Shown in pieces: positions 1-64,000 of a DNA stretch of 64,000 bases (within the stretch, counting starts at the first letter, position 1; every line of letters begins with the position of its first letter). The stretch is from positions 992,001-1,056,000 of the forward strand of contig NZ_AP028032.1 in the NCBI RefSeq assembly GCF_030296935.1. Direction: 5' to 3'. Source of the stretch: Coprobacter fastidiosus (GTDB lineage Bacteria > Bacteroidota > Bacteroidia > Bacteroidales > Coprobacteraceae). The notes under the pieces were generated by a model. It was not told the origin of the DNA, did no database searches, and saw nothing but the letters and a program-made list of their open reading frames with translations. Made by a program: the position numbers and the translations under genes.

Positions 1-1150
1 TTAAAGAACTGAACTGTAATGATCGAAAAAGACCTGCTGTAAATAAAACTAAGACAATGACATAAACCGGAGTCGTAGGCATCAACAATGCGGTAAAGAA
101 AGTAAACAAAGCCGAAAAACAACCGTTTACGATCAATATCGTACGAAATCGGAAACGGTGCATAATCCATACTGTCAATGATTTCATAGACAAATTTCCA
201 ACCATTGTGGATAAAAACAGCAGTCCTGACTCAAAAGGATTCAGTCCAAATCCTTCTTGAAACATCAACGGTACAAGATAGGGAAAAACTCCTATAATCA
301 TCCGAGATACAGACCCGGTAAGAATCGTCACTTTATAAGAATTAATTTTCATTACAGAATAGTCGATCAAAGGATGCGATATATGTTTCGAATATCTGAC
401 ATTAAACCACAACAAAAGCAAACTAAAACCTATAATCAACAAAGAATAAAAATAAGAAACACCGTCTTTGCTTAAAATTTCAACTCCATACATAAATCCG
501 GCTAAAGAAAAACCGCTCAATACAAATCCTACAGCGTCAAAACGAACTTTCAACCGTTCTTTACGCTCTTCAGAAGGGATATACTTCCATGCCAAAAAGA
601 TGCATATAATACTGATCGGAACGTTTAAATAAAAAATATACCGCCAATCCCAATAAGTCGTTAAATATCCTCCGACAAGAGGTCCGATAATCGGAGCGAC
701 TAATGCAGGTAAAGTAATATAGTTCATTGCAACCGGCAAGTCTTCCTTAGGTGTAGTCTTCAATACAGCCAAACGCCCCACAGGAGACATCATCGCACCC
801 GCCATTCCCTGCATAATACGATACAGAACAAATTGAGTCAAGGATACAGATGTCCCGCATAATGTCGAAGCTAAAATAAAAAAAGCGACAGCAATACAAA
901 AAACATTGCGTGTACCAAAACGATCGGCAATCCACCCGCTGACCGGAATAAATATAGCCAAAGCTATTAAATAAGACGTTACTCCTGTACTTAAATGAAT
1001 AACATCAACTCTAAAAGAACGAGCCATTGCGGGTATTGCCGTATTTACGGCTGTCGTATCCAAGAATTGCATAAAAAATGCAATAGCAACTATCAAAGAT
1101 ACAGTGACAGATCTGTTAAACTTAAACGGTAATTTCTTTTTCCACCTCAT
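1..1150 (-). CDS. MFS drug exporter, DHA2 (EmrB/QacA) type, 3' end cut by window edge
   Basis: About 383 codons of an inner-membrane drug:H+ antiporter are present; the C-terminus lies outside the window. Reading from the ATG at 1150 the protein starts MRWKKKLPFKFNRSVTV and then shows a first helix with FFMQFLDTTAVNTAIPAMA, the DHA2 form of the helix-1 motif with D and T residues. A loop motif GWIADRFGTRNVF (the MFS motif A) follows helix 2, and RIMQGMAGAMMSPVGRL and PLVGGYLTTYWDWRYIFYLN (motif C and the helix 5-6 region) follow. The family usually has 14 helices and about 470-530 residues. Substrate cannot be told from sequence. No adaptor (HlyD/EmrA) or TolC gene is visible on the side that can be seen. 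Confidence 0.88.
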   Translation of the reverse strand, partial: MRWKKKLPFKFNRSVTVSLIVAIAFFMQFLDTTAVNTAIPAMARSFRVDVIHLSTGVTSYLIALAIFIPVSGWIADRFGTRNVFCIAVAFFILASTLCGTSVSLTQFVLYRIMQGMAGAMMSPVGRLAVLKTTPKEDLPVAMNYITLPALVAPIIGPLVGGYLTTYWDWRYIFYLNVPISIICIFLAWKYIPSEERKERLKVRFDAVGFVLSGFSLAGFMYGVEILSKDGVSYFYSLLIIGFSLLLLWFNVRYSKHISHPLIDYSVMKINSYKVTILTGSVSRMIIGVFPYLVPLMFQEGFGLNPFESGLLFLSTMVGNLSMKSLTVWIMHRFRFRTILIVNGCFSALFTFFTALLMPTTPVYVIVLVLFTAGLFRSLQFSSL

Positions 1151-1285
1151 CCATCTCTATTTTCCACCGAAATCACACAATTTTTTCATCAAACTTCATG
1201 AAAAAATTCAAACTCCGTATTTTCATTCAGATCGGGAAAAATGATCATGCTCTCAGAGCCTATCTGAATTTTCCTTAAACCGATG

Positions 1286-1293
1286 CAAAGATA
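1286..1293 (-). promoter_or_regulatory. Bacteroidota -7 promoter element for the MFS exporter, with structured leader
   Basis: Read on the minus strand this is TATCTTTG, a match to the Bacteroidota -7 consensus TAnnTTTG, about 135 nt upstream of the exporter start. The leader between them holds two inverted repeats: 1225-1232 with 1262-1269, and a perfect 11-bp pair at 1179-1189 and 1198-1208 just ahead of the gene. These could be a repressor operator or an RNA hairpin near the ribosome binding region. No good -33 element is visible. The rest of 1294-1542 shows no gene. Confidence 0.45.
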
Positions 1294-1542
1294 CTCGATT
1301 TATATCATTTATCATTTCTTGAATATCGCAAAACCGCTCTATTTATCGCTTAAAAAATTAAAATACTTAGAGCCAACAAATTTTGCTCGGGCAAAATCCA
1401 CATGGAAATAAATCAAACAAAACGAGAGCAAACGGATGCAAAAATAGTTACAAACAACTGATTTTCAGATAATATATTCTAATAAATAGAGATTTTGATT
1501 ATTGACGTTTAAAGATGGTGCATAACATAGAGAATGGATTGA

Positions 1543-1830
1543 CTCTTACCGAAAAATGAACAGTCCTGTATTGTCTATGCCGATGAAGCCAATGTGGCGA
1601 TGTTTGGAATGACTGCCAAAATATGGCGTGAACAACACCCTGAATTGAAAGGGAATATCCGAGACCATGCTTCTATTAATGAATCGATTTGTCTCTCGAA
1701 CATGGAAAACTTAAACACCGTGTTCATAGACCAAGGCATTCCACAGTGTAAGCAATTGATTAAACTCAATCAGATTGCCATTCAACAGATAAAAGTATTG
1801 GAGGTGACAACAACGACCGTAAATTGTTAA
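1543..1830 (+). pseudogene. Remnant of a KilA-N domain protein (C-terminal end only)
   Basis: The open frame after a stop at 1540 encodes YADEANVAMFGMTAKIWREQ, followed by a segment with KGNIRDHASINE and CLSNMENLN. From memory this resembles the C-terminal part of Bacteroidales KilA-N proteins, where YADEAD, LFGMTAK.WR, KGNIRDYA and LSNMENLN are typical. The DNA-binding KilA-N domain and roughly the first 180 residues are missing, and no ATG with a binding site precedes the piece, so it is a gene fragment. It probably marks an old mobile-element or phage insertion next to the accessory genes that follow. Confidence 0.6.
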
Positions 1831-1966
1831 AATAAAAAATTATATAAATTAGATGTATAACATTTAAAAGACTTCCAACAAGTAAATAAAAAACATTGGG
1901 ACGACATTCAAATTGCCCCAATGTTGTATATCGCTTATGATTGTATTTCAAATTAGAGATAACATT

Positions 1967-2686
1967 TTATTCAATGACACCCCTGCAGGCTAATCCTACA
2001 TAACGCTCTTGTGTAGTGAAGGTCTCGCATACGACACCACCACCTATAACGTTTGTATTAAATATAAAGGCGTAAGCATTAGTTTGTTTTTGCTCATAAA
2101 GCGTACAGAGGTTTACCGACCAAAAAGCACCGGTGTAATCTTCAGTAGCAGGAGTGTGAATTGAGGAAGGTTTTTGCCAACGAGTTTTTCCGGGAACGAA
2201 CATGCTGTTTCCGTTAGGCCCAGTTAGCAATACACCCGGAACATTATTCAGCGTGTCTCTTTTAGTATCACACTGAAGAATAAGTTCCCGAATTTCGGTA
2301 TTTGTCGGCATTCTCCAACCCCCTCCCATTTCTATGCGGACAACATCATCTTCAAGGACAAGACTTTTCAATCCATCAACCGTACCAAAGTCACTGTCCG
2401 TGCAATATTTGGTGATATTCCTTTGGTTTGTCCAGTATTTATAATTGGTTGATAGATATTCCTCTTTAGGAGACACTTCTCCCCATGCGTAAAGATTTCC
2501 GGTGTCATATGGCGATGTTGCTCCGACATTACAAGTTGCCCATTTTACACTCAATCCTAAATCAACATATTGGTAACCATTCGTTTCTCCAATCTGTTGT
2601 TGTTCCGTAATATCTTTATCATCATCAGAAGAACATGATACGATAACAAACAGTGAAACAGCAAATAAAAATTTTAATATATTCAT
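1967..2686 (-). CDS. Lipoprotein with FISUMP-like (Fibrobacter major paralogous) domain
   Basis: A 239-residue lipoprotein. The N-terminus is a signal peptide ending VIVSC with Cys18 as the lipidated residue, followed by acidic SSDDDKD, which in Bacteroidota often acts as a surface-export signal. The body matches the common Bacteroidales pattern: YVDLGLSVKWATCNVGA, YAWGEVSPKEEY, GGGWRMPTNTEIREL, NSMFVPG, FWSVNL and a C-terminal VGLACRGVI. These are hallmarks of the Fibrobacter succinogenes major paralogous (FISUMP) type domain, whose role is unknown, possibly surface binding. It sits 116 bp downstream of the Sel1 gene on the same strand with no obvious promoter between, so co-transcription is likely. 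Confidence 0.75.
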   Translation of the reverse strand: MNILKFLFAVSLFVIVSCSSDDDKDITEQQQIGETNGYQYVDLGLSVKWATCNVGATSPYDTGNLYAWGEVSPKEEYLSTNYKYWTNQRNITKYCTDSDFGTVDGLKSLVLEDDVVRIEMGGGWRMPTNTEIRELILQCDTKRDTLNNVPGVLLTGPNGNSMFVPGKTRWQKPSSIHTPATEDYTGAFWSVNLCTLYEQKQTNAYAFIFNTNVIGGGVVCETFTTQERYVGLACRGVIE

Positions 2687-2802
2687 TTTTGTCTATCTTT
2701 TAATTGATTTGTTATTCTTTTCCCCAGTGGATTTGCTCTTGTTATTTATACCTAATCATAAAACTATTAGCGTTAGAATATCGTTGTTTATATATTTATA
2801 GT

Positions 2803-4797
2803 TTACCAATTCTCTGATTCATGGCTTGTGATGCCGTATTTTTTACTTAATCTTTGTTGCTCTTGTTGCAAAGAACGAAATTCTGGAGAGCCATACATGC
2901 CATTGTTTTTCATATCTGTAAGCCTACCGATATTATCTGTATATTGGTTGGAAACGGCTCTTCGACCTATCATGCCTACCCTATTTTGCCTTGCAGCTCT
3001 ACCTTGTGCCTTCAGTTCACGTACACGTTCTTTATTGCGGGCTTTGTTGGCTGCTTTCCTTGCCTCCTCATTATCAATTCGTGTTTGTTTGGATTGTTGA
3101 ATGCTTGCGAATTGTCCCATAGCGTCAGAAACACCTTGTGCCCCTATCATTATGCACTCCCATACTAGTTTACGACGAGCTTTTTTTGCTGCTTTATTTG
3201 CCGATTTAACCGATTTATCAAGTAAAGCCAAACTCTCTTTTGCAGCAGTAAACTCTGGCTCTATCTCCAATGCCTTTTTCAGATATGCCTCGGCTTTGCC
3301 AAAATCATTATAATTGTGATAGAATACAGCCATATTATAATAAACAATAGCTTTGTAACCCATTGTATTGAAAGGATCGGCTTGAAGCATCTGGAGGCAA
3401 TAAGAAAAGGCACTTGACACATCTGTGGCAGTAACCATTTTTTCGCCTATTTGATTGAGGATAGGCTGTTCTTCACTGCCATCGTCAGCAAGAGTTGTTC
3501 TAAATCCATAAGCAGACGCTGTTAGTTTGCCTGTATTCATATCCTTAATAATTGCATCATAACTCCGTTCTGTCACACAAATACCGTCTTTTATTATAGA
3601 AAAAGAACCACAATCACTAATCACATCTCCTACCGCAACTGTATAAAGTACTTGTGGTTTGGGTAAAGTGATTTCAGGCAAAGAACCTTCTAGCAACTCT
3701 TTTTCTAATGCCGCAAACCATTCTTGTTCCGAGGAATATTTGGCTGCATTGTGCAGTCCCTCTTTATAGCAGGCAGAAAGGCTGGAAGAATTATTTTGTC
3801 CTTTCTTATTTGCAAGGAAAAAGAACTGTACAGCTTTTTCTCTATCCTTGGGCAAAAATGCACCATGATAATAATATTCTCCGAGGTTATGCATAGCCGC
3901 CGCATCTCCTTTACTTGCAGCCTGCCACATAAGCTGAAGGGCGAAGCGTTTATTTTGCATAGTACCCCAACCTAACTGATACCGCACTGCAAGTTCTGTT
4001 GTAGCACGAGCATACCCCAACTCATTTGCGCGCCGCAGCCATTTCAATGACTCTTGATAATCTGCCACAGTTGTTCCTTGCCCAAGATAAGCATGATTGA
4101 TATTATACGCAGCTTGAGCAGATCCCAACTCTGCTGCAAGTTTATTATAATTAAGTGCTTTTTGAAGGAGTGGGTACATTGCCTTAACAACATCTCTAAG
4201 TTTATAATTTTCAATGCCTTCTTTTATAAGCCAAGCGTGTTGTGTGCTATAAATATTGGCAAGCCTAAGATATGCCTCGCTACAGCCGCTTTCACCAGAT
4301 TTGGTATATAGCATAACTGCTTTTTTTAGGTCCGCTTGCTTAACTCCACCTTCACCGGAATAATAAATGTCGCCTAAAGTAAGCATCGCTAAAGGCGAAC
4401 CTTTATCTGCTGCCTTTTGTAGATATTTCAGAGCTTTCTTGTAATCTTGTGCAAAAGGAATATCGTTTTGTATCAGAATTGTAAGTCTATCCGTCACGTT
4501 AGATTGACTTTCCGGTAGTGTTGATGAAAGATTCCCTATACTTCGTAACATCTCTGTTAAATCATCCTTTGATTTTTTCACATCAGAGGTATGTGTTCCC
4601 GGTCTGCCTACATAGTAGCAAATTCCTATTTTGTACATCGCATCAGTATTACCTTTTTTAGCAGCAGACAACAGTTCTGCTGAATAACTAAAAGGTTCTT
4701 CTTTGATATTTTGAGAGTATGCAAATTGTACAATAAACATGGTACACAAATAGAAGAAAGTCTTTATCCATTCAAAATTAAAACAGAATTTACTCAT
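2803..4797 (-). CDS. Secreted Sel1/TPR repeat protein
   Basis: 664 residues with a signal-like N-terminus (hydrophobic FFYLCTMFIVQFAYS, then QNIKEE). Several Sel1-type repeats are readable, for example AMYKIGICYYVGR, AMLTLGDIYYSGEGG, AYLRLANIYS, ATTELAVRYQLGWGT and AMHNLGEYYYHGA. A TPR follows around residues 475-510 (YYNMAVFYHNYNDFGKAEAY). The C-terminal 120 residues are rich in Lys, Arg and Ala and probably helical. Such solenoids act as protein-binding scaffolds. The partner is unknown. The gene lies upstream of the FISUMP lipoprotein and has a long structured leader. Similar secreted Sel1 proteins are common in accessory regions of Bacteroidales. Confidence 0.7.
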   Translation of the reverse strand: MSKFCFNFEWIKTFFYLCTMFIVQFAYSQNIKEEPFSYSAELLSAAKKGNTDAMYKIGICYYVGRPGTHTSDVKKSKDDLTEMLRSIGNLSSTLPESQSNVTDRLTILIQNDIPFAQDYKKALKYLQKAADKGSPLAMLTLGDIYYSGEGGVKQADLKKAVMLYTKSGESGCSEAYLRLANIYSTQHAWLIKEGIENYKLRDVVKAMYPLLQKALNYNKLAAELGSAQAAYNINHAYLGQGTTVADYQESLKWLRRANELGYARATTELAVRYQLGWGTMQNKRFALQLMWQAASKGDAAAMHNLGEYYYHGAFLPKDREKAVQFFFLANKKGQNNSSSLSACYKEGLHNAAKYSSEQEWFAALEKELLEGSLPEITLPKPQVLYTVAVGDVISDCGSFSIIKDGICVTERSYDAIIKDMNTGKLTASAYGFRTTLADDGSEEQPILNQIGEKMVTATDVSSAFSYCLQMLQADPFNTMGYKAIVYYNMAVFYHNYNDFGKAEAYLKKALEIEPEFTAAKESLALLDKSVKSANKAAKKARRKLVWECIMIGAQGVSDAMGQFASIQQSKQTRIDNEEARKAANKARNKERVRELKAQGRAARQNRVGMIGRRAVSNQYTDNIGRLTDMKNNGMYGSPEFRSLQQEQQRLSKKYGITSHESENW

Positions 4798-5048
4798 AAT
4801 GTTATTTTATTGGTGCACGTCCCAACTGCAACCGTTAATTATAAAATACAAAAGCGTGGAACTGTATGCCACACTCTTTACTTGAAACCTTGTATACAGG
4901 CAACAATAACAGTCCACGCTATAGCGTGAAAAGCACTATGCTATCCTCGTATCCAATTTGAAAATTTCCTATGGTTTCAAGTACAAGATAAGCATAACGC
5001 TTCTTCTTATTTTCGTATGTCTTGGATAGAGTTAAGTTAGTCCAAATG

Positions 5049-5056
5049 CAAAAGTA
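5049..5056 (-). promoter_or_regulatory. -7 promoter element with a long structured leader for the Sel1 gene
   Basis: Minus-strand TACTTTTG fits TAnnTTTG and lies about 250 nt upstream of the Sel1 start. The leader (4798-5048) is rich in inverted repeats: a 10-bp arm pair with one bulged base at 4853-4863 and 4911-4920, and a perfect 10-bp pair at 4880-4889 and 4973-4982. They interleave, so alternative folds are possible. No known riboswitch consensus is recognised. The stretch 5057-5239 shows no gene. Confidence 0.45.
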
Positions 5057-5239
5057 GAGAATTTCTATGATAAACTATTATCTTTGAATGATTTTTCTTT
5101 AATTTTATCCTGATACTCAATATCTTAATATATTTATTATACCATTAGATATAAATTGTATGACAAGCGAGAATCAACTCCTCAATAGGAGACTTTATAA
5201 ATGTTTGTGCCTTGATTGCTTCTTCAATTGTCTAATATA

Positions 5240-5428
5240 CTAATTTTCAATAATAGTAAATATTTCTCTGAAAAATAGTAGGTTTCCCTGCCCATAAAGA
5301 ACCACCGATATCGCCAACATCGTTATAGCCCAGAATAATGCCAAAAAGACTAATATTATCCTCTTATCGGAAAACTTAGACAGCCTCTTTCTTATTAAGT
5401 TCTGAGAAGGTATCCCCCAATTATTCCA
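5240..5428 (-). pseudogene. Orphan fragment of a small membrane protein
   Basis: A 62-codon open stretch overlaps the end of the sulfatase gene by 8 bp and has no usable start codon: it begins right after a TGA at 5429-5431. The translation runs WNNWGIPSQN, then basic RKRLSKFSDKR, then a clear transmembrane helix (ILVFLALFWAITMLAISVVL) and a short tail ending IFTIIEN. The layout, a basic stretch followed by a single helix, resembles small conjugative-transposon proteins such as TraL (DUF3989), but the match is only in general shape. It may be the 3' end of a lost gene. Confidence 0.3.
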
Positions 5429-7001
5429 TCATAAACTTGTTCAAGGATAATGCAAATGTATCATTATACTGTTTTTGTAAACGCACCAGTTCTCGATTCA
5501 TAAAATCAACGACTTTCCCGTATTCCGGATCATCAAACACATTATGCATCTCTGTCGGATCTTTTTCGAGATCATACAGTTCCCAAGCATCTATATCGTT
5601 ATAAAAATGTATCAACTTATATTTATCCGTACGAACTCCATAATGGCGTTTTACGGCATGTTCTGCCGGATATTCATAAAAATGATAATAAAGAGACTTT
5701 CTCCAATTTTTCGGATTCTCCCCTTTCAATAAAGGAAGTAAAGAAATACCTTGCATATCTTCAGGGACAGGTACTCCTGCCAAATCTAAAAATGTAGGTG
5801 CATAATCTATATTTTGAACTAATTGAGAAATATCTCCTTTTTTATCAAAATCTTTCGGCAAACGCATAATCAAGGGGGTACGCATAGACTCTTCGTACAT
5901 GAAACGTTTATCGAACCACCCGTGTTCTCCCATATAAAATCCCTGATCAGAGGTATAAACAATCAATGTATTCTCCAATAAGCCTTTTTTATCAAGATAA
6001 TCGAGAATCCTCCCGACATTGTCATCCAAGGATTTTACTACTTTCATATAATCCCTCATGTAACGCTGAAATTTCCATTCAGCCAACTCTTTCCCGCTTA
6101 GTTTCCGAGAATAAAAATCTTGTATTATCGGATCATAAAAATGATCCCAAGCCTTACGTTCTTCCGGAGTCATCCGACCTATAATTTGTTCATATACCGA
6201 TTTTAAACGACTCTCTTTCCCAACTGCCAGCATTTTCAGATCATAAATAATATCCATATCTTCGGCAATACTCATTTCCTGTGCCGCAGCAGCAAGACGT
6301 CCGTTATAATCATCAAAAAAATTATCCGGTAACGGGAAAATTTTATCTTCATACAAAGAAAGATTCTTTATCTCAGGTAACCAGTCTCGATGTACAGCCT
6401 TATGATGCAAGAATATAGCAAAAGGTTTGGTCTCATCTCTCTCATTCTCCAGCCAATTTATTCCTATGTCGGTAATCAGGTTCGTAACATATCCTCGTCT
6501 TTGTACCGTATCATTATTCATACGGATAAAATCCGGATTATAATAATCACCCTGGCCGGGAAGAATCTCCCAATAATCAAATCCTGAAGGCAGACTTTCA
6601 AGATGCCATTTACCCACCAACGCAGTTTGATATCCGGCTTTTCGGAGAAGTTTAGGCATTGTTTGCTGAGAAGAGTCAAAAGCACAAGTGGTATTATCGG
6701 TGAATCCATTTGCATGACTGTGTTTTCCCGTAATCATACAAGCCCTGCTCGGCCCGCTTAATGAATTGGCAACAAAGCTGTTCGTAAAACGAACGCCATC
6801 TGCTGCAATACGGTCCAGGTTCGGAGTATTCATATAACGGGTATCATAACAACTCATCATTTGAGCCGTATGATCATCCGTCATAATATATACAATATTA
6901 TAAGGTGTTGCCGATTTCTCTTTTTTCCCTGAACAAGACAATGCAGAAAACAGAACTGCGACTCCCGATAACGAATATAAAACTTGACCAGAATATTTCA
7001 T
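5421..7001 (-). CDS. Type I sulfatase, serine type (S1 family, N-acetylglucosamine-6-sulfatase-like)
   Basis: 526 residues. A lipoprotein-type signal peptide ends SALSC (Cys23), so the enzyme is probably periplasmic and lipid-anchored. The sulfatase core motif is S82-G-P-S-R86, the serine version: Ser82 must be oxidised to formylglycine by an anaerobic sulfatase-maturating enzyme, which is not encoded in this window. Metal-site signatures are TDDH at 41-44, VGKWHL near residue 135 and TSDQGFYMGEHGWFDKR. The DDH start and the MGEHGWFDKRFMYEESMRTP block resemble the S1_11 group, which acts on 6-sulfated N-acetylglucosamine in heparan-type glycans. The exact substrate is inference. A second sulfatase lies 126 bp upstream on the same strand. 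Confidence 0.88.
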   Translation of the reverse strand: MKYSGQVLYSLSGVAVLFSALSCSGKKEKSATPYNIVYIMTDDHTAQMMSCYDTRYMNTPNLDRIAADGVRFTNSFVANSLSGPSRACMITGKHSHANGFTDNTTCAFDSSQQTMPKLLRKAGYQTALVGKWHLESLPSGFDYWEILPGQGDYYNPDFIRMNNDTVQRRGYVTNLITDIGINWLENERDETKPFAIFLHHKAVHRDWLPEIKNLSLYEDKIFPLPDNFFDDYNGRLAAAAQEMSIAEDMDIIYDLKMLAVGKESRLKSVYEQIIGRMTPEERKAWDHFYDPIIQDFYSRKLSGKELAEWKFQRYMRDYMKVVKSLDDNVGRILDYLDKKGLLENTLIVYTSDQGFYMGEHGWFDKRFMYEESMRTPLIMRLPKDFDKKGDISQLVQNIDYAPTFLDLAGVPVPEDMQGISLLPLLKGENPKNWRKSLYYHFYEYPAEHAVKRHYGVRTDKYKLIHFYNDIDAWELYDLEKDPTEMHNVFDDPEYGKVVDFMNRELVRLQKQYNDTFALSLNKFMME

Positions 7002-7018
7002 TGTATCAGTTAAATTTT

Positions 7019-7104
7019 AGAATCTGTTTAAATCTTATACTATCCGTTTCAACTATGAAGATGACTTCCGAATAGAATTTAAAAACTTGACTGAAACAGA
7101 TTCT
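7019..7104. repeat. 11-bp inverted repeat between the two sulfatase genes
   Basis: 7019-7029 and 7094-7104 are perfect inverted copies (AGAATCTGTTT and AAACAGATTCT) separated by 64 nt. They bracket the gap between the two sulfatase genes and could form the base of a long hairpin in a joint transcript or be a pair of binding sites. Confidence 0.4.
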
Positions 7105-7127
7105 TAAGGTTTACAATAATTATTCCA

Positions 7128-8699
7128 TTATTTTTTTCGAGATTTCACCTCATTCAACAAGACCGAAAGACGCTTTACAACTTCCGGATATTGTATCGCT
7201 ACATTCTGCTTTTCTGCCGGGTCGGTAGACAGATCGTACAACTGAGCTTCAGGGCTGTTTCCCAAATCCATTTCCACCCATGAAACGGCATTAGGCATTT
7301 TACTCGGCTCTATATATTTCCATTTTCCCTGAATAATCGAGAGTGTATTATTCAGATTTTGCTGAACGACATATTCCCGGTCTTTCGATTCGTCACCTAA
7401 AAAGACAGAAAGATTGCCTCGACTATCCGGAGCAACCCCTTCCGGTAATTTCTTGCCTAACAGTTCTGCCATAGAAGCAAATACATCGACTTGCGAAAAC
7501 AACGCATGTTGCTTTACAGGTTTGATTCTATCCGGCCATCGAACAATAAACGGCACACGTGTTCCGGCTTCATAAGCACTATATTTGCCACCCCTATAAA
7601 TTCCCATAGGCGTATGTCCGTTCAGGTCTTCCAAAGCTCCATCTATATATCCGTCATCAATCACAGGTCCGTTATCACTTGTAAAAATAAATAGGGTATT
7701 ATTCGCTATGCCCAAACTGTCAAGCGTATGCATCAATTGCCCGATAGTCCAATCCAGTTGCAATATGACATCACCTCTCACACCCAAATCGCTTTTCCCG
7801 GCAAAACGAGGATGTGGAATACGAGGAACATGCACATCTTGAGTCCCTAAATATAGAAAAAACGGATTTTCTTTATTTTTGGCTATAAAGGCTTTAGCTT
7901 TAGAAACTATCGTGTCGGCAATATCTTCATCTACCCATAAAGCGGATTTGCCTCCCGTCATATATCCGATACGTCCTATGCCATTGATAATCGTATTATC
8001 GTGTCCATGACTCGATTTCATTTTCAATAATTCAGGATTTTCTTTTCCCGTAGGCCAATTACCTACTTTTTTATTATAATCTACAAAAATAGGGTCTTTC
8101 GGATCAAGATTTACCACCCTGTCATTTTCGACATATACACACGGAACACGATCTACCGTAGCAGGAATAACAAAATCATAATCAAAACCTATATTTCGAG
8201 GGCTCGGAGTTATCTCTCCATTCCAATCAGGTCCATTCGGCCCTCCTAATCCCAAATGCCATTTACCGATCGCACCGGTAACATAACCAGCGTTCTTAAA
8301 CAGATCAGCCATAGTAACACATGCCGTATCGATAATCATACCGGCATTCCCCGTAGCGATCTCGGTATTCTCATAACGCCACGGATATGCTCCTGTCAAC
8401 AAACAAAACCGAGAAGGGGTACTTGTTGCCGACGATGCATAAGCGTTCATAAACTGAGCTCCCTGAGCCGCCAACGAATCGATATGTGGAGTCTGTATTT
8501 TTGTCGCACCATAACAACTCAAATCACCAAAACCCAAATCATCCGAAAAAATATAAATTACATTCGGTAACCGATCATCTGACTTTATAACTTCTTTTTT
8601 CGGGGAAACCGTACATCCGGTAAATAAAGAAAATCCGGGGAGCAGACTCCATAATAAATAAGGATGATTCATTCTAATAGTATTTTTAAAGTTTACCAT
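7128..8699 (-). CDS. Type I sulfatase, serine type (arylsulfatase A-like)
   Basis: 523 residues with a lipoprotein signal ending SLFTGC (Cys29). An alternative in-frame Met10 would leave a normal signal peptide as well. The core motif is S93-T-P-S-R97, serine type, again needing an anaerobic maturase. The N-terminal metal motif is IFSDDLGFGDLSCYG (residues 50-64), the classic arylsulfatase A / N-acetylgalactosamine-6-sulfatase form, followed by AIGKWHLG, FFLYLGTQDVHVPR and FTSDNGP. It differs clearly from its neighbour, so the pair probably removes different sulfate esters from one host glycan. The divergent promoter region with rarA lies upstream. Confidence 0.88.
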   Translation of the reverse strand: MVNFKNTIRMNHPYLLWSLLPGFSLFTGCTVSPKKEVIKSDDRLPNVIYIFSDDLGFGDLSCYGATKIQTPHIDSLAAQGAQFMNAYASSATSTPSRFCLLTGAYPWRYENTEIATGNAGMIIDTACVTMADLFKNAGYVTGAIGKWHLGLGGPNGPDWNGEITPSPRNIGFDYDFVIPATVDRVPCVYVENDRVVNLDPKDPIFVDYNKKVGNWPTGKENPELLKMKSSHGHDNTIINGIGRIGYMTGGKSALWVDEDIADTIVSKAKAFIAKNKENPFFLYLGTQDVHVPRIPHPRFAGKSDLGVRGDVILQLDWTIGQLMHTLDSLGIANNTLFIFTSDNGPVIDDGYIDGALEDLNGHTPMGIYRGGKYSAYEAGTRVPFIVRWPDRIKPVKQHALFSQVDVFASMAELLGKKLPEGVAPDSRGNLSVFLGDESKDREYVVQQNLNNTLSIIQGKWKYIEPSKMPNAVSWVEMDLGNSPEAQLYDLSTDPAEKQNVAIQYPEVVKRLSVLLNEVKSRKK

Positions 8700-8767
8700 A
8701 TACCAACCATTAATAAAAAGGACAACTTATTCCATAGTTTAGATTTTGTATATCCAAAGTATTTTTA

Positions 8768-8799
8768 CAAAAATAAGATACTTTTTGAGTTAAAACAAT
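8768..8799 (-). promoter_or_regulatory. Promoter of the sulfatase pair
   Basis: On the minus strand there is a -7 element TATTTTTG (8768-8775) and, 20 bp upstream, ATTG at 8796-8799, close to the -33 consensus TTTG. It sits about 70 nt before the sulfatase start. Confidence 0.5.
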
Positions 8800-8883
8800 A
8801 AATTGGTTGTTAATCTTTCCACACCCTATACATACACATCAAAATTATTCTTCCGACAAGAATCTCACCGATCTATTTTTTCG

Positions 8884-8891
8884 TACTTTTG
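8884..8891 (+). promoter_or_regulatory. -7 promoter element of rarA
   Basis: TACTTTTG matches TAnnTTTG exactly and lies 27 nt upstream of the chosen rarA start. This supports starting the gene at 8918 rather than at a more distal in-frame codon. No clear -33 element is seen. Confidence 0.55.
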
Positions 8892-8917
8892 TAATATCAA
8901 ATCAAAAAGCGATATTT

Positions 8918-10192
8918 ATGTTACAACCTCTGGCAGAAAGATTACGTCCACAAAATTTAGACGAGTACATAGGACAAGAACATCTGGTAGGGAAAGGCGC
9001 TATTTTACGGCGAATGATCGATGCCGGACAAATTTCCTCCTTTATTTTATGGGGGCCTCCGGGAGTCGGCAAAACGACCTTAGCTAAAATCATATCCAAT
9101 CAGTTAGACGTTCCGTTCTATACCCTAAGTGCAATTCATTCGGGAGTAAAAGACGTACGCGATGTTATAGAAAAATGCAAAAATAACCGGATGTTCCAAA
9201 CGGGCAGACCGATACTTTTTATTGATGAAATACACCGATTCAATAAATCTCAACAAGACTCTTTATTAGGCGCTGTAGAAAACGGGACTGTTACCTTGAT
9301 CGGTGCAACGACAGAAAATCCCTCTTTTGAAGTAATACGTCCCCTTTTATCGCGCTGCCAAGTATATGTTCTCAAATCTCTTGAAGTAAAAAATTTACAA
9401 GCGCTTCTCGATCGAGCGATTCATTGCGACAAAGTATTGAAAAACTTAAAAATAAAAATACAAGAAACGAATGCACTGTTTCGTTACTCAGGAGGCGATG
9501 CCCGCAAACTTCTCAATATTTTAGACCTGATTACCAGCTCGAACGAAACTGAAAAAACAATAATTATCGATGATGCGACAGTAACAGAACGACTGCAACA
9601 AAATCCGTCAGCATACGATAAAGGCGGAGAAATGCACTATGACATCATATCGGCATTTATCAAGTCGATTCGGGGAAGCGACCCGGACGGAGCTATTTAC
9701 TGGTTAGCCCGAATGGTAGCCGGAGGAGAAGATCCGGCCTTTATCGCCCGACGTCTTGTCATATCGGCAGCAGAAGATATCGGACTCGCTAATCCGAATG
9801 CCTTGTTAATCGCCAATGCTTGTTTCGACGCGCTTCAGAATATCGGATGGCCTGAAGGACGGATCATTTTGGCCGAGGCAACGATTTATCTGGCGAGCAG
9901 TCCTAAAAGCAATTCGGCCTATATGGCAATAAATGATGCTTTAGGGATAGTAGAACGTACCGGAAATCTACCTGTTCCGTTACATTTGCGAAACGCGCCG
10001 ACATCTTTGATGAAAGAACTGGAATACGGTAAAAACTATAAATATGCACATGATTATGAAAATCATTTCGTCAAACAACAATTTCTTCCGGACGAATTAA
10101 AAAACGACTCTATATGGAAACCTCAGCCCAATCCGGCAGAAAATAAATTAAAAGACCATTTATCTTATTTATGGAAAGACCGTTATAAATAG
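8918..10192 (+). CDS. rarA: Replication-associated recombination protein A (MgsA/RarA AAA+ ATPase)
   Basis: 424 residues, the usual length of RarA. It begins MLQPLAERLRPQNLDEYIGQ, the typical RarA/clamp-loader N-terminus. Walker A is GPPGVGKTT, Walker B is FIDEIHRFNKSQQD, sensor 1 is IGATTENPSF, and an arginine finger region PLLSRC follows. The C-terminal tetramerisation part includes KSIRGSDPDGAIYWLARM and GEDPAFIARRLVI, which are diagnostic. RarA acts at stalled replication forks with SSB and RecA-type pathways. The frame stays open upstream to 8807, but that extension has no similarity and would include the promoter, so it is rejected. Confidence 0.95.
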   Translation: MLQPLAERLRPQNLDEYIGQEHLVGKGAILRRMIDAGQISSFILWGPPGVGKTTLAKIISNQLDVPFYTLSAIHSGVKDVRDVIEKCKNNRMFQTGRPILFIDEIHRFNKSQQDSLLGAVENGTVTLIGATTENPSFEVIRPLLSRCQVYVLKSLEVKNLQALLDRAIHCDKVLKNLKIKIQETNALFRYSGGDARKLLNILDLITSSNETEKTIIIDDATVTERLQQNPSAYDKGGEMHYDIISAFIKSIRGSDPDGAIYWLARMVAGGEDPAFIARRLVISAAEDIGLANPNALLIANACFDALQNIGWPEGRIILAEATIYLASSPKSNSAYMAINDALGIVERTGNLPVPLHLRNAPTSLMKELEYGKNYKYAHDYENHFVKQQFLPDELKNDSIWKPQPNPAENKLKDHLSYLWKDRYK

Positions 10193-10305
10193 ACAAACTC
10201 CTTAAAAACGGGATTACAACTATAATATTGTAAACCAAACGAAGAGTAAAATAACAAATAGTTTTTTTATTTGTCCATTTATATTCAAATTGATCGGATA
10301 TTTTT

Positions 10306-10336
10306 TTTGTTATACATAAAATTTGTATTAATTTCG
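10306..10336 (+). promoter_or_regulatory. Likely promoter of serC-serA
   Basis: TTTG at 10306-10309 and TAATTTCG at 10329-10336 (one mismatch to TAnnTTTG) are separated by 19 bp, the normal Bacteroidota spacing. Transcription would start near 10343 and leave a leader of about 140 nt before serC. No known riboswitch fold is recognised in that leader. The stretch 10193-10305 shows nothing else. Confidence 0.5.
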
Positions 10337-10481
10337 CAGCATCGATATACAACAGAAATTGTTTTTAATCCGATCCGGAATTCTCCGAATATTACATATT
10401 TATAGAAACCTTAATATGCATGCCGGAAAACAATTTCCTAAATATTAATAGAACAGTATATAAACTATAAATATTGAACAA

Positions 10482-11549
10482 ATGAAGAAGCACAATTTTT
10501 ACGCAGGTCCTTCTATTCTGAGTGAATACACCATCAAAAACACGGCTGATGCCGTATTAGATTTTGCAGGGACAGGATTATCTTTATTGGAAATATCACA
10601 CCGTAGCAAAGAATTTGTCGCTGTAATGGATGAAGCACAAGCTCTTGTAAAAGAGTTATTAGATGTTCCGTCCGGATACGAAGTCGTTTTCCTCGGTGGT
10701 GGCGCCAGTTTGCAATTCTGCATGGTTCCGTTCAATTTGTTGAAAAAGAAAGCCGCTTATCTTGAAACCGGAACTTGGGCTGTAAACGCTATTAAAGAAG
10801 CCAAGTTATTCGGTGAAGTCGATGTTGTCGCTTCTTCAAAAGAAGCTAACTTTACTTATATTCCTAAAGGATATACAGTACCCGAAGATGCCGATTACTT
10901 TCACATCACTACCAATAATACTATCTTCGGTACTGAAATGCGCTATGATCCGGACGTAAAAGTACCGTTGGTAGCAGATATGTCTTCGGACATTTTTTCG
11001 CGCCCGATCGATATTGCCAAATACAATATCATTTATGCCGGAGCACAAAAGAACTTAGCACCTGCCGGTGTTACAATCGCAATTGTTCGTGAAGATGCTC
11101 TCGGACATGTAGATCGTGCTATTCCCACCATGCTCGATTACCGAACCCATATCAAAAAAGGATCTATGTTCAACACTCCTCCCTGTTTACCGGTATTCTC
11201 AGCATTGCAAACATTAAAATACTACAAGCAATTGGGTGGCGTTAAGGTGCTTGAAAAAATGAATATCGAAAAAGCAGCTATTCTTTACGATGAAATAGAT
11301 CGCAATAAACTGTTTAAAGGAACAGCTAATGTAGAAGACCGCTCGATCATGAACGTTTGTTTCGTAATGAATGACGAATACAAAGACCTGGAAGACGAAT
11401 TTATCAAATTCGCGACAAGCAAAGGTATGGTCGGCATTAAAGGTCACCGCTCCGTAGGAGGTTTCAGAGCATCCATTTACAATGCAATGCCAAAATCAAG
11501 TGTCGAAGCTTTGATCGACACGATGAAAGAATTTGAAAAAGCTCATTAA
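10482..11549 (+). CDS. serC: Phosphoserine aminotransferase
   Basis: 355 residues, normal for SerC. It makes O-phosphoserine from 3-phosphohydroxypyruvate with glutamate, using PLP. It opens with [17 protein letters not shown] (the YAGPS substrate loop), contains [24 protein letters not shown] and NTIFGTE, and has the PLP lysine in [14 protein letters not shown] near residue 190. The end [15 protein letters not shown] is the conserved C-terminal block. The next gene, serA, begins 16 bp downstream, so two consecutive serine steps are co-transcribed. Confidence 0.97.
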
Positions 11550-11564
11550 TAAGGAGACACGATC

Positions 11565-12485
11565 ATGAAAATATTAGTTGCAACAGATAAACCGTTCGCA
11601 GCTGTTGCTGTAAACGGAATCAAAGATGTAGTAGAAAGTGCCGGTATCAAATTAGCTTTACTCGAAAAATACGGAGAAAAAAGTAAATTATTGGACGCTG
11701 TTAAAGACGTTGAAGGCTTGATTGTCCGTAGTGATATTATCGATGCAGAAGTTCTCAATGCCGCCAAACAATTAAAAGTCGTTGTCCGTGCCGGAGCAGG
11801 ATATGACAATATCGACCTTGCAACAGCAACTGCCAACGGAGTTTGTGTAATGAATACTCCCGGACAAAATTCAAACGCAGTAGCCGAATTAGTATTCGGG
11901 ATGACAGTTATGATGGCCCGGAATCTGTATAACGGAACATCAGGGACAGAGTTAAAAGGTAAAAAATTAGGTATTCACGCATTTGGTCAGGTAGGTCGCA
12001 ACGTTGCACGCATTGCGAAAGGTTTCGGAATGGAAGTTTTCGCTTTTGACCCTTATTGCCCGGCATCAGTGATGGAAGCAGAGGGAGTAAAACCGATTAC
12101 AGACATCAATGAACTTTACTCAACCTGTCAATATGTATCATTGCATATTCCGGCAACCAATGAAACTAAAAAATCGATCAATTATGCTCTTCTGAAACAA
12201 ATGCCCAAAGGCGCTATGCTCATTAATACAGCACGCAAGGAAGTCATAAATGAAGAAGAATTAGTGCAAATAATGGATGAACGTCCGGATTTCCGTTACG
12301 TATCGGACATTACACCTGATAATGCATCTGTGTTCGCAGAAAAATTTACAGGACGCTATTTCTTCACTCCGAAGAAAATGGGTGCTCAAACAGCCGAAGC
12401 CAACATCAACGCAGGAATCGCCGCAGCAAAACAATCGGTAGGATTTTTGAAAGAGGGTATAGACAAGTTTAAAGTAAACAAATAA
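11565..12485 (+). CDS. serA: D-3-phosphoglycerate dehydrogenase, short Bacteroidales type
   Basis: 306 residues: a 2-hydroxyacid dehydrogenase without the C-terminal ACT domain of longer SerA enzymes. It catalyses the first step of serine synthesis, 3-phosphoglycerate to 3-phosphohydroxypyruvate with NAD. The substrate-binding part holds RAGAGYDNIDLATA and NTPGQNSNAVAEL. The Rossmann motif is GIHAFGQVGRN. The block at the usual catalytic-His position reads FTPKKMGAQTAEANINAG, with Lys where most SerA proteins have TPHLGAST. I recall the same Lys in other Bacteroidales SerA proteins, so it is probably a lineage form and not damage. A strong terminator follows. Confidence 0.93.
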   Translation: MKILVATDKPFAAVAVNGIKDVVESAGIKLALLEKYGEKSKLLDAVKDVEGLIVRSDIIDAEVLNAAKQLKVVVRAGAGYDNIDLATATANGVCVMNTPGQNSNAVAELVFGMTVMMARNLYNGTSGTELKGKKLGIHAFGQVGRNVARIAKGFGMEVFAFDPYCPASVMEAEGVKPITDINELYSTCQYVSLHIPATNETKKSINYALLKQMPKGAMLINTARKEVINEEELVQIMDERPDFRYVSDITPDNASVFAEKFTGRYFFTPKKMGAQTAEANINAGIAAAKQSVGFLKEGIDKFKVNK

Positions 12486-12506
12486 ACATATTTTTACGTT
12501 TATAAC

Positions 12507-12558
12507 AAAGCGTTAAGATGACAAAGAAATCTAAATTCCTCTGTCATCTTAACGCTTT
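12507..12558 (+). terminator. Strong hairpin after serA
   Basis: Perfect 17-bp inverted repeat (12507-12523 with 12542-12558, AAAGCGTTAAGATGACA and its complement) with an 18-nt loop. It ends the serC-serA unit, or partly separates it from the DUF1015 gene that starts 45 bp later. Confidence 0.8.
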
Positions 12559-12603
12559 ATCCGTTCTAAATATTATTTTCGCATATATTTTAAAATCTAT
12601 AAT

Positions 12604-13851
12604 ATGGCTCAAATAAAACCGTTTAAAGGAATAAGACCACCCCAAAAATTTGTAGAAGAGGTAGCATCCCGCCCCTATGACGTATTGAATTCGGAAGAAG
12701 CTCGAACCGAAGCTGCGGGAAATGAAAAATCACTCTATCACATTATTAAACCCGAAATAGATTTTCCTTCCGGAACAGATGAACATGATGAGCGTGTATA
12801 TGCAAAAGCAGCCGAAAATTTTCAAAAATTTCAAGATAAAGGCTGGCTGATACAGGACGAAAAAGAAAATTATTACATTTATGCACAAACCATGAACGGG
12901 AAAACTCAATATGGTCTCGTCGTGGGAGCTTATGTTCCGGATTATATGAACGGCATTATCAAAAAACACGAACTGACTCGCCGGGATAAAGAAGAAGACC
13001 GGATGAAGCATGTTCGTGTAAATAACGCCAACATCGAACCGGTATTTTTCGCTTATCCGGATAATAAAATATTAGACATGATCATAAAGAAATATACAGA
13101 TCAAAAACCTGTATATGATTTTATAGCACCAGGGGACGGATTCGGGCATACATTCTGGATAGTCAATGATGAAAACGACATCTCTACCATTACGGCAGAA
13201 TTCGCAAAAATGCCGGCACTATATATCGCAGACGGACATCATCGCTCGGCAGCAGCAGCGTTGGTCGGTGCGGAAAAGGCAAAACAAAATCCAAATCATA
13301 AAGGAGACGAAGAATACAACTATTTCATGGCCGTATGTTTCCCTGCCAACCAACTTACGATCATCGATTATAATCGCGTCGTAAAAGACCTAAACGGATT
13401 AACAGCCGAACAATTTCTGTCTGCATTACATCAGAATTTTATTGTGGAAGAAAAAGGATACGAGATATACAAACCTTCTGCTTTACATAATTTCTCTCTT
13501 TATCTTGCAGGCAAATGGTATAGTCTTACGGCAAAGCCGGGAACTTATGACGATAATGATCCGATCGGAGTTCTTGACGTAACGATTTCATCCAATCTCA
13601 TATTAAACGAAATTTTAGGGATTAAAGATCTCCGGTCTGATAAACGTATCGATTTTGTAGGAGGAATCCGCGGATTAGGAGAACTGAAAAAACGAGTGGA
13701 TAGCGGAGAAATGCAGGTGGCTTTAGCCCTTTATCCTGTATCAATGAAACAATTAATGGACATTGCCGACTCCGGAAATATCATGCCTCCCAAAACGACA
13801 TGGTTCGAGCCCAAACTTCGATCTGGACTTATAATCCACAAGTTAGATTAA
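12604..13851 (+). CDS. DUF1015 family protein with DGHHR motif, possible serine kinase-like enzyme
   Basis: 415 residues, a full-length DUF1015 protein. Conserved blocks are FKGIRPPQ and SRPYDVLNSEEAR at the N-terminus, LTRRDKEEDRMKHVR near residue 125, and ALYIADGHHRSAAAALVG near residue 205. The DGHHR motif also occurs in ParB/sulfiredoxin-fold proteins that phosphorylate free serine (SerK/SbnI type). No reaction is established for this family as far as I know. The position right behind serC and serA suggests a role linked to serine or phosphoserine, which is inference. The product looks cytoplasmic: there is no signal peptide or membrane segment. Confidence 0.88.
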   Translation: MAQIKPFKGIRPPQKFVEEVASRPYDVLNSEEARTEAAGNEKSLYHIIKPEIDFPSGTDEHDERVYAKAAENFQKFQDKGWLIQDEKENYYIYAQTMNGKTQYGLVVGAYVPDYMNGIIKKHELTRRDKEEDRMKHVRVNNANIEPVFFAYPDNKILDMIIKKYTDQKPVYDFIAPGDGFGHTFWIVNDENDISTITAEFAKMPALYIADGHHRSAAAALVGAEKAKQNPNHKGDEEYNYFMAVCFPANQLTIIDYNRVVKDLNGLTAEQFLSALHQNFIVEEKGYEIYKPSALHNFSLYLAGKWYSLTAKPGTYDDNDPIGVLDVTISSNLILNEILGIKDLRSDKRIDFVGGIRGLGELKKRVDSGEMQVALALYPVSMKQLMDIADSGNIMPPKTTWFEPKLRSGLIIHKLD

Positions 13852-13876
13852 TTCTTATTCCGAAATATATAGAAGC

Positions 13877-13921
13877 AATCTGGAACTTTTGACATTAAAA
13901 CGATTATTAAAGTTCCAGATT
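13877..13921 (+). terminator. Terminator after the DUF1015 gene
   Basis: Perfect 13-bp inverted repeat (13877-13889 with 13909-13921, AATCTGGAACTTT) with a 19-nt loop, 25 bp after the stop codon. Confidence 0.75.
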
Positions 13922-13956
13922 CCTAAAAAAAGACAAAAAATACGTATGTGATGCAG

Positions 13957-13988
13957 CTATCAAATAGAGAAAAACATCTATTTGATAG
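13957..13988 (+). repeat. Perfect hairpin in the leader of the ECF sigma gene
   Basis: CTATCAAATAGA at 13957-13968 and its exact complement at 13977-13988 enclose an 8-nt loop. It ends 27 nt before the sigma-factor start and is not followed by a T-run. It could be an operator, an RNA element affecting translation, or a second weak terminator. Confidence 0.55.
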
Positions 13989-14015
13989 TTGTTCGCAATA
14001 AATTACGCGAACCGA

Positions 14016-14540
14016 ATGAATGAAACGCAACTTATAGAAGGTTGTAAACAGCATAATCCGAAAGCTCAAAAAGCTTTATATGATACCTATGCACGGAAAA
14101 TGATGTCGGTATGCCTGCGTTACGGAAGTAACCGGGAAACGGCTGAGGATCTGTTGCAAGAGGGTTTTATCAAGGTTTTTTCTGCAATCGGATCTTTTGA
14201 AGGAAGCGGATCTTTTGAAGGTTGGATGAGACGTATTTTTGTAAATACGGCATTAGAATATCTCCGTAAAAATGATATTCTGAAAGAGTCGGTTGAAATC
14301 GACAATACGGAAGTTTTACAAGAGGTAGATTATTCGGCCATAGAACGAATATCGGCAGACGAGTTAATGGAACTGATAGCGGAGCTTCCCCCGGGATTTC
14401 GGACGGTTTTCAATATGTTTGTCATAGAAGGCTACTCCCATAAAGAAATAGGAGATGCCTTAGGTATCACAGAAAGTACATCTCGTTCCCAATTGACCCG
14501 AGCCAAACGGCTGTTACAAAAAAAATTAGAAGAATTATAA
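14016..14540 (+). CDS. ECF-type RNA polymerase sigma factor
   Basis: 174 residues from the ATG at 14016 (MNETQLIEGCKQHNPKAQKA). The frame is open from 13989, but that would need a TTG start abutting a hairpin. Region 2 reads ALYDTYARKMMSVCLRYG and ETAEDLLQEGFIKVF, and GSFEGWMRRIFVNTALEYLRK completes it. Region 4 is LPPGFRTVFNMFVIEGYSHK with a helix-turn-helix EIGDALGITESTSRSQLTRAK. This is a common Bacteroidota sigma-70 ECF family. The next gene codes for an inner-membrane-anchored protein with an anti-sigma-like N-terminus, so cell-envelope control is likely. Confidence 0.93.
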   Translation: MNETQLIEGCKQHNPKAQKALYDTYARKMMSVCLRYGSNRETAEDLLQEGFIKVFSAIGSFEGSGSFEGWMRRIFVNTALEYLRKNDILKESVEIDNTEVLQEVDYSAIERISADELMELIAELPPGFRTVFNMFVIEGYSHKEIGDALGITESTSRSQLTRAKRLLQKKLEEL

Positions 14541-14588
14541 TAGATAATTGAAAAATAAAAAGGTTTATGCCTTGTAAAACAGAGAAAG

Positions 14589-15821
14589 ATGAACAATAAA
14601 GATTTTGAACATCTTATACAGGAAAAATTAAAAGACCACGAAACAGAGGTTCCTGTAGGTTTATGGGAATCTATCGAAAAAGAACTGCCTCGTAAAAAAG
14701 TCTTTTCTTTACCTGTATTTATCAGATACGCAGCAGCATGTATCATTGTTGCCGTATGCTCTGTTACCGCTTATCTGTTTTTAGAACAATCGGATAAGAT
14801 ACAAATTGTTCAAAACCGACATTCTGCCATTCCTCAACAACAACCTCCTAAAACAGAAGAACCGAATATACAAGAAGCTAAGGTTTCCCTGCCACACAAG
14901 CCCCTGATCACTCAGTCTAAAACGACTACTGAAAAAGAAAAAAATGTTCAGAAAGAATTATCAGAGAATGTGGTGATAAATGAATTTATTACACAACAAC
15001 CGAATAATCAGGGGAAAGAGGAAAAACTGAGCAAGACTTTTCCTTCTGTTGTAAAAAAAGCAAATAACGAACAGAAAAGACATCCGGATAACATTTCCGA
15101 AGAAGAATACAATCGTAAACTAAAAGAATTTGAACAAGCAGGTCAAAAAGAGGTCTTGACAGAAACCAATTTCAATTCCCAAAAAAGAAACGGTTTTTCT
15201 CTCGGATTATTGGCTGCGAATGCTCTTCCGGGATCAAAAAATACGAATAACCAACCTCTGACAAGAAGTTCTTCGATTATGGGAGATGAGCTTAGTTTAT
15301 TCTCGACTCCCGAACCGTTAAAGTTCACACACAAGACACCCATATCTGTCGGCTTGACTATTGAAAAACATCTCGGTAAGCATTGGGGAGTCGAAAGTGG
15401 TATAGTCTACACATTATTACGTTCAGACTACAAAACTCAATCATTAAGTCAAGAAGGAAAACAAGAATTACATTACATAGGTATACCTTTACAAGCGATA
15501 TATCGCTTTGCCCGTGCCGGGAATTTTTCATTCTATGCTGCGGCAGGGCCTAAAATAGATTTCAATGTCAGCGGGCGCAGGACCGAAACTGCCAGAAACG
15601 GTATTGCATCCAGTAACGGGACAGAAGATATTCGAGATAAAAAACCGCAGTGGTCATTGCAACTCAGAGCCGGAGCAGCTTATGCATTTATTCCTCAATT
15701 AGAATTATATGCAGAACCATCAATGGCATATTACATTAATAATAAAAGCGATATTCCCGATTTATGGAAAGATAAACCCTTGAATTTCATTTTTCAAGTA
15801 GGTTTAAGAACAAACTTTTAA
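14589..15821 (+). CDS. Anti-sigma-like membrane anchor joined to an outer-membrane beta-barrel domain
   Basis: 410 residues. Residues 1-36 are charged (MNNKDFEHLIQEKLKDHE, then VPVGLWESIEKELPRKK, as in Bacteroidota anti-sigma and envelope partner proteins). One transmembrane helix spans about 45-65 (YAAACIIVAVCSVTAYLFL). Residues 66-200 are a Gln/Lys/Glu-rich linker. The C-terminal half from about 205 is a PorT/OmpA-like small barrel (FSLGLLAANALPGS, GLTIEKHLGKHWGVESGIVY, FYAAAGPKIDFNVSG, ending FIFQVGLRTNF). The arrangement is found in other Bacteroidales behind ECF sigma genes. How one polypeptide uses both an inner-membrane helix and a barrel is unclear. It begins 48 bp after the sigma gene. 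Confidence 0.75.
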   Translation: MNNKDFEHLIQEKLKDHETEVPVGLWESIEKELPRKKVFSLPVFIRYAAACIIVAVCSVTAYLFLEQSDKIQIVQNRHSAIPQQQPPKTEEPNIQEAKVSLPHKPLITQSKTTTEKEKNVQKELSENVVINEFITQQPNNQGKEEKLSKTFPSVVKKANNEQKRHPDNISEEEYNRKLKEFEQAGQKEVLTETNFNSQKRNGFSLGLLAANALPGSKNTNNQPLTRSSSIMGDELSLFSTPEPLKFTHKTPISVGLTIEKHLGKHWGVESGIVYTLLRSDYKTQSLSQEGKQELHYIGIPLQAIYRFARAGNFSFYAAAGPKIDFNVSGRRTETARNGIASSNGTEDIRDKKPQWSLQLRAGAAYAFIPQLELYAEPSMAYYINNKSDIPDLWKDKPLNFIFQVGLRTNF

Positions 15822-15885
15822 CAGGAGTTTTTTGAGTTTTCAATAAAAAAGATCTTATACACACAAAATAAACGACAAAATAAAT

Positions 15886-16641
15886 ATGAACAAATTCTTA
15901 AAAACAGTTGGAATTACATTTACAGTTTTATCTCTGATATTATTAACCGGATGTATCGGTGATAACGGCAATACGACACAATCTTCAGGGATAGGGACTA
16001 TACAGATTTCAAGCGGAGTTCCTTGCATTAATTTAGATAATCTGAATGCAAAAATTACAGGAAACGGTATCAGCGCAGAAGATCGGGGCAAACGCATCTA
16101 CTGCGGTTATCTGATAGACTGGGATAATCAACCGGATTCTCCTATAATACAAGCCGAGTTGAGTGACATTTCTATATGGGAAATAGAGGAATACACCCGA
16201 TCTTCGGAAATAACCATTCAAGATAGCGATCCTTTGATCAATATCGCTAATCTTTCTATTACGATGGAAGTTAATGATTATGGAGACAACATTATTACAT
16301 TCAGAACTTTAACTTATAAAACCGCAGAAGGGGGAACAGCATCTTCTTTGAAACTGGTAGAAAAGCTACCGGCTGAAGGAGAAGAAATTGATGCTAAAAC
16401 TAAAACCGTCATGCTCATTTATGATGAAGGGACTATAAATCAAGATGCAACTGAAGCGGCATGGAGATCATTCTATATTCCTAAAGAGGCCGGAATAACC
16501 AAACTCGTATTCCAATTTAAAAGCTCACAAAAACCTAACGGAGTCTTTTCTGTAAAAGACGATGAAGGTAAAGTGATTGAGAATGCTTATTATACAGAAT
16601 TATCTTATTCTACAGGTACGGAATCAACAACCACAGAATAA
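15886..16641 (+). CDS. NigD-like lipoprotein
   Basis: 251 residues. The signal peptide ends LILLTGC with Cys23, followed by IGDNGN. The protein contains GKRIYCGYLIDWDNQP and a C-terminal region with WRSFYIPKEAGITKLVFQFK, in keeping with NigD-like proteins of Bacteroidales (named for the nigABCD region in Prevotella). Their molecular role is not known. It follows the sigma/barrel pair by 64 bp on the same strand, ends before a strong terminator, and is probably the last gene of the unit. Confidence 0.65.
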   Translation: MNKFLKTVGITFTVLSLILLTGCIGDNGNTTQSSGIGTIQISSGVPCINLDNLNAKITGNGISAEDRGKRIYCGYLIDWDNQPDSPIIQAELSDISIWEIEEYTRSSEITIQDSDPLINIANLSITMEVNDYGDNIITFRTLTYKTAEGGTASSLKLVEKLPAEGEEIDAKTKTVMLIYDEGTINQDATEAAWRSFYIPKEAGITKLVFQFKSSQKPNGVFSVKDDEGKVIENAYYTELSYSTGTESTTTE

Positions 16642-16667
16642 AGCACATAATTTCCATAACTTCCATA

Positions 16668-16705
16668 AAGTCACCCTGCAAAATTTTGGTTTTGCAGGGT
16701 GACTT
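16668..16705 (+). terminator. Terminator after the sigma/lipoprotein unit
   Basis: Perfect 16-bp inverted repeat AAGTCACCCTGCAAAA (16668-16683) and 16690-16705 with a 6-nt loop. The stretch 16706-16902 has no gene. A lone plus-strand TACCTTTG at 16800-16807 resembles a -7 element. Confidence 0.85.
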
Positions 16706-16902
16706 GTTAAGAAAAGCGGAATGATTATACTTCTTTAGAGCTTACATAAAATCTATTCGGATCAGATTTAAGAGTTTCTTTCAATCAAGTATAGTTTGTT
16801 ACCTTTGCAAGGTGACAACAGCTATCCGACAAACGAAAACAGACCGAAATAAAACACTCAAATGACCTGATAATATCTTTTTATCGGGAAAATTTAGAAT
16901 AA

Positions 16903-17340
16903 TCACTCTGTTTTTTGTTTTTGCAAAAGGTCTCTGATCTGTGTTAAAACCTGAACTTCTTCTGAAGGGGCTGGAGGTGTAGCCGTTTTTTCTTCTTTTT
17001 GCCGAGAAGTAAACTTCGCCATTAACTTAATCATGCAAAAAATAGCAAACGCTATAATCAGAAAATCGACACTTGCTTGAATAAAATTTCCATAATTCAG
17101 CTCTACAGCAGGAGTTACTACCTCTCCTGCAGCATTGACCTCAGCAGCATGTAACGTCAACTTCAAATCCGTAAAATTAATACCCCCGATCAATAAACCG
17201 ACCACCGGCATAATTACATCAGAAACCGCAGACGATACAATTTTACCAAATGCACCACCGATAATGATACCGACAGCCATATCGACCACATTACCACGCA
17301 TAGCAAACTGCTTAAAATCATTTACAAATTTCATTTTCAT
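16903..17340 (-). CDS. mscL: Large-conductance mechanosensitive channel
   Basis: 145 residues, typical MscL. The N-terminal amphipathic helix and first membrane helix read [20 protein letters not shown] and [20 protein letters not shown], the most conserved part of the family. The second helix is [20 protein letters not shown] and the cytoplasmic helix ends [14 protein letters not shown]. It forms a homopentamer in the inner membrane and opens under extreme turgor. Translation may start at Met1 or at Met3. The gene stands alone, divergent from the thiamine operon. Confidence 0.96.
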
Positions 17341-17522
17341 ATTTTATCAAATTAGTATTATAAAAATCTTTCAAAATTTCAAGAACTCCGAAAATATCAA
17401 TAAAACAAATATACAGATTATTCATAACATTGTTTATAAACCACTTATATTAAATTAAAGTTCATTTTTAATTTATTTTCCGATTTTAATCAAATTATAG
17501 CAATAAAACCAAACCTTTTTTC

Positions 17523-17530
17523 TACTTTTG
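17523..17530 (+). promoter_or_regulatory. -7 promoter element of the thiamine operon
   Basis: TACTTTTG, an exact TAnnTTTG match, stands directly before the TPP riboswitch. A transcript starting about 6-7 nt later would begin at the riboswitch. Confidence 0.6.
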
Positions 17531-17532
17531 TA

Positions 17533-17612
17533 CGAAACAAAAGGGGTGCCCTAAAAGGCTGAGATTATACCCTATGAACCTGACGGATAATGCCGGCGTA
17601 GGAATTTGTTCA
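17533..17612 (+). promoter_or_regulatory. TPP (THI-box) riboswitch
   Basis: The THI-box pattern is clear: GGGGTGCC at 17543-17550, GGCTGAGA at 17558-17565, ACCCTATGAACCTGA at 17569-17583 and GGATAATGCCGGCGTAGGAA at 17585-17604. It binds thiamine pyrophosphate and lowers expression of the operon when TPP is plentiful. Downstream, CATAGGGT at 17632-17639 is an exact complement of ACCCTATG at 17569-17576 inside the sensor. A hairpin at 17649-17671 follows, and its right arm can instead pair with TTGAG at 17681-17685 near the thiD ribosome binding region. This looks like a translation-level switch, because no U-rich terminator is visible. Confidence 0.95.
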
Positions 17613-17690
17613 TAGCATATATTATAAACTACATAGGGTCCTGCCTCTTTTGAGTTAAAACAAAACTCAAATCTAATTAGTTGAGCAAAG

Positions 17691-18533
17691 ATGATTTATT
17701 ATCCGAAATGTCTGACTATTGCAGGATCTGACAGTGGCGGCGGAGCCGGAATACAAGCCGATCTAAAAACCATGTCGGCAATTGGAGTGTACGGGATGTC
17801 TGTCATTACAGCTATTACTGCACAAAATACTTGTGGCGTAAAAGCTATACAGCCCATCGATTCTGATATTGTAACGGCACAATTAGAAGCAGTTCTGAGC
17901 GATATTGGAACAGATTCTATAAAAATAGGAATGTTACACTCCGTCAATATCATAAAAGCGGTCATTGAAATTTTGGACAAATATACCCCTCGTTATGTCG
18001 TCTTCGATCCGGTAATGGTATCGACAAGCGGGCATAAATTGATCGAAGATAATACCATCGATACTATTCGAGAAACAATGTTTTCCCGATCGACAATTAT
18101 CACTCCTAATCTTGATGAAGCCTCACTATTAAGCAATATACCAATTTCGAAAGAGAAAGACATGTATAAAGCCGGGAAAAAATTATTGGAGAAAGGTTGC
18201 CACGCAGTTTTAATGAAAGGCGGGCATCTAAAAAGTAAGATAATGACCGATTTGTTACTTACAGCAGATGGAGAAGAATATATCTTTAAAGCTGAGAATA
18301 TAACAACATCCAATACTCACGGAACTGGATGTACCCTATCCTCGGCTATAGCTTCTTATCTGGCATTGAGTCATTCCTTATCCGATTCGGTAAAACTAGC
18401 AAAGCAGTTTGTTACTTCAGCCATAAAAACCGGCAGTAAAGTTACAACCGGCAAGGGACATGGTCCATTAAATCACTTTTTTGCCCCACAGCCCTTGCAT
18501 ATCCTAAAAAAGGAAGAAGACACATTCCACTGA
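17691..18533 (+). CDS. thiD: Hydroxymethylpyrimidine/phosphomethylpyrimidine kinase
   Basis: 280 residues. ThiD phosphorylates HMP and HMP-P to HMP-PP for thiamine synthesis. The ribokinase-fold signatures are present: [20 protein letters not shown] at the N-terminus, [14 protein letters not shown] in the middle, VLMKGGHL, and the anion-hole/catalytic block [18 protein letters not shown] near residue 210. It is the first gene behind the TPP riboswitch. Confidence 0.95.
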
Positions 18534-18591
18534 ACTCACAACAACAAAACAAATAGTAACAACCTAGACTTGAAATTAAACAAAACAGTGT

Positions 18592-18792
18592 ATGAAAGTA
18601 TTTTTGAATCACCAAGAAATCTGTGTAGGAAGCAGGGTCACACTACGAGATCTACTCGCGGGTCAGAGCATCACGTCAGACGGAGTAGCAGTAGCTGTCA
18701 ATAACCGAATTATCAGTAAAGAAGATTGGCCTGATACCTTCTTAGCCAACGGCGATAAAGTTACGGTAATTCGGGCTACGTGTGGAGGCTGA
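18592..18792 (+). CDS. thiS: Sulfur carrier protein ThiS
   Basis: 66 residues with a beta-grasp pattern and the required C-terminal Gly-Gly (RATCGG). ThiS is adenylated by ThiF on its last glycine, converted to the thiocarboxylate and donates sulfur to the thiazole ring in the ThiG reaction. All partners lie in this operon. Confidence 0.93.
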   Translation: MKVFLNHQEICVGSRVTLRDLLAGQSITSDGVAVAVNNRIISKEDWPDTFLANGDKVTVIRATCGG

Positions 18793-18825
18793 TTCGGTTC
18801 AGTTCTTTAAAATACGATTAATCTG

Positions 18826-18856
18826 AAGTTCGGTTCTCATTAGAAGAACCGAACTT
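18826..18856 (+). repeat. Hairpin inside the thiamine operon, between thiS and the thiE-like gene
   Basis: Perfect 12-bp arms AAGTTCGGTTCT (18826-18837) and their complement (18845-18856) with a 7-nt loop. There is no T-run, so it may be an attenuator or an RNA-processing/stability element that sets different levels for thiD-thiS and the downstream genes. Confidence 0.6.
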
Positions 18857-18875
18857 TCCAAAAGATGCACACTAC

Positions 18876-19463
18876 ATGAAATTAGTAGGAATTACTCGAC
18901 CGACTTTCTTTAAAGGAGAAGCAGACGCCATAACACTTTTGTTAGAGGGGGGACTCGATTTATTACATATACGTAAACCGGGTTCTTTGTCCGAAAATAT
19001 TGCATCTCTATTGTCTGATATACCACCTCATCTGTATTCACAAATCGTTATTCACGATCATTTCGATTTAATCGAATCCTTTCCTTTAAAAGGCATTCAT
19101 TTGAACAAACGCAATCCTGTATGTCCATCAATACACACAGGGTCGGTAAGCCGATCATGCCATTCAATAGAAGAACTCGATCATATCGAAGATATAGACT
19201 ACTGCTTCCTCAGTCCCATATTCGACAGTATTTCCAAAAAAGGATATTTATCTGCTTTTTCTAAAGAAGAACTCGCTGATGCATCACGTAAAGGAATTAT
19301 CAATTCAAAGGTCTATGCATTAGGAGGAATAACTCCCGAACATATTCCATTACTGCAAGAATTCGGTTTCGGAGGCGTTGCCGTACTCGGTTATTTATGG
19401 GAAGACATAACGCTACATACTTTACAACATCGAATAAACATCTTAAAAAATTCAATCTGCTAA
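18876..19463 (+). CDS. ThiE/TenI-like thiamine phosphate synthase paralogue
   Basis: 195 residues, TIM-barrel of the ThiE/TenI family. LLHIRKPGSLSENI, VIHDHFDLIE, GIHLNKRN, SCHSIEELDHIEDIDYCFLS and VYALGGITPEHIPLL line up with ThiE blocks, but the barrel is shorter and the pyrophosphate-loop residues are reduced compared with the full ThiE encoded next. TenI in Bacillus is a thiazole tautomerase, so that role is possible, because thiazole phosphate from ThiG needs aromatisation. It lies 11 bp before thiE. Confidence 0.75.
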   Translation: MKLVGITRPTFFKGEADAITLLLEGGLDLLHIRKPGSLSENIASLLSDIPPHLYSQIVIHDHFDLIESFPLKGIHLNKRNPVCPSIHTGSVSRSCHSIEELDHIEDIDYCFLSPIFDSISKKGYLSAFSKEELADASRKGIINSKVYALGGITPEHIPLLQEFGFGGVAVLGYLWEDITLHTLQHRINILKNSIC

Positions 19464-19474
19464 CAAATCTGTTT

Positions 19475-20096
19475 ATGTTACAATTCATTACCCATAGCAA
19501 CGAAAAATACGATTATCTGACATCTGCAATCGAAGCCTTAAAAGGAGGATGCCACTGGATACAACTCCGAATGAAAAATATACCGGAACAGACCGTTATG
19601 GCAACAGCTCTACAACTAAAAGAATATTGTCGAAAATATAATGCAAAATTGATTCTCGATGATCATGTACAAGCGACATTGAAAACCGGAGCAGACGGAG
19701 TGCATTTAGGGAAAAACGATATGTCCCCATCTGATGCCAGAAAAATATTAGGGAACGGATATATTATCGGTGGAACAGCCAATACGCTCGATGATATCGA
19801 ACGGCTAATAAAAGAAGGAGTCGATTATATCGGGTTAGGACCTTTTCGCTATACAGAAACAAAAAAAAATCTGAGCCCTATTTTAGGGATCGACGGTTAT
19901 AAAAAAATACTTATGGCTTGTAAAGAAAAAGGGTATACAATACCCATCGTTGCGATAGGCGGAATTACCAAAAATGACATTCCTGAAATCATGTCAACCG
20001 GAGTCACAGGCATTGCTTTATCAGGAAGCATTCTGCGAGCAGAAAATCCTCAAGTCGAAACTCAATTGATTATAAATCTTATAAACAAGTATAACA

Positions 20097-20104
<8 letters not shown>
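19475..20104 (+). CDS. thiE: Thiamine phosphate synthase
   Basis: 209 residues from the ATG at 19475 ([15 protein letters not shown]). The frame extends to 19397, but that part overlaps the upstream gene. ThiE joins HMP-PP and thiazole phosphate. The blocks [65 protein letters not shown] and [14 protein letters not shown] include the Lys/Arg/Asp residues that hold the pyrophosphate and Mg. The stop overlaps the thiG start by 8 bp, suggesting translational coupling. Confidence 0.94.
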
Positions 20105-22588
<2,484 letters not shown>

Positions 22589-22594
22589 ATATAA

Positions 22595-23140
22595 ATGGAA
22601 AAAGTAACCGATTTTCGCCGATTGTTATCAGAGTCCTTGTCACGCAAGATTATCGATCAGATTGTCACTTCTGTTTCGCGCCGTCCACAAGAGTTTATTC
22701 CGTTAATACAATTAACTAAAGACAGCGAAATAAAAATTGCATGGCGAGCAACTTGGGCATGTGAAAAGTTATGTAAAATGTATCCTGAATGGTTCGTCCC
22801 CTATTACGAACAATTGATACAGGAACTCCCGGACTCTCCTCACGACGGAATAAAGCGGTTGCGACTGTCTATATTATATCAATTACCGGTAACAGGGGAT
22901 TTCCCTGTTACCCTTTTCGATTATTGTATCAATCATATGCTATCTCCCGGTGAAAGCATTGCGGTACAGGCTCTTTGCATGAAATTAGCCTATAAATTGT
23001 GTATGCAAGAACAGGAGTTATTACGTGAACTAAAAGTTTATCTGGAGAATGCCGAACCGGAATATTATTCCGTTGGTGTACGATGTACCCGAAAAAACAT
23101 TCTCAAAAGAATCAATTCATTGCATAAAAAAGAAAAATAA
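22595..23140 (+). CDS. Uncharacterised HEAT-like helical protein inside the thiamine operon
   Basis: 181 residues with no recognised catalytic motif. The sequence is helical and shows repeat-like pairs such as IKIAWRATWACEKLCKMYPE, RLRLSILYQLPV and ESIAVQALCMKLAYKLC, reminiscent of HEAT-type repeats in small Bacteroidota proteins that databases sometimes mislabel as adenylosuccinate lyase. It starts 6 bp after thiC and ends 4 bp before thiH, so it is certainly co-transcribed and under TPP control. A scaffold or accessory role in thiamine synthesis is possible, but this is inference from context. Confidence 0.7.
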   Translation: MEKVTDFRRLLSESLSRKIIDQIVTSVSRRPQEFIPLIQLTKDSEIKIAWRATWACEKLCKMYPEWFVPYYEQLIQELPDSPHDGIKRLRLSILYQLPVTGDFPVTLFDYCINHMLSPGESIAVQALCMKLAYKLCMQEQELLRELKVYLENAEPEYYSVGVRCTRKNILKRINSLHKKEK

Positions 23141-23144
23141 GTAT

Positions 23145-24260
23145 ATGTTATTTTCTGAAGAATTAGAAAAATATTCATGGGATGAGATCACACAACAGAT
23201 CTATGCCAAAACAGATGCCGATGTAGAAAGAGCTTTAAATAAAAAGCATTTGCAAATAGACGATTTTATAGCGCTAATTTCTCCGGCAGCAGATAAATAT
23301 CTTGAAAAAATGGCATTTCTAAGCCGCATGTACACCCAACAACGTTTCGGTAAAACGATACAAATGTATGTACCTTTATACATTACAAATTCCTGCACAA
23401 ATCATTGTGTGTACTGCGGATTTCAACATGATAACCCGATAAAACGAGTCATATTGAAGGATGAAGAAATTGTCAACGAATGCAAGGCCATACGCAGAAT
23501 CGGACCATTTGAAAATTTATTGATAGTGACAGGAGAAAATCCCCGTGACGCAGGTGTCGATTATCTTGAAAACGCTTTACGGCTTGCCCGCCCTTATTTT
23601 TCGAATTTGACAATAGAAGTAATGCCTCTGAAAAGCGAAGAATACTATCGACTGACCCGATCAGGGTTAAATGGTGTGGTATGCTTTCAAGAAACTTACA
23701 ACAAAGATCGTTATAAGGTATATCATCCCAAAGGAATGAAATCGAAATTCGAGTGGAGAGTAAACGGGTTTGACCGCATGGGGCAAGCAGGAGTCCATAA
23801 AATCGGAATGGGCGTATTGATCGGACTGGAAGATTGGCGTACCGACACGACTATGATGGCCATACATTTACAATATCTGAGAAAACACTACTGGAAAACG
23901 AAATATAGTGTAAATTTTCCGCGTATGCGTCCCTCTGAAGGACATTTCCAGCCGAATGTAGTAATGACCGACAGACAACTGGCTCAACTGATTTTTGCGT
24001 ATCGCATTTTTGATCATGATGTCGATATATCGATTTCTACACGAGAAAGCCCCAACTTCAGGAACAATATTACGACTCTTGGTGTCACATCGATGAGCGC
24101 AGGGTCAAAAACCGAACCGGGTGGATATTTTACTTATCCTCAAGCTTTGGAACAATTCGCAGTCAGTGACGAAAGATCCCCCGAAGAGGTCGAAAAAGCG
24201 ATCAAACAGCAGGGATATGAAGTTGTATGGAAAGATTGGGATGAGATATTCGATAGATAA
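23145..24260 (+). CDS. thiH: 2-iminoacetate synthase (tyrosine lyase)
   Basis: 371 residues from the ATG at 23145 (MLFSEELEKYSWDEI); the longer frame overlaps the previous gene. ThiH is a radical SAM enzyme cleaving tyrosine to dehydroglycine for the ThiG reaction, the oxygen-independent route, which fits an anaerobe. The cluster motif is CTNHCVYCGF (CxxxCxxC). Further blocks are LLIVTGENPRDAGVDYLENA, GLNGVVCFQETYN, GVLIGLEDWRTDT, SVNFPRMRP and TEPGGY. Confidence 0.96.
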   Translation: MLFSEELEKYSWDEITQQIYAKTDADVERALNKKHLQIDDFIALISPAADKYLEKMAFLSRMYTQQRFGKTIQMYVPLYITNSCTNHCVYCGFQHDNPIKRVILKDEEIVNECKAIRRIGPFENLLIVTGENPRDAGVDYLENALRLARPYFSNLTIEVMPLKSEEYYRLTRSGLNGVVCFQETYNKDRYKVYHPKGMKSKFEWRVNGFDRMGQAGVHKIGMGVLIGLEDWRTDTTMMAIHLQYLRKHYWKTKYSVNFPRMRPSEGHFQPNVVMTDRQLAQLIFAYRIFDHDVDISISTRESPNFRNNITTLGVTSMSAGSKTEPGGYFTYPQALEQFAVSDERSPEEVEKAIKQQGYEVVWKDWDEIFDR

Positions 24261-24271
24261 ATTAAACGAAT

Positions 24272-24964
24272 ATGGAACGCTATAGCCGTCAAATTATGCT
24301 TCCCGAAATCGGGAACGAAGGACAAAAGAAACTTTCTGAAGCATCGGTACTATTAGTGGGTGTAGGAGGATTGGGTTCTCCTATATCTCTTTATCTTACA
24401 GGAGCAGGAATAGGACGTATCGGATTAATCGATGCCGATGTTGTTTCAGAAAGTAATTTACAACGACAAGTGCTATACACCGAACAAGAAATAGGATTAC
24501 CGAAAGTAGAATGTGCGAAACGTCGCCTTCAGGCTCTGTCAGGAAATATACAAATCGATACATATCAAGAGTTTTTTTCAGAAAAAAATGCGATGAGTTT
24601 AGTCGAGAAATATGATCTGGTTATAGACGGGTGCGATAACTTCGCTACACGTTATCTGATAAACGACTGTTGTGTTGCAGCAGGAAAGCCTTATATATAC
24701 GGAACAATCGGAGAATTTTTCGGTCAAGCGTCCGTATTCAATTATCAAGGTGGTATGACTTACCGAGATCTTTACCCCGACGAACAAGAACTGACCTCTA
24801 AGCCCCGCACAATAAACGGTGTCATAGGTGTAGTCCCCGGTATTATCGGATGTATAGAGGCTTCGGAAACCATTAAAGTGATCACCGGATGCGGAAAACC
24901 GTTACGTAACCGGCTGTTTACAATAGATGTCCTTTCTATGCAATCTGAAATATTGGAATTTTGA
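24272..24964 (+). CDS. thiF: ThiS adenylyltransferase (ThiF/MoeB/HesA family)
   Basis: 230 residues. The ATP-binding loop is LLVGVGGLGSPISLYLTGAG and the second nucleotide region is GLIDADVVSESNLQRQ, then VIDGCDNFATRYLIND. It should activate the ThiS C-terminus. The zinc-binding cysteines usual in MoeB-type enzymes are absent: the first CxxC position reads TYRDLYPDEQELTSKP, and the second is also missing. Last gene of the operon, followed by a terminator. Confidence 0.9.
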   Translation: MERYSRQIMLPEIGNEGQKKLSEASVLLVGVGGLGSPISLYLTGAGIGRIGLIDADVVSESNLQRQVLYTEQEIGLPKVECAKRRLQALSGNIQIDTYQEFFSEKNAMSLVEKYDLVIDGCDNFATRYLINDCCVAAGKPYIYGTIGEFFGQASVFNYQGGMTYRDLYPDEQELTSKPRTINGVIGVVPGIIGCIEASETIKVITGCGKPLRNRLFTIDVLSMQSEILEF

Positions 24965-24979
24965 TATTCTTTCATACAA

Positions 24980-25018
24980 AAAATCATCCTGCGCCGCTAT
25001 TTGGAACGGGATGATTTT
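24980..25018 (+). terminator. Terminator of the thiamine operon
   Basis: AAAATCATCC (24980-24989) and GGATGATTTT (25009-25018) form a 10-bp stem with a T-rich 3' side, 16 bp after thiF. Confidence 0.75.
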
Positions 25019-25062
25019 ATTTTTATCTTCGCCTCGAATATACAAATCAGATTTTCTCCTCT

Positions 25063-27228
25063 ATGAAAAAAATTTTTCTTTTTATTCTATTGCTTTTTTC
25101 TTCTTCTTTCTTTTCTACAAAGGCAGATGAAGGAATGTGGGTACTTCCTCTCTTAAACCAACAAAACATATCACAAATGAAAGGTCTCGGATTAGATATC
25201 TGTGCCGAAGACATTTACCACCCGGACTCCACATCTCTGAAAGATGCCGTTGTGATTTTCGGAAGAGGTTGTACCGGGGAAGTCATATCCCCCAACGGGT
25301 TGATTTTGACTAACCATCATTGCGGATATAGTTACATACAGCAACATAGTTCTGTCGACAACGATCTGTTGACCAACGGGTTCTGGGCTAAAAACAGAGA
25401 AGAAGAACTCCCCAATCCCGGACTGACCGTCACATTTATCGACAAAATAGAAGATGTAACGGCTTATGTTCAAAACGAGATAAAAAAAGATACGTCAAAA
25501 CAAGAACTGAATTATTTGTCTGCATCATATTTGAATAATCTTGCAGAAAAGAGAATCGGCAAAGATTTTTTAAAAAAACATCCGGGAATCGAAGTTACGA
25601 TAAAACCGTTCTATGGCGGAAATCAATACTACATGTTCACCCAAAAAGTTTATTCGGATGTGCGAATGGTAGCAGCGCCACCTTCTTCTATCGGCAAATT
25701 TGGTGCAGATACGGACAATTGGATGTGGCCTCGTCATACAGGGGATTTTTCTATATTCAGAGTATATGCCGACAATATGGGTAATCCAGCCCCGTATTCT
25801 GAAAAAAACATTCCCTTAAGACCTAAAAAATATTTCAATCTTTCGACACAAGGTATTCAAGAAAATGATTTTGTCATGCTCATGGGCTTTCCGGGACGTA
25901 CTAATCATTACTATACTCCGGCCGAAGTCATCGAACGACGAGACATAGAAAATAGCATTCGAGTCGAGGTACGAGACCTTCGTCAACAATTAATGTTGGA
26001 AGAAATGTTGAAAGATCCGAAAATACGCATTCAATATTCCGGAAAATATGCCAATTCTACCAATAGTTATAAAAGCAGTAAAGGAATGAACAAAATGATA
26101 AACCAACAGCAACTTGTAACTCTTAAGGAGAAAGAGCAACAACAGTTGTTGGAATGGAGCAAACAAAACGACAAACCGGAATATAAACAGGCCGCAGAAG
26201 ATATAGCAACGATTGTCAATAACAGAGCCAATCTAAAAAAACGCATGCAATATCTCAATGAAGCTCTATTTATCGGCATTGAATTCAGTCGGGTTCCTAC
26301 GCATCAAAGTTTAATTGAAAAAATGAAAAAATCCGGAAAGAAAATTTTTCCAGACTCGGCTATGCAGATCATAAATAAAGGGTACTCTAATTTCCGAAAT
26401 AAAGATTACGCACCTGAAGTAGACAAGAAAATCGCAAAAGCATTATTGAAACTATATGCTGAAAAAATATCTCCGGAAAAGCGTCCGACATTCTTTAAAA
26501 CAATAGACAAAAAATATAACGGAAATATCGATAGGTATGTCGATGAATTATTTGAAAAATCGATATATGGTAATCCCTCTCAATATGAAAAATTCAAAAA
26601 ACATCCATCCGTTAAGGTTTTAGAACAGGACGGCATGATCGCTTTTGCCCGATCAATACGGGATGAAGCAAAAAATATTTCAAAAGCGCTAAAGCAAGAT
26701 GAGATAAAAATAGCTAATGCTCAACGCACCTACATCAAAGGTATTTTAGAAATGAACGGGGATAAACCCAATTATCCGGATGCAAATTTCACTATCCGGT
26801 TAACTTACGGAAACGTATCTCCGTTAAATCCGGCAGACGGAATTTCTTGTCGTTATTATACTACTTTAGACGGAGTTATGGAAAAGGAAGATCCCGACAA
26901 CTGGGAATTCGTGGTGTCGCCTCGTCTAAAAGAATTGTACAAGAAAAAAGACTTCGGGAATTATAGTCGAACAGACGGTTCTATGCCTGTAAATTTTATT
27001 GCAAACACTCACACGACAGGAGGTAACTCGGGAAGTCCTGTAATGAACTCAAAAGGAGAGCTTGTCGGTATCGGATTCGACCGGAATTGGGAGGGTATAA
27101 CTGGAGACATTCAATATCAAAAAACTTATCAACGCACCATTTGTACAGATATAAGATATATATTATTTATCATCGATAAATATGCAAATGCGTCCCACTT
27201 GATAGAAGAACTGAACATAATAAGATAA
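25063..27228 (+). CDS. Family S46 dipeptidyl peptidase, DPP11 type
   Basis: 721 residues with a signal peptide (FLFILLLFSSSFFSTKA, then DEGMWVLPLL). S46 peptidases are periplasmic and release dipeptides from oligopeptides. The triad is visible: His in LTNHHCGYSYIQ, Asp in GADTDNWMWPRHTGDFSIFR, Ser in TGGNSGSPVMN. The residue that separates DPP11 (Arg, prefers Asp/Glu) from DPP7 (Gly, prefers hydrophobic) reads Arg here in GFDRNWEG, so acidic P1 preference is expected. This helps an asaccharolytic or mixed diet by feeding on peptides. Followed at 31 bp by a DUF1349 gene. Confidence 0.93.
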   Translation: MKKIFLFILLLFSSSFFSTKADEGMWVLPLLNQQNISQMKGLGLDICAEDIYHPDSTSLKDAVVIFGRGCTGEVISPNGLILTNHHCGYSYIQQHSSVDNDLLTNGFWAKNREEELPNPGLTVTFIDKIEDVTAYVQNEIKKDTSKQELNYLSASYLNNLAEKRIGKDFLKKHPGIEVTIKPFYGGNQYYMFTQKVYSDVRMVAAPPSSIGKFGADTDNWMWPRHTGDFSIFRVYADNMGNPAPYSEKNIPLRPKKYFNLSTQGIQENDFVMLMGFPGRTNHYYTPAEVIERRDIENSIRVEVRDLRQQLMLEEMLKDPKIRIQYSGKYANSTNSYKSSKGMNKMINQQQLVTLKEKEQQQLLEWSKQNDKPEYKQAAEDIATIVNNRANLKKRMQYLNEALFIGIEFSRVPTHQSLIEKMKKSGKKIFPDSAMQIINKGYSNFRNKDYAPEVDKKIAKALLKLYAEKISPEKRPTFFKTIDKKYNGNIDRYVDELFEKSIYGNPSQYEKFKKHPSVKVLEQDGMIAFARSIRDEAKNISKALKQDEIKIANAQRTYIKGILEMNGDKPNYPDANFTIRLTYGNVSPLNPADGISCRYYTTLDGVMEKEDPDNWEFVVSPRLKELYKKKDFGNYSRTDGSMPVNFIANTHTTGGNSGSPVMNSKGELVGIGFDRNWEGITGDIQYQKTYQRTICTDIRYILFIIDKYANASHLIEELNIIR

Positions 27229-27259
27229 AAACACCTAAAACAAAATTAATAATAGAAAG

Positions 27260-27907
27260 ATGAAAAAATTATTTTTAGGTATCTTGGCTTTAGGAATATT
27301 CCAAAGCACATACGCTCAAAGTTTAGAAAAAATGCAATGGTTCAACGAACCTGAAAAATGGGAAATAAAAGATAATGCCCTCACCATGTTCGTCACACCG
27401 CAATGCGACTATTGGAGAATATCTCATTACGGTTTCACAGTCGATGATGCGCCCTTTTATTATGCAACTTATGGCGGAGAATTCGAGGTAAAAGTAAAAA
27501 TTACAGGTGATTATAAAAGCAGGTTCGATCAAATGGGACTTATGCTCCGCATCGATCATGAAAACTACATCAAAGCCGGAGTTGAATTTGTCGATGGAAA
27601 ATTCAATTTAAGTACCGTAGTAACACATAAAACAAGTGATTGGAGTGTGATTACATTAGACAAAACACCGGATTTTGTGTGGATAAAAGCCGTCAGACGT
27701 CTCGACGCTGTAGAAATATTCTATTCGTATGACGATAAAACTTATACGATGATGAGAAACGCTCATTTACAAGATAATACTCCTGTCATGGTCGGATTAA
27801 TGGCCGCCAGTCCGGACGGAAACGGTTTCGATGCAAAATTTGAATATTTTAAAGTAAAGCATCTACCCGACCAACGTCGTTTAAAATGGTTGGAAAATAA
27901 CAAATAA
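27260..27907 (+). CDS. Secreted DUF1349 family protein (concanavalin-like fold)
   Basis: 215 residues with a signal peptide ending FQSTYAQ. The body shows the DUF1349 pattern: MQWFNEPEKWEIKDNALTMF, TDYWR-like CDYWRISHYGF, YYATYGGEFEVKVKITGDYK, FDQMGLMLRIDHENYIKAG and a final GNGFDAKFEYFKV. Such beta-sandwich proteins are predicted carbohydrate binders. One yeast homologue group is named regulation of enolase 1. Periplasmic or extracellular. Confidence 0.8.
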   Translation: MKKLFLGILALGIFQSTYAQSLEKMQWFNEPEKWEIKDNALTMFVTPQCDYWRISHYGFTVDDAPFYYATYGGEFEVKVKITGDYKSRFDQMGLMLRIDHENYIKAGVEFVDGKFNLSTVVTHKTSDWSVITLDKTPDFVWIKAVRRLDAVEIFYSYDDKTYTMMRNAHLQDNTPVMVGLMAASPDGNGFDAKFEYFKVKHLPDQRRLKWLENNK

Positions 27908-27976
27908 AACCATCTCTGACATGAGCCTGCTTAAATTTCTTTTCCAGAAAATTTAAACATCGGGAGTAAATAAAAG

Positions 27977-28009
27977 CAGCCGTTATTATTATAGGAATAA
28001 TAACGGCTG
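27977..28009. terminator. Bidirectional terminator between convergent genes
   Basis: CAGCCGTTATTATT (27977-27990) pairs perfectly with 27996-28009 around a 5-nt loop. It serves the DUF1349 gene on plus and the ABC-F gene on minus, which ends 17 bp away. Confidence 0.75.
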
Positions 28010-28025
28010 TCATTTTAATATTTGC

Positions 28026-29912
28026 TTAACTTTCTATCTCACTCAGTTCAAGCCAACGCATTGTTTTCTCATCGATCTCATCGATAAGTACACTAATTCT
28101 TTTCGATTTTTCTAACAATTCATCATTAGAAAGAGTCCCTGAACTAAGTTCTACTTCAAGATTCGATTTTTCCTCTTCCAATCGGGGAATCAATATTTCC
28201 AGCTCCTCAAATTCCCTTTTTTCCTTAAAAGATAGACGACGCTTCGATGTCGTCGTTACTTCACGTATTTGCTTCGCTTCATTCTTCGTTTTTTTATTTT
28301 TCTCGGAAACTTCCAGTTTTTTTTGTTCCTCCATCAAATTCTTCCATTCTCTATAATCACTATAATTTCCCGGAAAATCCTTTAGTTCTCCATTACCCTT
28401 AAAAACCATCAGATGATCGACAACCTTATCCATAAAATAACGATCATGGGAAACTACAATAACACATCCTTTAAACGATCTGAGATATTCCTCAAGAATG
28501 TTCAAGGTAACAATATCAAGATCATTTGTCGGCTCGTCCAAAACTAAAAAATTAGGATTGTTGATCAACACCGTGCAGAGATAAAGTCTCCTTTTCTCTC
28601 CCCCACTCAATTTATAGATATAGTTGTATTGTGTTTCGGGTGTAAAAAGAAAATGTTGTAAAAACTGAGATGCAGATAAACGTCGCCCATCTCCCAATGA
28701 TATTTCTTCTGCTATATTGCGTACGGCATCTATTACTTTCATCTGCTCGTCAAACTGCAACCCGTCTTGACTGTAATAACCGAAACGTACAGTCTCCCCA
28801 ATTTCTATTTCTCCACTATCAGGTTGCAATTGTCCCATCAGCATTTTAATAAACGAAGACTTTCCCGCTCCGTTATTTCCGATAATACCCATTTTTTCAT
28901 AACGGGCAAAAATATAATTGAAATCTTCCAAGATTTTCACATCTCCAAATCGTTTTGAAAGATGCTTTGCTTCAAATATTTTCGATCCGATATAAGATGA
29001 CTTTACATCGAGTTTGACATTTCCAGTATCATGCTCCTGTTTGGCTTTCTTTTCAAGTTCATAAAAAGCATCTATACGATATTTAGCTTTGGAACCCCGA
29101 GCTTGAGGCTGACGACGCATCCAGTCAAGTTCGGTTCGCAACAGATTATTCGCACGGGCAACCTCTGCATTCTGCGCATCGATACGTTCTTGCCTTTTCT
29201 CCAAATAATAACTATAATTACCATTATATGAGTATAAAGACCGTTTGTCAATCTCCATAATCGAACTACAAACTCGATCCAAAAAATAACGGTCGTGAGT
29301 AACCATCAGCAGAGTAATGTTATTACGCTTCAAATATTCTTCGAGCCATTCTGTCATTTCCAAATCGAGATGATTGGTCGGTTCATCCAAAATTAACAGC
29401 TGAGGCTCTGAAATAAGAACATTTGCCAAAGCCACCCTTTTTAACTGTCCTCCCGACAAATGTTCTATCTTCTGATCAAAATTATTAATTTTCAGTTGCG
29501 AAAGAATTTGTTTTGCCCTGTATTCATAGTCCCACGCTTTCAGGTGGTCCATCTGTTCTACCAATTCCTCTATACGACCGGAATCTCCCGATATCAAAGC
29601 TTCTTCGTATGCCGATATAACACCCACAACCTCACTATCGCTATGAAAACAGGCTTCGAGAACTGTTATACCTTCGGGAAAATGAGGATCTTGAGGTAGA
29701 TAACCGATACGCAAATCCCTACGATAGACAACATTACCGGAGTCATAATCTTCTTTTCCCGTAATGATATTCAATAACGTAGTCTTTCCCGTTCCGTTTT
29801 TCGCAATCAAACCGATACGATCCCCTTCAAAAATCCCGAAAGTGAGATTCTCGAACAATACCAAATCTCCAAAAGATTTAGTCAATCCTTCTACCTGTAA
29901 AAAACTTATCAT
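28026..29912 (-). CDS. ABC-F ATPase with C-terminal coiled coil (Uup-like)
   Basis: 628 residues from the ATG at 29912 (MISFLQVEGLTKSFGDLVLF). The frame stays open 16 codons further, but that part is not family-like. There are two ATPase domains and no membrane segment: Walker A GLIAKNGTGKTTLL and GIIGNNGAGKSSFI, signatures EHLSGGQLKRVAL and YKLSGGEKRRLYL, Walker B LLILDEPTNHLD and FLVLDEPTNDLD. The linker between the domains holds a basic RRQPQARGSKAKYRIDAF block. Residues about 530-628 are Lys/Glu-rich coiled coil, as in Uup. ABC-F proteins act at the ribosome. Some resist antibiotics, but this one looks like the housekeeping type. Confidence 0.93.
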   Translation of the reverse strand: MISFLQVEGLTKSFGDLVLFENLTFGIFEGDRIGLIAKNGTGKTTLLNIITGKEDYDSGNVVYRRDLRIGYLPQDPHFPEGITVLEACFHSDSEVVGVISAYEEALISGDSGRIEELVEQMDHLKAWDYEYRAKQILSQLKINNFDQKIEHLSGGQLKRVALANVLISEPQLLILDEPTNHLDLEMTEWLEEYLKRNNITLLMVTHDRYFLDRVCSSIMEIDKRSLYSYNGNYSYYLEKRQERIDAQNAEVARANNLLRTELDWMRRQPQARGSKAKYRIDAFYELEKKAKQEHDTGNVKLDVKSSYIGSKIFEAKHLSKRFGDVKILEDFNYIFARYEKMGIIGNNGAGKSSFIKMLMGQLQPDSGEIEIGETVRFGYYSQDGLQFDEQMKVIDAVRNIAEEISLGDGRRLSASQFLQHFLFTPETQYNYIYKLSGGEKRRLYLCTVLINNPNFLVLDEPTNDLDIVTLNILEEYLRSFKGCVIVVSHDRYFMDKVVDHLMVFKGNGELKDFPGNYSDYREWKNLMEEQKKLEVSEKNKKTKNEAKQIREVTTTSKRRLSFKEKREFEELEILIPRLEEEKSNLEVELSSGTLSNDELLEKSKRISVLIDEIDEKTMRWLELSEIES

Positions 29913-30122
29913 TCTTCTCAATCTTCTTTTAATGGGATAAAGGTAATCATTATTCGACATATTCTGGAGATTTGTTCGAAGTTATATTTAAAACAACAGG
30001 TCGGAAGAAAATGCAAAAAAAGAACCGACCAGATTACTTTATCAGAAAATTCTGACAGATTATCAATATATAATATAGGTGAAAAAAGTATGATCGAACA
30101 AAACAAATTTCCTAAAATCCTT

Positions 30123-30130
30123 TATTTTTG
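30123..30130 (+). promoter_or_regulatory. -7 promoter element of the response regulator
   Basis: TATTTTTG, an exact TAnnTTTG match, 23 nt ahead of the response-regulator start. Confidence 0.5.
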
Positions 30131-30153
30131 TAACAGACTTACTAATAGATTTC

Positions 30154-31503
30154 ATGAATAAAAGGAAAATATTAATTATCGAGGATGACATAACATTTGC
30201 TCTAATGCTGAAAACATGGCTTTCTCGCAAAGGTTTCGATGTAACTCATACCGGAAATGTGGCTGATGCTCAGAAACAATTATCCAAAGGAGAGTTCGAT
30301 CTAATACTATCTGACCTCCGATTACCGGATCAAGAAGGAATAATGCTGCTAGCTTGGCTAAAAAAGCAAAATTTTCCCGTCCCCCCTTTTATCATAATGA
30401 CGAGTTATGCAGATATACAATCGGCGGTGCTGGCAATGAAATCAGGAGCATCAGATTATATTGCCAAACCTTTTAATCCAGAAGCATTACTAATCAAAAT
30501 AAACGAGTTATTACAGCAAAAAACAGAATTATCTTCGGTCAATAACCATCAAAATGAATCTTCAGCTAAAGCTCCTGCCCCTCCACGATTCATGGAAGGG
30601 AAAAGCGAGCAGGCTCGTCAATTATACGAATATATTCGTCTGGTAGCTCCGACTGACATGTCTGTTCTTGTAAACGGAGCAAGCGGCACAGGGAAAGAAC
30701 ATATTGCACAAGAAATACACCAACTAAGTAAGCGCAAGGATAAACCGTTCATTGCGATCGATTGTGGAGCTATACCTCGAGAATTGGCTGCATCTGAATT
30801 TTTCGGACATGTCAAAGGATCTTTTACCGGAGCTTTAACTGATAAAACAGGAGCTTTTGTAGCCGCACAAGGTGGTACTCTGTTTTTGGATGAAATCGGA
30901 AATCTTAGTTATGAAGTGCAAGTACAACTCCTACGGGCGTTACAAGAAAGAAAAATAAAACCGATAGGTAGTAATCAAGAAATAACAGTCGATATACGTT
31001 TGGTTACAGCAACGAACGAAAATTTAGAAGAGGCTATTAATAAAGGTAATTTCAGAGAAGATCTATATCACAGGATCAACGAATTTACTTTGCGTATCCC
31101 GACATTGAAAGAACGCCAAGATGATATTCTTTTATTTGCTGATCTATTCTTAGATCAGGCAAATCAAGAATTGGGGAAACATGTAATAGGGTTTACTTCC
31201 GAATGTTCTGCTATCTTTTTACAATACAGTTGGCCGGGAAATCTACGCCAGATGAAAAACGTTATAAAACGGGCAGCTCTACTTGCATCGACAGACTATA
31301 TTTCTTTATCTGAACTTCCACCAGAAATATACGAACATTCGGAAACCAAAACAGCAATACCATTACGAAATGAAACAACAGAAAAGATCTTAATAAAAGA
31401 AGCATTAGAAAAAACAGGAAATAATAAATCCAAAGCTGCACGGCTACTTCAAATAGACAGAAAAACTTTATATAACAAATTGAAATTATACGGGCTCGAA
31501 TAG
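30154..31503 (+). CDS. Sigma-54-dependent response regulator (NtrC/AtoC type)
   Basis: 449 residues. The receiver domain covers residues 1-120 with Asp54 as the phosphate acceptor (FDLILSDLRLPD) and Lys in the AKPF motif. A sigma-54 AAA+ domain covers about 145-375: Walker A GASGTGKEHIAQ, loop 1 GSFTGA (the sigma-54 contact), Walker B GGTLFLDEIGNL. A Fis-type helix-turn-helix ends the protein (NNKSKAARLLQIDRKTLYNK). It activates sigma-54 promoters when phosphorylated. No histidine kinase lies next to it, so it is an orphan regulator here and its signal is unknown. Confidence 0.95.
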   Translation: MNKRKILIIEDDITFALMLKTWLSRKGFDVTHTGNVADAQKQLSKGEFDLILSDLRLPDQEGIMLLAWLKKQNFPVPPFIIMTSYADIQSAVLAMKSGASDYIAKPFNPEALLIKINELLQQKTELSSVNNHQNESSAKAPAPPRFMEGKSEQARQLYEYIRLVAPTDMSVLVNGASGTGKEHIAQEIHQLSKRKDKPFIAIDCGAIPRELAASEFFGHVKGSFTGALTDKTGAFVAAQGGTLFLDEIGNLSYEVQVQLLRALQERKIKPIGSNQEITVDIRLVTATNENLEEAINKGNFREDLYHRINEFTLRIPTLKERQDDILLFADLFLDQANQELGKHVIGFTSECSAIFLQYSWPGNLRQMKNVIKRAALLASTDYISLSELPPEIYEHSETKTAIPLRNETTEKILIKEALEKTGNNKSKAARLLQIDRKTLYNKLKLYGLE

Positions 31504-31652
31504 TCTCTATTATTACTAATGGAAAGCACAAATTGATTGTATATTTTACACTTATCTGTCGTTTTATTATGAATTTAACATATATTATATATAAATCAAC
31601 CGTTTGGACAAAACTTTTCTCTCTTTCAAGAAAGAAGTTTAAAGAAAAAGCC

Positions 31653-31830
31653 TACCTTTGCAAAGATGGAATATAAGTAGAAGGTCAAGAGTTACCTTCT
31701 TACCAATCTTGTTATCCTTCTAAATACCTAAAACACACAAAAAACGCCGACACTATCCGTTACGATTGCAAGGCTCCTAAACATTCGGTCGGGAATGTAT
31801 AGTCTTGCCGAGAGTAAAAACTCTCAGCCC
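31653..31830 (+). ncRNA. Possible small RNA with its own promoter
   Basis: The 444-bp gap between the response regulator and rlmB holds no ORF. TACCTTTG at 31653-31660 is an exact -7 element pointing plus. Beyond it are local hairpins: AGAAGGT/ACCTTCT near 31680-31700, CATTC/GAATG around a GC core near 31782-31798, and GAGAGT/ACTCTC at 31810-31825 followed by a pyrimidine tract. It matches none of tmRNA, SRP RNA or RNase P RNA as I know them. 6S RNA or a Bacteroidales-specific RNA is possible. The 3' end is a guess. Confidence 0.35.
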
Positions 31831-31883
31831 TCTCTTTCACCATATATTTTATTATATAAAAAAGACAGGATCTTTACCTAAGT

Positions 31884-31938
31884 AAAGAATAAGCACAGCG
31901 CGACGCCCAAAATGAGCGTCGCGCTGTGCTTATTCTTT
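31884..31938 (-). terminator. Very strong terminator after rlmB
   Basis: A perfect 23-bp GC-rich stem (31884-31906 with 31916-31938, core GCACAGCGCGACGC) with a 9-nt loop, 9 bp after the rlmB stop on the minus strand. It probably also stops plus-strand transcripts from the other side. Confidence 0.9.
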
Positions 31939-31947
31939 AATAAATAT

Positions 31948-32694
31948 CTATTTACAATTCCCCATTCGTTGACGTACGACTTCATACATCATAACTCCTG
32001 CTGCCACTGAAACATTTAACGACCCTATAACTCCCATCTGAGGAAGAGCAACCATATCGTCACACAAACGCAACACCTCTTTAGAAACTCCTGTATCTTC
32101 TGCTCCCATTACAATAGCTACCGGTACTGTATAATCAATATCTGTATAATTGACTACAGCCTTTTCAGAAGCCGCTATGGTTCTAAATCCACTATTTTTT
32201 AAAAATCGTACTGCTTCAAAAACGGATGATTCACGACAAACCGGCAAATGGAGCAATGCTCCGGCCGAAGTTTTCACTGCATCGGCATTGACTGAGACAC
32301 TTCCTCTCTCCGGTATCACAATCGCATTCACTCCGGCACATTCACAAGTTCGGGCAATAGCACCGAAATTTCGGACATCCGTTATACCATCGAGCAAGAT
32401 AATAAAGGGATTTTTTCCCTCTTCATACAATCCAGGAACAATGTCATCGAGATGCTGATAAGTTACGGCAGAAATAAACGCAAGAACACCTTGATGATTT
32501 TTGCGGCTCATCCGGTTAATTTTCTCAATCGGCACTTTTTGTACCACGATATTACGTCCTCTGACAGCAGCAAAAAGCTCTTGAGCCAAATCACTCTGCA
32601 AATCTTTTTTTATTAATATTTTATCTATATCCTTTCCGGCCTCAACAGCTTCAATTACCGCTCGAATACCAAAGATCATTTCATTTCTTTCCAT
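31948..32694 (-). CDS. rlmB: 23S rRNA 2'-O-methyltransferase (TrmH/RlmB, SPOUT family)
   Basis: 248 residues, normal for RlmB. It has an N-terminal substrate-binding domain (FGIRAVIEAVEAGKDIDKIL) and a C-terminal SPOUT knot: LDGITDVRNFGAIARTCECA (motif 1 with catalytic Arg), PVAIVMGAEDTGVS (motif 2) and IGSLNVSVAAGVMMYEVVR (motif 3). It methylates G2251 of 23S rRNA in E. coli. Last gene of the dnaN-to-rlmB unit, 14 bp after recN. Confidence 0.93.
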   Translation of the reverse strand: MERNEMIFGIRAVIEAVEAGKDIDKILIKKDLQSDLAQELFAAVRGRNIVVQKVPIEKINRMSRKNHQGVLAFISAVTYQHLDDIVPGLYEEGKNPFIILLDGITDVRNFGAIARTCECAGVNAIVIPERGSVSVNADAVKTSAGALLHLPVCRESSVFEAVRFLKNSGFRTIAASEKAVVNYTDIDYTVPVAIVMGAEDTGVSKEVLRLCDDMVALPQMGVIGSLNVSVAAGVMMYEVVRQRMGNCK

Positions 32695-32708
32695 TCTTTA
32701 ATTCTTTT

Positions 32709-34367
32709 TTATTTACGTAACAATTCACGTGCGTTAGATAAAGCAGCATCAGTCAATTCGACTCCACTCAACATACGGGCAATTTCCTCAATTCGCTCCT
32801 CTTCCGATAAACAATCGATTCGGGTTACCGTATCCAAATCGGTATCCGATTTATATACCCGATAATGAAATGAACCTTTAGACGCAACCTGAGGCAAATG
32901 TGTTATACTGATTACTTGCATATAACATGCCATATTTTTCATAATAACCCCCATTTTATCGGCAATTTCTCCCGATACGCCGGTATCCACCTCATCGAAT
33001 ATAATAGTAGGCAATGCTACAGCTCCTGCAATCAACGACTTTATACACAGCATCAATCGCGAAATCTCACCTCCTGAAGCAACTTCGGCAACAGGCTGTA
33101 AAGATTGATTTTTATTTGCAGAAAACAAAAATTGCACTTGCTCTGCCCCATTTTCGTCTAAATCTTCTTTAGTCCTAAAAAAAACCTCAAAACGAAGATT
33201 TGGCATTCCGAGAGGAGTCGCCGCTGAAACCAGCATTTTAGAAAAGCACAAGGCTGCATCAGCACGCTTTTGCGATAATTCGCCTGCCATACGGCATAGC
33301 ACATCCTTTTGTCCGGCAATCTTTTGCTCCAACAAATTTATCGCCTCATCAGAACTATCGATCATTTCAAGTTTAGCCGCCAGCTTTCGTTGAATTTCCA
33401 ATAACTCTGAAACAGTCTGAACACGATGCTTTTGCTGTAACCGATAAATGGCATCTAATCTCTCCTCCACCTCTGCTAATCTTTCCGGATCAATAGAAAC
33501 AGACTCTAATCGGGTTTCTATATCTTCAGCAATATCCTTAAATTCTATATAGAGTGTCTCTAAACGATTTTGAAGAGACTCAACAGACGGATAAATCCGG
33601 TGTAAGGAGCGCACACCAGAAAGAATATTCTTCATTAAAGAAAGCCCTCCGATATTCTCCGATTCAAAATATCCGGACAAAGTATATAATTCGCTTTTAA
33701 TTTCTTCGGCATGTGTAAGCATCTCCTGTTCCTGCTCAAGAGTTTCTTGCTCCCCGTCAACCAAAGCAATTTCCTGAAGCTGTTCTAACTGAAAACGAAT
33801 ATAATCCTCTTCCTGACGGTTATTCTCATTCTCAATCTTTAACCGTTCAAGGTCTTTAATAAGTAACTTATATTTTTTATATTCCTTATGATAATCGCTC
33901 AAAATTTGGTCATTATGAGCTAACACATCAATAACCTTCATCTGAAAACGACCATCTCCTAAAAGCAAGTTTTGATGCTGAGAATGGATATCGACCAATT
34001 GATCCCCCAATTCTTTAAGCTGAGCCAAAGACACCGGAGTATCATTAATAAATGCCCTCGACTTTCCTGACGCCTGCATCTCACGTCTTAAAATACAATT
34101 TTCTGGATCATATTCCAAATCATTATATTCAAAAAACGATCGTAATGAATAGGCAGAAATATCGAAGAAGCCTTCGATAACCGCCTTTGTCGCCCCAGAT
34201 TTTACAGCTTTACTATCTGCCCTTTGCCCCAATAGAAGAGAAAGAGCTCCTAAAATAATTGATTTACCAGCCCCTGTTTCTCCCGTAACAACTGAAAAAC
34301 CGGAATAAAAATCAATATCTAATGCATCAATGAGTGCATAATTGCGAATAGACAATTTTCGAATCAT
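32709..34367 (-). CDS. recN: DNA repair protein RecN
   Basis: 552 residues, an SMC-like ATPase of double-strand break repair. Walker A FSVVTGETGAGKSIILGAL lies at the N-terminus, followed by QRADSKAVKSG. Long coiled coils fill about 150-370. The C-terminal part holds ASGGEISRLMLCIKS (ABC signature) and TIIFDEVDTGVSG (Walker B), then ITHLPQVAS (switch His). Starts 10 bp after porD, which precedes it in transcription. Confidence 0.97.
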   Translation of the reverse strand: MIRKLSIRNYALIDALDIDFYSGFSVVTGETGAGKSIILGALSLLLGQRADSKAVKSGATKAVIEGFFDISAYSLRSFFEYNDLEYDPENCILRREMQASGKSRAFINDTPVSLAQLKELGDQLVDIHSQHQNLLLGDGRFQMKVIDVLAHNDQILSDYHKEYKKYKLLIKDLERLKIENENNRQEEDYIRFQLEQLQEIALVDGEQETLEQEQEMLTHAEEIKSELYTLSGYFESENIGGLSLMKNILSGVRSLHRIYPSVESLQNRLETLYIEFKDIAEDIETRLESVSIDPERLAEVEERLDAIYRLQQKHRVQTVSELLEIQRKLAAKLEMIDSSDEAINLLEQKIAGQKDVLCRMAGELSQKRADAALCFSKMLVSAATPLGMPNLRFEVFFRTKEDLDENGAEQVQFLFSANKNQSLQPVAEVASGGEISRLMLCIKSLIAGAVALPTIIFDEVDTGVSGEIADKMGVIMKNMACYMQVISITHLPQVASKGSFHYRVYKSDTDLDTVTRIDCLSEEERIEEIARMLSGVELTDAALSNARELLRK

Positions 34368-34377
34368 AGTTATTCTA

Positions 34378-35280
34378 TTAGCGACTTTCCTCGCGAATTG
34401 CTTTCAAACGACTGTTTTCGGTAGGATATATACCAATCAAAATTTTATAAATATCTTCTTTTTCTTGCTGTGGGGCTTTAGAATATATATTAATTACTTC
34501 ATCCAACTTGCTGTCGCTGAATATAGGCAATACCACCGAAGTAGAAGATTCGGAACGAACCTCTTTCAATTGATTGATAGCCTCTGTTATTTTAGCTCGC
34601 CCCTTATCCGCACTGACAGTCATCTCGTCCAGGCCTTTCCGATGATATGTGTACCACAATTGGCGGAATAATGCAGTTCGAGGTTCAATAAAAGCCGACA
34701 TCAAAGCATGACGATTACGATTACTCTCAAAAGCTTTCCATCCGATTTCCATAGAAGATTGTCCCATCGCTACAATTTTTTCCGCCTTTTGGAAAAACAC
34801 CGTTCCTCCTTCGGGAGAGAAACTGTCAAAATCCAATCCCAGAATCATATACACATAAAAATCTATCACTGCAGTAAGATTGCTCTCTAATGTATTTTCA
34901 TTATATACCAAAGGTTCATACTCTTGATAATTAAATTCAAATTCCGTATCCCTAAAATTAAGCATTGCCGTAGAATAGGAAGCATTATAAACCGGACGTC
35001 TCGATTGCACTTGCAAATCGCATTTATACCGATTATCTTCCACTTCATTTACTGTAAGCAAAAAAGTACATTCGATACGCTCGTTATTAGAAATTTGAGC
35101 ATTACTCCATTTCCGATTATTAATATATTCCGAAATAGCTTGTTCTAACGTAGTAAAAACCTGCTTATTGGTACCTTGTATTTTATCGCTGTTGACTTGT
35201 ACCCGACAATTCAATTCTTGTGCCGACAAAAAAGACGACAAAAGTAAAAAACACATGATAAAAAAAGATACTCGTTTCAT
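34378..35280 (-). CDS. porD: DUF4835 / PorD family type IX secretion protein
   Basis: 300 residues with a signal peptide ending SSFLSAQ. ELNCRVQVNSDKIQGTNKQV at the mature N-terminus and DFYVYMILGLDFDSFSPEGG in the middle are characteristic of DUF4835, annotated as PorD and linked to type IX secretion in Porphyromonas. Located between coaBC and recN, as in other Bacteroidales. A type IX role for this strain needs other por/gld genes, none of which are in the window. Confidence 0.85.
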   Translation of the reverse strand: MKRVSFFIMCFLLLSSFLSAQELNCRVQVNSDKIQGTNKQVFTTLEQAISEYINNRKWSNAQISNNERIECTFLLTVNEVEDNRYKCDLQVQSRRPVYNASYSTAMLNFRDTEFEFNYQEYEPLVYNENTLESNLTAVIDFYVYMILGLDFDSFSPEGGTVFFQKAEKIVAMGQSSMEIGWKAFESNRNRHALMSAFIEPRTALFRQLWYTYHRKGLDEMTVSADKGRAKITEAINQLKEVRSESSTSVVLPIFSDSKLDEVINIYSKAPQQEKEDIYKILIGIYPTENSRLKAIREESR

Positions 35281-35294
35281 TCTTTATTCTCCTG

Positions 35295-36497
35295 TTATTT
35301 CATATATCCGGATAAAACCGATATTATATCGGATGCCACTTCTTTTTTAGGCTTAACTTCAAACGGAATTTTTTCCCCGTCTCTTGTTAATATCGTAACT
35401 TTATTCGTATCGCACCGAAATCCTGCTCCGGCATCCTTCAATGAATTCAAAACAATAAAATCTAAATTCTTCCGCTTCATCTTCAACCGTGCATGCTCTT
35501 CTTCATTATCAGTCTCCAAAGCAAAACCCGCCAACACTTGATTCTGACGCTTTATCTTTCCTAAAGCAGCCGCAATGTCAGGATTTGGCTGCAAACGTAA
35601 GACTATATCATCTCCCGAACGTTTTATCTTTATATCACTACAATGATCTGGAGCATAATCGGCAACGGCCGCACACATTATCGCAGCATCAGCACCGGGA
35701 TATTCTCTTAATGCGACATCATACATTTCCCGAGCAGATTCAACATCAATCCTACAGATCGAAGAATGATATGCTTTTAAAGAGACTGGACCTGCTATCA
35801 AAGTAACTTCTGCCCCCCTTGCTGCACACTCCTCGGCTAAAGCAAAACCCATCTTTCCGGAAGAGTAGTTACCTATAAAACGTACAGGATCGATCTTTTC
35901 ATATGTCGGACCGGCAGTTATTATAATTTTTTTTCCTGCCAACTCTTGCCGAATAGAAAAAAAGTTTTCAATAATTGCAACAATCTTATCCGGTTCTTCC
36001 ATCCGACCTTTCCCTTCAAGATGACTTGCTAATTCTCCAATTCCGGGTTCTATTATATGATTGCCATACGAACGTAGTAAATCAAGATTATGCTGAGTGG
36101 ACGGATGAGCAAACATATCAAGATCCATAGCTGGAGCGATAAATACAGGAGCTTTCGCAGAAAGATAAGTCGTTATCAGCATATTGTCGGCAATTCCATT
36201 TGCCATCTTTCCGATCGTGCTTGCCGTTGCCGGTGCAATAACCATTGCATCAGCCCATAGCCCCAAATCGACATGGCTATGCCAAGTACCGTCATTTGCC
36301 GTAAAAAATTCACTTACTACCGGTTTACCCGTTAATGCCGACAGCGTAACCGGAGTAATGAACTCCTTTCCCGCCGGTGTTATCACGACCTGAACTTCCG
36401 CTCCTTTCTTTATAAATGCACGCACCAAATATGCGGCTTTATATGCTGCAATACTTCCGGTTATACCCAATATAATTTTTTTCCCTCTCATCTCCAA
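35295..36497 (-). CDS. coaBC: Bifunctional phosphopantothenoylcysteine decarboxylase / synthetase
   Basis: 400 residues. The N-terminal flavin-dependent decarboxylase (CoaC, about 1-190) has KIILGITGSIAAYKAAYLVR, the catalytic His in TWHSHVDLGLWADAMVIAPA, and FIAPAMDLDMF. The C-terminal synthetase (CoaB, 190-400) has KIIITAGPTYEKIDPVRFI, NYSSGKMGFALAEE and VLAGFALETDNEEEHA. It makes phosphopantetheine for coenzyme A. Translation may start at Met1 or Met3. It lies 15 bp upstream of porD. Confidence 0.96.
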   Translation of the reverse strand: MEMRGKKIILGITGSIAAYKAAYLVRAFIKKGAEVQVVITPAGKEFITPVTLSALTGKPVVSEFFTANDGTWHSHVDLGLWADAMVIAPATASTIGKMANGIADNMLITTYLSAKAPVFIAPAMDLDMFAHPSTQHNLDLLRSYGNHIIEPGIGELASHLEGKGRMEEPDKIVAIIENFFSIRQELAGKKIIITAGPTYEKIDPVRFIGNYSSGKMGFALAEECAARGAEVTLIAGPVSLKAYHSSICRIDVESAREMYDVALREYPGADAAIMCAAVADYAPDHCSDIKIKRSGDDIVLRLQPNPDIAAALGKIKRQNQVLAGFALETDNEEEHARLKMKRKNLDFIVLNSLKDAGAGFRCDTNKVTILTRDGEKIPFEVKPKKEVASDIISVLSGYMK

Positions 36498-36590
36498 AGC
36501 AATCTTTATCAGAAAAAATCTTATATAAAAAGCCCCAATATTCTCTTCTCGCCAATTATTGGTAGAAAAAAAATACCGGGCTTAACAATC

Positions 36591-37358
36591 TTATTTATTA
36601 AAGGCTCTCAATTTGATGCTAGTAATCACATTTTTAGTATTCAAAGTAAAATCACCCTGCATCATCCAGCCATAATATCCGATATCCGTTTTAAAAACTT
36701 CGGCAACAGAACGTCCTTTATATTTTCCAAAATTAAAGACCTCCTCACCTTTATCGTTATACACTATACGACCGGCAAAATCGACATTTTTATTATGAGT
36801 CGAAAATTCTGCAAGTGCAGCTACATCATTAGGTAAATTCTCATAACGATCAAGTTGTGACTTCAAAACTTCATAAGTAGCCCGTGTATCAGCCTCTGCC
36901 GTATGAGCATCATTTAAATCTTTATCACAATAGAACTTATAGGCCGCCGACAACGTACGTTGTTCCATTTTATGAAAAATAGTCTGTACATCGATCATCT
37001 TTCGCTTTGAAAGATCAATATCGACCCCTGCACGCAATAGCTCTTCGACCAAAAGAGGTATATCGAAACGGTTCGAATTATAACCAGCCAAATCGCACCC
37101 CTCAATTTCACGAGCAATCGTTTTTGCAACTTCTTTAAATGTCTGACAATTTGCAACATCAGCATCACTTATTCCATGAACGGCTGTCGATTCTGGAGGA
37201 ATAGGTATTCCCGGATTAATCCGCAATGTTTTACACTCTTCTTTCCCGTTAGGATATACTTTTAAATAACTTATTTCGACAATTCTATCGGTGGCAATAT
37301 TAACTCCGGTTGTTTCCAAATCAAAAAAAACAATCGGATTTTTAAGATTCAGCTGCAT
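36591..37358 (-). CDS. DnaQ-family 3'-5' exonuclease with DUF3820-like tail
   Basis: 255 residues. The exonuclease motifs are Exo I IVFFDLETTG, Exo II YNSNRFDIPLLVEEL and Exo III DAHTAEADTRAT, with the DEDDh histidine. The last 60 residues (FAGRIVYNDKGEEVFNFGKY, then GYYGWMMQGDF) match the DUF3820 domain, once labelled putative quorum-sensing virulence factor. The gene directly follows dnaN (16 bp gap), so it may supply proofreading or a repair exonuclease working at the clamp. Confidence 0.88.
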   Translation of the reverse strand: MQLNLKNPIVFFDLETTGVNIATDRIVEISYLKVYPNGKEECKTLRINPGIPIPPESTAVHGISDADVANCQTFKEVAKTIAREIEGCDLAGYNSNRFDIPLLVEELLRAGVDIDLSKRKMIDVQTIFHKMEQRTLSAAYKFYCDKDLNDAHTAEADTRATYEVLKSQLDRYENLPNDVAALAEFSTHNKNVDFAGRIVYNDKGEEVFNFGKYKGRSVAEVFKTDIGYYGWMMQGDFTLNTKNVITSIKLRAFNK

Positions 37359-37374
37359 TTAATTTCTTATTTGT

Positions 37375-38502
37375 TTAAAAATCGGTCAACATCATAGGCA
37401 TCAGTAACATCAACAAATCTTCATTAGCCTGATTCTCTATTGGCAAAATAAGCCCCGCACGCGAAGGATCAGAAAGTTCTATAGAGACTTCCTGAGAAGA
37501 GATATTATTTAATATCTCAATAAGATATACCGATTTAAAACCGATACCCATAGAGTCTCCTGAATAACTGCAAGAAATGCTTTCTTCTGCCGATGTAGAA
37601 AAATCTATATCTTGAGCAGAAACGACAATCTGATTTTCACTCAACTGCAATTTCACCAAATTACTCGCCTGATTAGAAAATACGGATACACGACGCAATA
37701 CATTTGTAAATAAAGCCCTGTCGATAATCAATCTATTGGGATTATTTTGAGGTATTACCGATGCGTAATTAGGGTAACGGCCTTCAATAAGACGACAATT
37801 CAAAACAAAATTCGATAATGTAAAGCATGCATTCTTATCATCAAAAGAGACCGTTACATCTCCGGCTTCTTTGGGTAAAATATTTTTTAAAAGATTTGCC
37901 GGTTTTTTGGGAAGAATAAACGATGCCTGGATTCCGGATTGTACCGAATCATTTTTACAACGAACCAACTTATGACTATCTGAAGCTACAAAAACAATAT
38001 CCTCAGGATGAATATCCATACAGATACCATTCATTATCGGACGCAATTCATCATCAGCCGTAGCAAATATCGTGCGATTAATTCCATTCAACAATACCTG
38101 TGAACTGATAGAAAATGTTTTTGCCGTATCACTCAACGGAGATTTTTGAGGATACTCATCGCCATTCACACCAATAAAATTATACTTACCATTTTGAAAA
38201 TACAAAAATATCTCCAAATTCTCATCATTGATTTCAAATGTCAAAGGCTGATCGGGCAATTCTTTTAACGGCTCTAACAAAATTTTTGCAGAAACAGCAA
38301 ATAACCCTTGCCCTTCGGCTTCCAAAACTTCTATTGTGGTAGTCATAGTGGTTTCTTGATCCGATGCTGTCATGGTCAATGAATTACCTTCGAGCCGAAA
38401 TAAAAAATTATCAAGAATAGCCATAGAGTTTTTTGTATTTATCACTCGACTGATCGCTTGCAAATGAGATAATAAAGCTGTGCTTGATACAATAAATTTC
38501 AT
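37375..38502 (-). CDS. dnaN: DNA polymerase III beta subunit (sliding clamp)
   Basis: 375 residues, three clamp domains. MKFIVSSTALLSHLQAISRV opens the protein, and LDNFLFRLEGNSLTMTASDQ, RPIMNGICMDIHPEDIVFVA, LPKKPANLLKNILP and the end LLMLLMPMML are typical for Bacteroidota DnaN. First gene of the unit dnaN-exonuclease-coaBC-porD-recN-rlmB. dnaA is not in the window. Confidence 0.97.
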   Translation of the reverse strand: MKFIVSSTALLSHLQAISRVINTKNSMAILDNFLFRLEGNSLTMTASDQETTMTTTIEVLEAEGQGLFAVSAKILLEPLKELPDQPLTFEINDENLEIFLYFQNGKYNFIGVNGDEYPQKSPLSDTAKTFSISSQVLLNGINRTIFATADDELRPIMNGICMDIHPEDIVFVASDSHKLVRCKNDSVQSGIQASFILPKKPANLLKNILPKEAGDVTVSFDDKNACFTLSNFVLNCRLIEGRYPNYASVIPQNNPNRLIIDRALFTNVLRRVSVFSNQASNLVKLQLSENQIVVSAQDIDFSTSAEESISCSYSGDSMGIGFKSVYLIEILNNISSQEVSIELSDPSRAGLILPIENQANEDLLMLLMPMMLTDF

Positions 38503-38584
38503 GATGTTATATTTTATTTATTATTTCTTCTCAATCCCTCCGAAAAATATTTTTCCACAAATACGGAGTTCTCTTTATAGTGAA

Positions 38585-38592
38585 CAAATGTA
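38585..38592 (-). promoter_or_regulatory. -7 promoter element of the dnaN operon
   Basis: Minus-strand TACATTTG, exact TAnnTTTG match, about 83 nt ahead of dnaN. Confidence 0.5.
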
Positions 38593-38665
38593 ATCATTTT
38601 TTAGAAAATCGCTCTATCTTAAATTGAAAAAAGACATACGAAAAAAAGAAATCAGATTTATTCAC

Positions 38666-38946
38666 TACATTTGTTTAGCATCGATTTTTTATAAATTTTC
38701 TACTATGAAACTAGATCGGAAATATTTCTGAATTTTCGTCGGAATCCTATCTACTATCATAATAATTATTGCCGTACCTTGTCTAAGTCGGCACATATGA
38801 TTATCCCCACACATTATGCTACACCTGAAAATAATTTCCTATCATGCATGAAAGTGGAAAATATTTTCGAAATGTCTAACAACTATAAGTTACTACGAAA
38901 ATCAATCAATTCACAGTACAGAACTCCCAAATGCGATCTTCTGTAA
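38666..38946 (+). pseudogene. Decayed small membrane-protein gene with surviving promoter
   Basis: TACATTTG at 38666-38673 is an exact -7 element. 31 nt later an ATG (38705) reads MKLDRKYF, then a TGA (38729-38731), then in the same frame IFVGILSTIIIIIAVPCLSR, a clear membrane helix. If the TGA is read as Trp, the frame goes on to a second stop at about 38800. There the next frame opens with MIIPTHYATPENNFLSCMK and runs 49 codons to 38946. One stop and one frameshift would rebuild a protein of about 80 residues with a single N-terminal helix. No family is recognised. The rest of 38503-38974 shows nothing. Confidence 0.35.
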
Positions 38947-38974
38947 CTTTCTTATTACAAAGAGACAATAAATA

Positions 38975-39670
38975 TCATAATCTTACTTTATAAGCTACAC
39001 CTAAAAAAGTATTCAATTTCTCAGGTGAAGTCAAAAGCATTTGTTCTTCACGCAACTTTAATTCTATAGACATCGACTTATCTAAACTACACTCAGCTCC
39101 GATTTCATACCATACACGTTCAGTAGCATTTCCACCTAAACGATTTAAAGTATTAAATACCTCTGCAGCAATAAACGGTTTCCAGTTACATTGTCTACCG
39201 ATTATATAACTGAATTGTGCCCTATTACGCCATTTATTATTAGGATTCCGAGAAGCATTTCTGGTATAAGTAGACTCAAAACGAGACAAAAGAGATACCG
39301 ACAAGTGAGTAAATGTATATCCTCCGCTTAATCCTAATTGATAACGTTGCCGATGTATTCGATATCCTGTTTCGGACAGCTGGTTCAAATAGTAATAATA
39401 TACATTAGCTTTCAAATAATTTTTCCATATAGAATAATGCAAACCAACAATAGGCATATAACGTTCATAACGAGTAAAATTCTGATTTATCCACAAGTTT
39501 TGTTGCACTTGCGCACCAAATCGTTTTGTAAATTGCTTTTGTACAGTGATGCCGAACATCATCCCACTATCAAACTCTACAGCAGAAACACGATTAAAAA
39601 AAACAGCAACAAACACTATTATTAACGTTATTCTAAAACAAACAAATCTATTCATGATGATACGGTTCAT
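38975..39670 (-). CDS. DUF2490 outer-membrane beta-barrel protein
   Basis: 231 residues with an N-terminal signal (CFRITLIIVFVAVFFNRVSA). The mature part alternates polar and aromatic residues as in small barrels: GITVQKQFTKRFGAQVQQNL, NYLKANVYYYYLNQL, YQLGLSGGYTF, ending LGVAYKVRL. RxRxQF-type RNRAQFSY is typical of DUF2490. Function unknown, outer membrane. It overlaps the end of rlmH by 23 bp and is probably co-translated. A shorter start at 39655 is possible. Confidence 0.8.
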   Translation of the reverse strand: MNRIIMNRFVCFRITLIIVFVAVFFNRVSAVEFDSGMMFGITVQKQFTKRFGAQVQQNLWINQNFTRYERYMPIVGLHYSIWKNYLKANVYYYYLNQLSETGYRIHRQRYQLGLSGGYTFTHLSVSLLSRFESTYTRNASRNPNNKWRNRAQFSYIIGRQCNWKPFIAAEVFNTLNRLGGNATERVWYEIGAECSLDKSMSIELKLREEQMLLTSPEKLNTFLGVAYKVRL

Positions 39671-40121
39671 TATTCAATATAGTCATAGCCCGATAAAGTT
39701 GTTCTACAAATATCATCCGGATCATTTGATGCGAAAAAGTCATTTTTGAAAGTGATATTTTCTCATTAGCAGCCTTATACACACGAGAGGAAAAACCGTA
39801 TGGCCCACCTACAATAAAAACAAGTCTTTTAGGAACTACATGTGTTTTCCGTTCAATATAAGCAGCAAACTGCACAGAAGAATATTCTTTACCCCGTTCG
39901 TCTAATAAAACCAAATAATCTCCCGATTGCAAAAATTTAAAAATCTGATCGGCCTCTTTCTCTTTCTGTTGGTCAAAACTCAAATTCTTCATATTTTTCA
40001 AATCAGGTATTACTTCCATGTCAAAAGTGATATAGTGCTTTAATCGCTCACTATATTCTTTAATTGCTTCTGAAAAATAAGATTCAGTAGTTTTTCCGAC
40101 AACTAAAAGGAGTATTTTCAT
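39648..40121 (-). CDS. rlmH: 23S rRNA pseudouridine1915 N3-methyltransferase
   Basis: 157 residues, typical RlmH (SPOUT). It starts MKILLLVVGKT. LLDERGKEYSSVQFAAYIE holds the substrate loop, VFIVGGPYGFS the SAM knot, and MTFSHQMIRMIFVEQLYRA the conserved C-terminal part. It modifies the tip of helix 69 in 23S rRNA. Confidence 0.96.
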   Translation of the reverse strand: MKILLLVVGKTTESYFSEAIKEYSERLKHYITFDMEVIPDLKNMKNLSFDQQKEKEADQIFKFLQSGDYLVLLDERGKEYSSVQFAAYIERKTHVVPKRLVFIVGGPYGFSSRVYKAANEKISLSKMTFSHQMIRMIFVEQLYRAMTILNNEPYHHE

Positions 40122-40207
40122 CTTATAGATATGATATTCCCGCTTTTTGTTTACATTTGCATTTAAGTAATAAAAATCGGTCCGGATATTTTCCTTTTTT
40201 TGGGGAG

Positions 40208-40215
40208 CAAAGGTA
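40208..40215 (-). promoter_or_regulatory. -7 promoter element of rlmH
   Basis: Minus-strand TACCTTTG, exact TAnnTTTG match, about 87 nt upstream of rlmH. A plus-strand TACATTTG at 40152-40159 could serve the divergent DUF4783-nadC genes. Confidence 0.45.
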
Positions 40216-40268
40216 ATAAAATTTTACAGAAAGTTCTAAGGATTGACAACTCATAAAATAATAATGTT

Positions 40269-40655
40269 ATGAAGCTAAAAGTTATTACACTATTGATTTT
40301 CGGTCTAATCATAACGGGAACTACTCTGTCTCAAAATATACCGAATGATATTCCCAAAGCTTTTAAAACCGGAGATGTTCAATGTCTCGAAAAATACATG
40401 GAAGATAAAATACTTCTAACTATATCAGGCATAAAACGACAATTGCCTCGTCCAAAAGCAAAAGAAAAACTATCAGCATTCTTTTCTAAAAATAAACCGA
40501 CAGATTTTAAAACGATCCACCAAAGCGAACAAAACAACTCAGGATACATGATCGGAAAACTTTCCTCTGACAATCATGAATTCAGAGTACACATTTTAAT
40601 GAAAATAACAGATAAAAAATATATTATAAACCAATTAAGAATAGAAAATTTCTAA
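40269..40655 (+). CDS. DUF4783 family secreted protein
   Basis: 128 residues with a signal peptide (LLIFGLIITGTTLSQ). The small alpha+beta domain has IPNDIPKAFKTGDVQCLEKY at the start and FRVHILMKITDKKYIINQLR at the end, the pattern of DUF4783, an NTF2-like cone-shaped fold. Function unknown. Its stop overlaps the nadC start by one base (TAATG), a tight coupling seen in Bacteroidales. Confidence 0.75.
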   Translation: MKLKVITLLIFGLIITGTTLSQNIPNDIPKAFKTGDVQCLEKYMEDKILLTISGIKRQLPRPKAKEKLSAFFSKNKPTDFKTIHQSEQNNSGYMIGKLSSDNHEFRVHILMKITDKKYIINQLRIENF

Positions 40656-41494
40656 TGGACAAATTAATTGATGATTTAATAAAATTGGCATTCGCCGAAG
40701 ATATCGGCGATGGAGATCATACAACTTTGTGTTGTATTCCAGAAAACGCTATGGGTAAATCTAAATTACTAATCAAAGAAGAAGGCATTCTAGCTGGCGT
40801 AGAGATGGCTCAACGCATTTTTAAAGATTTCGATCCTAATCTAAAGATGGAAATATTTATCAAAGATGGAACAGCTGTTAAACCGGGAGATATAGCCTTT
40901 ACTGTAGAAGGAAAAGTCAGATCCCTTCTGCAAACCGAACGTCTAATGTTGAACGTAATGCAGCGAATGAGTGGAATAGCAACCGTTACAAACAAATATG
41001 TAAAACGATTAGAAGGTCTTCATACCCGCATATTAGATACTCGTAAAACAACACCGGGATTGCGCATGATCGAAAAAGCGGCTGTAAAAATCGGAGGTGG
41101 AGTAAACCACAGAATCGGACTTTTCGATATGATTTTACTTAAAGACAATCACATAGACTTTGCCGGAGGCATAGAAAAAGCTATAACACGTGCAAAAGAA
41201 TACTTGAAGGAAAAAGGAAAAGATCTGAAAATAGAAATCGAAGTCCGCAACATGGACGAACTCGAAGAAGTTATGCGTATCGGAGGCATAGATCGTATCA
41301 TGTTAGACAACTTTACTCCTGAACTTACGCGTAAAGCTGTAAAACGAATCGGAGGAAAATACGAAACAGAATCATCCGGAGGAATTACTTTCGACACGAT
41401 TAGGGATTATGCAGAATGCGGTGTAGATTTTATATCAGTAGGAGCATTAACTCATTCTGTCAAAGGGTTAGACATGAGTTTTAAAGCCTGCTAA
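40655..41494 (+). CDS. nadC: Nicotinate-nucleotide pyrophosphorylase (quinolinate phosphoribosyltransferase)
   Basis: 279 residues. It forms nicotinate mononucleotide from quinolinate and PRPP in NAD synthesis. AFAEDIGDGDHTT, LQTERLMLNVMQRMSGIAT, HTRILDTRKTTPGLRMIEK, VNHRIGLFDMILLKDNHI, IEIEVRNMDELEE and ESSGGITFDTIRDYA are the family blocks, including the Arg and Lys residues that hold quinolinate. nadA and nadB are not in the window. Confidence 0.97.
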   Translation: MDKLIDDLIKLAFAEDIGDGDHTTLCCIPENAMGKSKLLIKEEGILAGVEMAQRIFKDFDPNLKMEIFIKDGTAVKPGDIAFTVEGKVRSLLQTERLMLNVMQRMSGIATVTNKYVKRLEGLHTRILDTRKTTPGLRMIEKAAVKIGGGVNHRIGLFDMILLKDNHIDFAGGIEKAITRAKEYLKEKGKDLKIEIEVRNMDELEEVMRIGGIDRIMLDNFTPELTRKAVKRIGGKYETESSGGITFDTIRDYAECGVDFISVGALTHSVKGLDMSFKAC

Positions 41495-41505
41495 AAATAA
41501 ACTTT

Positions 41506-42147
41506 ATGAAGAAACTGATCATCTCCTTTATTTTTAGTATTTGCACAATTGGGAATATATTCTGCTCTGAGATAGGGAAAAGAAGAGAACCTATTTTTCA
41601 TTACCCGGGATATACGATCGAAAGCTCTGATAACGAATATAAAATCTATAAAGGGAATCCGGCTTTCTCTTCAAATTTGGTTTATACAATTGAGTTTTCC
41701 AACAAAAATTACAAAATATTTAAAGGTAGTTCCGCTTTTTCTTCAAATCTAATTTATGCAGTAGAAGCAGATAATAAAGGTTACAGAATTTATAAAGGAG
41801 ATACAGATTTTTCTTCAAACCTTATTTATGCATTGGTATATACAAACGAAGGATATAAAATTTATAAAGGAGATCCTTCGTTTATGTCTAATTTAACATA
41901 TACGGTAGAATATACAGATGAATATTACAAAGTTTACAAAGGTGATTCGTCTTTTTCATCTAACTTAATTTATTATATAAACCGTGAAGCATTAGAATTT
42001 TTTGAAGACAATAAAATCCGACAAAATAATAAAATATTCAATCAATTTTTATTTCAACCGCAGCTACTCAAAAATAATAAACAAAAAGATAATCTGTCAA
42101 ATTCTATCATTTACTCTTTAATAGACTCATTAATAGAGAGACAATAA
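41506..42147 (+). CDS. Secreted protein with five tandem 24-residue repeats
   Basis: 213 residues. It has a signal peptide (LIISFIFSICTIGNIFCS), then five near-identical 24-residue units with the consensus YKIYKGxxxFSSNLIYxVExx (residues about 43-162). Within a unit YKIYKGD and FSSNLIY are almost invariant. A helical, basic and Asn-rich tail of about 50 residues follows. Period and pattern suggest a beta-solenoid or beta-propeller-like stack exposed outside the inner membrane. I do not recognise a family. It lies 11 bp after nadC and before a terminator, so it shares that transcript. Confidence 0.75.
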   Translation: MKKLIISFIFSICTIGNIFCSEIGKRREPIFHYPGYTIESSDNEYKIYKGNPAFSSNLVYTIEFSNKNYKIFKGSSAFSSNLIYAVEADNKGYRIYKGDTDFSSNLIYALVYTNEGYKIYKGDPSFMSNLTYTVEYTDEYYKVYKGDSSFSSNLIYYINREALEFFEDNKIRQNNKIFNQFLFQPQLLKNNKQKDNLSNSIIYSLIDSLIERQ

Positions 42148-42182
42148 TAATAATTAATCGTTTTTGTTTATTTAGCCTGAAC

Positions 42183-42205
42183 AGCCGTTTGCTTTACAAA
42201 CGGCT
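42183..42205 (+). terminator. Terminator after the repeat-protein gene
   Basis: AGCCGTTTG (42183-42191) and its complement (42197-42205) with a 5-nt loop, followed by a T-run. The stretch 42206-42366 shows nothing further. Confidence 0.8.
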
Positions 42206-42366
42206 CTTTTTTATTTTACAGGACAATAGGGAAAGCATACCGTCATTTCTCACTGCCGAAGGGCCTGCTCTCCGGAGTGCATATCATTCATCAACATCAA
42301 ACTTATATTCATTTTATCTTCGTATCCTCGGTCCGGGCAAGAAGCATCGGGAGGGGGGGATAAAAA

Positions 42367-42395
42367 AAGGGGAGACGATCTTTTCTCGTCTCCCC
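42367..42395 (-). terminator. Terminator of the rRNA operon
   Basis: GGGGAGACGA (42369-42378) pairs with TCGTCTCCCC (42386-42395), and a T-run on the minus strand follows (A-run at 42362-42368 on plus). It lies just beyond the 5S gene. Confidence 0.85.
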
Positions 42396-42408
42396 CTTCC
42401 TATCTAAA

Positions 42409-42518
42409 ATCGGCGGCTACCTACTCTCCCACTTTTACGCAGTACCATCGGCGTGGTCAGGCTTAACTTCTCTGTTCGGTATGGGTAGAGGTGGATCCCT
42501 GACGCTATAACCACCTGA
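42409..42518 (-). rRNA. rrf: 5S ribosomal RNA
   Basis: About 110 nt. The minus strand reads TCAGGTGGTTATAGCGTCAG at the 5' end, the conserved CCACCTCTACCCATACCGAA loop in the middle, and AGTGGGAGAGTAGGTAGCCG near the 3' end. Ends estimated. Confidence 0.9.
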
Positions 42519-42610
42519 ATTTCCTTTGACATGTCGATTCGTCCGTAAATCTTTTCACTAAACTGCATCCCGTATAACGCCATCGTACATAATATACCGC
42601 TCTCGCAGCG

Positions 42611-45480
<2,870 letters not shown>

Positions 45481-45605
45481 TTCGCCGTGCTCGTGAAATC
45501 TTTTCTGACGATCTCACGTGCGGTATCGTATATACCGGCGTTATACTCGTTCGTTTTTTTTATTCGATTTACTTTCGTTTCAACATGTCAATGATCTCTT
45601 CTTCG

Positions 45606-45679
45606 TGGAGAATAACGGATTCGAACCGTTGACCCCCTGCTTGCAAAGCAGGTGCTCTAGCCAGCTGAGCTAATCCCCC
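45606..45679 (-). tRNA. tRNA-Ala (TGC)
   Basis: 74 nt in the 16S-23S spacer. Acceptor GGGGGAT pairs with ATTCTCC, the anticodon stem-loop reads CCTGCTTTGCAAGCAGG with TGC, and the T-arm is GGTTCGAATCC. CCA is not encoded. Confidence 0.96.
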
Positions 45680-45695
45680 CTAACCTTCTGTCAGG

Positions 45696-45769
45696 TAGTC
45701 CCAGGCAGATTTGAACTGCCGACCTCTACATTATCAGTGTAGCGCTCTAACCTACTGAGCTATAGGACT
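45696..45769 (-). tRNA. tRNA-Ile (GAT)
   Basis: 74 nt, transcribed before tRNA-Ala. Acceptor AGTCCTA pairs with TGGGACT, the anticodon stem-loop is CTACACTGATAATGTAG with GAT, and the T-arm is AGTTCAAATCT. CCA is not encoded. Confidence 0.96.
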
Positions 45770-45883
45770 GGCAAATCGCCTGCCGGAACGGTGGCTGTCT
45801 CTTATTTATTGTATCTCTTTCAATAGACCTTCGTAGTACGAGAACATAATCTCCTCTTTTAGCCCTTTTTTGCAGGTCGCTCC

Positions 45884-47412
<1,529 letters not shown>

Positions 47413-47627
47413 GTATGATTTCTTTTTACTTCTTTTTCACAACCTGCTGGCTCGTGACGGAGACTTTTACTCGTCTCGTACTACTTTTTTTGTCTATTGT
47501 AATTTCTTCAAGGATCGCTTGCTTTTCTCATTCAGAAACGGACTGCAAATCTAAGGGTTTCATTCTTATTCTCCAAAAAAAATCCCTCTTTTTTCTATTA
47601 CTGCCCCTCTCTCCCGAAAAGCGTGTG

Positions 47628-47659
47628 CAAAAGTAAGAACTTTAACTCTTACCTCCAAA
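47628..47659 (-). promoter_or_regulatory. rRNA operon promoter
   Basis: On the minus strand a -33 TTTG (47656-47659) and a -7 TACTTTTG (47628-47635) are separated by 20 bp, a textbook Bacteroidota pair. The A/T-rich tract upstream (47660-47760) may act as an UP-like element. The leader to 16S is about 210 nt. 47760-47896 shows no gene. Confidence 0.8.
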
Positions 47660-47896
47660 TTTTTTTTGGCCTTTTTTATATACCTACAATAAATATTTCT
47701 ATAACTGCCTGCAAATAACTCTATTATATACAAAACTTTTTTTCGAATAAAAAGCTACGTGATAGGGATGTTGAGCTTTCTTTCATTTTAAAATAACTTC
47801 TAGCCTATTCGCTGACTCTGTTTAGAAACATTATAATTACATGACATGTAAAACAAAAGAAAAAGTCAAAAAGAAACTCTAACAAGTAACAAATAG

Positions 47897-48451
47897 CTAT
47901 CCGACAATCAGCAGCAACTCTTTCGAAACATCATCGGCAACATCTTTACCTTTTAACATAGAAACTATACCGATAGCAAATTTCAAAGAATCGGCTGCTC
48001 CACGCCCGGTAATAACATTATCTTGAATTTCTATCGGCAGCCCTGTATAAGTAGCACCCTGTAAAAAATTCATGTATGCAGGAAGAGCTGTTGCATTCTT
48101 TTCATTTAAAATGCCTAACTCTCCTAATATGGCAGGAGATTCTCCGATAGCTGCAATGTAGCGTCCCTGATTATAATGTTCCAAAATATCCATTTTCAAA
48201 GAATCATTCATAAAAAGATCCTTCGTACTACCAATTCCTCCGGGCAAAATAAAAAATTCAGAGTTATCCCATTTTGTTTTAGAATACAGGACATCCGCCA
48301 TTAACGTAATGCCATGTTCACCAATTACAGCACGCTCCTCTCCCATCGAAACTATTTTTAAATCTATTTTTGCCCGACGTAAAATATCAATAATCGTAAC
48401 TGCTTCAATTTCCTCAAAACCATTGGAAAGAAATAAATAAGATGTTTTCAT
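47897..48451 (-). CDS. DJ-1/PfpI family protein lacking the usual nucleophilic cysteine
   Basis: 184 residues, the size of YajL/DJ-1. The N-terminal SYLFLSNGFEEIEAVTIIDI holds the conserved Glu (GFEEIE). EFFILPGGIGSTKDLF and the C-terminal NVITGRGAADSLKFAIGIV also fit. At the nucleophile elbow the family has AICASP or similar, but this protein reads YIAAIGESPAILGELGIL: Gly replaces the cysteine. Without it, deglycase or chaperone-sensor chemistry would be lost or changed. Cytoplasmic, monocistronic. Confidence 0.85.
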   Translation of the reverse strand: MKTSYLFLSNGFEEIEAVTIIDILRRAKIDLKIVSMGEERAVIGEHGITLMADVLYSKTKWDNSEFFILPGGIGSTKDLFMNDSLKMDILEHYNQGRYIAAIGESPAILGELGILNEKNATALPAYMNFLQGATYTGLPIEIQDNVITGRGAADSLKFAIGIVSMLKGKDVADDVSKELLLIVG

Positions 48452-48620
48452 ATCAATTATATATTATGATTTATACTACACTTAGAACAACCGAAAAGAA
48501 ATGTTTGTTCTATATAATATTTCCAAGAAATAGAAGATAATTCATTGTAATATATAAAAGATTAAGGACTGATATACCCCTTTTCAATAACAGAAAACAT
48601 TCTTTTAACAAAAAAAGCCT

Positions 48621-48628
48621 TATATTTG
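48621..48628 (+). promoter_or_regulatory. -7 promoter element of sppA
   Basis: TATATTTG, exact TAnnTTTG match, 44 nt ahead of sppA. Confidence 0.5.
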
Positions 48629-48672
48629 CTTGGAAATCTTATATTTCTTGCTATTACAAATAGATATTTAAT

Positions 48673-50421
48673 ATGAAAAGTTTTTTCAAAACGACATTTG
48701 CCTGTGTATTAGGTGTTTTTATTGCCGGGATATTACTATTCTGGCTCTTCATCGGCTCAGTTATAAGTCTCGCAACTTTTTCGACAACTCCGAGTTACAC
48801 CTCTAAAGAAAACACCATCTTAATATTGAAATTAGAAGGAGAACTTACCGAACGAGCAAAAGATGACCCATTAAATATTTTAAATTCAGGAGAATATATT
48901 CCGAAAGCAGGATTAGACGAAATATTAAAAGCTATTCAGATCGCCAAATGGGACAATAATATCACTGGTATTTATTTGGATATTTCAAATTTTACTGGAG
49001 GTTATGCCTCTATTGAAGAAATACGTAATGCTCTATCCGATTTCAAAAAAAGTGGTAAATTTATTGTGGCGTATGCCGACATGTACACCCAAAGAGAATA
49101 TTATTTGGCAACTGCAGCCGACTGGGTGTTCATGAATACTATTGGAATGCTGGATTTTAGAGGATTAAGCACGACTCCCACTTTTTATAAAAATACATTA
49201 GATAAAATAGGGGTTGAAATGCAAGTATTTCGCGTAGGGACTTACAAATCTGCCGTAGAGCCTTATATAACTACTCAGATGAGTGAAGCAAATCGAAAAC
49301 AAACCGCATCATACTTAAACTCGATATGGGAAACTATTATCTCTGACATCGCAGAAGAACGTCAAATAGAGAAACACATACTGAATGATTATGCCGACTC
49401 ATTAGTTTCTTTACAAGAGCCTCAATGGGTACAGAAAACCAAACTTGTGGATTCTTTATTATACCGTCCGGAAGTAGAATCCTTTTTAACGCAGCTTTGC
49501 GGTGTCGAAAATATTAATGATATCAATTGGGCATCACCAACAGATATTGTATCTACAGCTAAAAAAATCAAATCAAAAGATCGAATTGCCATAGTATATG
49601 CAGTAGGTAGCATAGACGGAATATCTTCGAACGGCATTATATCTGACAAACTGGTACGAACTCTAAAAGAAGTTCAAGACGACGAGTCTGTAAAAGGTGT
49701 TGTACTTAGAGTAAATTCTCCCGGAGGAAGTGCTTTCGGATCTGAACAGATCTGGCATGCGGTAGAACAGTTGAAACGAACAAAGCCTGTTGCCGTATCA
49801 ATGGGTGATTATGCCGCTTCTGGAGGCTATTATCTATCTTGCGGAGCAAATCGTATTTTTGCAAATCCCGCAACACTAACCGGTTCAATAGGGATATTTG
49901 GACTCGTACCAAATGCGCAAAAGTTACTTTCAGAGAAAATCGGATTATCATTTGACGAGGTAAAAACAAACAAATACGGAGCTTTCCCTACCATAGAACG
50001 CCCTATGACAAATGATGAAAAACAGAAAATGCAAACATACATAAATCGTGGGTATGATCTCTTTATAAAACGTTGTGCCCAAGGACGAAAAATGTCGGTC
50101 GATCAAATAAAAAATATTGCAGAAGGACGAGTATGGAGTGGTAAAGATGCTTTAAAAATCGGATTAATAGACGAACTTGGTGATATGCAGAAAGCAACCG
50201 AATGGATTGCAAAAAAATGTGACATAACAGATTATGAAGTTATTGAATATCCAAAGAAAAAAAGTTTTTACGAAGAACTGATGAATGAACTTAGAAATGG
50301 AGTGTCACAATCTTTTATGCGATTATTTTTGGGTAATGAATATCAGTATAAAAAAATTTTAGACCAAATAAAGCAGATCGACCCGATTCAAGCTCAAATG
50401 GAAAATATAGAACTAGAATAA
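48673..50421 (+). CDS. sppA: Signal peptide peptidase SppA, long (67K) type
   Basis: 582 residues with one N-terminal membrane helix (TFACVLGVFIAGILLFWLFI) and two fused peptidase-S49 halves. The catalytic dyad is visible: Lys192 in VGTYKSAVEPY (first half) and Ser383 in GDYAASGGYYLSCGA (second half), as in the E. coli enzyme. It degrades cleaved signal peptides in the membrane. lpxK follows 25 bp later and is probably co-transcribed. Confidence 0.95.
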   Translation: MKSFFKTTFACVLGVFIAGILLFWLFIGSVISLATFSTTPSYTSKENTILILKLEGELTERAKDDPLNILNSGEYIPKAGLDEILKAIQIAKWDNNITGIYLDISNFTGGYASIEEIRNALSDFKKSGKFIVAYADMYTQREYYLATAADWVFMNTIGMLDFRGLSTTPTFYKNTLDKIGVEMQVFRVGTYKSAVEPYITTQMSEANRKQTASYLNSIWETIISDIAEERQIEKHILNDYADSLVSLQEPQWVQKTKLVDSLLYRPEVESFLTQLCGVENINDINWASPTDIVSTAKKIKSKDRIAIVYAVGSIDGISSNGIISDKLVRTLKEVQDDESVKGVVLRVNSPGGSAFGSEQIWHAVEQLKRTKPVAVSMGDYAASGGYYLSCGANRIFANPATLTGSIGIFGLVPNAQKLLSEKIGLSFDEVKTNKYGAFPTIERPMTNDEKQKMQTYINRGYDLFIKRCAQGRKMSVDQIKNIAEGRVWSGKDALKIGLIDELGDMQKATEWIAKKCDITDYEVIEYPKKKSFYEELMNELRNGVSQSFMRLFLGNEYQYKKILDQIKQIDPIQAQMENIELE

Positions 50422-50446
50422 CAAATAATACTAAAGCTCATAAAGA

Positions 50447-51568
50447 ATGCTGGAGGAGGAAAATGTAAAGCTATATAAGTGGTTATCTCCGTTTTCCCTC
50501 ATTTACGGATTAGGAGTAAGATTGAGAAATAAACTTTTCGATTGGGATATTTTACGTAGCAAAAGTTATGATATACCTATCCTATCTGTAGGTAATATCA
50601 CAGTGGGAGGCACAGGGAAAACGCCCCATATCGAATATTTAATACGATTATTGGCTTCTTCATATCGGATTGCCATTTTGAGCCGAGGGTATAAAAGAAA
50701 AACCAGAGGATTTGTTCTAGCAACCCATTCTTCTACAGCCAGAGAAATCGGAGATGAACCTTTTCAAATAAAACATAAATTTCCGGAAATCGTAGTGGCC
50801 GTAGATAGTAACCGTCGAAGAGGTATAGAAAAGCTAATGCGACTCACGCCCGAAATCGATGTCATTTTATTAGATGACGCTTTCCAGCATAGATATGTGG
50901 CACCATCTACATCTATCTTACTATCCGATTTCAATCGGATGATTTATGAAGATAAACTTCTCCCATATGGTAGATTAAGAGAACCGATAGGAGAAAAATC
51001 TCGTGCACAGATCGTTATTGTAACTAAATGTCCTAAAGATATAAAACCTATAGATTTCAGAATTATTTCGAAACGTCTGCAATTATATCCATATCAACGA
51101 TTATATTTTACCGGATTATGTTACGATGAATTAATTCCTTTATTTCCGAATGAAATTCACAATCCTATATCCATAACAAATATAAAAAAAGATAAAGCTT
51201 TACTGATCTCTGGGATTGCTTCACCCCAACCGTTTATACAATATATTCAAAACTTTGTATCTAAGACAGAGAGTTTATGTTTTCCGGATCATCATAGTTT
51301 CAGTGCGAAAGACATAGAAAAAATCCGGAACAGAGCATTAAAAATGAAGAATAGCAACACTTTGCCCCATATAATTGTGACAGAAAAAGATGCAGCCAGA
51401 CTAATCCATAACCCTCATTTAACGAATGAAATAAAACAAAATCTATATTATTTGCCACTCAAAATATGCTTTTTACAAGATCAAGGCACAGCTTTTGATG
51501 CACAAATAAAAGATGTTATAACCAAAAACAGGAAAAATTATATTCCCAAAACTATAAAAACTTCTTAA
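50447..51568 (+). CDS. lpxK: Tetraacyldisaccharide 4'-kinase
   Basis: 373 residues. It phosphorylates the lipid A precursor at the inner membrane. It has an N-terminal membrane-binding segment (LYKWLSPFSLIYGLGVRLRN), the P-loop SVGNITVGGTGKTPHIEYL, ILSRGYKRKTRGF, VILLDDAFQHRYV and LPYGRLREP. The C-terminal part includes FPDHHSFSAKDIEKI and IVTEKDAARL. The Arg/His/Asp pattern of LpxK is intact. Confidence 0.95.
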   Translation: MLEEENVKLYKWLSPFSLIYGLGVRLRNKLFDWDILRSKSYDIPILSVGNITVGGTGKTPHIEYLIRLLASSYRIAILSRGYKRKTRGFVLATHSSTAREIGDEPFQIKHKFPEIVVAVDSNRRRGIEKLMRLTPEIDVILLDDAFQHRYVAPSTSILLSDFNRMIYEDKLLPYGRLREPIGEKSRAQIVIVTKCPKDIKPIDFRIISKRLQLYPYQRLYFTGLCYDELIPLFPNEIHNPISITNIKKDKALLISGIASPQPFIQYIQNFVSKTESLCFPDHHSFSAKDIEKIRNRALKMKNSNTLPHIIVTEKDAARLIHNPHLTNEIKQNLYYLPLKICFLQDQGTAFDAQIKDVITKNRKNYIPKTIKTS

Positions 51569-51629
51569 TCAAAAAGAGCTAATAGCATCGTTTGAAAAAA
51601 AATAAGAATTCTTATTCAAAGTTTTTCGC

Positions 51630-51637
51630 TATATTTG
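51630..51637 (+). promoter_or_regulatory. -7 promoter element of punA
   Basis: TATATTTG, exact TAnnTTTG match, 34 nt upstream of punA. Confidence 0.5.
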
Positions 51638-51671
51638 TTATCAAATAATTATCTAAAAAACCGAATTAGCT

Positions 51672-52484
51672 ATGATTGAAAAAATTAAAGAAACTGCGGC
51701 ATTTATTAAAGAACGTTTCCCGATTATCCCTGAAACAGCCATTATATTAGGTACAGGATTAGGCGAACTGGTAAACCATATCACCAACCAGAAAGAACTG
51801 GCATATAAAGATATTCCTAATTTCCCAATCTCTACAGTAGAAGGACATAGCGGAAAACTCATTTTCGGGAAACTGGGCACTAAAGACATCATGGCTATGC
51901 AAGGCCGATTCCATTTTTATGAAGGCTACGATATGAAACAAGTAACTTTCCCGGTACGCGTCATGAAACAATTAGGTGTAAAAACTCTATTTGTTTCAAA
52001 TGCTGCCGGAGGAATGAATCCCACTTTTAAAGTAGGAGACCTAATGGTGATACGTGATCATATTAACTTATTCCCGGAACATCCGTTGCATGGGAAAAAT
52101 TATAATGAGCTCGGTCCTCGATTCCCAGATATGAGTGAAGCTTATTCTAAACGACTCATTAAAAAAGCTTTTGAGATCGCAGAAAAAAACAACATATACT
52201 TACAACAGGGCGTATATGTAGGGACACAAGGGCCTACCTTCGAAACTCCTGCAGAATACAAGTATTTCAAAATCATAGGTGGTGATGCCGTTGGAATGTC
52301 TACTGTCCCTGAAGTAATCGTTGCCCGTCATAGTGATATGGAAGTATTTGCAATATCAGTCATCACCGACCTCGGAGTCGAAGGTATTGTGGAAAAAGCT
52401 TCTCACGAAGAAGTTCAAAAAGCCGCAGCCCTGGCTCAACCTAAAATGACATTAATAATGAAAGAACTCGTAGAACAGTTCTAA
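51672..52484 (+). CDS. punA: Purine nucleoside phosphorylase (trimeric, PNP-I)
   Basis: 270 residues. It cleaves inosine/guanosine with phosphate. AIILGTGLGELVNHI is the phosphate-site block, and FPISTVEGHSGKLIFGKL, GRFHFYEGYDM, NAAGGMNPTFKVGDLMVIRD, GPTFETPAEYKYFK and GMSTVPEVIVARH follow, all standard for the trimeric family. Confidence 0.96.
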   Translation: MIEKIKETAAFIKERFPIIPETAIILGTGLGELVNHITNQKELAYKDIPNFPISTVEGHSGKLIFGKLGTKDIMAMQGRFHFYEGYDMKQVTFPVRVMKQLGVKTLFVSNAAGGMNPTFKVGDLMVIRDHINLFPEHPLHGKNYNELGPRFPDMSEAYSKRLIKKAFEIAEKNNIYLQQGVYVGTQGPTFETPAEYKYFKIIGGDAVGMSTVPEVIVARHSDMEVFAISVITDLGVEGIVEKASHEEVQKAAALAQPKMTLIMKELVEQF

Positions 52485-52498
52485 AAGATATATTTGAC

Positions 52499-52537
52499 AA
52501 AATGCGGAGTCTTTATCTGTAAAGTACTCCGCATTTT
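52499..52537 (+). terminator. Hairpin between punA and thiL
   Basis: Perfect 12-bp arms AAAATGCGGAGT (52499-52510) and ACTCCGCATTTT (52526-52537). It ends 19 bp before the thiL start, so it may be a leaky terminator or reduce thiL expression relative to punA. Confidence 0.7.
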
Positions 52538-52556
52538 GCTAACCCAATTAAATAAA

Positions 52557-53600
52557 ATGGAAGAATTTAAACGTACAGAAATAGCATCTCTTGGTGAATT
52601 TGGACTTATCGACCATTTAACCAAACATGTAGAAGTAAAAAACAACTCTACACTAAAAGGTATCGGGGATGACGCTGCCGTACTCGACTATAAAGAAAAA
52701 CAAGTATTAGTAACAACCGATCTGCTACTTGAAGGTATCCACTTCGACTTAACTTATGTTCCTTTAAAACATTTAGGATATAAGTCAGCCGTTGTTAATT
52801 TTTCAGACATTTATGCAATGAATGGACAGCCGAAACAAATTACTGTTTCCTTAGGCATTTCAAAACGTTTCTCGGTCGAAGATTTAGAACAACTATATGC
52901 CGGTATTCAACTTGCTTGTGATGTTTACCATGTAGATCTGATCGGAGGAGATACTTCCGCTTCTCTCACCGGGTTGGCAATCAGCATTACTTGCATAGGT
53001 GAAGCAAATAAAGAAAAGATTGTATATAGGAATGGAGCTAAAGAAAATGACTTGATCTGCGTAAGTGGAGATCTGGGTGCTGCTTATATGGGGTTACAAT
53101 TGCTCGAACGTGAAAAAAAGGTTTTTGCTGGAGAAAAAAATTTTCAACCTGCTTTTGAAGGTAGAGAGTATCTCCTCGAGAGACAATTAAAACCGGAAGC
53201 TCGTAAAGATATTATCAAAGAACTGGCAAAACGGAATATTGTGCCAACAGCAATGATGGATATTTCGGACGGACTCTCTTCCGAATTACTGCATATATGC
53301 AAACAAAGTCATACCGGATGTCGCATTTATGAGGAACGAATCCCCATAGATTACCAAACGGCTGTTATGGCGGAAGAATTCAATATGAGCCTTATCACTG
53401 CTGCTCTTAATGGTGGAGAGGATTATGAACTGCTATTTACCGTACCGCTGGCTAAACATGATGACATTTCAGCTCTTCCGGGTATTCGTATTATAGGTCA
53501 TATTACAGCTCCTTCCCTTGGGGCTTATATGATTACCAGAGACGGTGCTGAGATAGAATTAAAAGCTCAAGGCTGGAACTCTCTCAATGAAGAAAATTAA
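52557..53600 (+). CDS. thiL: Thiamine-monophosphate kinase
   Basis: 347 residues from the ATG at 52557 (MEEFKRTEIASLGEFGLIDH); the upstream extension runs through a hairpin and is rejected. It phosphorylates TMP to TPP, the last step of the pathway encoded 30 kb away. ATP/Mg blocks: KGIGDDAAVLDYKEKQVLVT, DLLLEGIHFDL, KSAVVNFSDIYAMNGQP, DLIGGDTSAS, MMDISDGLSSEL and LNGGEDYELLFTVP. No TPP riboswitch is visible in front of it. Confidence 0.95.
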   Translation: MEEFKRTEIASLGEFGLIDHLTKHVEVKNNSTLKGIGDDAAVLDYKEKQVLVTTDLLLEGIHFDLTYVPLKHLGYKSAVVNFSDIYAMNGQPKQITVSLGISKRFSVEDLEQLYAGIQLACDVYHVDLIGGDTSASLTGLAISITCIGEANKEKIVYRNGAKENDLICVSGDLGAAYMGLQLLEREKKVFAGEKNFQPAFEGREYLLERQLKPEARKDIIKELAKRNIVPTAMMDISDGLSSELLHICKQSHTGCRIYEERIPIDYQTAVMAEEFNMSLITAALNGGEDYELLFTVPLAKHDDISALPGIRIIGHITAPSLGAYMITRDGAEIELKAQGWNSLNEEN

Positions 53601-53617
53601 AATATCGCCGACAAAAT

Positions 53618-53649
53618 GTTGTGCAAATATAAAATTATTTATATCTTTG
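53618..53649 (+). promoter_or_regulatory. Promoter of tRNA-Phe
   Basis: GTTG (53618-53621, near TTTG) and TATCTTTG (53642-53649) with 20 bp between, directly upstream of the tRNA. Confidence 0.65.
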
Positions 53650-53665
53650 CACACGCAAAAATGAT

Positions 53666-53738
53666 GGTGCCATAGCTCAGTTGGTAGAGCAAAGGACTGA
53701 AAATCCTTGTGTCCCCGGTTCGATTCCTGGTGGCACCA
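53666..53738 (+). tRNA. tRNA-Phe (GAA)
   Basis: 73 nt. Acceptor GGTGCCA pairs with TGGCACC, the anticodon stem-loop is AAGGACTGAAAATCCTT with GAA, and the T-arm is CCGGTTCGATTCC. CCA is not encoded. It appears to be the anchor of the small island downstream. Confidence 0.97.
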
Positions 53739-53762
53739 CTTTTTAAGAAAGAAAAACGATGT

Positions 53763-53795
53763 AAATCCCTGAATTTCAAAGAAGTTCGGGGATTT
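53763..53795 (+). terminator. Terminator after tRNA-Phe
   Basis: AAATCCCTGAA (53763-53773) pairs with TTCGGGGATTT (53785-53795; one G-U pair), followed by a T-run. From 53796 to 53980 no gene is visible. Confidence 0.75.
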
Positions 53796-53989
53796 TTCTT
53801 TTCCAAGAATAGGCAAAATCAGTGGGATTAGAGCAAACTATACGTCCTTATTCAAGGGAGTGGTTTTAAAAGCCCGAAATGTTCCACTTCGAAGTATTTA
53901 CTTCATTCTTTTACAGTCTGTTGCGCTATTTTACATAACAGGGTTCTCGGTTCGATTTCCTAACTTTGTATCATTAAAAATTGAGCCGT

Positions 53990-54256
53990 ATGGAAAGAAA
54001 AAGATTCAGCGTGTTGTTCTTCATCAAGCGTAGCAAACTGTTAAAAAACGGGGAAGCACCCGTGCGTGTGCGTGTCACTTATGACCGCCTATACGTGGAA
54101 CTTCAACTAAAGCGGAGCGTAAAAGTCCCACTTTGGTCGCAGGAAAAAGAGAATGCTGGGCATTCATCCACCCGAATGACGCAGCATTATGCGAAAGTAT
54201 TAGACCAAACGATACTAAGGGATATACAAGCCGTTGAGCAACAACTATCTGTATAA
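53990..54256 (+). pseudogene. Tyrosine integrase gene with its catalytic middle deleted
   Basis: From the ATG at 53990 the protein opens MERKRFSVLFFIKRSKLLKN and runs through the arm-type DNA-binding domain (APVRVRVTYDRLYVELQLKR, then VPLWSQEKE). At residue about 56 it jumps to NAGHSSTRMTQHYAKVLDQT, the C-terminal block with the box II His (in GHSS, usually LGH) and the catalytic Tyr of the same family. Roughly 280 residues, including the core-binding domain and the catalytic Arg-Lys-His/Arg part, are gone, yet the frame is kept. Bacteroidota integrases of this kind use tRNA genes as targets. It cannot recombine by itself. Confidence 0.85.
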
Positions 54257-54285
54257 TAAAAGATTACTTAATACATACTTATAGA

Positions 54286-54343
54286 ACTAATGCTCTCTAA
54301 AATTATGAGGAAAATTTTCCTCATAATTTTAGAGAGCATTAGT
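54286..54343. repeat. 58-bp perfect palindrome upstream of the XRE-peptidase gene
   Basis: Each arm is 29 bp (ACTAATGCTCTCTAAAATTA, then TGAGGAAAA) with no spacer, centred between 54314 and 54315. It separates the integrase remnant from the XRE-ImmA/IrrE module and lies about 10 bp before a second palindrome on the promoter. It could be an operator for a multimeric HTH protein, a hairpin terminator in both directions, or a structure left by a mobile element. Confidence 0.9.
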
Positions 54344-54352
54344 CTATTTCTT

Positions 54353-54381
54353 TATATTTGCAGAAAATTTTCTGCAAATAT
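54353..54381 (+). promoter_or_regulatory. Promoter embedded in a 28-bp perfect palindrome (probable auto-operator)
   Basis: TATATTTG at 54353-54360 fits the -7 consensus. 54354-54381 is an exact palindrome: ATATTTGCAGAAAA and its complement TTTTCTGCAAATAT, no spacer. It covers the -7 element, the likely start site (near 54367) and the first two bases of the ATG at 54380. A protein bound here would block transcription fully. The XRE domain of the gene's own product is the natural candidate. The leader would be only about 13 nt. Confidence 0.7.
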
Positions 54382-55576
54382 GGACAATATAGACATAGAA
54401 CTTAGTAAAGTAATTGATGCAGCTGTTCAATCTTCAATTGATATAGGTCAGGTTGCATCTCTAAAGGATTTATATAAAGAAAAGAAAAATTCACTAAACT
54501 TATCAGATAGACAGATTCAGAAAATTTTAGGAATGGATTCTAAAACTATAAATCCTATATTAAATGGAACTGCTAAACAAATCAATTTCATAAATGTAGT
54601 AAAATTGGCTCATTTTTTAGGTCTGTCTGTTAATGACCTAATAAAAGTTTACGTACCAGAATTAGCTCCTAAACAAATAGGAGAAATCCAACGAGCAAAA
54701 GAAGCAGGATATATCGTTGAAAATTTTGATGTATCTATCCTTATTAAGATGAAGTTTTTTAATTCCAATGCTTCATCTAAAGATATGAGTGATAAAATCA
54801 AACGTTTTTTTGACATTGATAATATTTACAGTTACTCGGAAAATTCTTTGCTTCCCGTTTTTAGTCGCTCTAAAAGAAATTCGAATGATTTAATGCGTAA
54901 TTTTTGGATACAATCTGCGTTCATCCAATTTAAATCTATTGCAAATCCCAATCCATACATAAGAAAAGAATTAGTTGAACTAATACCCAAAATTAGACCA
55001 TACACAAGAGATATAAAAAATGGTCTAATTAGAGTTCTGAAAGCACTATTTCGTACTGGGATCACAGTTATATATCAACCAAGTTTAGAAAAAATACAAG
55101 TTAGAGGAGCTACCATGATAATAAATGATAAACCATGTATTGTACTTTCTAATTTACAAAATAATTATCCTACATTATGGTTTACTCTTTTACATGAACT
55201 ACATCATGTACTTTTTGATTTTGATGAAATCAAAAAACAGACGTATCATATTAGCAATAATGAGGGAGACTTATTTTTAATGAATGAAGAACAAGCAGAT
55301 AATTTTGCTTGCGAATATTTATTAAATGAATCCCGATTAAAATTTGCATCAGGGTATATTACATCACATTATAATATTGAAAAACTAGCTAAAGAATGGG
55401 GAGTACACTCCTCTATTATATATGTAATGTATTGTTATAAAACCAACGAATGGGCTTTTTATAATAAATATATACCTAAAATGAATGAAGCCTTAGAGCT
55501 TATAAATACTCACCCATTTGAAAAAGAAACATTAATGGAATCAGTACAACAAATCAAAGAATTTTTATACAATTAA
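54380..55576 (+). CDS. XRE-family DNA-binding / ImmA-IrrE metallopeptidase fusion protein
   Basis: 398 residues from the ATG at 54380 (MDNIDIELSKVIDAAVQSSI). The frame opens 30 codons earlier, but only by reading through palindromes. Residues about 30-85 form an XRE-type helix-turn-helix (NLSDRQIQKILGMDSKTINP, then LAHFLGLSVNDLIKVY). The C-terminal half is a COG2856 zinc peptidase: HELHH at 272-276 in LLHELHHVLFDF and a downstream Glu in NEEQADNFACEYLLNES. Such proteins cut or sense a partner repressor (ImmA/ImmR) or act in toxin-antitoxin-like defence (for example RosmerTA). It is followed 2 bp later by an unknown gene. The region is much richer in A+T than its neighbours, in keeping with transfer. 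Confidence 0.88.
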   Translation: MDNIDIELSKVIDAAVQSSIDIGQVASLKDLYKEKKNSLNLSDRQIQKILGMDSKTINPILNGTAKQINFINVVKLAHFLGLSVNDLIKVYVPELAPKQIGEIQRAKEAGYIVENFDVSILIKMKFFNSNASSKDMSDKIKRFFDIDNIYSYSENSLLPVFSRSKRNSNDLMRNFWIQSAFIQFKSIANPNPYIRKELVELIPKIRPYTRDIKNGLIRVLKALFRTGITVIYQPSLEKIQVRGATMIINDKPCIVLSNLQNNYPTLWFTLLHELHHVLFDFDEIKKQTYHISNNEGDLFLMNEEQADNFACEYLLNESRLKFASGYITSHYNIEKLAKEWGVHSSIIYVMYCYKTNEWAFYNKYIPKMNEALELINTHPFEKETLMESVQQIKEFLYN

Positions 55577-55578
55577 TT

Positions 55579-56088
55579 ATGGAAGAAAAAAAGAAAAAAA
55601 AATCTCAGGAGGAATTAGAAGAACTCCAAAAAAAGCAAGAACAAGATTTAGAACGTACAGCAATTTTAATGAAAGCTGATGAAATCAAAGAAGAAACATT
55701 TGATTTTGATGTAAACGGTCAAATCGAACTCAAAAATGAGTTGGCAGATATGGTTTTAGAACAAATCGATGACCCTGAAGCTAAATATAATTTATATTAT
55801 AATGTTGTCAATTGTTTATTAAGAAAATATCTTCCAAAAGGCGATACATATAAAGATGCAAGAGATTTGATTTATGAAGAAAAGAATACATTTTTAACTC
55901 GTGGACACAGAAAAGATGCACAAGGTATAAGAGGAGCAGACGGAAGAATGTCCTATATTTCAGATATAAATGAGCTTGTTAACATTATCACTGAATGGAT
56001 TTCAAACAAAGGAACAATGTTTGATTTATATACTAAAATTAGGGATTTGAATATTTCTAAAGGATATGGTGCTTCACAGTCAAAATAA
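55579..56088 (+). CDS. Unknown 169-aa protein, partner of the XRE-peptidase
   Basis: Begins 2 bp after the stop of the XRE-peptidase gene, so translation is coupled. Residues 1-35 are almost only Lys, Glu, Gln and Leu (EEKKKKKSQEELEELQKKQE), a charged coiled-coil-like tail. The folded part (about 45-165) has FDFDVNGQIELKNELADMVL, YYNVVNCLLRKYLPKG, GHRKDAQGIRGADGRMSYIS and IITEWISNKG. No family is recognised and no signal or membrane segment is seen. It may be the substrate, antitoxin or effector of the peptidase. The evidence is the operon arrangement only. Confidence 0.75.
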   Translation: MEEKKKKKSQEELEELQKKQEQDLERTAILMKADEIKEETFDFDVNGQIELKNELADMVLEQIDDPEAKYNLYYNVVNCLLRKYLPKGDTYKDARDLIYEEKNTFLTRGHRKDAQGIRGADGRMSYISDINELVNIITEWISNKGTMFDLYTKIRDLNISKGYGASQSK

Positions 56089-56245
56089 AAAGAATAGAAC
56101 TATATATATACTCATAATCTCTATTTTAGCCTTTCTTTGTTTACACAGTTGCACTGTGGATATTGACCCTAAAATAGCTAATACAGCCTTTGGACTTACA
56201 ACTATAAAAACGAGAATATATAATAATGATTTTAAGTTTATGTAG
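56066..56245 (+). CDS. Small (59 aa) membrane or lipoprotein ORF overlapping the unknown gene
   Basis: ATG at 56066, preceded by AAAGGAT. The stop is at 56243-56245. MVLHSQNKKNRTIYILIISI continues through a helix to LAFLCLHSC, a possible lipobox with Cys29, then TVDIDPKIANTAFGL. It overlaps the end of the 169-aa gene by 23 bp in another frame. Basic N-terminus, hydrophobic core and Cys look like a real signal peptide. No family recognised. Confidence 0.5.
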   Translation: MVLHSQNKKNRTIYILIISILAFLCLHSCTVDIDPKIANTAFGLTTIKTRIYNNDFKFM

Positions 56246-56339
56246 TGGCATCTTCTGCATTATTGGAGGTATTATACTTACCATTTTAAGGTTTACATCA
56301 ATTGGATTATTGAAGGAACAGATTTTACGTCAAAATTAA
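56226..56339 (+). CDS. Very small (37 aa) hydrophobic peptide ORF overlapping the previous one
   Basis: ATG at 56226, stop TAA at 56337-56339. The peptide is MILSLCSGIFCIIGGIILTI, then LRFTSIGLLKEQILRQN: one transmembrane helix with a basic/polar tail. It overlaps the 59-aa ORF by 20 bp, again in a different frame, giving a chain of four abutting or overlapping ORFs. It resembles small membrane toxins or holin-like peptides only in shape. It ends exactly where the IS3-type remnant begins, so it could be truncated. Confidence 0.4.
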   Translation: MILSLCSGIFCIIGGIILTILRFTSIGLLKEQILRQN

Positions 56340-56450
56340 TAAATGCTTCTCCTTGTTTTACACGGTTAACAATAATGAGCCTCTGTTCGTAACTGTACTT
56401 CATAAAAAACACCCCAAAAGTTTTGAGTCTAACTTTTGGGGTGCACTTCA
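56335..56450 (-). mobile_element. End of an IS3-type insertion sequence (remnant)
   Basis: On the minus strand the terminal part shows a perfect 13-bp inverted pair CACCCCAAAAGTT (56410-56422) and AACTTTTGGGGTG (56431-56443), the layout seen at the start of many Bacteroidota IS3/IS150-like elements. Next is an ATG (56403-56401) with MKYSYEQRLIIVNRVKQGEA, the typical first residues of OrfA with its HTH. The similarity stops after about 23 residues, near 56335, where island sequence takes over. Everything downstream of the element is lost. 56451-56625 has no gene. Confidence 0.7.
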
Positions 56451-56625
56451 CTGCGAGAGAGCTCCTTTTATTAAATTTCTTCAAAAGATTCTGCAACACC
56501 CTCTAAATAAATTTTCAAAACAATAGAAATACAATAAAACTCAAAATATTTTATCTTTATTTTTTTCAATTTTCCCAAAACATATCATCAAAATAACTGT
56601 TTTAATATATAAACACATAAGAATT

Positions 56626-57699
56626 ATGAAAATACTTTATTTAACTTTCGCATTATTCTTCAGCGGGCTTTCATCTGCTCTTGCCTGTACAGGAATTTCC
56701 TTTTTTGCCAAAGACGGTGGATATGTACAAGCCCGAACTATCGAGTGGGGAGATAGTTTCCTACCAAGTGAATATGTAATTATACCCCGTAATCTAAATC
56801 AGACATCATATACTCCAACGGGTATAAACGGGTTAAAATTTAAATCCAAATATGGCGTAGTCGGACTTGCAATCATCCAAAAAGAATTTATTGCCGAAGG
56901 TCTAAATGAAGCCGGCTTATCAGCCGGACTATTTTATTTCCCTCATTACGGAAAGTATCCAGAATATGACCAGAAACAAAACAGCCGTACATTATCCGAT
57001 TTACAATTCGTCTCATGGATATTATCCAATTTTTCGACTATCGATGAAGTAAAAAAAGCCATTGAACAAGTACGGATCGTTTCCTTAGATAAAGAGGGGG
57101 CATCTTCAACTGTACATTGGCGTATAGGAGAAGCTTCCGGCAGACAAGTCGTGCTTGAATTTGAAAACGGGAAACCTTGTTTTTACGAAAACCAAGTAGG
57201 TGTATTGACAAACTCCCCTGACTTTAAATGGCAGGTTACCAATCTGAATAATTACGTCAACCTTTTCCCTGGCAATGCTCCTGTTCAAAAGATCGGAAAT
57301 GTCACGATATTTCCGTTCGGTGCGGGCTCCGGTTTCTTGGGTATACCTGGAGACATTACCCCTCCTTCCCGTTTCGTCAGGATAGCCTTTTACAAAGCTA
57401 CAGCTCCCCAGCAAAATACATCAGACGAAACGATACTACAATGTTTTCACATCCTTAATAACTTCGATATTCCTATCGGTGTTGAATTTGCACCAGGAAA
57501 AGCTCCGAATATTCCCAGTGCAACACAATGGACTTCCGCCATCGACCTAACACAAAAGAAAGTATATTACAAAACCGCTTACAATAACAATATTCGCTGT
57601 ATCGATCTTAAAGATATAAATTTCAATACAATTTCTTACCAATCACATCCATTAGACCAAACACTTAAACAGCCTATCGAAAATCTACAGTTCAAATAA
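56626..57699 (+). CDS. Choloylglycine hydrolase / penicillin V acylase family enzyme
   Basis: 357 residues. The signal peptide ends SSALA and the mature protein would start with Cys21 (CTGISFFAKDGG), the N-terminal nucleophile of this Ntn-hydrolase family. The conserved Arg is in YVQARTIEWGDSF. EGLNEAGLSAGLFYF, VGVLTNSPDFKWQV (with the oxyanion Asn region) and PGDITPPSRFVRIAF (the late Arg) also fit. In Bacteroidales such periplasmic enzymes include bile salt hydrolases of the Gram-negative cluster and N-acyl amide hydrolases, so the substrate is uncertain. Monocistronic. Confidence 0.88.
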   Translation: MKILYLTFALFFSGLSSALACTGISFFAKDGGYVQARTIEWGDSFLPSEYVIIPRNLNQTSYTPTGINGLKFKSKYGVVGLAIIQKEFIAEGLNEAGLSAGLFYFPHYGKYPEYDQKQNSRTLSDLQFVSWILSNFSTIDEVKKAIEQVRIVSLDKEGASSTVHWRIGEASGRQVVLEFENGKPCFYENQVGVLTNSPDFKWQVTNLNNYVNLFPGNAPVQKIGNVTIFPFGAGSGFLGIPGDITPPSRFVRIAFYKATAPQQNTSDETILQCFHILNNFDIPIGVEFAPGKAPNIPSATQWTSAIDLTQKKVYYKTAYNNNIRCIDLKDINFNTISYQSHPLDQTLKQPIENLQFK

Positions 57700-57716
57700 A
57701 AGGCTAATTATAAAAC

Positions 57717-57748
57717 AATGGGGCACTTCCGTAAAGGACTGCCCCATT
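57717..57748 (+). terminator. Terminator after the choloylglycine hydrolase gene
   Basis: AATGGGGCA (57717-57725) pairs with TGCCCCATT (57740-57748) around a 14-nt loop. Confidence 0.75.
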
Positions 57749-57883
57749 AACCCTTTTAATAGTTAACCTGAAACTTTCTCAATTATAAGACACATTTAAT
57801 TAGAACAAGTTTTCGTATAATAAATTTAAAATATATATCGAATTTGACTATATTTAAAACCTGATTTCAAAAATATCGAATAC

Positions 57884-58546
57884 ATGGAAGTAAATATAGA
57901 AGACAGTTGGAAAAGACGACTACAACCAGAATTTGACAAACCATATTTCTATAATCTGACAAATTTTGTAAAAGAAGAATATTCTAAACATACGATTTAT
58001 CCTCCTGGGAAATTTATCTTTCACGCATTTAACACCTGCCCTTTCGACAAGGTAAAGGTAGTCATTATCGGCCAAGATCCATATCATTAACCAGGGCAAT
58101 ATTATGGACTTTGCTTTTCCGTACTCGATGGAGTACCTTTTCCACCCTCTCTTCTTAACATATTCAAAGAAATCGAAAACGACTTGGGTAAACCTATGCC
58201 TAAATCCGGGCGTTTAGAACGGTGGGCTGATCAAGGAGTATTACTCATCAATGCTATTCTTACGGTCAGGGCTCATCAAGCCGGATCACATAGAGGAAAG
58301 GGGTGGGAAGAATTTACCGACGCTGTCATTAAAATACTAAACGATGAGAAAGAAAACATCGTTTTTATGCTTTGGGGCTCTTATGCCCAGAGAAAAGGTG
58401 CATTTATCGACCGTAACCGACACTGTGTTTTAACAGCCGCACATCCCTCTCCTTTGTCTGCAGACCGAGGATTTTTCGGATGCAAACATTTCAGTAAAGC
58501 TAATCAATATTTTAAGAGTAAAGGAATATCAGAAATCGAATGGTAG
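57884..58546 (+). pseudogene. ung: Uracil-DNA glycosylase gene with in-frame stop
   Basis: A full-length ung (220 sense or stop positions) is readable in one frame, broken only by TAA at 58088-58090. The first part starts MEVNIEDSWKRRLQPEFDKP and ends VVIIGQDPYH, the catalytic water-activating motif. Straight after the stop it continues PGQYYGLCFSVLDGVPFPPS, then MPKSGRLERWADQGVLLINA and AAHPSPLSADRGFFGCKHFS (the leucine-loop motif HPSPLSA). In intact enzymes the residue at the stop is Gly (PYHGPGQ). A GGN codon would need at least two changes to become TAA. The gene is therefore probably inactive unless read through. No other uracil glycosylase gene is in the window. Confidence 0.9.
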
Positions 58547-58772
58547 TTTTTTAGATCATATCCGACCTTTGATATTTCCAGAAAACTTTTGAGTATATTT
58601 TCTTATTTTACAAAGGAAACAACGAAATATCCGATGAACAAAAACAGAAAAACATTCTCGAAAAAGACTCTCAAAACTGATCCATGCAAAATCTATACAG
58701 GTTCTTAGTTTCAATTTGATTCAACAAAAGAATACGGACAAGTGTTATTATATCAACAAAATCTATCGATAT

Positions 58773-59237
58773 ATGAAAAAAGCTTACAAATTTATTATAC
58801 CCATTCTGTGTTGTTTCTTAATTGGATTTATAGCCGGACAGATTCAAGAAAGTTCTATTTTAAACTGGTATCCCTACTTAAATAAACCAAGCCTGACACC
58901 TCCTAATATGGTCTTTCCGATCGCATGGGCTATACTTTATCTCTGCATGGGTATCTCTTTAGGTCTTATACTCAATTCCTCCCATTACGGACGAAAATCA
59001 CTGATACGACTCTTTATACTGCAATTAATTTTTAATTTCACATGGAGTATTTTTTTCTTCTATATGCAAAATCCGTTGCTCGGATTCATAAATATTATTC
59101 TGCTCGAATTCTTAATAATTGTGTATAGTGTAAAAAGTTACGGAATAAATAAAATCAGCTCAATTTTATTCATTCCGTATATACTGTGGGTAACTTATGC
59201 AACTTATTTAAATCTTTATATTCTGATATGCAATTAA
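58773..59237 (+). CDS. tspO: TspO/MBR family membrane protein
   Basis: 154 residues from the ATG at 58773 (MKKAYKFIIPILCC). Five predicted helices and the family signature WYPYLNKPSLTPPNMVFPIA with AWAILYLCMGISLGLI, and NFTWSIFFFYMQNPLLGF (the second Trp-rich helix). TspO binds tetrapyrroles and cholesterol-like ligands in the membrane. In bacteria it affects stress and porphyrin handling. It is convergent with ldhA, 9 bp apart. Confidence 0.9.
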   Translation: MKKAYKFIIPILCCFLIGFIAGQIQESSILNWYPYLNKPSLTPPNMVFPIAWAILYLCMGISLGLILNSSHYGRKSLIRLFILQLIFNFTWSIFFFYMQNPLLGFINIILLEFLIIVYSVKSYGINKISSILFIPYILWVTYATYLNLYILICN

Positions 59238-59246
59238 AATCGAATA

Positions 59247-60251
59247 TCAAAACTCGGTCTTAACTTCATTTTGTAACTCTGATCCAGTCCGAAAATCACG
59301 AATATTCTGCAGCGTCGTGTTTGCAATATTTGCCATAGCTTCTTGAGTAAAAAAAGCTTGATGAGAAGTTACGATGACATTATTAAATGAAAGCAACCGG
59401 GCAAGCACATCATCATCAATAATATAATCCGAACGATCCATATAAAAATAATTGCTTTCTTCCTCATATACATCCAATGCGGCAGAACCAATAATTTTTT
59501 CTTTCAACCCGTCTATCAAATCGTTCGTATCGATCAAGCGGCCTCGTCCAGTATTAATAACCATAACCCCCTTTTTCATCTTAGATATGGCGTTTTTATC
59601 AATCATGTGATCTGTTTCCGGTGTAAGCGGACAATGTAATGAGATTATATCCGAATCAGCATACAGCTCATTCAACGAAGTATAGGTCATTCCTACCTCA
59701 TCGGCAAACTTTTTGTCCGGATACAGATCGTATCCTAAAACATTCATACCGAATCCCCTCAAAATGCGAATCAAAATTTTAGCGATTTTTCCGGTTCCGA
59801 TAATTCCGGCAGTCTTATTATACATATCGAATCCCATCAATCCGTGCAAAGAAAAATTACCGTCACGGGTACGCCACGAAGCCCGATGTATCTTTCTATT
59901 CAAAGTGAGCATTAAAGCTAATGTATATTCAGCTACGGCATGAGGTGAATAAGCCGGAACTCTTACAACCTTCATTCCATATTCCCGAGCAGCTTTTAAA
60001 TCGACATTATTATATCCCGCACATCGCAAGGCTAATAATTTAGTTCCGTTTTCAGATAAAGCCTTGACCACTCCTGCATCAGCATTATCATTCACAAAAA
60101 TACAAACGACATCGACTCCCCTCGCCAATATCAGGTTATCCATGTTAAGGTTTCCCTTATAATATTTAATTTCGAACCCGAAATTCTTATTCGCTGCATC
60201 AAATGATGCTATATCATAGGGCTTTGCCCCGAAAAAAACGATTGAGGACAT
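59247..60251 (-). CDS. ldhA: D-lactate dehydrogenase, 2-hydroxyacid dehydrogenase family
   Basis: 334 residues. It reduces pyruvate to D-lactate with NADH in fermentation. Substrate loop LLALRCAGYNNVDLKAA, Rossmann motif TAGIIGTGKIAKILIRIL, Arg in INTGRGRLIDT, Glu in LDVYEEESNYFY and the catalytic His in VTSHQAFFTQEAM all fit D-LDH. GFDMYNKTAGIIGTG and YFYMDRSD are typical for the LdhA group. It stands alone. Confidence 0.94.
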   Translation of the reverse strand: MSSIVFFGAKPYDIASFDAANKNFGFEIKYYKGNLNMDNLILARGVDVVCIFVNDNADAGVVKALSENGTKLLALRCAGYNNVDLKAAREYGMKVVRVPAYSPHAVAEYTLALMLTLNRKIHRASWRTRDGNFSLHGLMGFDMYNKTAGIIGTGKIAKILIRILRGFGMNVLGYDLYPDKKFADEVGMTYTSLNELYADSDIISLHCPLTPETDHMIDKNAISKMKKGVMVINTGRGRLIDTNDLIDGLKEKIIGSAALDVYEEESNYFYMDRSDYIIDDDVLARLLSFNNVIVTSHQAFFTQEAMANIANTTLQNIRDFRTGSELQNEVKTEF

Positions 60252-60355
60252 AGGATATAATTATATAAAAGTTCATTACTACTTCCTATTTGTAAAGATA
60301 GAAACTATTCCCAAAGAAACTCTTTATATCCTACTAAATTATGCAAACAGATATA

Positions 60356-61459
60356 TTAACTCTTGTCAAGTTGTGTCAGAGCAAATGTATATGCTCCTAA
60401 TGCAATAGCTTTACTAGTCCCTAAGGATGACACAAGTATCCCTGTTTTCTTAACTTTGCGATATGGAATATATCTATCCGAATCAGGAACTTTTATAAGT
60501 TCATCTTCATCCGATAAAAAAGAATCGAATTCTCGCTTGTTCGAAAGATCAAAAATATCCATTTGCAAAACAGGAAAACTATCTCCGGAAAAAGAGAAAA
60601 GATTTCCTCGCAACTCCTCCAACAAAGATGGCATAAAATACTTTGCCGCCCCTGTAATTCCTCCTCCCAAAACGACAATTCCGTCCACTATATTCAAAGC
60701 TCCGGCAATAGTCATTCCTGCAACTTTGCCAAATTCCTGAAAACTTTTCACTGCGGCATTTTTATTACCACCCATCTTTCCATCCGCTATTTCAAAAATA
60801 TCTTTTGGAGTCAAATCTGAACCCTCTAATCCGGCAAACCGCTCATACACTCGTTTTACAGCACGAATACTGACACTCTCCTCCGCTATCATATTCGGAT
60901 AACAACCATTACGAACAAGCCATACATCACCACCGCAACCGTTATCTCCCGATAACAAGACCTTATCTATCACAACTCCTGCTCCAAACCCCGTACCGAA
61001 AGTAATACCTAATAAATTTTTATAACGCCGGTTACTCCCCACAGACTCCAAACAACTATTTACATAAGGCAATGCTCCGGCAAGCGCTTCTCCATATGCA
61101 AACAAATTTCCATCGTTGTTAATATACACCGGTATACAAAACTTTTCTTCAAGAAAAGCTTTTAGGGCTATACCACCCCTGAAAGAAGGGAAATTCGGCA
61201 AATCTCCGATTACCCCATTTTCATAATCCGCAGGACCGGGAAAAGCAAAACTGATTGCAACCGGATCTTGAGGCAACAAAGAGCATACTTTTCGGAAACC
61301 GCCTAACAGACTGTTCAAGCATGACTTCAGGTCATAACTACAAGACGAAACAGAAAAAGGTTCTATTATTTCCTCACCGGCCTGTATCGCCGAAAAAACA
61401 AAATTCGTTCCGCCGGCATCCAATGTCATTACTATTCTATTATCATTTACATATCCCAT
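60356..61459 (-). CDS. ROK family sugar kinase
   Basis: 367 residues. It starts GYVNDNRIVMTLDAGGTNFV with the phosphate-1 motif DAGGTN. AISFAFPGPADYENGVIGDL, NDGNLFAYGEALAG, LLGITFGTGFGAGVVID and VVLGGGITGAAKYF are the ROK blocks. The zinc-binding CxCGxxGC motif of ROK glucokinases/repressors is not seen in the expected place: the block reads SGDNGCGGDVW. It probably phosphorylates a hexose such as mannose, glucose or fructose. Only 10 bp from the ManA-like gene upstream, so it likely works on the same sugar. Confidence 0.88.
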   Translation of the reverse strand: MGYVNDNRIVMTLDAGGTNFVFSAIQAGEEIIEPFSVSSCSYDLKSCLNSLLGGFRKVCSLLPQDPVAISFAFPGPADYENGVIGDLPNFPSFRGGIALKAFLEEKFCIPVYINNDGNLFAYGEALAGALPYVNSCLESVGSNRRYKNLLGITFGTGFGAGVVIDKVLLSGDNGCGGDVWLVRNGCYPNMIAEESVSIRAVKRVYERFAGLEGSDLTPKDIFEIADGKMGGNKNAAVKSFQEFGKVAGMTIAGALNIVDGIVVLGGGITGAAKYFMPSLLEELRGNLFSFSGDSFPVLQMDIFDLSNKREFDSFLSDEDELIKVPDSDRYIPYRKVKKTGILVSSLGTSKAIALGAYTFALTQLDKS

Positions 61460-61469
61460 ACCGTTTCAT

Positions 61470-63209
61470 TTAAGCATTTAACCGAACAAAAGCTTTTATA
61501 GTAGCACAACGTTTTCCCGAAGCTGTACCATAAGGCGTTATCATGTATGTTCCGACCGAAGCCGGGACAATGACCGTTTCTGCATAATGAAGCACAAACG
61601 GTTCAAATCGTTCATCAGGACTCTCTATAATAACCTCATCTCCTTCCACCAAATTCAAAACGTTGACACTATTCCTTGTATAATGTGTTACCGTTCTTTC
61701 AAACCAATGCCGACGGGTTTCAATAAATTCATTTGGATGCAGTCCGGTCTTTTCCTCTATCCATCCGTCACCCTCCGCAACAACCTCCACACAATTCACC
61801 AGATATTTCAAAGCATACTCCGTGTCTCTTTTCCAATTTATTACATGACTACCATGTTCCACATTTATCGGCCGAGGTTTACCATCCAAACCTAACCGTT
61901 TCCAATCCCACAGTTTAAAAGTAAATATACTCGGGGTAGAACTTATCTCCAAAACCATTGCTCCAGCTCCGGAACAATGTACTGTCCCTCCCGGTATCAA
62001 AAAATGATCGTGTTTGAATGCCGGAAAACAATTGATATAGGGTTGCGGGTCAAAAATCATTTCTCCAGATTGGGCGCTTCTTAAATCAGCTAACATGCTT
62101 TCTTTATTGACATTCGTTTTTACTCCTAAAAAAACAGATGCCCCCTCTTCGGCATCAAGCAAATAATAGCTTTCATCCTGAGTGTAAGGAATATTAAATC
62201 TATCTCGTATATATTGAGTTGTTGGATGCACTTGTAAACTGAGATTCCCTCCACCTATAGTATCTAAGAAATCAAACCGTATCGGAAAATCCTGTCCGAA
62301 ACGAGCTTCAACCGGTTCTCCAAGCAATTCGGAGGTTTTCAAATAAACTAAATTCACCGAAGGCATTTCAAAATCGGCACCATTTACTCGCAACATCAAG
62401 CTATTCTCCTCCGGGACACAATCGAAACACCAACCGAAATTATCGGCATTTTTATCTAAATCACAAACATCCTTCATCCACTGACCTCCCCAAGGGGCCG
62501 GATCAAAAAACGGAACAACTCTGAAAGGTCCCTCAATCGTCTTGGCAAGTCCCCGCATAAAAGTATCTTTACTTATCATCTTAGGAGTCAGTGGAATATT
62601 CATATCCAACCAATAGCAGACTTTCTCATATATACTTTTTTTAAGAGTATCACACACCTGCCAATCACAAAAATACCCTCGCTTGTATTGCCGGGCTGGT
62701 GATTCGTTTCGGACATCCACACCTAACGCTTTTATTTCATGACGACGAAAACGCTGTTGCAACTCCCAACGTGCAATATCTCCATATACCAACAAATCAG
62801 CATCAGGGCAAATCCAAGAAGCTCCACACCCCAGAATAATTTTTATGCCTTTTTCAGAAGAAATCCGTTTACGGAAAGCCGAAACTTTTTCATGATCAAA
62901 AAAATCGGAAATATTTAATCTTGTTCTATATCCGAACAATTCGTCATCAGTCACATACGGATAAGTCATATCGCGAACTTCATTTTCCGGTTTCATCAGA
63001 CATTCCGTATTTATACACAAATCAGGATGCAGATTTATTAAACATTCATACAACTTATCCAAGGAAACCCCGACATAACAATCCACAACTAATATAAAAT
63101 CCTTTTTTACAATTTCACGCTGCAATTGCGAAATTATATCCTCTATTCCTACCCATATCTCTCCCGTTATATTTGTTACCGGGAATTTATCATAATTTGA
63201 CCTTCTCAT
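61470..63209 (-). CDS. Mannose-6-phosphate isomerase fused to a degenerate kinase-like N-terminal domain
   Basis: 579 residues, far longer than a standalone ManA (about 320-400). Residues about 1-205 look like a uridine-kinase/P-loop fold, but the loop is decayed: EIVKKDFILVVDCYVGVSLD replaces GxxGxGKS, so it cannot bind ATP normally. The class I isomerase part (about 215-579) has PFFDPAPWGGQWMKDVCDL, GGGNLSLQVHPTTQYIRDRF (zinc residues), DESYYLLDAEEGASVFLGVK and FKHDHFLIPGGTVHCSGAG. It would interconvert mannose-6-P and fructose-6-P. Similar large isomerases occur in other Bacteroidales sugar loci. It lies 10 bp after the GH59-like gene. Confidence 0.85.
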   Translation of the reverse strand: MRRSNYDKFPVTNITGEIWVGIEDIISQLQREIVKKDFILVVDCYVGVSLDKLYECLINLHPDLCINTECLMKPENEVRDMTYPYVTDDELFGYRTRLNISDFFDHEKVSAFRKRISSEKGIKIILGCGASWICPDADLLVYGDIARWELQQRFRRHEIKALGVDVRNESPARQYKRGYFCDWQVCDTLKKSIYEKVCYWLDMNIPLTPKMISKDTFMRGLAKTIEGPFRVVPFFDPAPWGGQWMKDVCDLDKNADNFGWCFDCVPEENSLMLRVNGADFEMPSVNLVYLKTSELLGEPVEARFGQDFPIRFDFLDTIGGGNLSLQVHPTTQYIRDRFNIPYTQDESYYLLDAEEGASVFLGVKTNVNKESMLADLRSAQSGEMIFDPQPYINCFPAFKHDHFLIPGGTVHCSGAGAMVLEISSTPSIFTFKLWDWKRLGLDGKPRPINVEHGSHVINWKRDTEYALKYLVNCVEVVAEGDGWIEEKTGLHPNEFIETRRHWFERTVTHYTRNSVNVLNLVEGDEVIIESPDERFEPFVLHYAETVIVPASVGTYMITPYGTASGKRCATIKAFVRLNA

Positions 63210-63219
63210 ATAAATAAAT

Positions 63220-64000
63220 TCAATTCACATTTAATGGCCTTACCTGCAAATTATCAAAACATACTCTATTCCAATCAGATCCGACTCCAAAAAAACCTTT
63301 TACATAATTACGATCAGCCGGGATATCGGCCAATATACAATTATTGACTATGGCTCTGACTTCAGAGATTCCACATTCCAAAACAAAATGATTCCATGCA
63401 GAAGGATCAATTTCTATAACTCCCTCTTTTATAACTTTTTGATTTATAGATAATTTCCACTCCCCGCTATGTGTTATCTCTAATCCAACGCCGTGCGGAG
63501 CTGTATTGCTTTCGAACCATGACACTACTCCGAAAATCCGAGCACACCCTTGTTCTCCGATTTTAAAATCGGCAGATACAACATAATCACTACTGTTCGA
63601 CGATCCGGCCTGCGTATATGGTTCCGGATTATTCTTTCCCCAAGGATCCCAACAAATCAACGATTCTGTTATTTGCTGTTGCAATACTCGGTTGCCATCC
63701 GGCAACTTCACAACCTCAAAAGCTCCTCCCTGATCAGATAACCAGCGCGGAGTAATACGATTTTTCTCATACGACTCAAAATTCTCTGTATAATATGCAG
63801 GAAATTCTGACTTTGCAGGAATAGGATGAATAGCCTTTCCTTTCTTTTGCCCTACCGTATTTGTTAACGAATAAATAGCATCCGGTGCAAGGGTCAAAAT
63901 TAAACGCCCGTCCTTGACAGGGACAGATGTCTGTCGGATAAACTGATCTTTTTCATCACTTTTCCATAAACAAAATTCTGTTGAACCAATAAGAGAAACA
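63220..64000 (-). CDS. GH59-like galactosylceramidase-type glycoside hydrolase, 5' end outside window
   Basis: The frame is open through the window edge: before the first internal start at 63897 it reads VSLIGSTEFCLWKSDEKDQF and IRQTSVPVKDGRLILTLAPD, so only the C-terminal about 260 residues are seen. The part TLAPDAIYSLTNTVGQKKG, then IPAKSEFPAYYTENFESYE, resembles human GALC (GH59). It is followed by a lectin-like domain with FEVVKLPDGNRVLQQQ, GVGLEITHSGEWKLSINQ and FFGVGSDWNRVCFDNLQV. The catalytic TIM-barrel lies beyond the window. Expected action: beta-galactosidase on a galactolipid or glycan, inference. Confidence 0.7.
   Translation of the reverse strand, partial: VSLIGSTEFCLWKSDEKDQFIRQTSVPVKDGRLILTLAPDAIYSLTNTVGQKKGKAIHPIPAKSEFPAYYTENFESYEKNRITPRWLSDQGGAFEVVKLPDGNRVLQQQITESLICWDPWGKNNPEPYTQAGSSNSSDYVVSADFKIGEQGCARIFGVVSWFESNTAPHGVGLEITHSGEWKLSINQKVIKEGVIEIDPSAWNHFVLECGISEVRAIVNNCILADIPADRNYVKGFFGVGSDWNRVCFDNLQVRPLNVN

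Follow-up and report, generated by a model that had tools for sequence, protein, structure and literature searches.

The locus analysed here raises the question of what two perfect palindromes, standing in tandem before the gene of an XRE/peptidase protein, do at this site in Coprobacter fastidiosus. The window, which is the whole stretch of 64,000 nucleotides analysed, contained the following features around them:

53666-53739, + strand: tRNA-Phe gene
53990-54256, + strand: tyrosine integrase remnant with an N-terminal Arm-DNA-bind_5 domain
54286-54343, no strand: palindrome 1, a perfect spacer-free inverted repeat of 58 bp (arms 54286-54314 and 54315-54343)
54286-54305 and 54324-54343: outer 20-bp arms of palindrome 1, read as the 3'-terminal hairpin/terminator of the integrase transcript
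54306-54323, no strand: O1, the predicted upstream operator core TGAGGAAAATTTTCCTCA, in the middle of palindrome 1
54353-54360, + strand: -7 element TATATTTG
54354-54381, no strand: palindrome 2, 28 bp and spacer-free, with the O2 core TGCAGAAAATTTTCTGCA inside it (54359-54376)
54380-55576, + strand: protein of 398 aa with XRE (lambda-repressor-like HTH) and Peptidase_M78 (ImmA/IrrE) domains
55579-56088, + strand: second gene (169 aa), directly downstream of the XRE/M78 gene and kept in relatives
56090-56353, + strand: third gene, a small membrane protein, decayed

The two spacer-free perfect palindromes, 10 bp apart, that the preliminary description had reported were confirmed; the arms of palindrome 1 are 29 nt each, 100% complementary, with 0 nt between them. 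No other spacer-free perfect palindrome in the 64-kb window is as long: the arms of these two are 29 and 14, and the next longest is 9. The maximum arm in 20 order-3 Markov sequences modelled on the window was 7-10, which agrees with the earlier judgement that chance is an unlikely origin for repeats of such length. As RNA, the 58-mer of palindrome 1 was predicted to fold at -40.2 kcal/mol (z -15.6).

Several trivial origins were considered. The same structure was present in five separate assemblies including the window, two of which are multi-megabase contigs, and an assembly artefact was thus ruled out. A dispersed repeat or MITE was ruled out because the genome itself holds no second copy of the hairpin. 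A search of known RNA families with the hairpin returned sub-threshold matches only, mostly microRNA precursors, since any long hairpin attracts such matches. The search of viral_contigs and phages found no close copy but one 62% relative, L087. The Phocaeicola sartorii contig L002 stops (position 1) within palindrome 2, which suggests that short-read assemblies may be interrupted at this point and hide such sites.

The protein encoded behind palindrome 2 is, judging from its sequence, a probable autorepressor. Its HELHH metal motif (HExxH) is intact, and its Peptidase_M78 domain exceeds the gathering score; HTH_19 and HTH_3 matched at E-values of 1.6e-5 and 1e-4, slightly under their gathering scores, and the nearest solved HTH was that of lambda CI. 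The autoregulated XRE/ImmA-IrrE (Peptidase_M78) repressors, namely DdrO/PprI, CapH/CapP and the XRE-peptidase antitoxins, likewise combine an XRE HTH with M78 and have dyads over their own promoter, one of which lies here on the -7 element. In contrast to these systems, the present protein is a single chain, and its two dyads stand at a fixed distance of 53 bp, the upstream one inside a long hairpin.

Both palindromes harbor at their centres the shared dyad TGNNGAAAATTTTCNNCA, with 14 of the 14 fixed positions matched in each, and only O1 and O2 score 13 or 14 of 14 within the window. The centre of O1 lies at -65 from the ATG and that of O2 at -12. Scanning with TGNNGAAAATTTTCNNCA found pairs 53 bp apart before the XRE/M78-peptidase gene in the window, L004 and L005 (97-98%), and also in L061 (77%), L006 (76%), L088 (76%) and L087 (62%); the spacing was 52 bp in L109 (41%). 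Because the motif was composed after inspection of these same sequences, the scan alone is not independent, and a motif-free search for two similar dyads is the fairer test. In that search, 53 ranked first in the window, L088, L061 and L087, and second in L006, behind the hairpin arms themselves. L109 again gave a spacing of 52, and L110 (34%) gave 63 bp with a different dyad sequence; in the other distant relatives (28-39%), the paired signal was near the shuffle background. At 10.5 bp per turn, 52-53 bp corresponds to about five helical turns and 63 bp to about six. Moreover, the close relatives have a -7-like element on or next to O2. A conserved dyad over the protein's own promoter, the mark of an XRE/M78 autorepressor, was thus found at 53 bp down to 62% and at 52 bp at 41%.

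The best reading of these sequences is that O1 and O2 are two autorepressor operators, and the earlier suggestion of an auto-operator for the XRE domain gains support for the 18-bp centre of each palindrome, from the motif and from the 53/52-bp spacing in relatives. L061, L088, L087 and L109 lack long arms while possessing the dyad centres; what is conserved with the protein is therefore the centre. This distribution also bears on the idea that the whole 58 bp is a single extended operator for a higher-order repressor multimer. Such an operator would account for a sequence symmetric throughout and centred on O1, but the arms differ between copies with 97-98% identical repressors, the arms of L006 are wholly different while its 18-bp centre is kept, and the four relatives just named have the centre only, all of which makes the single extended operator very improbable.

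Palindrome 2 had been described as covering the -7 element and two bases of the ATG. Its last two bases are indeed the A and T of the ATG at 54380, and it includes the -7 element, which matches the Bacteroides consensus TAnnTTTG (PMC7366714), except for the first base. It probably also spans the start site of transcription. The suggestion of leaderless-like expression did not hold: the -7 element at 54353-54360 would give a leader of roughly 13-17 nt, which is short and not leaderless, where the commonest 5' UTR of Bacteroides is 23 nt and 3.7% are under 10 nt (PMC7366714).

From these comparisons, the locus is probably an autorepressor gene with two phased operators, one of which would be nested in an insulating hairpin that separates the integrase gene from a mobile cargo operon. 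Operator and hairpin had been posed as alternatives; the evidence suggests both, one within the other. The XRE domain would bind the dyads O1 and O2, and since 53 bp is close to five helical turns, dimers on the same face of the DNA could contact each other. Helically phased repeated operators, as with lambda CI, suggest by analogy a cooperation between dimers, with the differences that only two dyads lie here near one promoter and that an M78 peptidase replaces the C-terminal domain of CI. Occupation of O2 would block the -7 element and the start site and so repress the operon. Relief of the repression may come from the peptidase or from a signal acting on it. The O1 dyad would have been expanded outward into the 29-bp perfect stem, which, when transcribed from the integrase side, may end the integrase transcripts and prevent them from running on into the cargo operon. 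The model provides a testable two-operator control for XRE-peptidase operons often carried behind integrases.

Long arms around O1 were found in some copies only. The close copies (97-98%) belong to Phocaeicola sartorii, Bacteroides acidifaciens, B. fluxus, a further genome in the genus of B. fluxus and one metagenome bin. A comparison of related copies for compensatory changes, proposed earlier, was borne out in the five-copy alignment, where six stem pairs were altered on both sides. Stem covariation was 0.252 against 0.131 in shuffles (0/500 shuffles as high) and fell to 0.04-0.11 in slid registers, and the RNA folds of all five copies were -30 to -40 kcal/mol. The 5' arm differed at 10-25% of sites and 4-fold sites at 3-5%, a comparison resting on few events because there are five close copies and four distinct arm types. 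Variable sites made up 7/20 of the 5' arm and 89/1843 of flanks and genes (P = 3e-5); for both arms together against flanks and genes, P = 6e-11. Between copies, with the nearly identical pair L003/L059 left out, arm positions 5-29 carried 2-4 paired and 0-2 one-sided changes. Furthermore, the palindrome on O1 in L006 (76%) is 48 bp long and, although the 18-bp centre is kept, its arms are unrelated; their one mismatch, T.G, would remain a pair in RNA. The upstream integrase of L006 is only 28% identical over the aligned part. L089 (28%) offers a shorter, imperfect example behind an integrase.

That pairing is kept despite change faster than at 4-fold sites points to mutations which affect the two arms jointly. 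One such process, template switching, can make perfect stems in one event and yields compensatory changes (PMC8794818), and it is the established candidate for keeping the stem of palindrome 1 perfect, as far as these few copies indicate. Template switching in replication, copying one arm onto the other, would be the simplest account of a stem that stays complementary though changing fast. The outermost three arm bases are AGT in the window and GAC, GAG or GAA elsewhere; the clustered GAC-to-AGT difference makes the window's stem 3 bp longer, which is what one template-switch event would give. Hairpins evolving by template switching (quasipalindromes; PMC8794818, PMC7202029) show the same paired, clustered and fast changes that keep a stem perfect, and the present case differs from them in that the hairpin is bacterial and regulatory and contains an operator. 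The parts are of known kinds; their nesting and the fast yet paired change are unusual. The site offers a compact natural example of a regulatory palindrome that outpaces its neutral surroundings with pairing kept, and it makes template switching as a builder and keeper of hairpins testable in bacteria.

The same process could, however, have produced the outer arms without any selected function, the O1 dyad having seeded template switching and the arms being its mutational by-product. Perfect stems with compensatory changes are a known outcome of this process (PMC8794818), the fast paired change and the clustered lengthening of the window's stem fit it, and several relatives manage without arms. 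Against this account, long arms occur behind two unrelated integrases, and a long hairpin lacking the operator occupies this position ahead of other cargo. O2 is as good a dyad as O1 and yet is not extended past 28 bp, and single unrepaired arm mismatches persist in L005 and L059, so arm repair is not automatic. The by-product account is thus possible, though we regard it as unlikely.

The reading of the outer arms as a hairpin terminator or insulator between integrase and cargo is therefore favoured, though not proved, by the sequence comparisons. The integrase stop lies about 30 bp upstream of palindrome 1. Where this integrase has no cargo, a terminator-like hairpin directly follows its stop codon; in L002-L005, that hairpin follows the cargo operon, which lies between it and the integrase stop (where the contig holds the stop). 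The integrase cut off from its old hairpin by cargo needs a new end, and palindrome 1 lies where that end would fall. A sister integrase on the same B. fluxus contig, with other cargo, has a hairpin with 25-bp arms in the corresponding place, without the operator, whose arm resembles that of L003 (TTCTCCCTATAATTAT, TACTCCCTAAAATTAT); three other cargo arrangements (L134, L139, L117) had no such hairpin. The insulating hairpin proposed earlier thus finds support in the outer arms of palindrome 1, from their compensatory changes, their place behind integrases and the operator-free hairpin before other cargo.

The stem is stable and conserved by compensatory change, as a terminator stem would be, and palindrome 1 resembles the intrinsic terminator hairpins behind Bacteroides integrases in position and in this mode of evolution. 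Unlike those terminators, it has no loop spacer, extends over 29 bp, carries an operator at its centre and has a weak T tract that overlaps the next promoter. The full stem is followed by CTATTTCTTT, with 6 T in 8 bases starting 2 past the stem, a weak tail for an intrinsic terminator, and an intrinsic-terminator scan for stems of up to 20 pairs did not flag the + strand at palindrome 1. The link between long arms and an upstream integrase is suggestive only: it is seen in the window's group and L006, weakly in L089, and not in L062/L063, which have integrase neighbours and no long arms. L061 and L088 have a same-direction gene 85-89 bp upstream (stop to ATG), yet no long arms.

A more intimate arrangement would be a repressor-gated terminator whose stem is built around the repressor's own operator. 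The DNA bound by the repressor would then also be the DNA that forms the hairpin, and template switching would renew the stem faster than neutral sites change, with both functions kept. We consider this doubtful.

Across the window and its relatives, the XRE/M78 gene is preceded by an integrase or by an unrelated gene. The window's integrase remnant has an internal deletion of about 948 bp (junction at ~54152) with the frame kept. Similarity to a related mobile element (L108) starts at ~53726, inside the 3' end of tRNA-Phe, which is therefore the likely integration site; an attachment site at the palindromes was ruled out, as the element edge lies in the tRNA gene. The same boundary bears on whether the hairpin acts as DNA, either as a cruciform or folded single strand in element transfer or recombination or as a ligand of the M78 peptidase. 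The site does lie in a mobile element, perfect arms with no spacer could form pairs in single-stranded DNA just as in RNA, and activation by single-stranded DNA has been reported for the M78 relatives PprI and CapP (PMC10904395). The element boundary, however, is away from the hairpin, the hairpin has no other copy in the genome, and some relatives of the peptidase lack long arms. A role as DNA is accordingly the least probable of the alternatives.

Among defence systems, the best PADLOC match of the first protein was PD-Lambda-2_B (PDLC03982, E 2.7e-22, 77.6 bits), a component of PD-Lambda-2 (PMC9519451). The present operon differs from that system, since no HigB-like toxin gene was found directly upstream in the window or relatives, where an integrase or an unrelated gene stands instead, and the 169-aa protein had no PADLOC match, component C included, at E 0.1. 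In two Hymenobacter relatives, a P63C-domain protein occupies the second-gene position. The third gene has lost its start codon in the window, carries indels and is cut off at 56353; it is full length in L108 and apparently also in L002, L003 and L005. Similarity to relatives breaks off at ~56353 within this gene (window 56353-56450), and a hairpin with 13-bp arms at 56410-56443, possibly an insertion-sequence remnant, adjoins the break.

Integrases were also seen with other neighbours. In L062 and L063, a distant XRE-M78/second-gene pair lies between an integrase and apparent type I restriction-modification genes, a hint that the pair controls defence cargo or travels with it. The B. fluxus contig C87 (L144/L145) carries three related integrase ends over about 20 kb (at ~1.7, 12.8 and 21.7 kb), each preceding different cargo, of which the first two, judged by eye only, are nucleotidyltransferase-like and ART-like and the third is XRE-M78, and the region looks like an array of integrase-cargo units. 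Behind another related integrase, in L136, a hairpin with 17-bp arms is followed by one with 12-bp arms.

Follow-up and report, generated by a model that had tools for sequence, protein, structure and literature searches.

A two-gene unit, in which a gene for an XRE HTH protein fused to an M78 zinc peptidase is followed by a gene for a dedicated 169-residue partner protein or, in some relatives, for an alternative P63C-type partner, is the conserved element of a locus in a 64,000-nucleotide stretch of Coprobacter fastidiosus DNA (the window; Table 1). The original prediction had described a module of four open reading frames (ORFs) that included a small membrane effector. Its direct observations were all re-found in the sequence: the ORF order, the HELHH motif, the 2-bp gap between the stop of the peptidase gene (55576) and the start of the partner gene (55579), the 23-bp and 20-bp overlaps that follow, and the A/T-rich DNA (GC 0.283 over 55001–56000). 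The four-gene module is rejected; the conserved unit is the peptidase and its partner. The pair is small, mobile and found in Bacteroidota, and it looks like an unrecognised variant of toxin–antitoxin or phage-defence systems. A limited literature search found no paper on this pair.

Table 1 Features of the locus in the window (positions count from the first nucleotide of the window)
Feature	Position	Strand	Remarks
tRNA-Phe gene	53666..53739	+	Found by ARAGORN and Rfam; element remnant adjoins
Tyrosine-recombinase remnant	53990..54256	+	N-terminal arm-binding part joined to an integrase's last 32 residues
58-bp perfect palindrome	54286..54343		30 bp past the integrase stop; distal repressor-type site at its centre
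Distal palindromic site TGAGGAAAATTTTCCTCA	54306..54323		From the site scan; centre of the 58-bp palindrome
Putative promoter box TATATTTG	54353..54360	+	Matches TAnnTTTG
Proximal palindromic site TGCAGAAAATTTTCTGCA	54359..54376		53 bp from the distal site
XRE-M78 peptidase gene	54380..55576	+	398 aa, intact
Partner gene	55579..56088	+	169 aa, intact
Broken third gene	56066..56339	+	Small membrane protein remnant, outside the conserved module

The first protein carries an XRE HTH at approximately residues 28–91, followed by a helical middle and then the M78 zinc peptidase. A longer reading frame from 54290 is possible; relatives align from the ATG at 54380, and this should be the start. Peptidase_M78 of Pfam matched over its cut-off (E 5e-7), and HTH_3 (E 1e-4) and HTH_19 (E 2e-5) fell 0.3 and 5 bits under theirs. 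The HELHH motif occupies residues 272–276 (55193–55207), and H272, E273, H276 and E303 are invariant in all 23 aligned rows; from the M78 pattern, E303 is presumably the third zinc ligand. The HExxH motif and a candidate third ligand, as expected of an active M78 (ImmA/IrrE) peptidase, are thus both present. Both genes of the pair are under purifying selection, with dN/dS of 0.10–0.17 for the peptidase and 0.19–0.30 for the partner in comparisons limited to three relatives (L007, L009 and L010), as synonymous sites are saturated in more distant pairs. Among defence models, PADLOC PD-Lambda-2_B (PDLC03982) matched residues 39–366 (E 2.7e-22), and six RmrA models matched parts of the protein more weakly (best E 2e-7). 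Judged by these profiles, the nearest named relative is PD-lambda-2B, followed by RmrA, which bears out the predicted kinship with toxin–antitoxin-like defence proteins. In the PDB, the peptidase half was matched best by CapP (E 0.023) and IrrE (E 0.065), neither significant alone; structure alignment gave CapP a Z of 6.7 (154 residues, 5.4 Å) and IrrE a Z of 6.1 (140 residues, 6.6 Å).

The 169-residue partner is composed of a charged N-terminal helix and a helical core. No family of Pfam or NCBIfam matched it over the cut-off, nor did any toxin family or, at E up to 1, any PADLOC model, the PD-lambda-2 models included; the best PHROGs match had an E value of 0.15 (phrog_9072). We set aside the weak matches to Ribosomal_L50 (E 0.0085), gltX (E 0.0028) and phrog_9072 as below cut-offs or near chance. 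Likewise, no known fold could be assigned: the best Foldseek match had an E value of 0.37, and the best VIA-align score, Z 5.7, is at a level common for unrelated helical proteins. The model of the partner is of moderate quality (pLDDT 74), with low confidence in its first third, so the lack of a significant fold match is not evidence of a new fold. tblastn searches of a phage collection with the peptidase and with the partner gave no match at E 1e-5.

Consistent with the predicted partnership, we found that the two genes are kept together when searched from either side. Starting from the partner, a peptidase gene lay upstream in 20 of 22 genome-contig loci (19 complete and one, L018, cut by a contig end); the two loci without a visible peptidase were L026, at a contig end, and L024, which holds a 5'-truncated partner remnant only. 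In a phylum-wide draw of 395 genomes, the partner occurred in 12 genomes at 13 places, with the peptidase upstream at 11 of them (one cut) and the remaining two at contig ends. The partner thus does not occur mostly without the peptidase, which the original prediction had named as grounds for abandoning it. Starting from the peptidase, a profile search at E <= 1e-25 in four genome draws gave matches in 12 of 395 genomes (12 loci), 12 of 150 (13 loci), 9 of 197 and 3 of 201; three loci recurred, so that 34 distinct ones remained, near-copies among them. Directly downstream of the peptidase stood a protein of the 169-residue family in 28 of the 34 and a P63C-type protein in the other six, a census restricted to one peptidase clade because the profile was built from partner-bearing loci. 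Twenty-three of the 34 were new relative to the partner search (17 with the 169-family, 6 with P63C), and 11 were already known through the partner (ten from the 395-genome draw, plus L098, which is the same place as L011). In a plasmid search, in which 11 of 26 records were examined, Hymenobacter plasmids added four more P63C cases and one remote 169-family case. L044, a more distant plasmid gene that matched the peptidase profile at E 3.5e-27, has neither partner, and L006 contained neither a peptidase nor a partner gene. These counts describe two adjacent, co-oriented genes kept together, as in type II toxin–antitoxin systems.

The two kinds of partner do not appear to be homologous. The 169-residue protein had no Pfam P63C match, and hhalign comparison of profiles with 4 and then 10 P63C rows gave no signal (probability 0.15%, against 0.18% for a reversed control). 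In a tree of 49 peptidases, which omitted L043 (split frame), the nine P63C-paired proteins formed one clade with support of 100/100, so a single partner exchange is sufficient to explain them; its direction is unsure because the root is uncertain, the sole outgroup being L044 on a very long branch.

The two small ORFs tell a different story from the one predicted. The 59-aa ORF (56066–56245) overlaps the partner gene by 23 bp, and the 37-aa ORF (56226–56339) overlaps the 59-aa ORF by 20 bp; they had been proposed as members of a four-gene operon with a small membrane effector. In L007 (Bacteroides acidifaciens), L008 (Phocaeicola sartorii) and L010, the homologous DNA is one 120-codon ORF after the partner, which by our reading would encode a protein with a lipoprotein-like start and further hydrophobic stretches. 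The window copy has a frameshift, a short gap, no remaining copy of the likely start codon, and a 3' end replaced by foreign sequence; we read 56293–56499 as the end of an IS3-like transposase. The copy in L009 has an internal deletion. The four overlapping ORFs of the window and the intact membrane-protein ORF behind the pair in three relatives are what a co-transcribed four-gene system would look like. Against it, tblastn with both window ORFs matched only the window copy and L007–L010 among loci L001–L036, and inspection by eye of the ORF lists up to L059 found no other copy of the third gene. The intact third protein matched five of 295 genomes of the order, the window genome among them; the best other match was moderate (E 3e-7) and lay in an unrelated context away from the pair, and the remaining three were weaker, one of them in a genome whose remote copy of the pair sits on a different contig. 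The small ORFs are thus fragments of one broken gene found only in the closest relatives; a lack of conservation at the protein level was the other ground on which the original prediction was to be abandoned, and for these two ORFs it applies. The supposed membrane effector is a remnant outside the pair. Chance ORFs of this size are common: 79 ORFs of at least 35 aa were listed as overlapping a 14-kb stretch. A four-gene system with a small membrane effector is thus very improbable. In L019, another, dissimilar membrane ORF lies 438 bp farther on.

The original prediction also called the module self-regulated, and the operon is indeed preceded by paired repressor-type sites, putative operators of the kind that autorepression would require. 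In the window, the proximal site lies inside a 28-bp perfect palindrome (54354–54381) that extends into the start codon. The putative promoter box fits TAnnTTTG, which we take to be the Bacteroidota-type −7 box consensus. A first scan for two similar 18-bp palindromic sites 30–80 bp apart gave a best spacing of 52 or 53 bp in 15 of 22 loci. The motif differs between groups of loci (TGAGGAAAATTTTCCTCA, TTAGGTAAATTTACCTAA, TTATGTAAATTTACATAA and others), and the distance is constant. Among 169-family loci scanned after the spacing idea had formed, 52–53 bp was found in 5 of 8 (L053–L057, with p 0.066 for L055; not in L034, L036 and L039) and in 7 of the 14 within the last loci, L078–L099. Six P63C loci in the second scan included four at 63 or 64 bp (two with p > 0.1; L040 and L043 had other spacings), and the last four P63C loci gave 64, 65, 65 and 65 bp, against an expected 63–64 bp; the P63C range was broadened from 63–64 to 63–65 bp once these data had been seen.

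In the full count, which was limited to upstream regions less than 85% alike to an earlier locus over the last 120 bases, 23 of 39 169-family loci had the 52–53-bp spacing (20 of 21 among those with p <= 0.02), and 8 of 10 P63C loci had 63–65 bp (5 of 10 at 63–64 bp; 4 of 4 among those with p <= 0.02). The corresponding shuffle rates were 3.5% for 52–53 bp and 3.0% for 63–64 bp. As a control with real DNA, we scanned 113 regions lying in front of other genes, taken from the window and from 21 loci, and found four pairs at 52–53 bp and four at 63–65 bp; a pair score of at least 28 was reached by none of these 113, compared with 18 of 39 169-family and 4 of 10 P63C loci. Also left out of the full count were loci without enough of the peptidase, in addition L008, L037, L047, L060 and L065, and L045 (more distant, with no partner); L044 was scanned and, having no partner, is in neither set. 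Sixteen of the 39 169-family loci had other spacings (L005, L015, L027, L028, L032–L034, L036, L039, L083, L093–L097 and L099), including one whole clade (L005, L027, L028, L032 and L099), although a weaker true pair can be masked because the scan gives a single best pair per region (30–90 bp). L015 had a clear distal site only, and L097 had a significant pair at 54 bp. TAnnTTTG occurred downstream of the distal site and no farther than the proximal one in 23 of the 31 loci with the spacing of their class, compared with 7.9% in letter shuffles, and in 18 of those 23 it lay 15–19 bp before the proximal centre. These palindromes, conserved in most loci as a pair that flanks the promoter, are candidate autoregulatory operators.

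At 10.5 bp per turn, 52–53 bp amounts to approximately five turns and 63–65 bp to approximately six, which would place both sites on one face of the DNA. One possible explanation for the two distances is that the partner takes part in the repressor complex, where it would bridge two XRE-M78 dimers across the promoter and set the operator distance, such that the exchange of partner moved the operators by one turn. We consider this possible, though on balance somewhat unlikely. Spacing and partner may have changed together just once, because the P63C set is one clade; on the tree, the spacing label requires two changes, one of which comes from the weak pair of L099. If bridging is true, the pair would be a toxin–antitoxin variant whose effector has a second role, that of DNA-spacing corepressor for the peptidase sensor. 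The spacing, five or six turns according to the partner, replaces the vague term 'self-regulated' with a precise DNA-bridging prediction, and it offers a signature for finding further members.

We compared the pair with known systems that couple M78 peptidases to XRE-type regulators. PD-lambda-2 and RosmerTA are tested phage-defence systems (PMC9519451 and PMC10440598, respectively). Like the window pair, PD-lambda-2 has an Xre HTH fused to an ImmA/IrrE peptidase with a further gene downstream (PMC9519451). However, the E. coli system has three genes rather than two, a HigB-like gene upstream, where the window has an integrase remnant and then the promoter region, and a third gene of the P4 beta family. 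The window partner is not a beta protein: it had no Pfam Beta_protein match, and comparing its profile with a beta protein from Rhizobium, which occurs next to a related peptidase gene, gave a probability of 0.08%. We therefore rejected membership in PD-lambda-2, as both the HigB-like and the beta components are missing. RosmerTA (RmrA/RmrT) likewise combines an M78 peptidase, often with an HTH, with a variable partner, and PMC10440598 describes the RmrT proteins as different toxins. The window pair differs in its weaker and partial RmrA match, in the lack of a PADLOC match for its partner, and in that the conserved pair has no transmembrane effector. Makarova et al. 2009 (PMC2701414) predicted that toxin–antitoxin-like operons contain a protease whose target is an Xre repressor, and the COG2856–Xre loci treated there resemble the pair in their fused protease–Xre protein, operon structure and presence on mobile elements; the toxin partners named in that paper for such fusions are mostly PIN and RelE, whereas here the partner is of an unknown-type family or P63C. 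The window also resembles ImmA/ImmR (ICEBs1), IrrE/DdrO and CapP/CapH, in all of which an M78 peptidase is coupled with an XRE-type repressor. In those systems the peptidase and the cleaved repressor are separate proteins, whereas here peptidase and HTH are fused and the partner is a further kind of protein. The comparison defines a Bacteroidota pair in which a family-less second protein stands beside a peptidase related to tested phage-defence proteins.

We propose that the pair is a self-repressed, toxin–antitoxin-like defence module in which XRE-M78 would serve as repressor and sensor and the partner as an exchangeable effector, a reading to which we give roughly an even chance. DNA binding, cooperativity, a trigger, cleavage, toxicity, the effector role and defence are what we infer for this pair. 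XRE-M78 would keep expression of the operon low by binding both palindromic operators, which are set around the promoter at a distance of five turns and would face the same side of the DNA; it would double as a sensor and as an antitoxin-like keeper of the partner. Infection or DNA damage might be the trigger, upon which the zinc peptidase would cut its own HTH protein or a bound protein. Repression and restraint would then end, and the partner would act as effector. The effector role is suggested for the partner because the sensor-repressor stays constant while its partner can be of either type.

The polarity could also be reversed, with XRE-M78 as the toxic component and the partner as an antitoxin or inhibitor that infection would release or destroy. 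The partner is a small protein, and confidence in its model is low over the first third; antitoxins often have disordered parts. According to PMC9519451, PD-lambda-2B, the closest named relative, is toxic alone and is rescued by its neighbour PD-lambda-2A, and because of this toxicity we retain the reversed arrangement. However, the partner resembles neither the PD-lambda-2 models nor a beta protein in the searches above, and the finding of two unrelated partners for one constant regulator fits an antitoxin that stays the same while its toxins are exchanged, an arrangement that PMC10440598 describes for RosmerTA. We judge reversed polarity to be unlikely.

Alternatively, the pair might be a mobile-element switch like ICEBs1 ImmR/ImmA, in which XRE-M78 would repress and then free element genes such as an integrase and the partner would modulate this. 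M78 peptidases such as ImmA act as antirepressors (PMC2701414 and PMC10440598), and in the window, L007, L009 and L013 an integrase gene or what is left of one immediately precedes the pair. In the window, the recombinase remnant matches Arm-DNA-bind_5 of Pfam (E 2.5e-9), and its residues 57–88 are 94% identical to the C terminus of the L007 integrase ORF. The integrase and the third gene are both remnants while the pair is open, which indicates that the element around the pair decayed and the pair was kept. In addition, inspection by eye showed no adjoining integrase in many other loci and little that their surroundings share, and none of the 113 other genes scanned in the window and in 21 loci was preceded by a comparably strong site pair. 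An element switch is less likely because the pair occurs in unrelated contexts and outlasts element decay, and we regard it as quite unlikely. A search of the window for a complete attachment-site repeat of the 3' end of tRNA-Phe gave only a 12-base match at 53949, and in an Rfam search of 53500–56800 the tRNA alone reached threshold.

The distal site of the window lies within a long palindrome, and arms of 24–29 bp surround this site in the window, L007, L009, L010 and L013. In the four of these loci in which the integrase was seen (the window, L007, L009 and L013), the long palindrome lies 30–34 bp past the integrase stop. Its outer arms vary among the five loci, but in 11 of 29 pairs both members have changed; none of 500 shuffles reached as high a count, and sliding the pairing partner by 1–3 columns gave 0–3. 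The long palindrome may serve to terminate transcription of the integrase gene, or template switching may copy one arm onto the other.

The copies of the pair in the window, L007, L008, L009 and L010 are 93–98% identical at the protein level. The named hosts of these near-identical copies fall in two genera, and the window genome comes from a small family, represented in the set by five genomes; such identity across two genera and the window family suggests that the pair was recently transferred between hosts. Genomic contexts vary from locus to locus, and by our reading L011, L029 and L032 are prophage-like. Neighbours were read in 23 loci with the 169-family (L002, L005, L007, L008, L009 and L033 among them), and ten proteins picked by eye were tested against profiles. 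Profile-supported defence genes lay within 6 kb of the pair in 6 of these 23 loci, a raw count with no background rate that includes two near relatives (L021 and L023). One tested neighbour, the tenth, in L016, matched no Pfam family. Among the supported neighbours, L016 has Lamassu LmuB, L023 and L028 have AbiEi/AbiEii, L021 has a type III restriction subunit, L002 has both an EcoRI-type methylase and a GmrSD/HNH protein, and L017 has a type IIG enzyme. In L033, an annotated Xre/RES pair lies nearby.

In the window, the XRE-M78 zinc peptidase gene and its 169-aa partner lie after a tRNA-Phe gene and, behind it, an integrase that has lost a large internal part, a scar left by the loss of an integrated element. 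A full attachment-site repeat was not found in the window. A perfect palindrome of 58 bp follows, upstream of the peptidase gene, and it has a counterpart there in three close relatives (L007, from Bacteroides acidifaciens, L009 and L010) and at a further related locus, L013. In the window, L007, L009 and L013 the distance from the integrase stop codon is 30–34 bp. Among closely related loci the palindrome arms co-vary, with both sides changed in 11 of 29 pairs. This palindrome may be a terminator, may form a cruciform or may have arms that were copied by template switching.

On the far side of the pair, the broken third gene has had its 3′ end replaced by sequence that reads like the start of an IS3-type transposase, next to an inverted repeat of 13 bp. 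The module is also adjoined by a gene whose product reads like a secreted member of the choloylglycine (bile salt) hydrolase family.

Coordinates of features around the pair
Feature	Locus	Position	Strand
tRNA-Phe, deleted integrase	window	53666-54256	
Palindrome	window	54286-54343	
Putative IS3-type transposase, start	window	56293-56499	minus
Putative choloylglycine hydrolase-family protein	window	56626-57699	
Large gene	L015	2982-4676	minus
Large gene	L016	2960-4678	minus

Elsewhere, large genes start just before the pair on the opposite strand at L015 and L016, the latter encoding a product without a Pfam family, and an annotated DUF6035 gene lies upstream on the opposite strand at L033. Two copies of the module are on contigs assigned to other taxa: L014 (54–64% identity), in an Oscillospiraceae MAG, and L010 (94–97% identity), in an alphaproteobacterial MAG, which looks like a binning error.

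Among more distant XRE-M78 genes, that of Rhizobium (L046) is followed by a gene of the P4 beta family and has no annotated HigB-like gene before it, and that of Pseudarthrobacter (L044) has neither partner. Partner exchange in the superfamily thus extends beyond the two types counted, the 169-aa family and the P63C-type protein.
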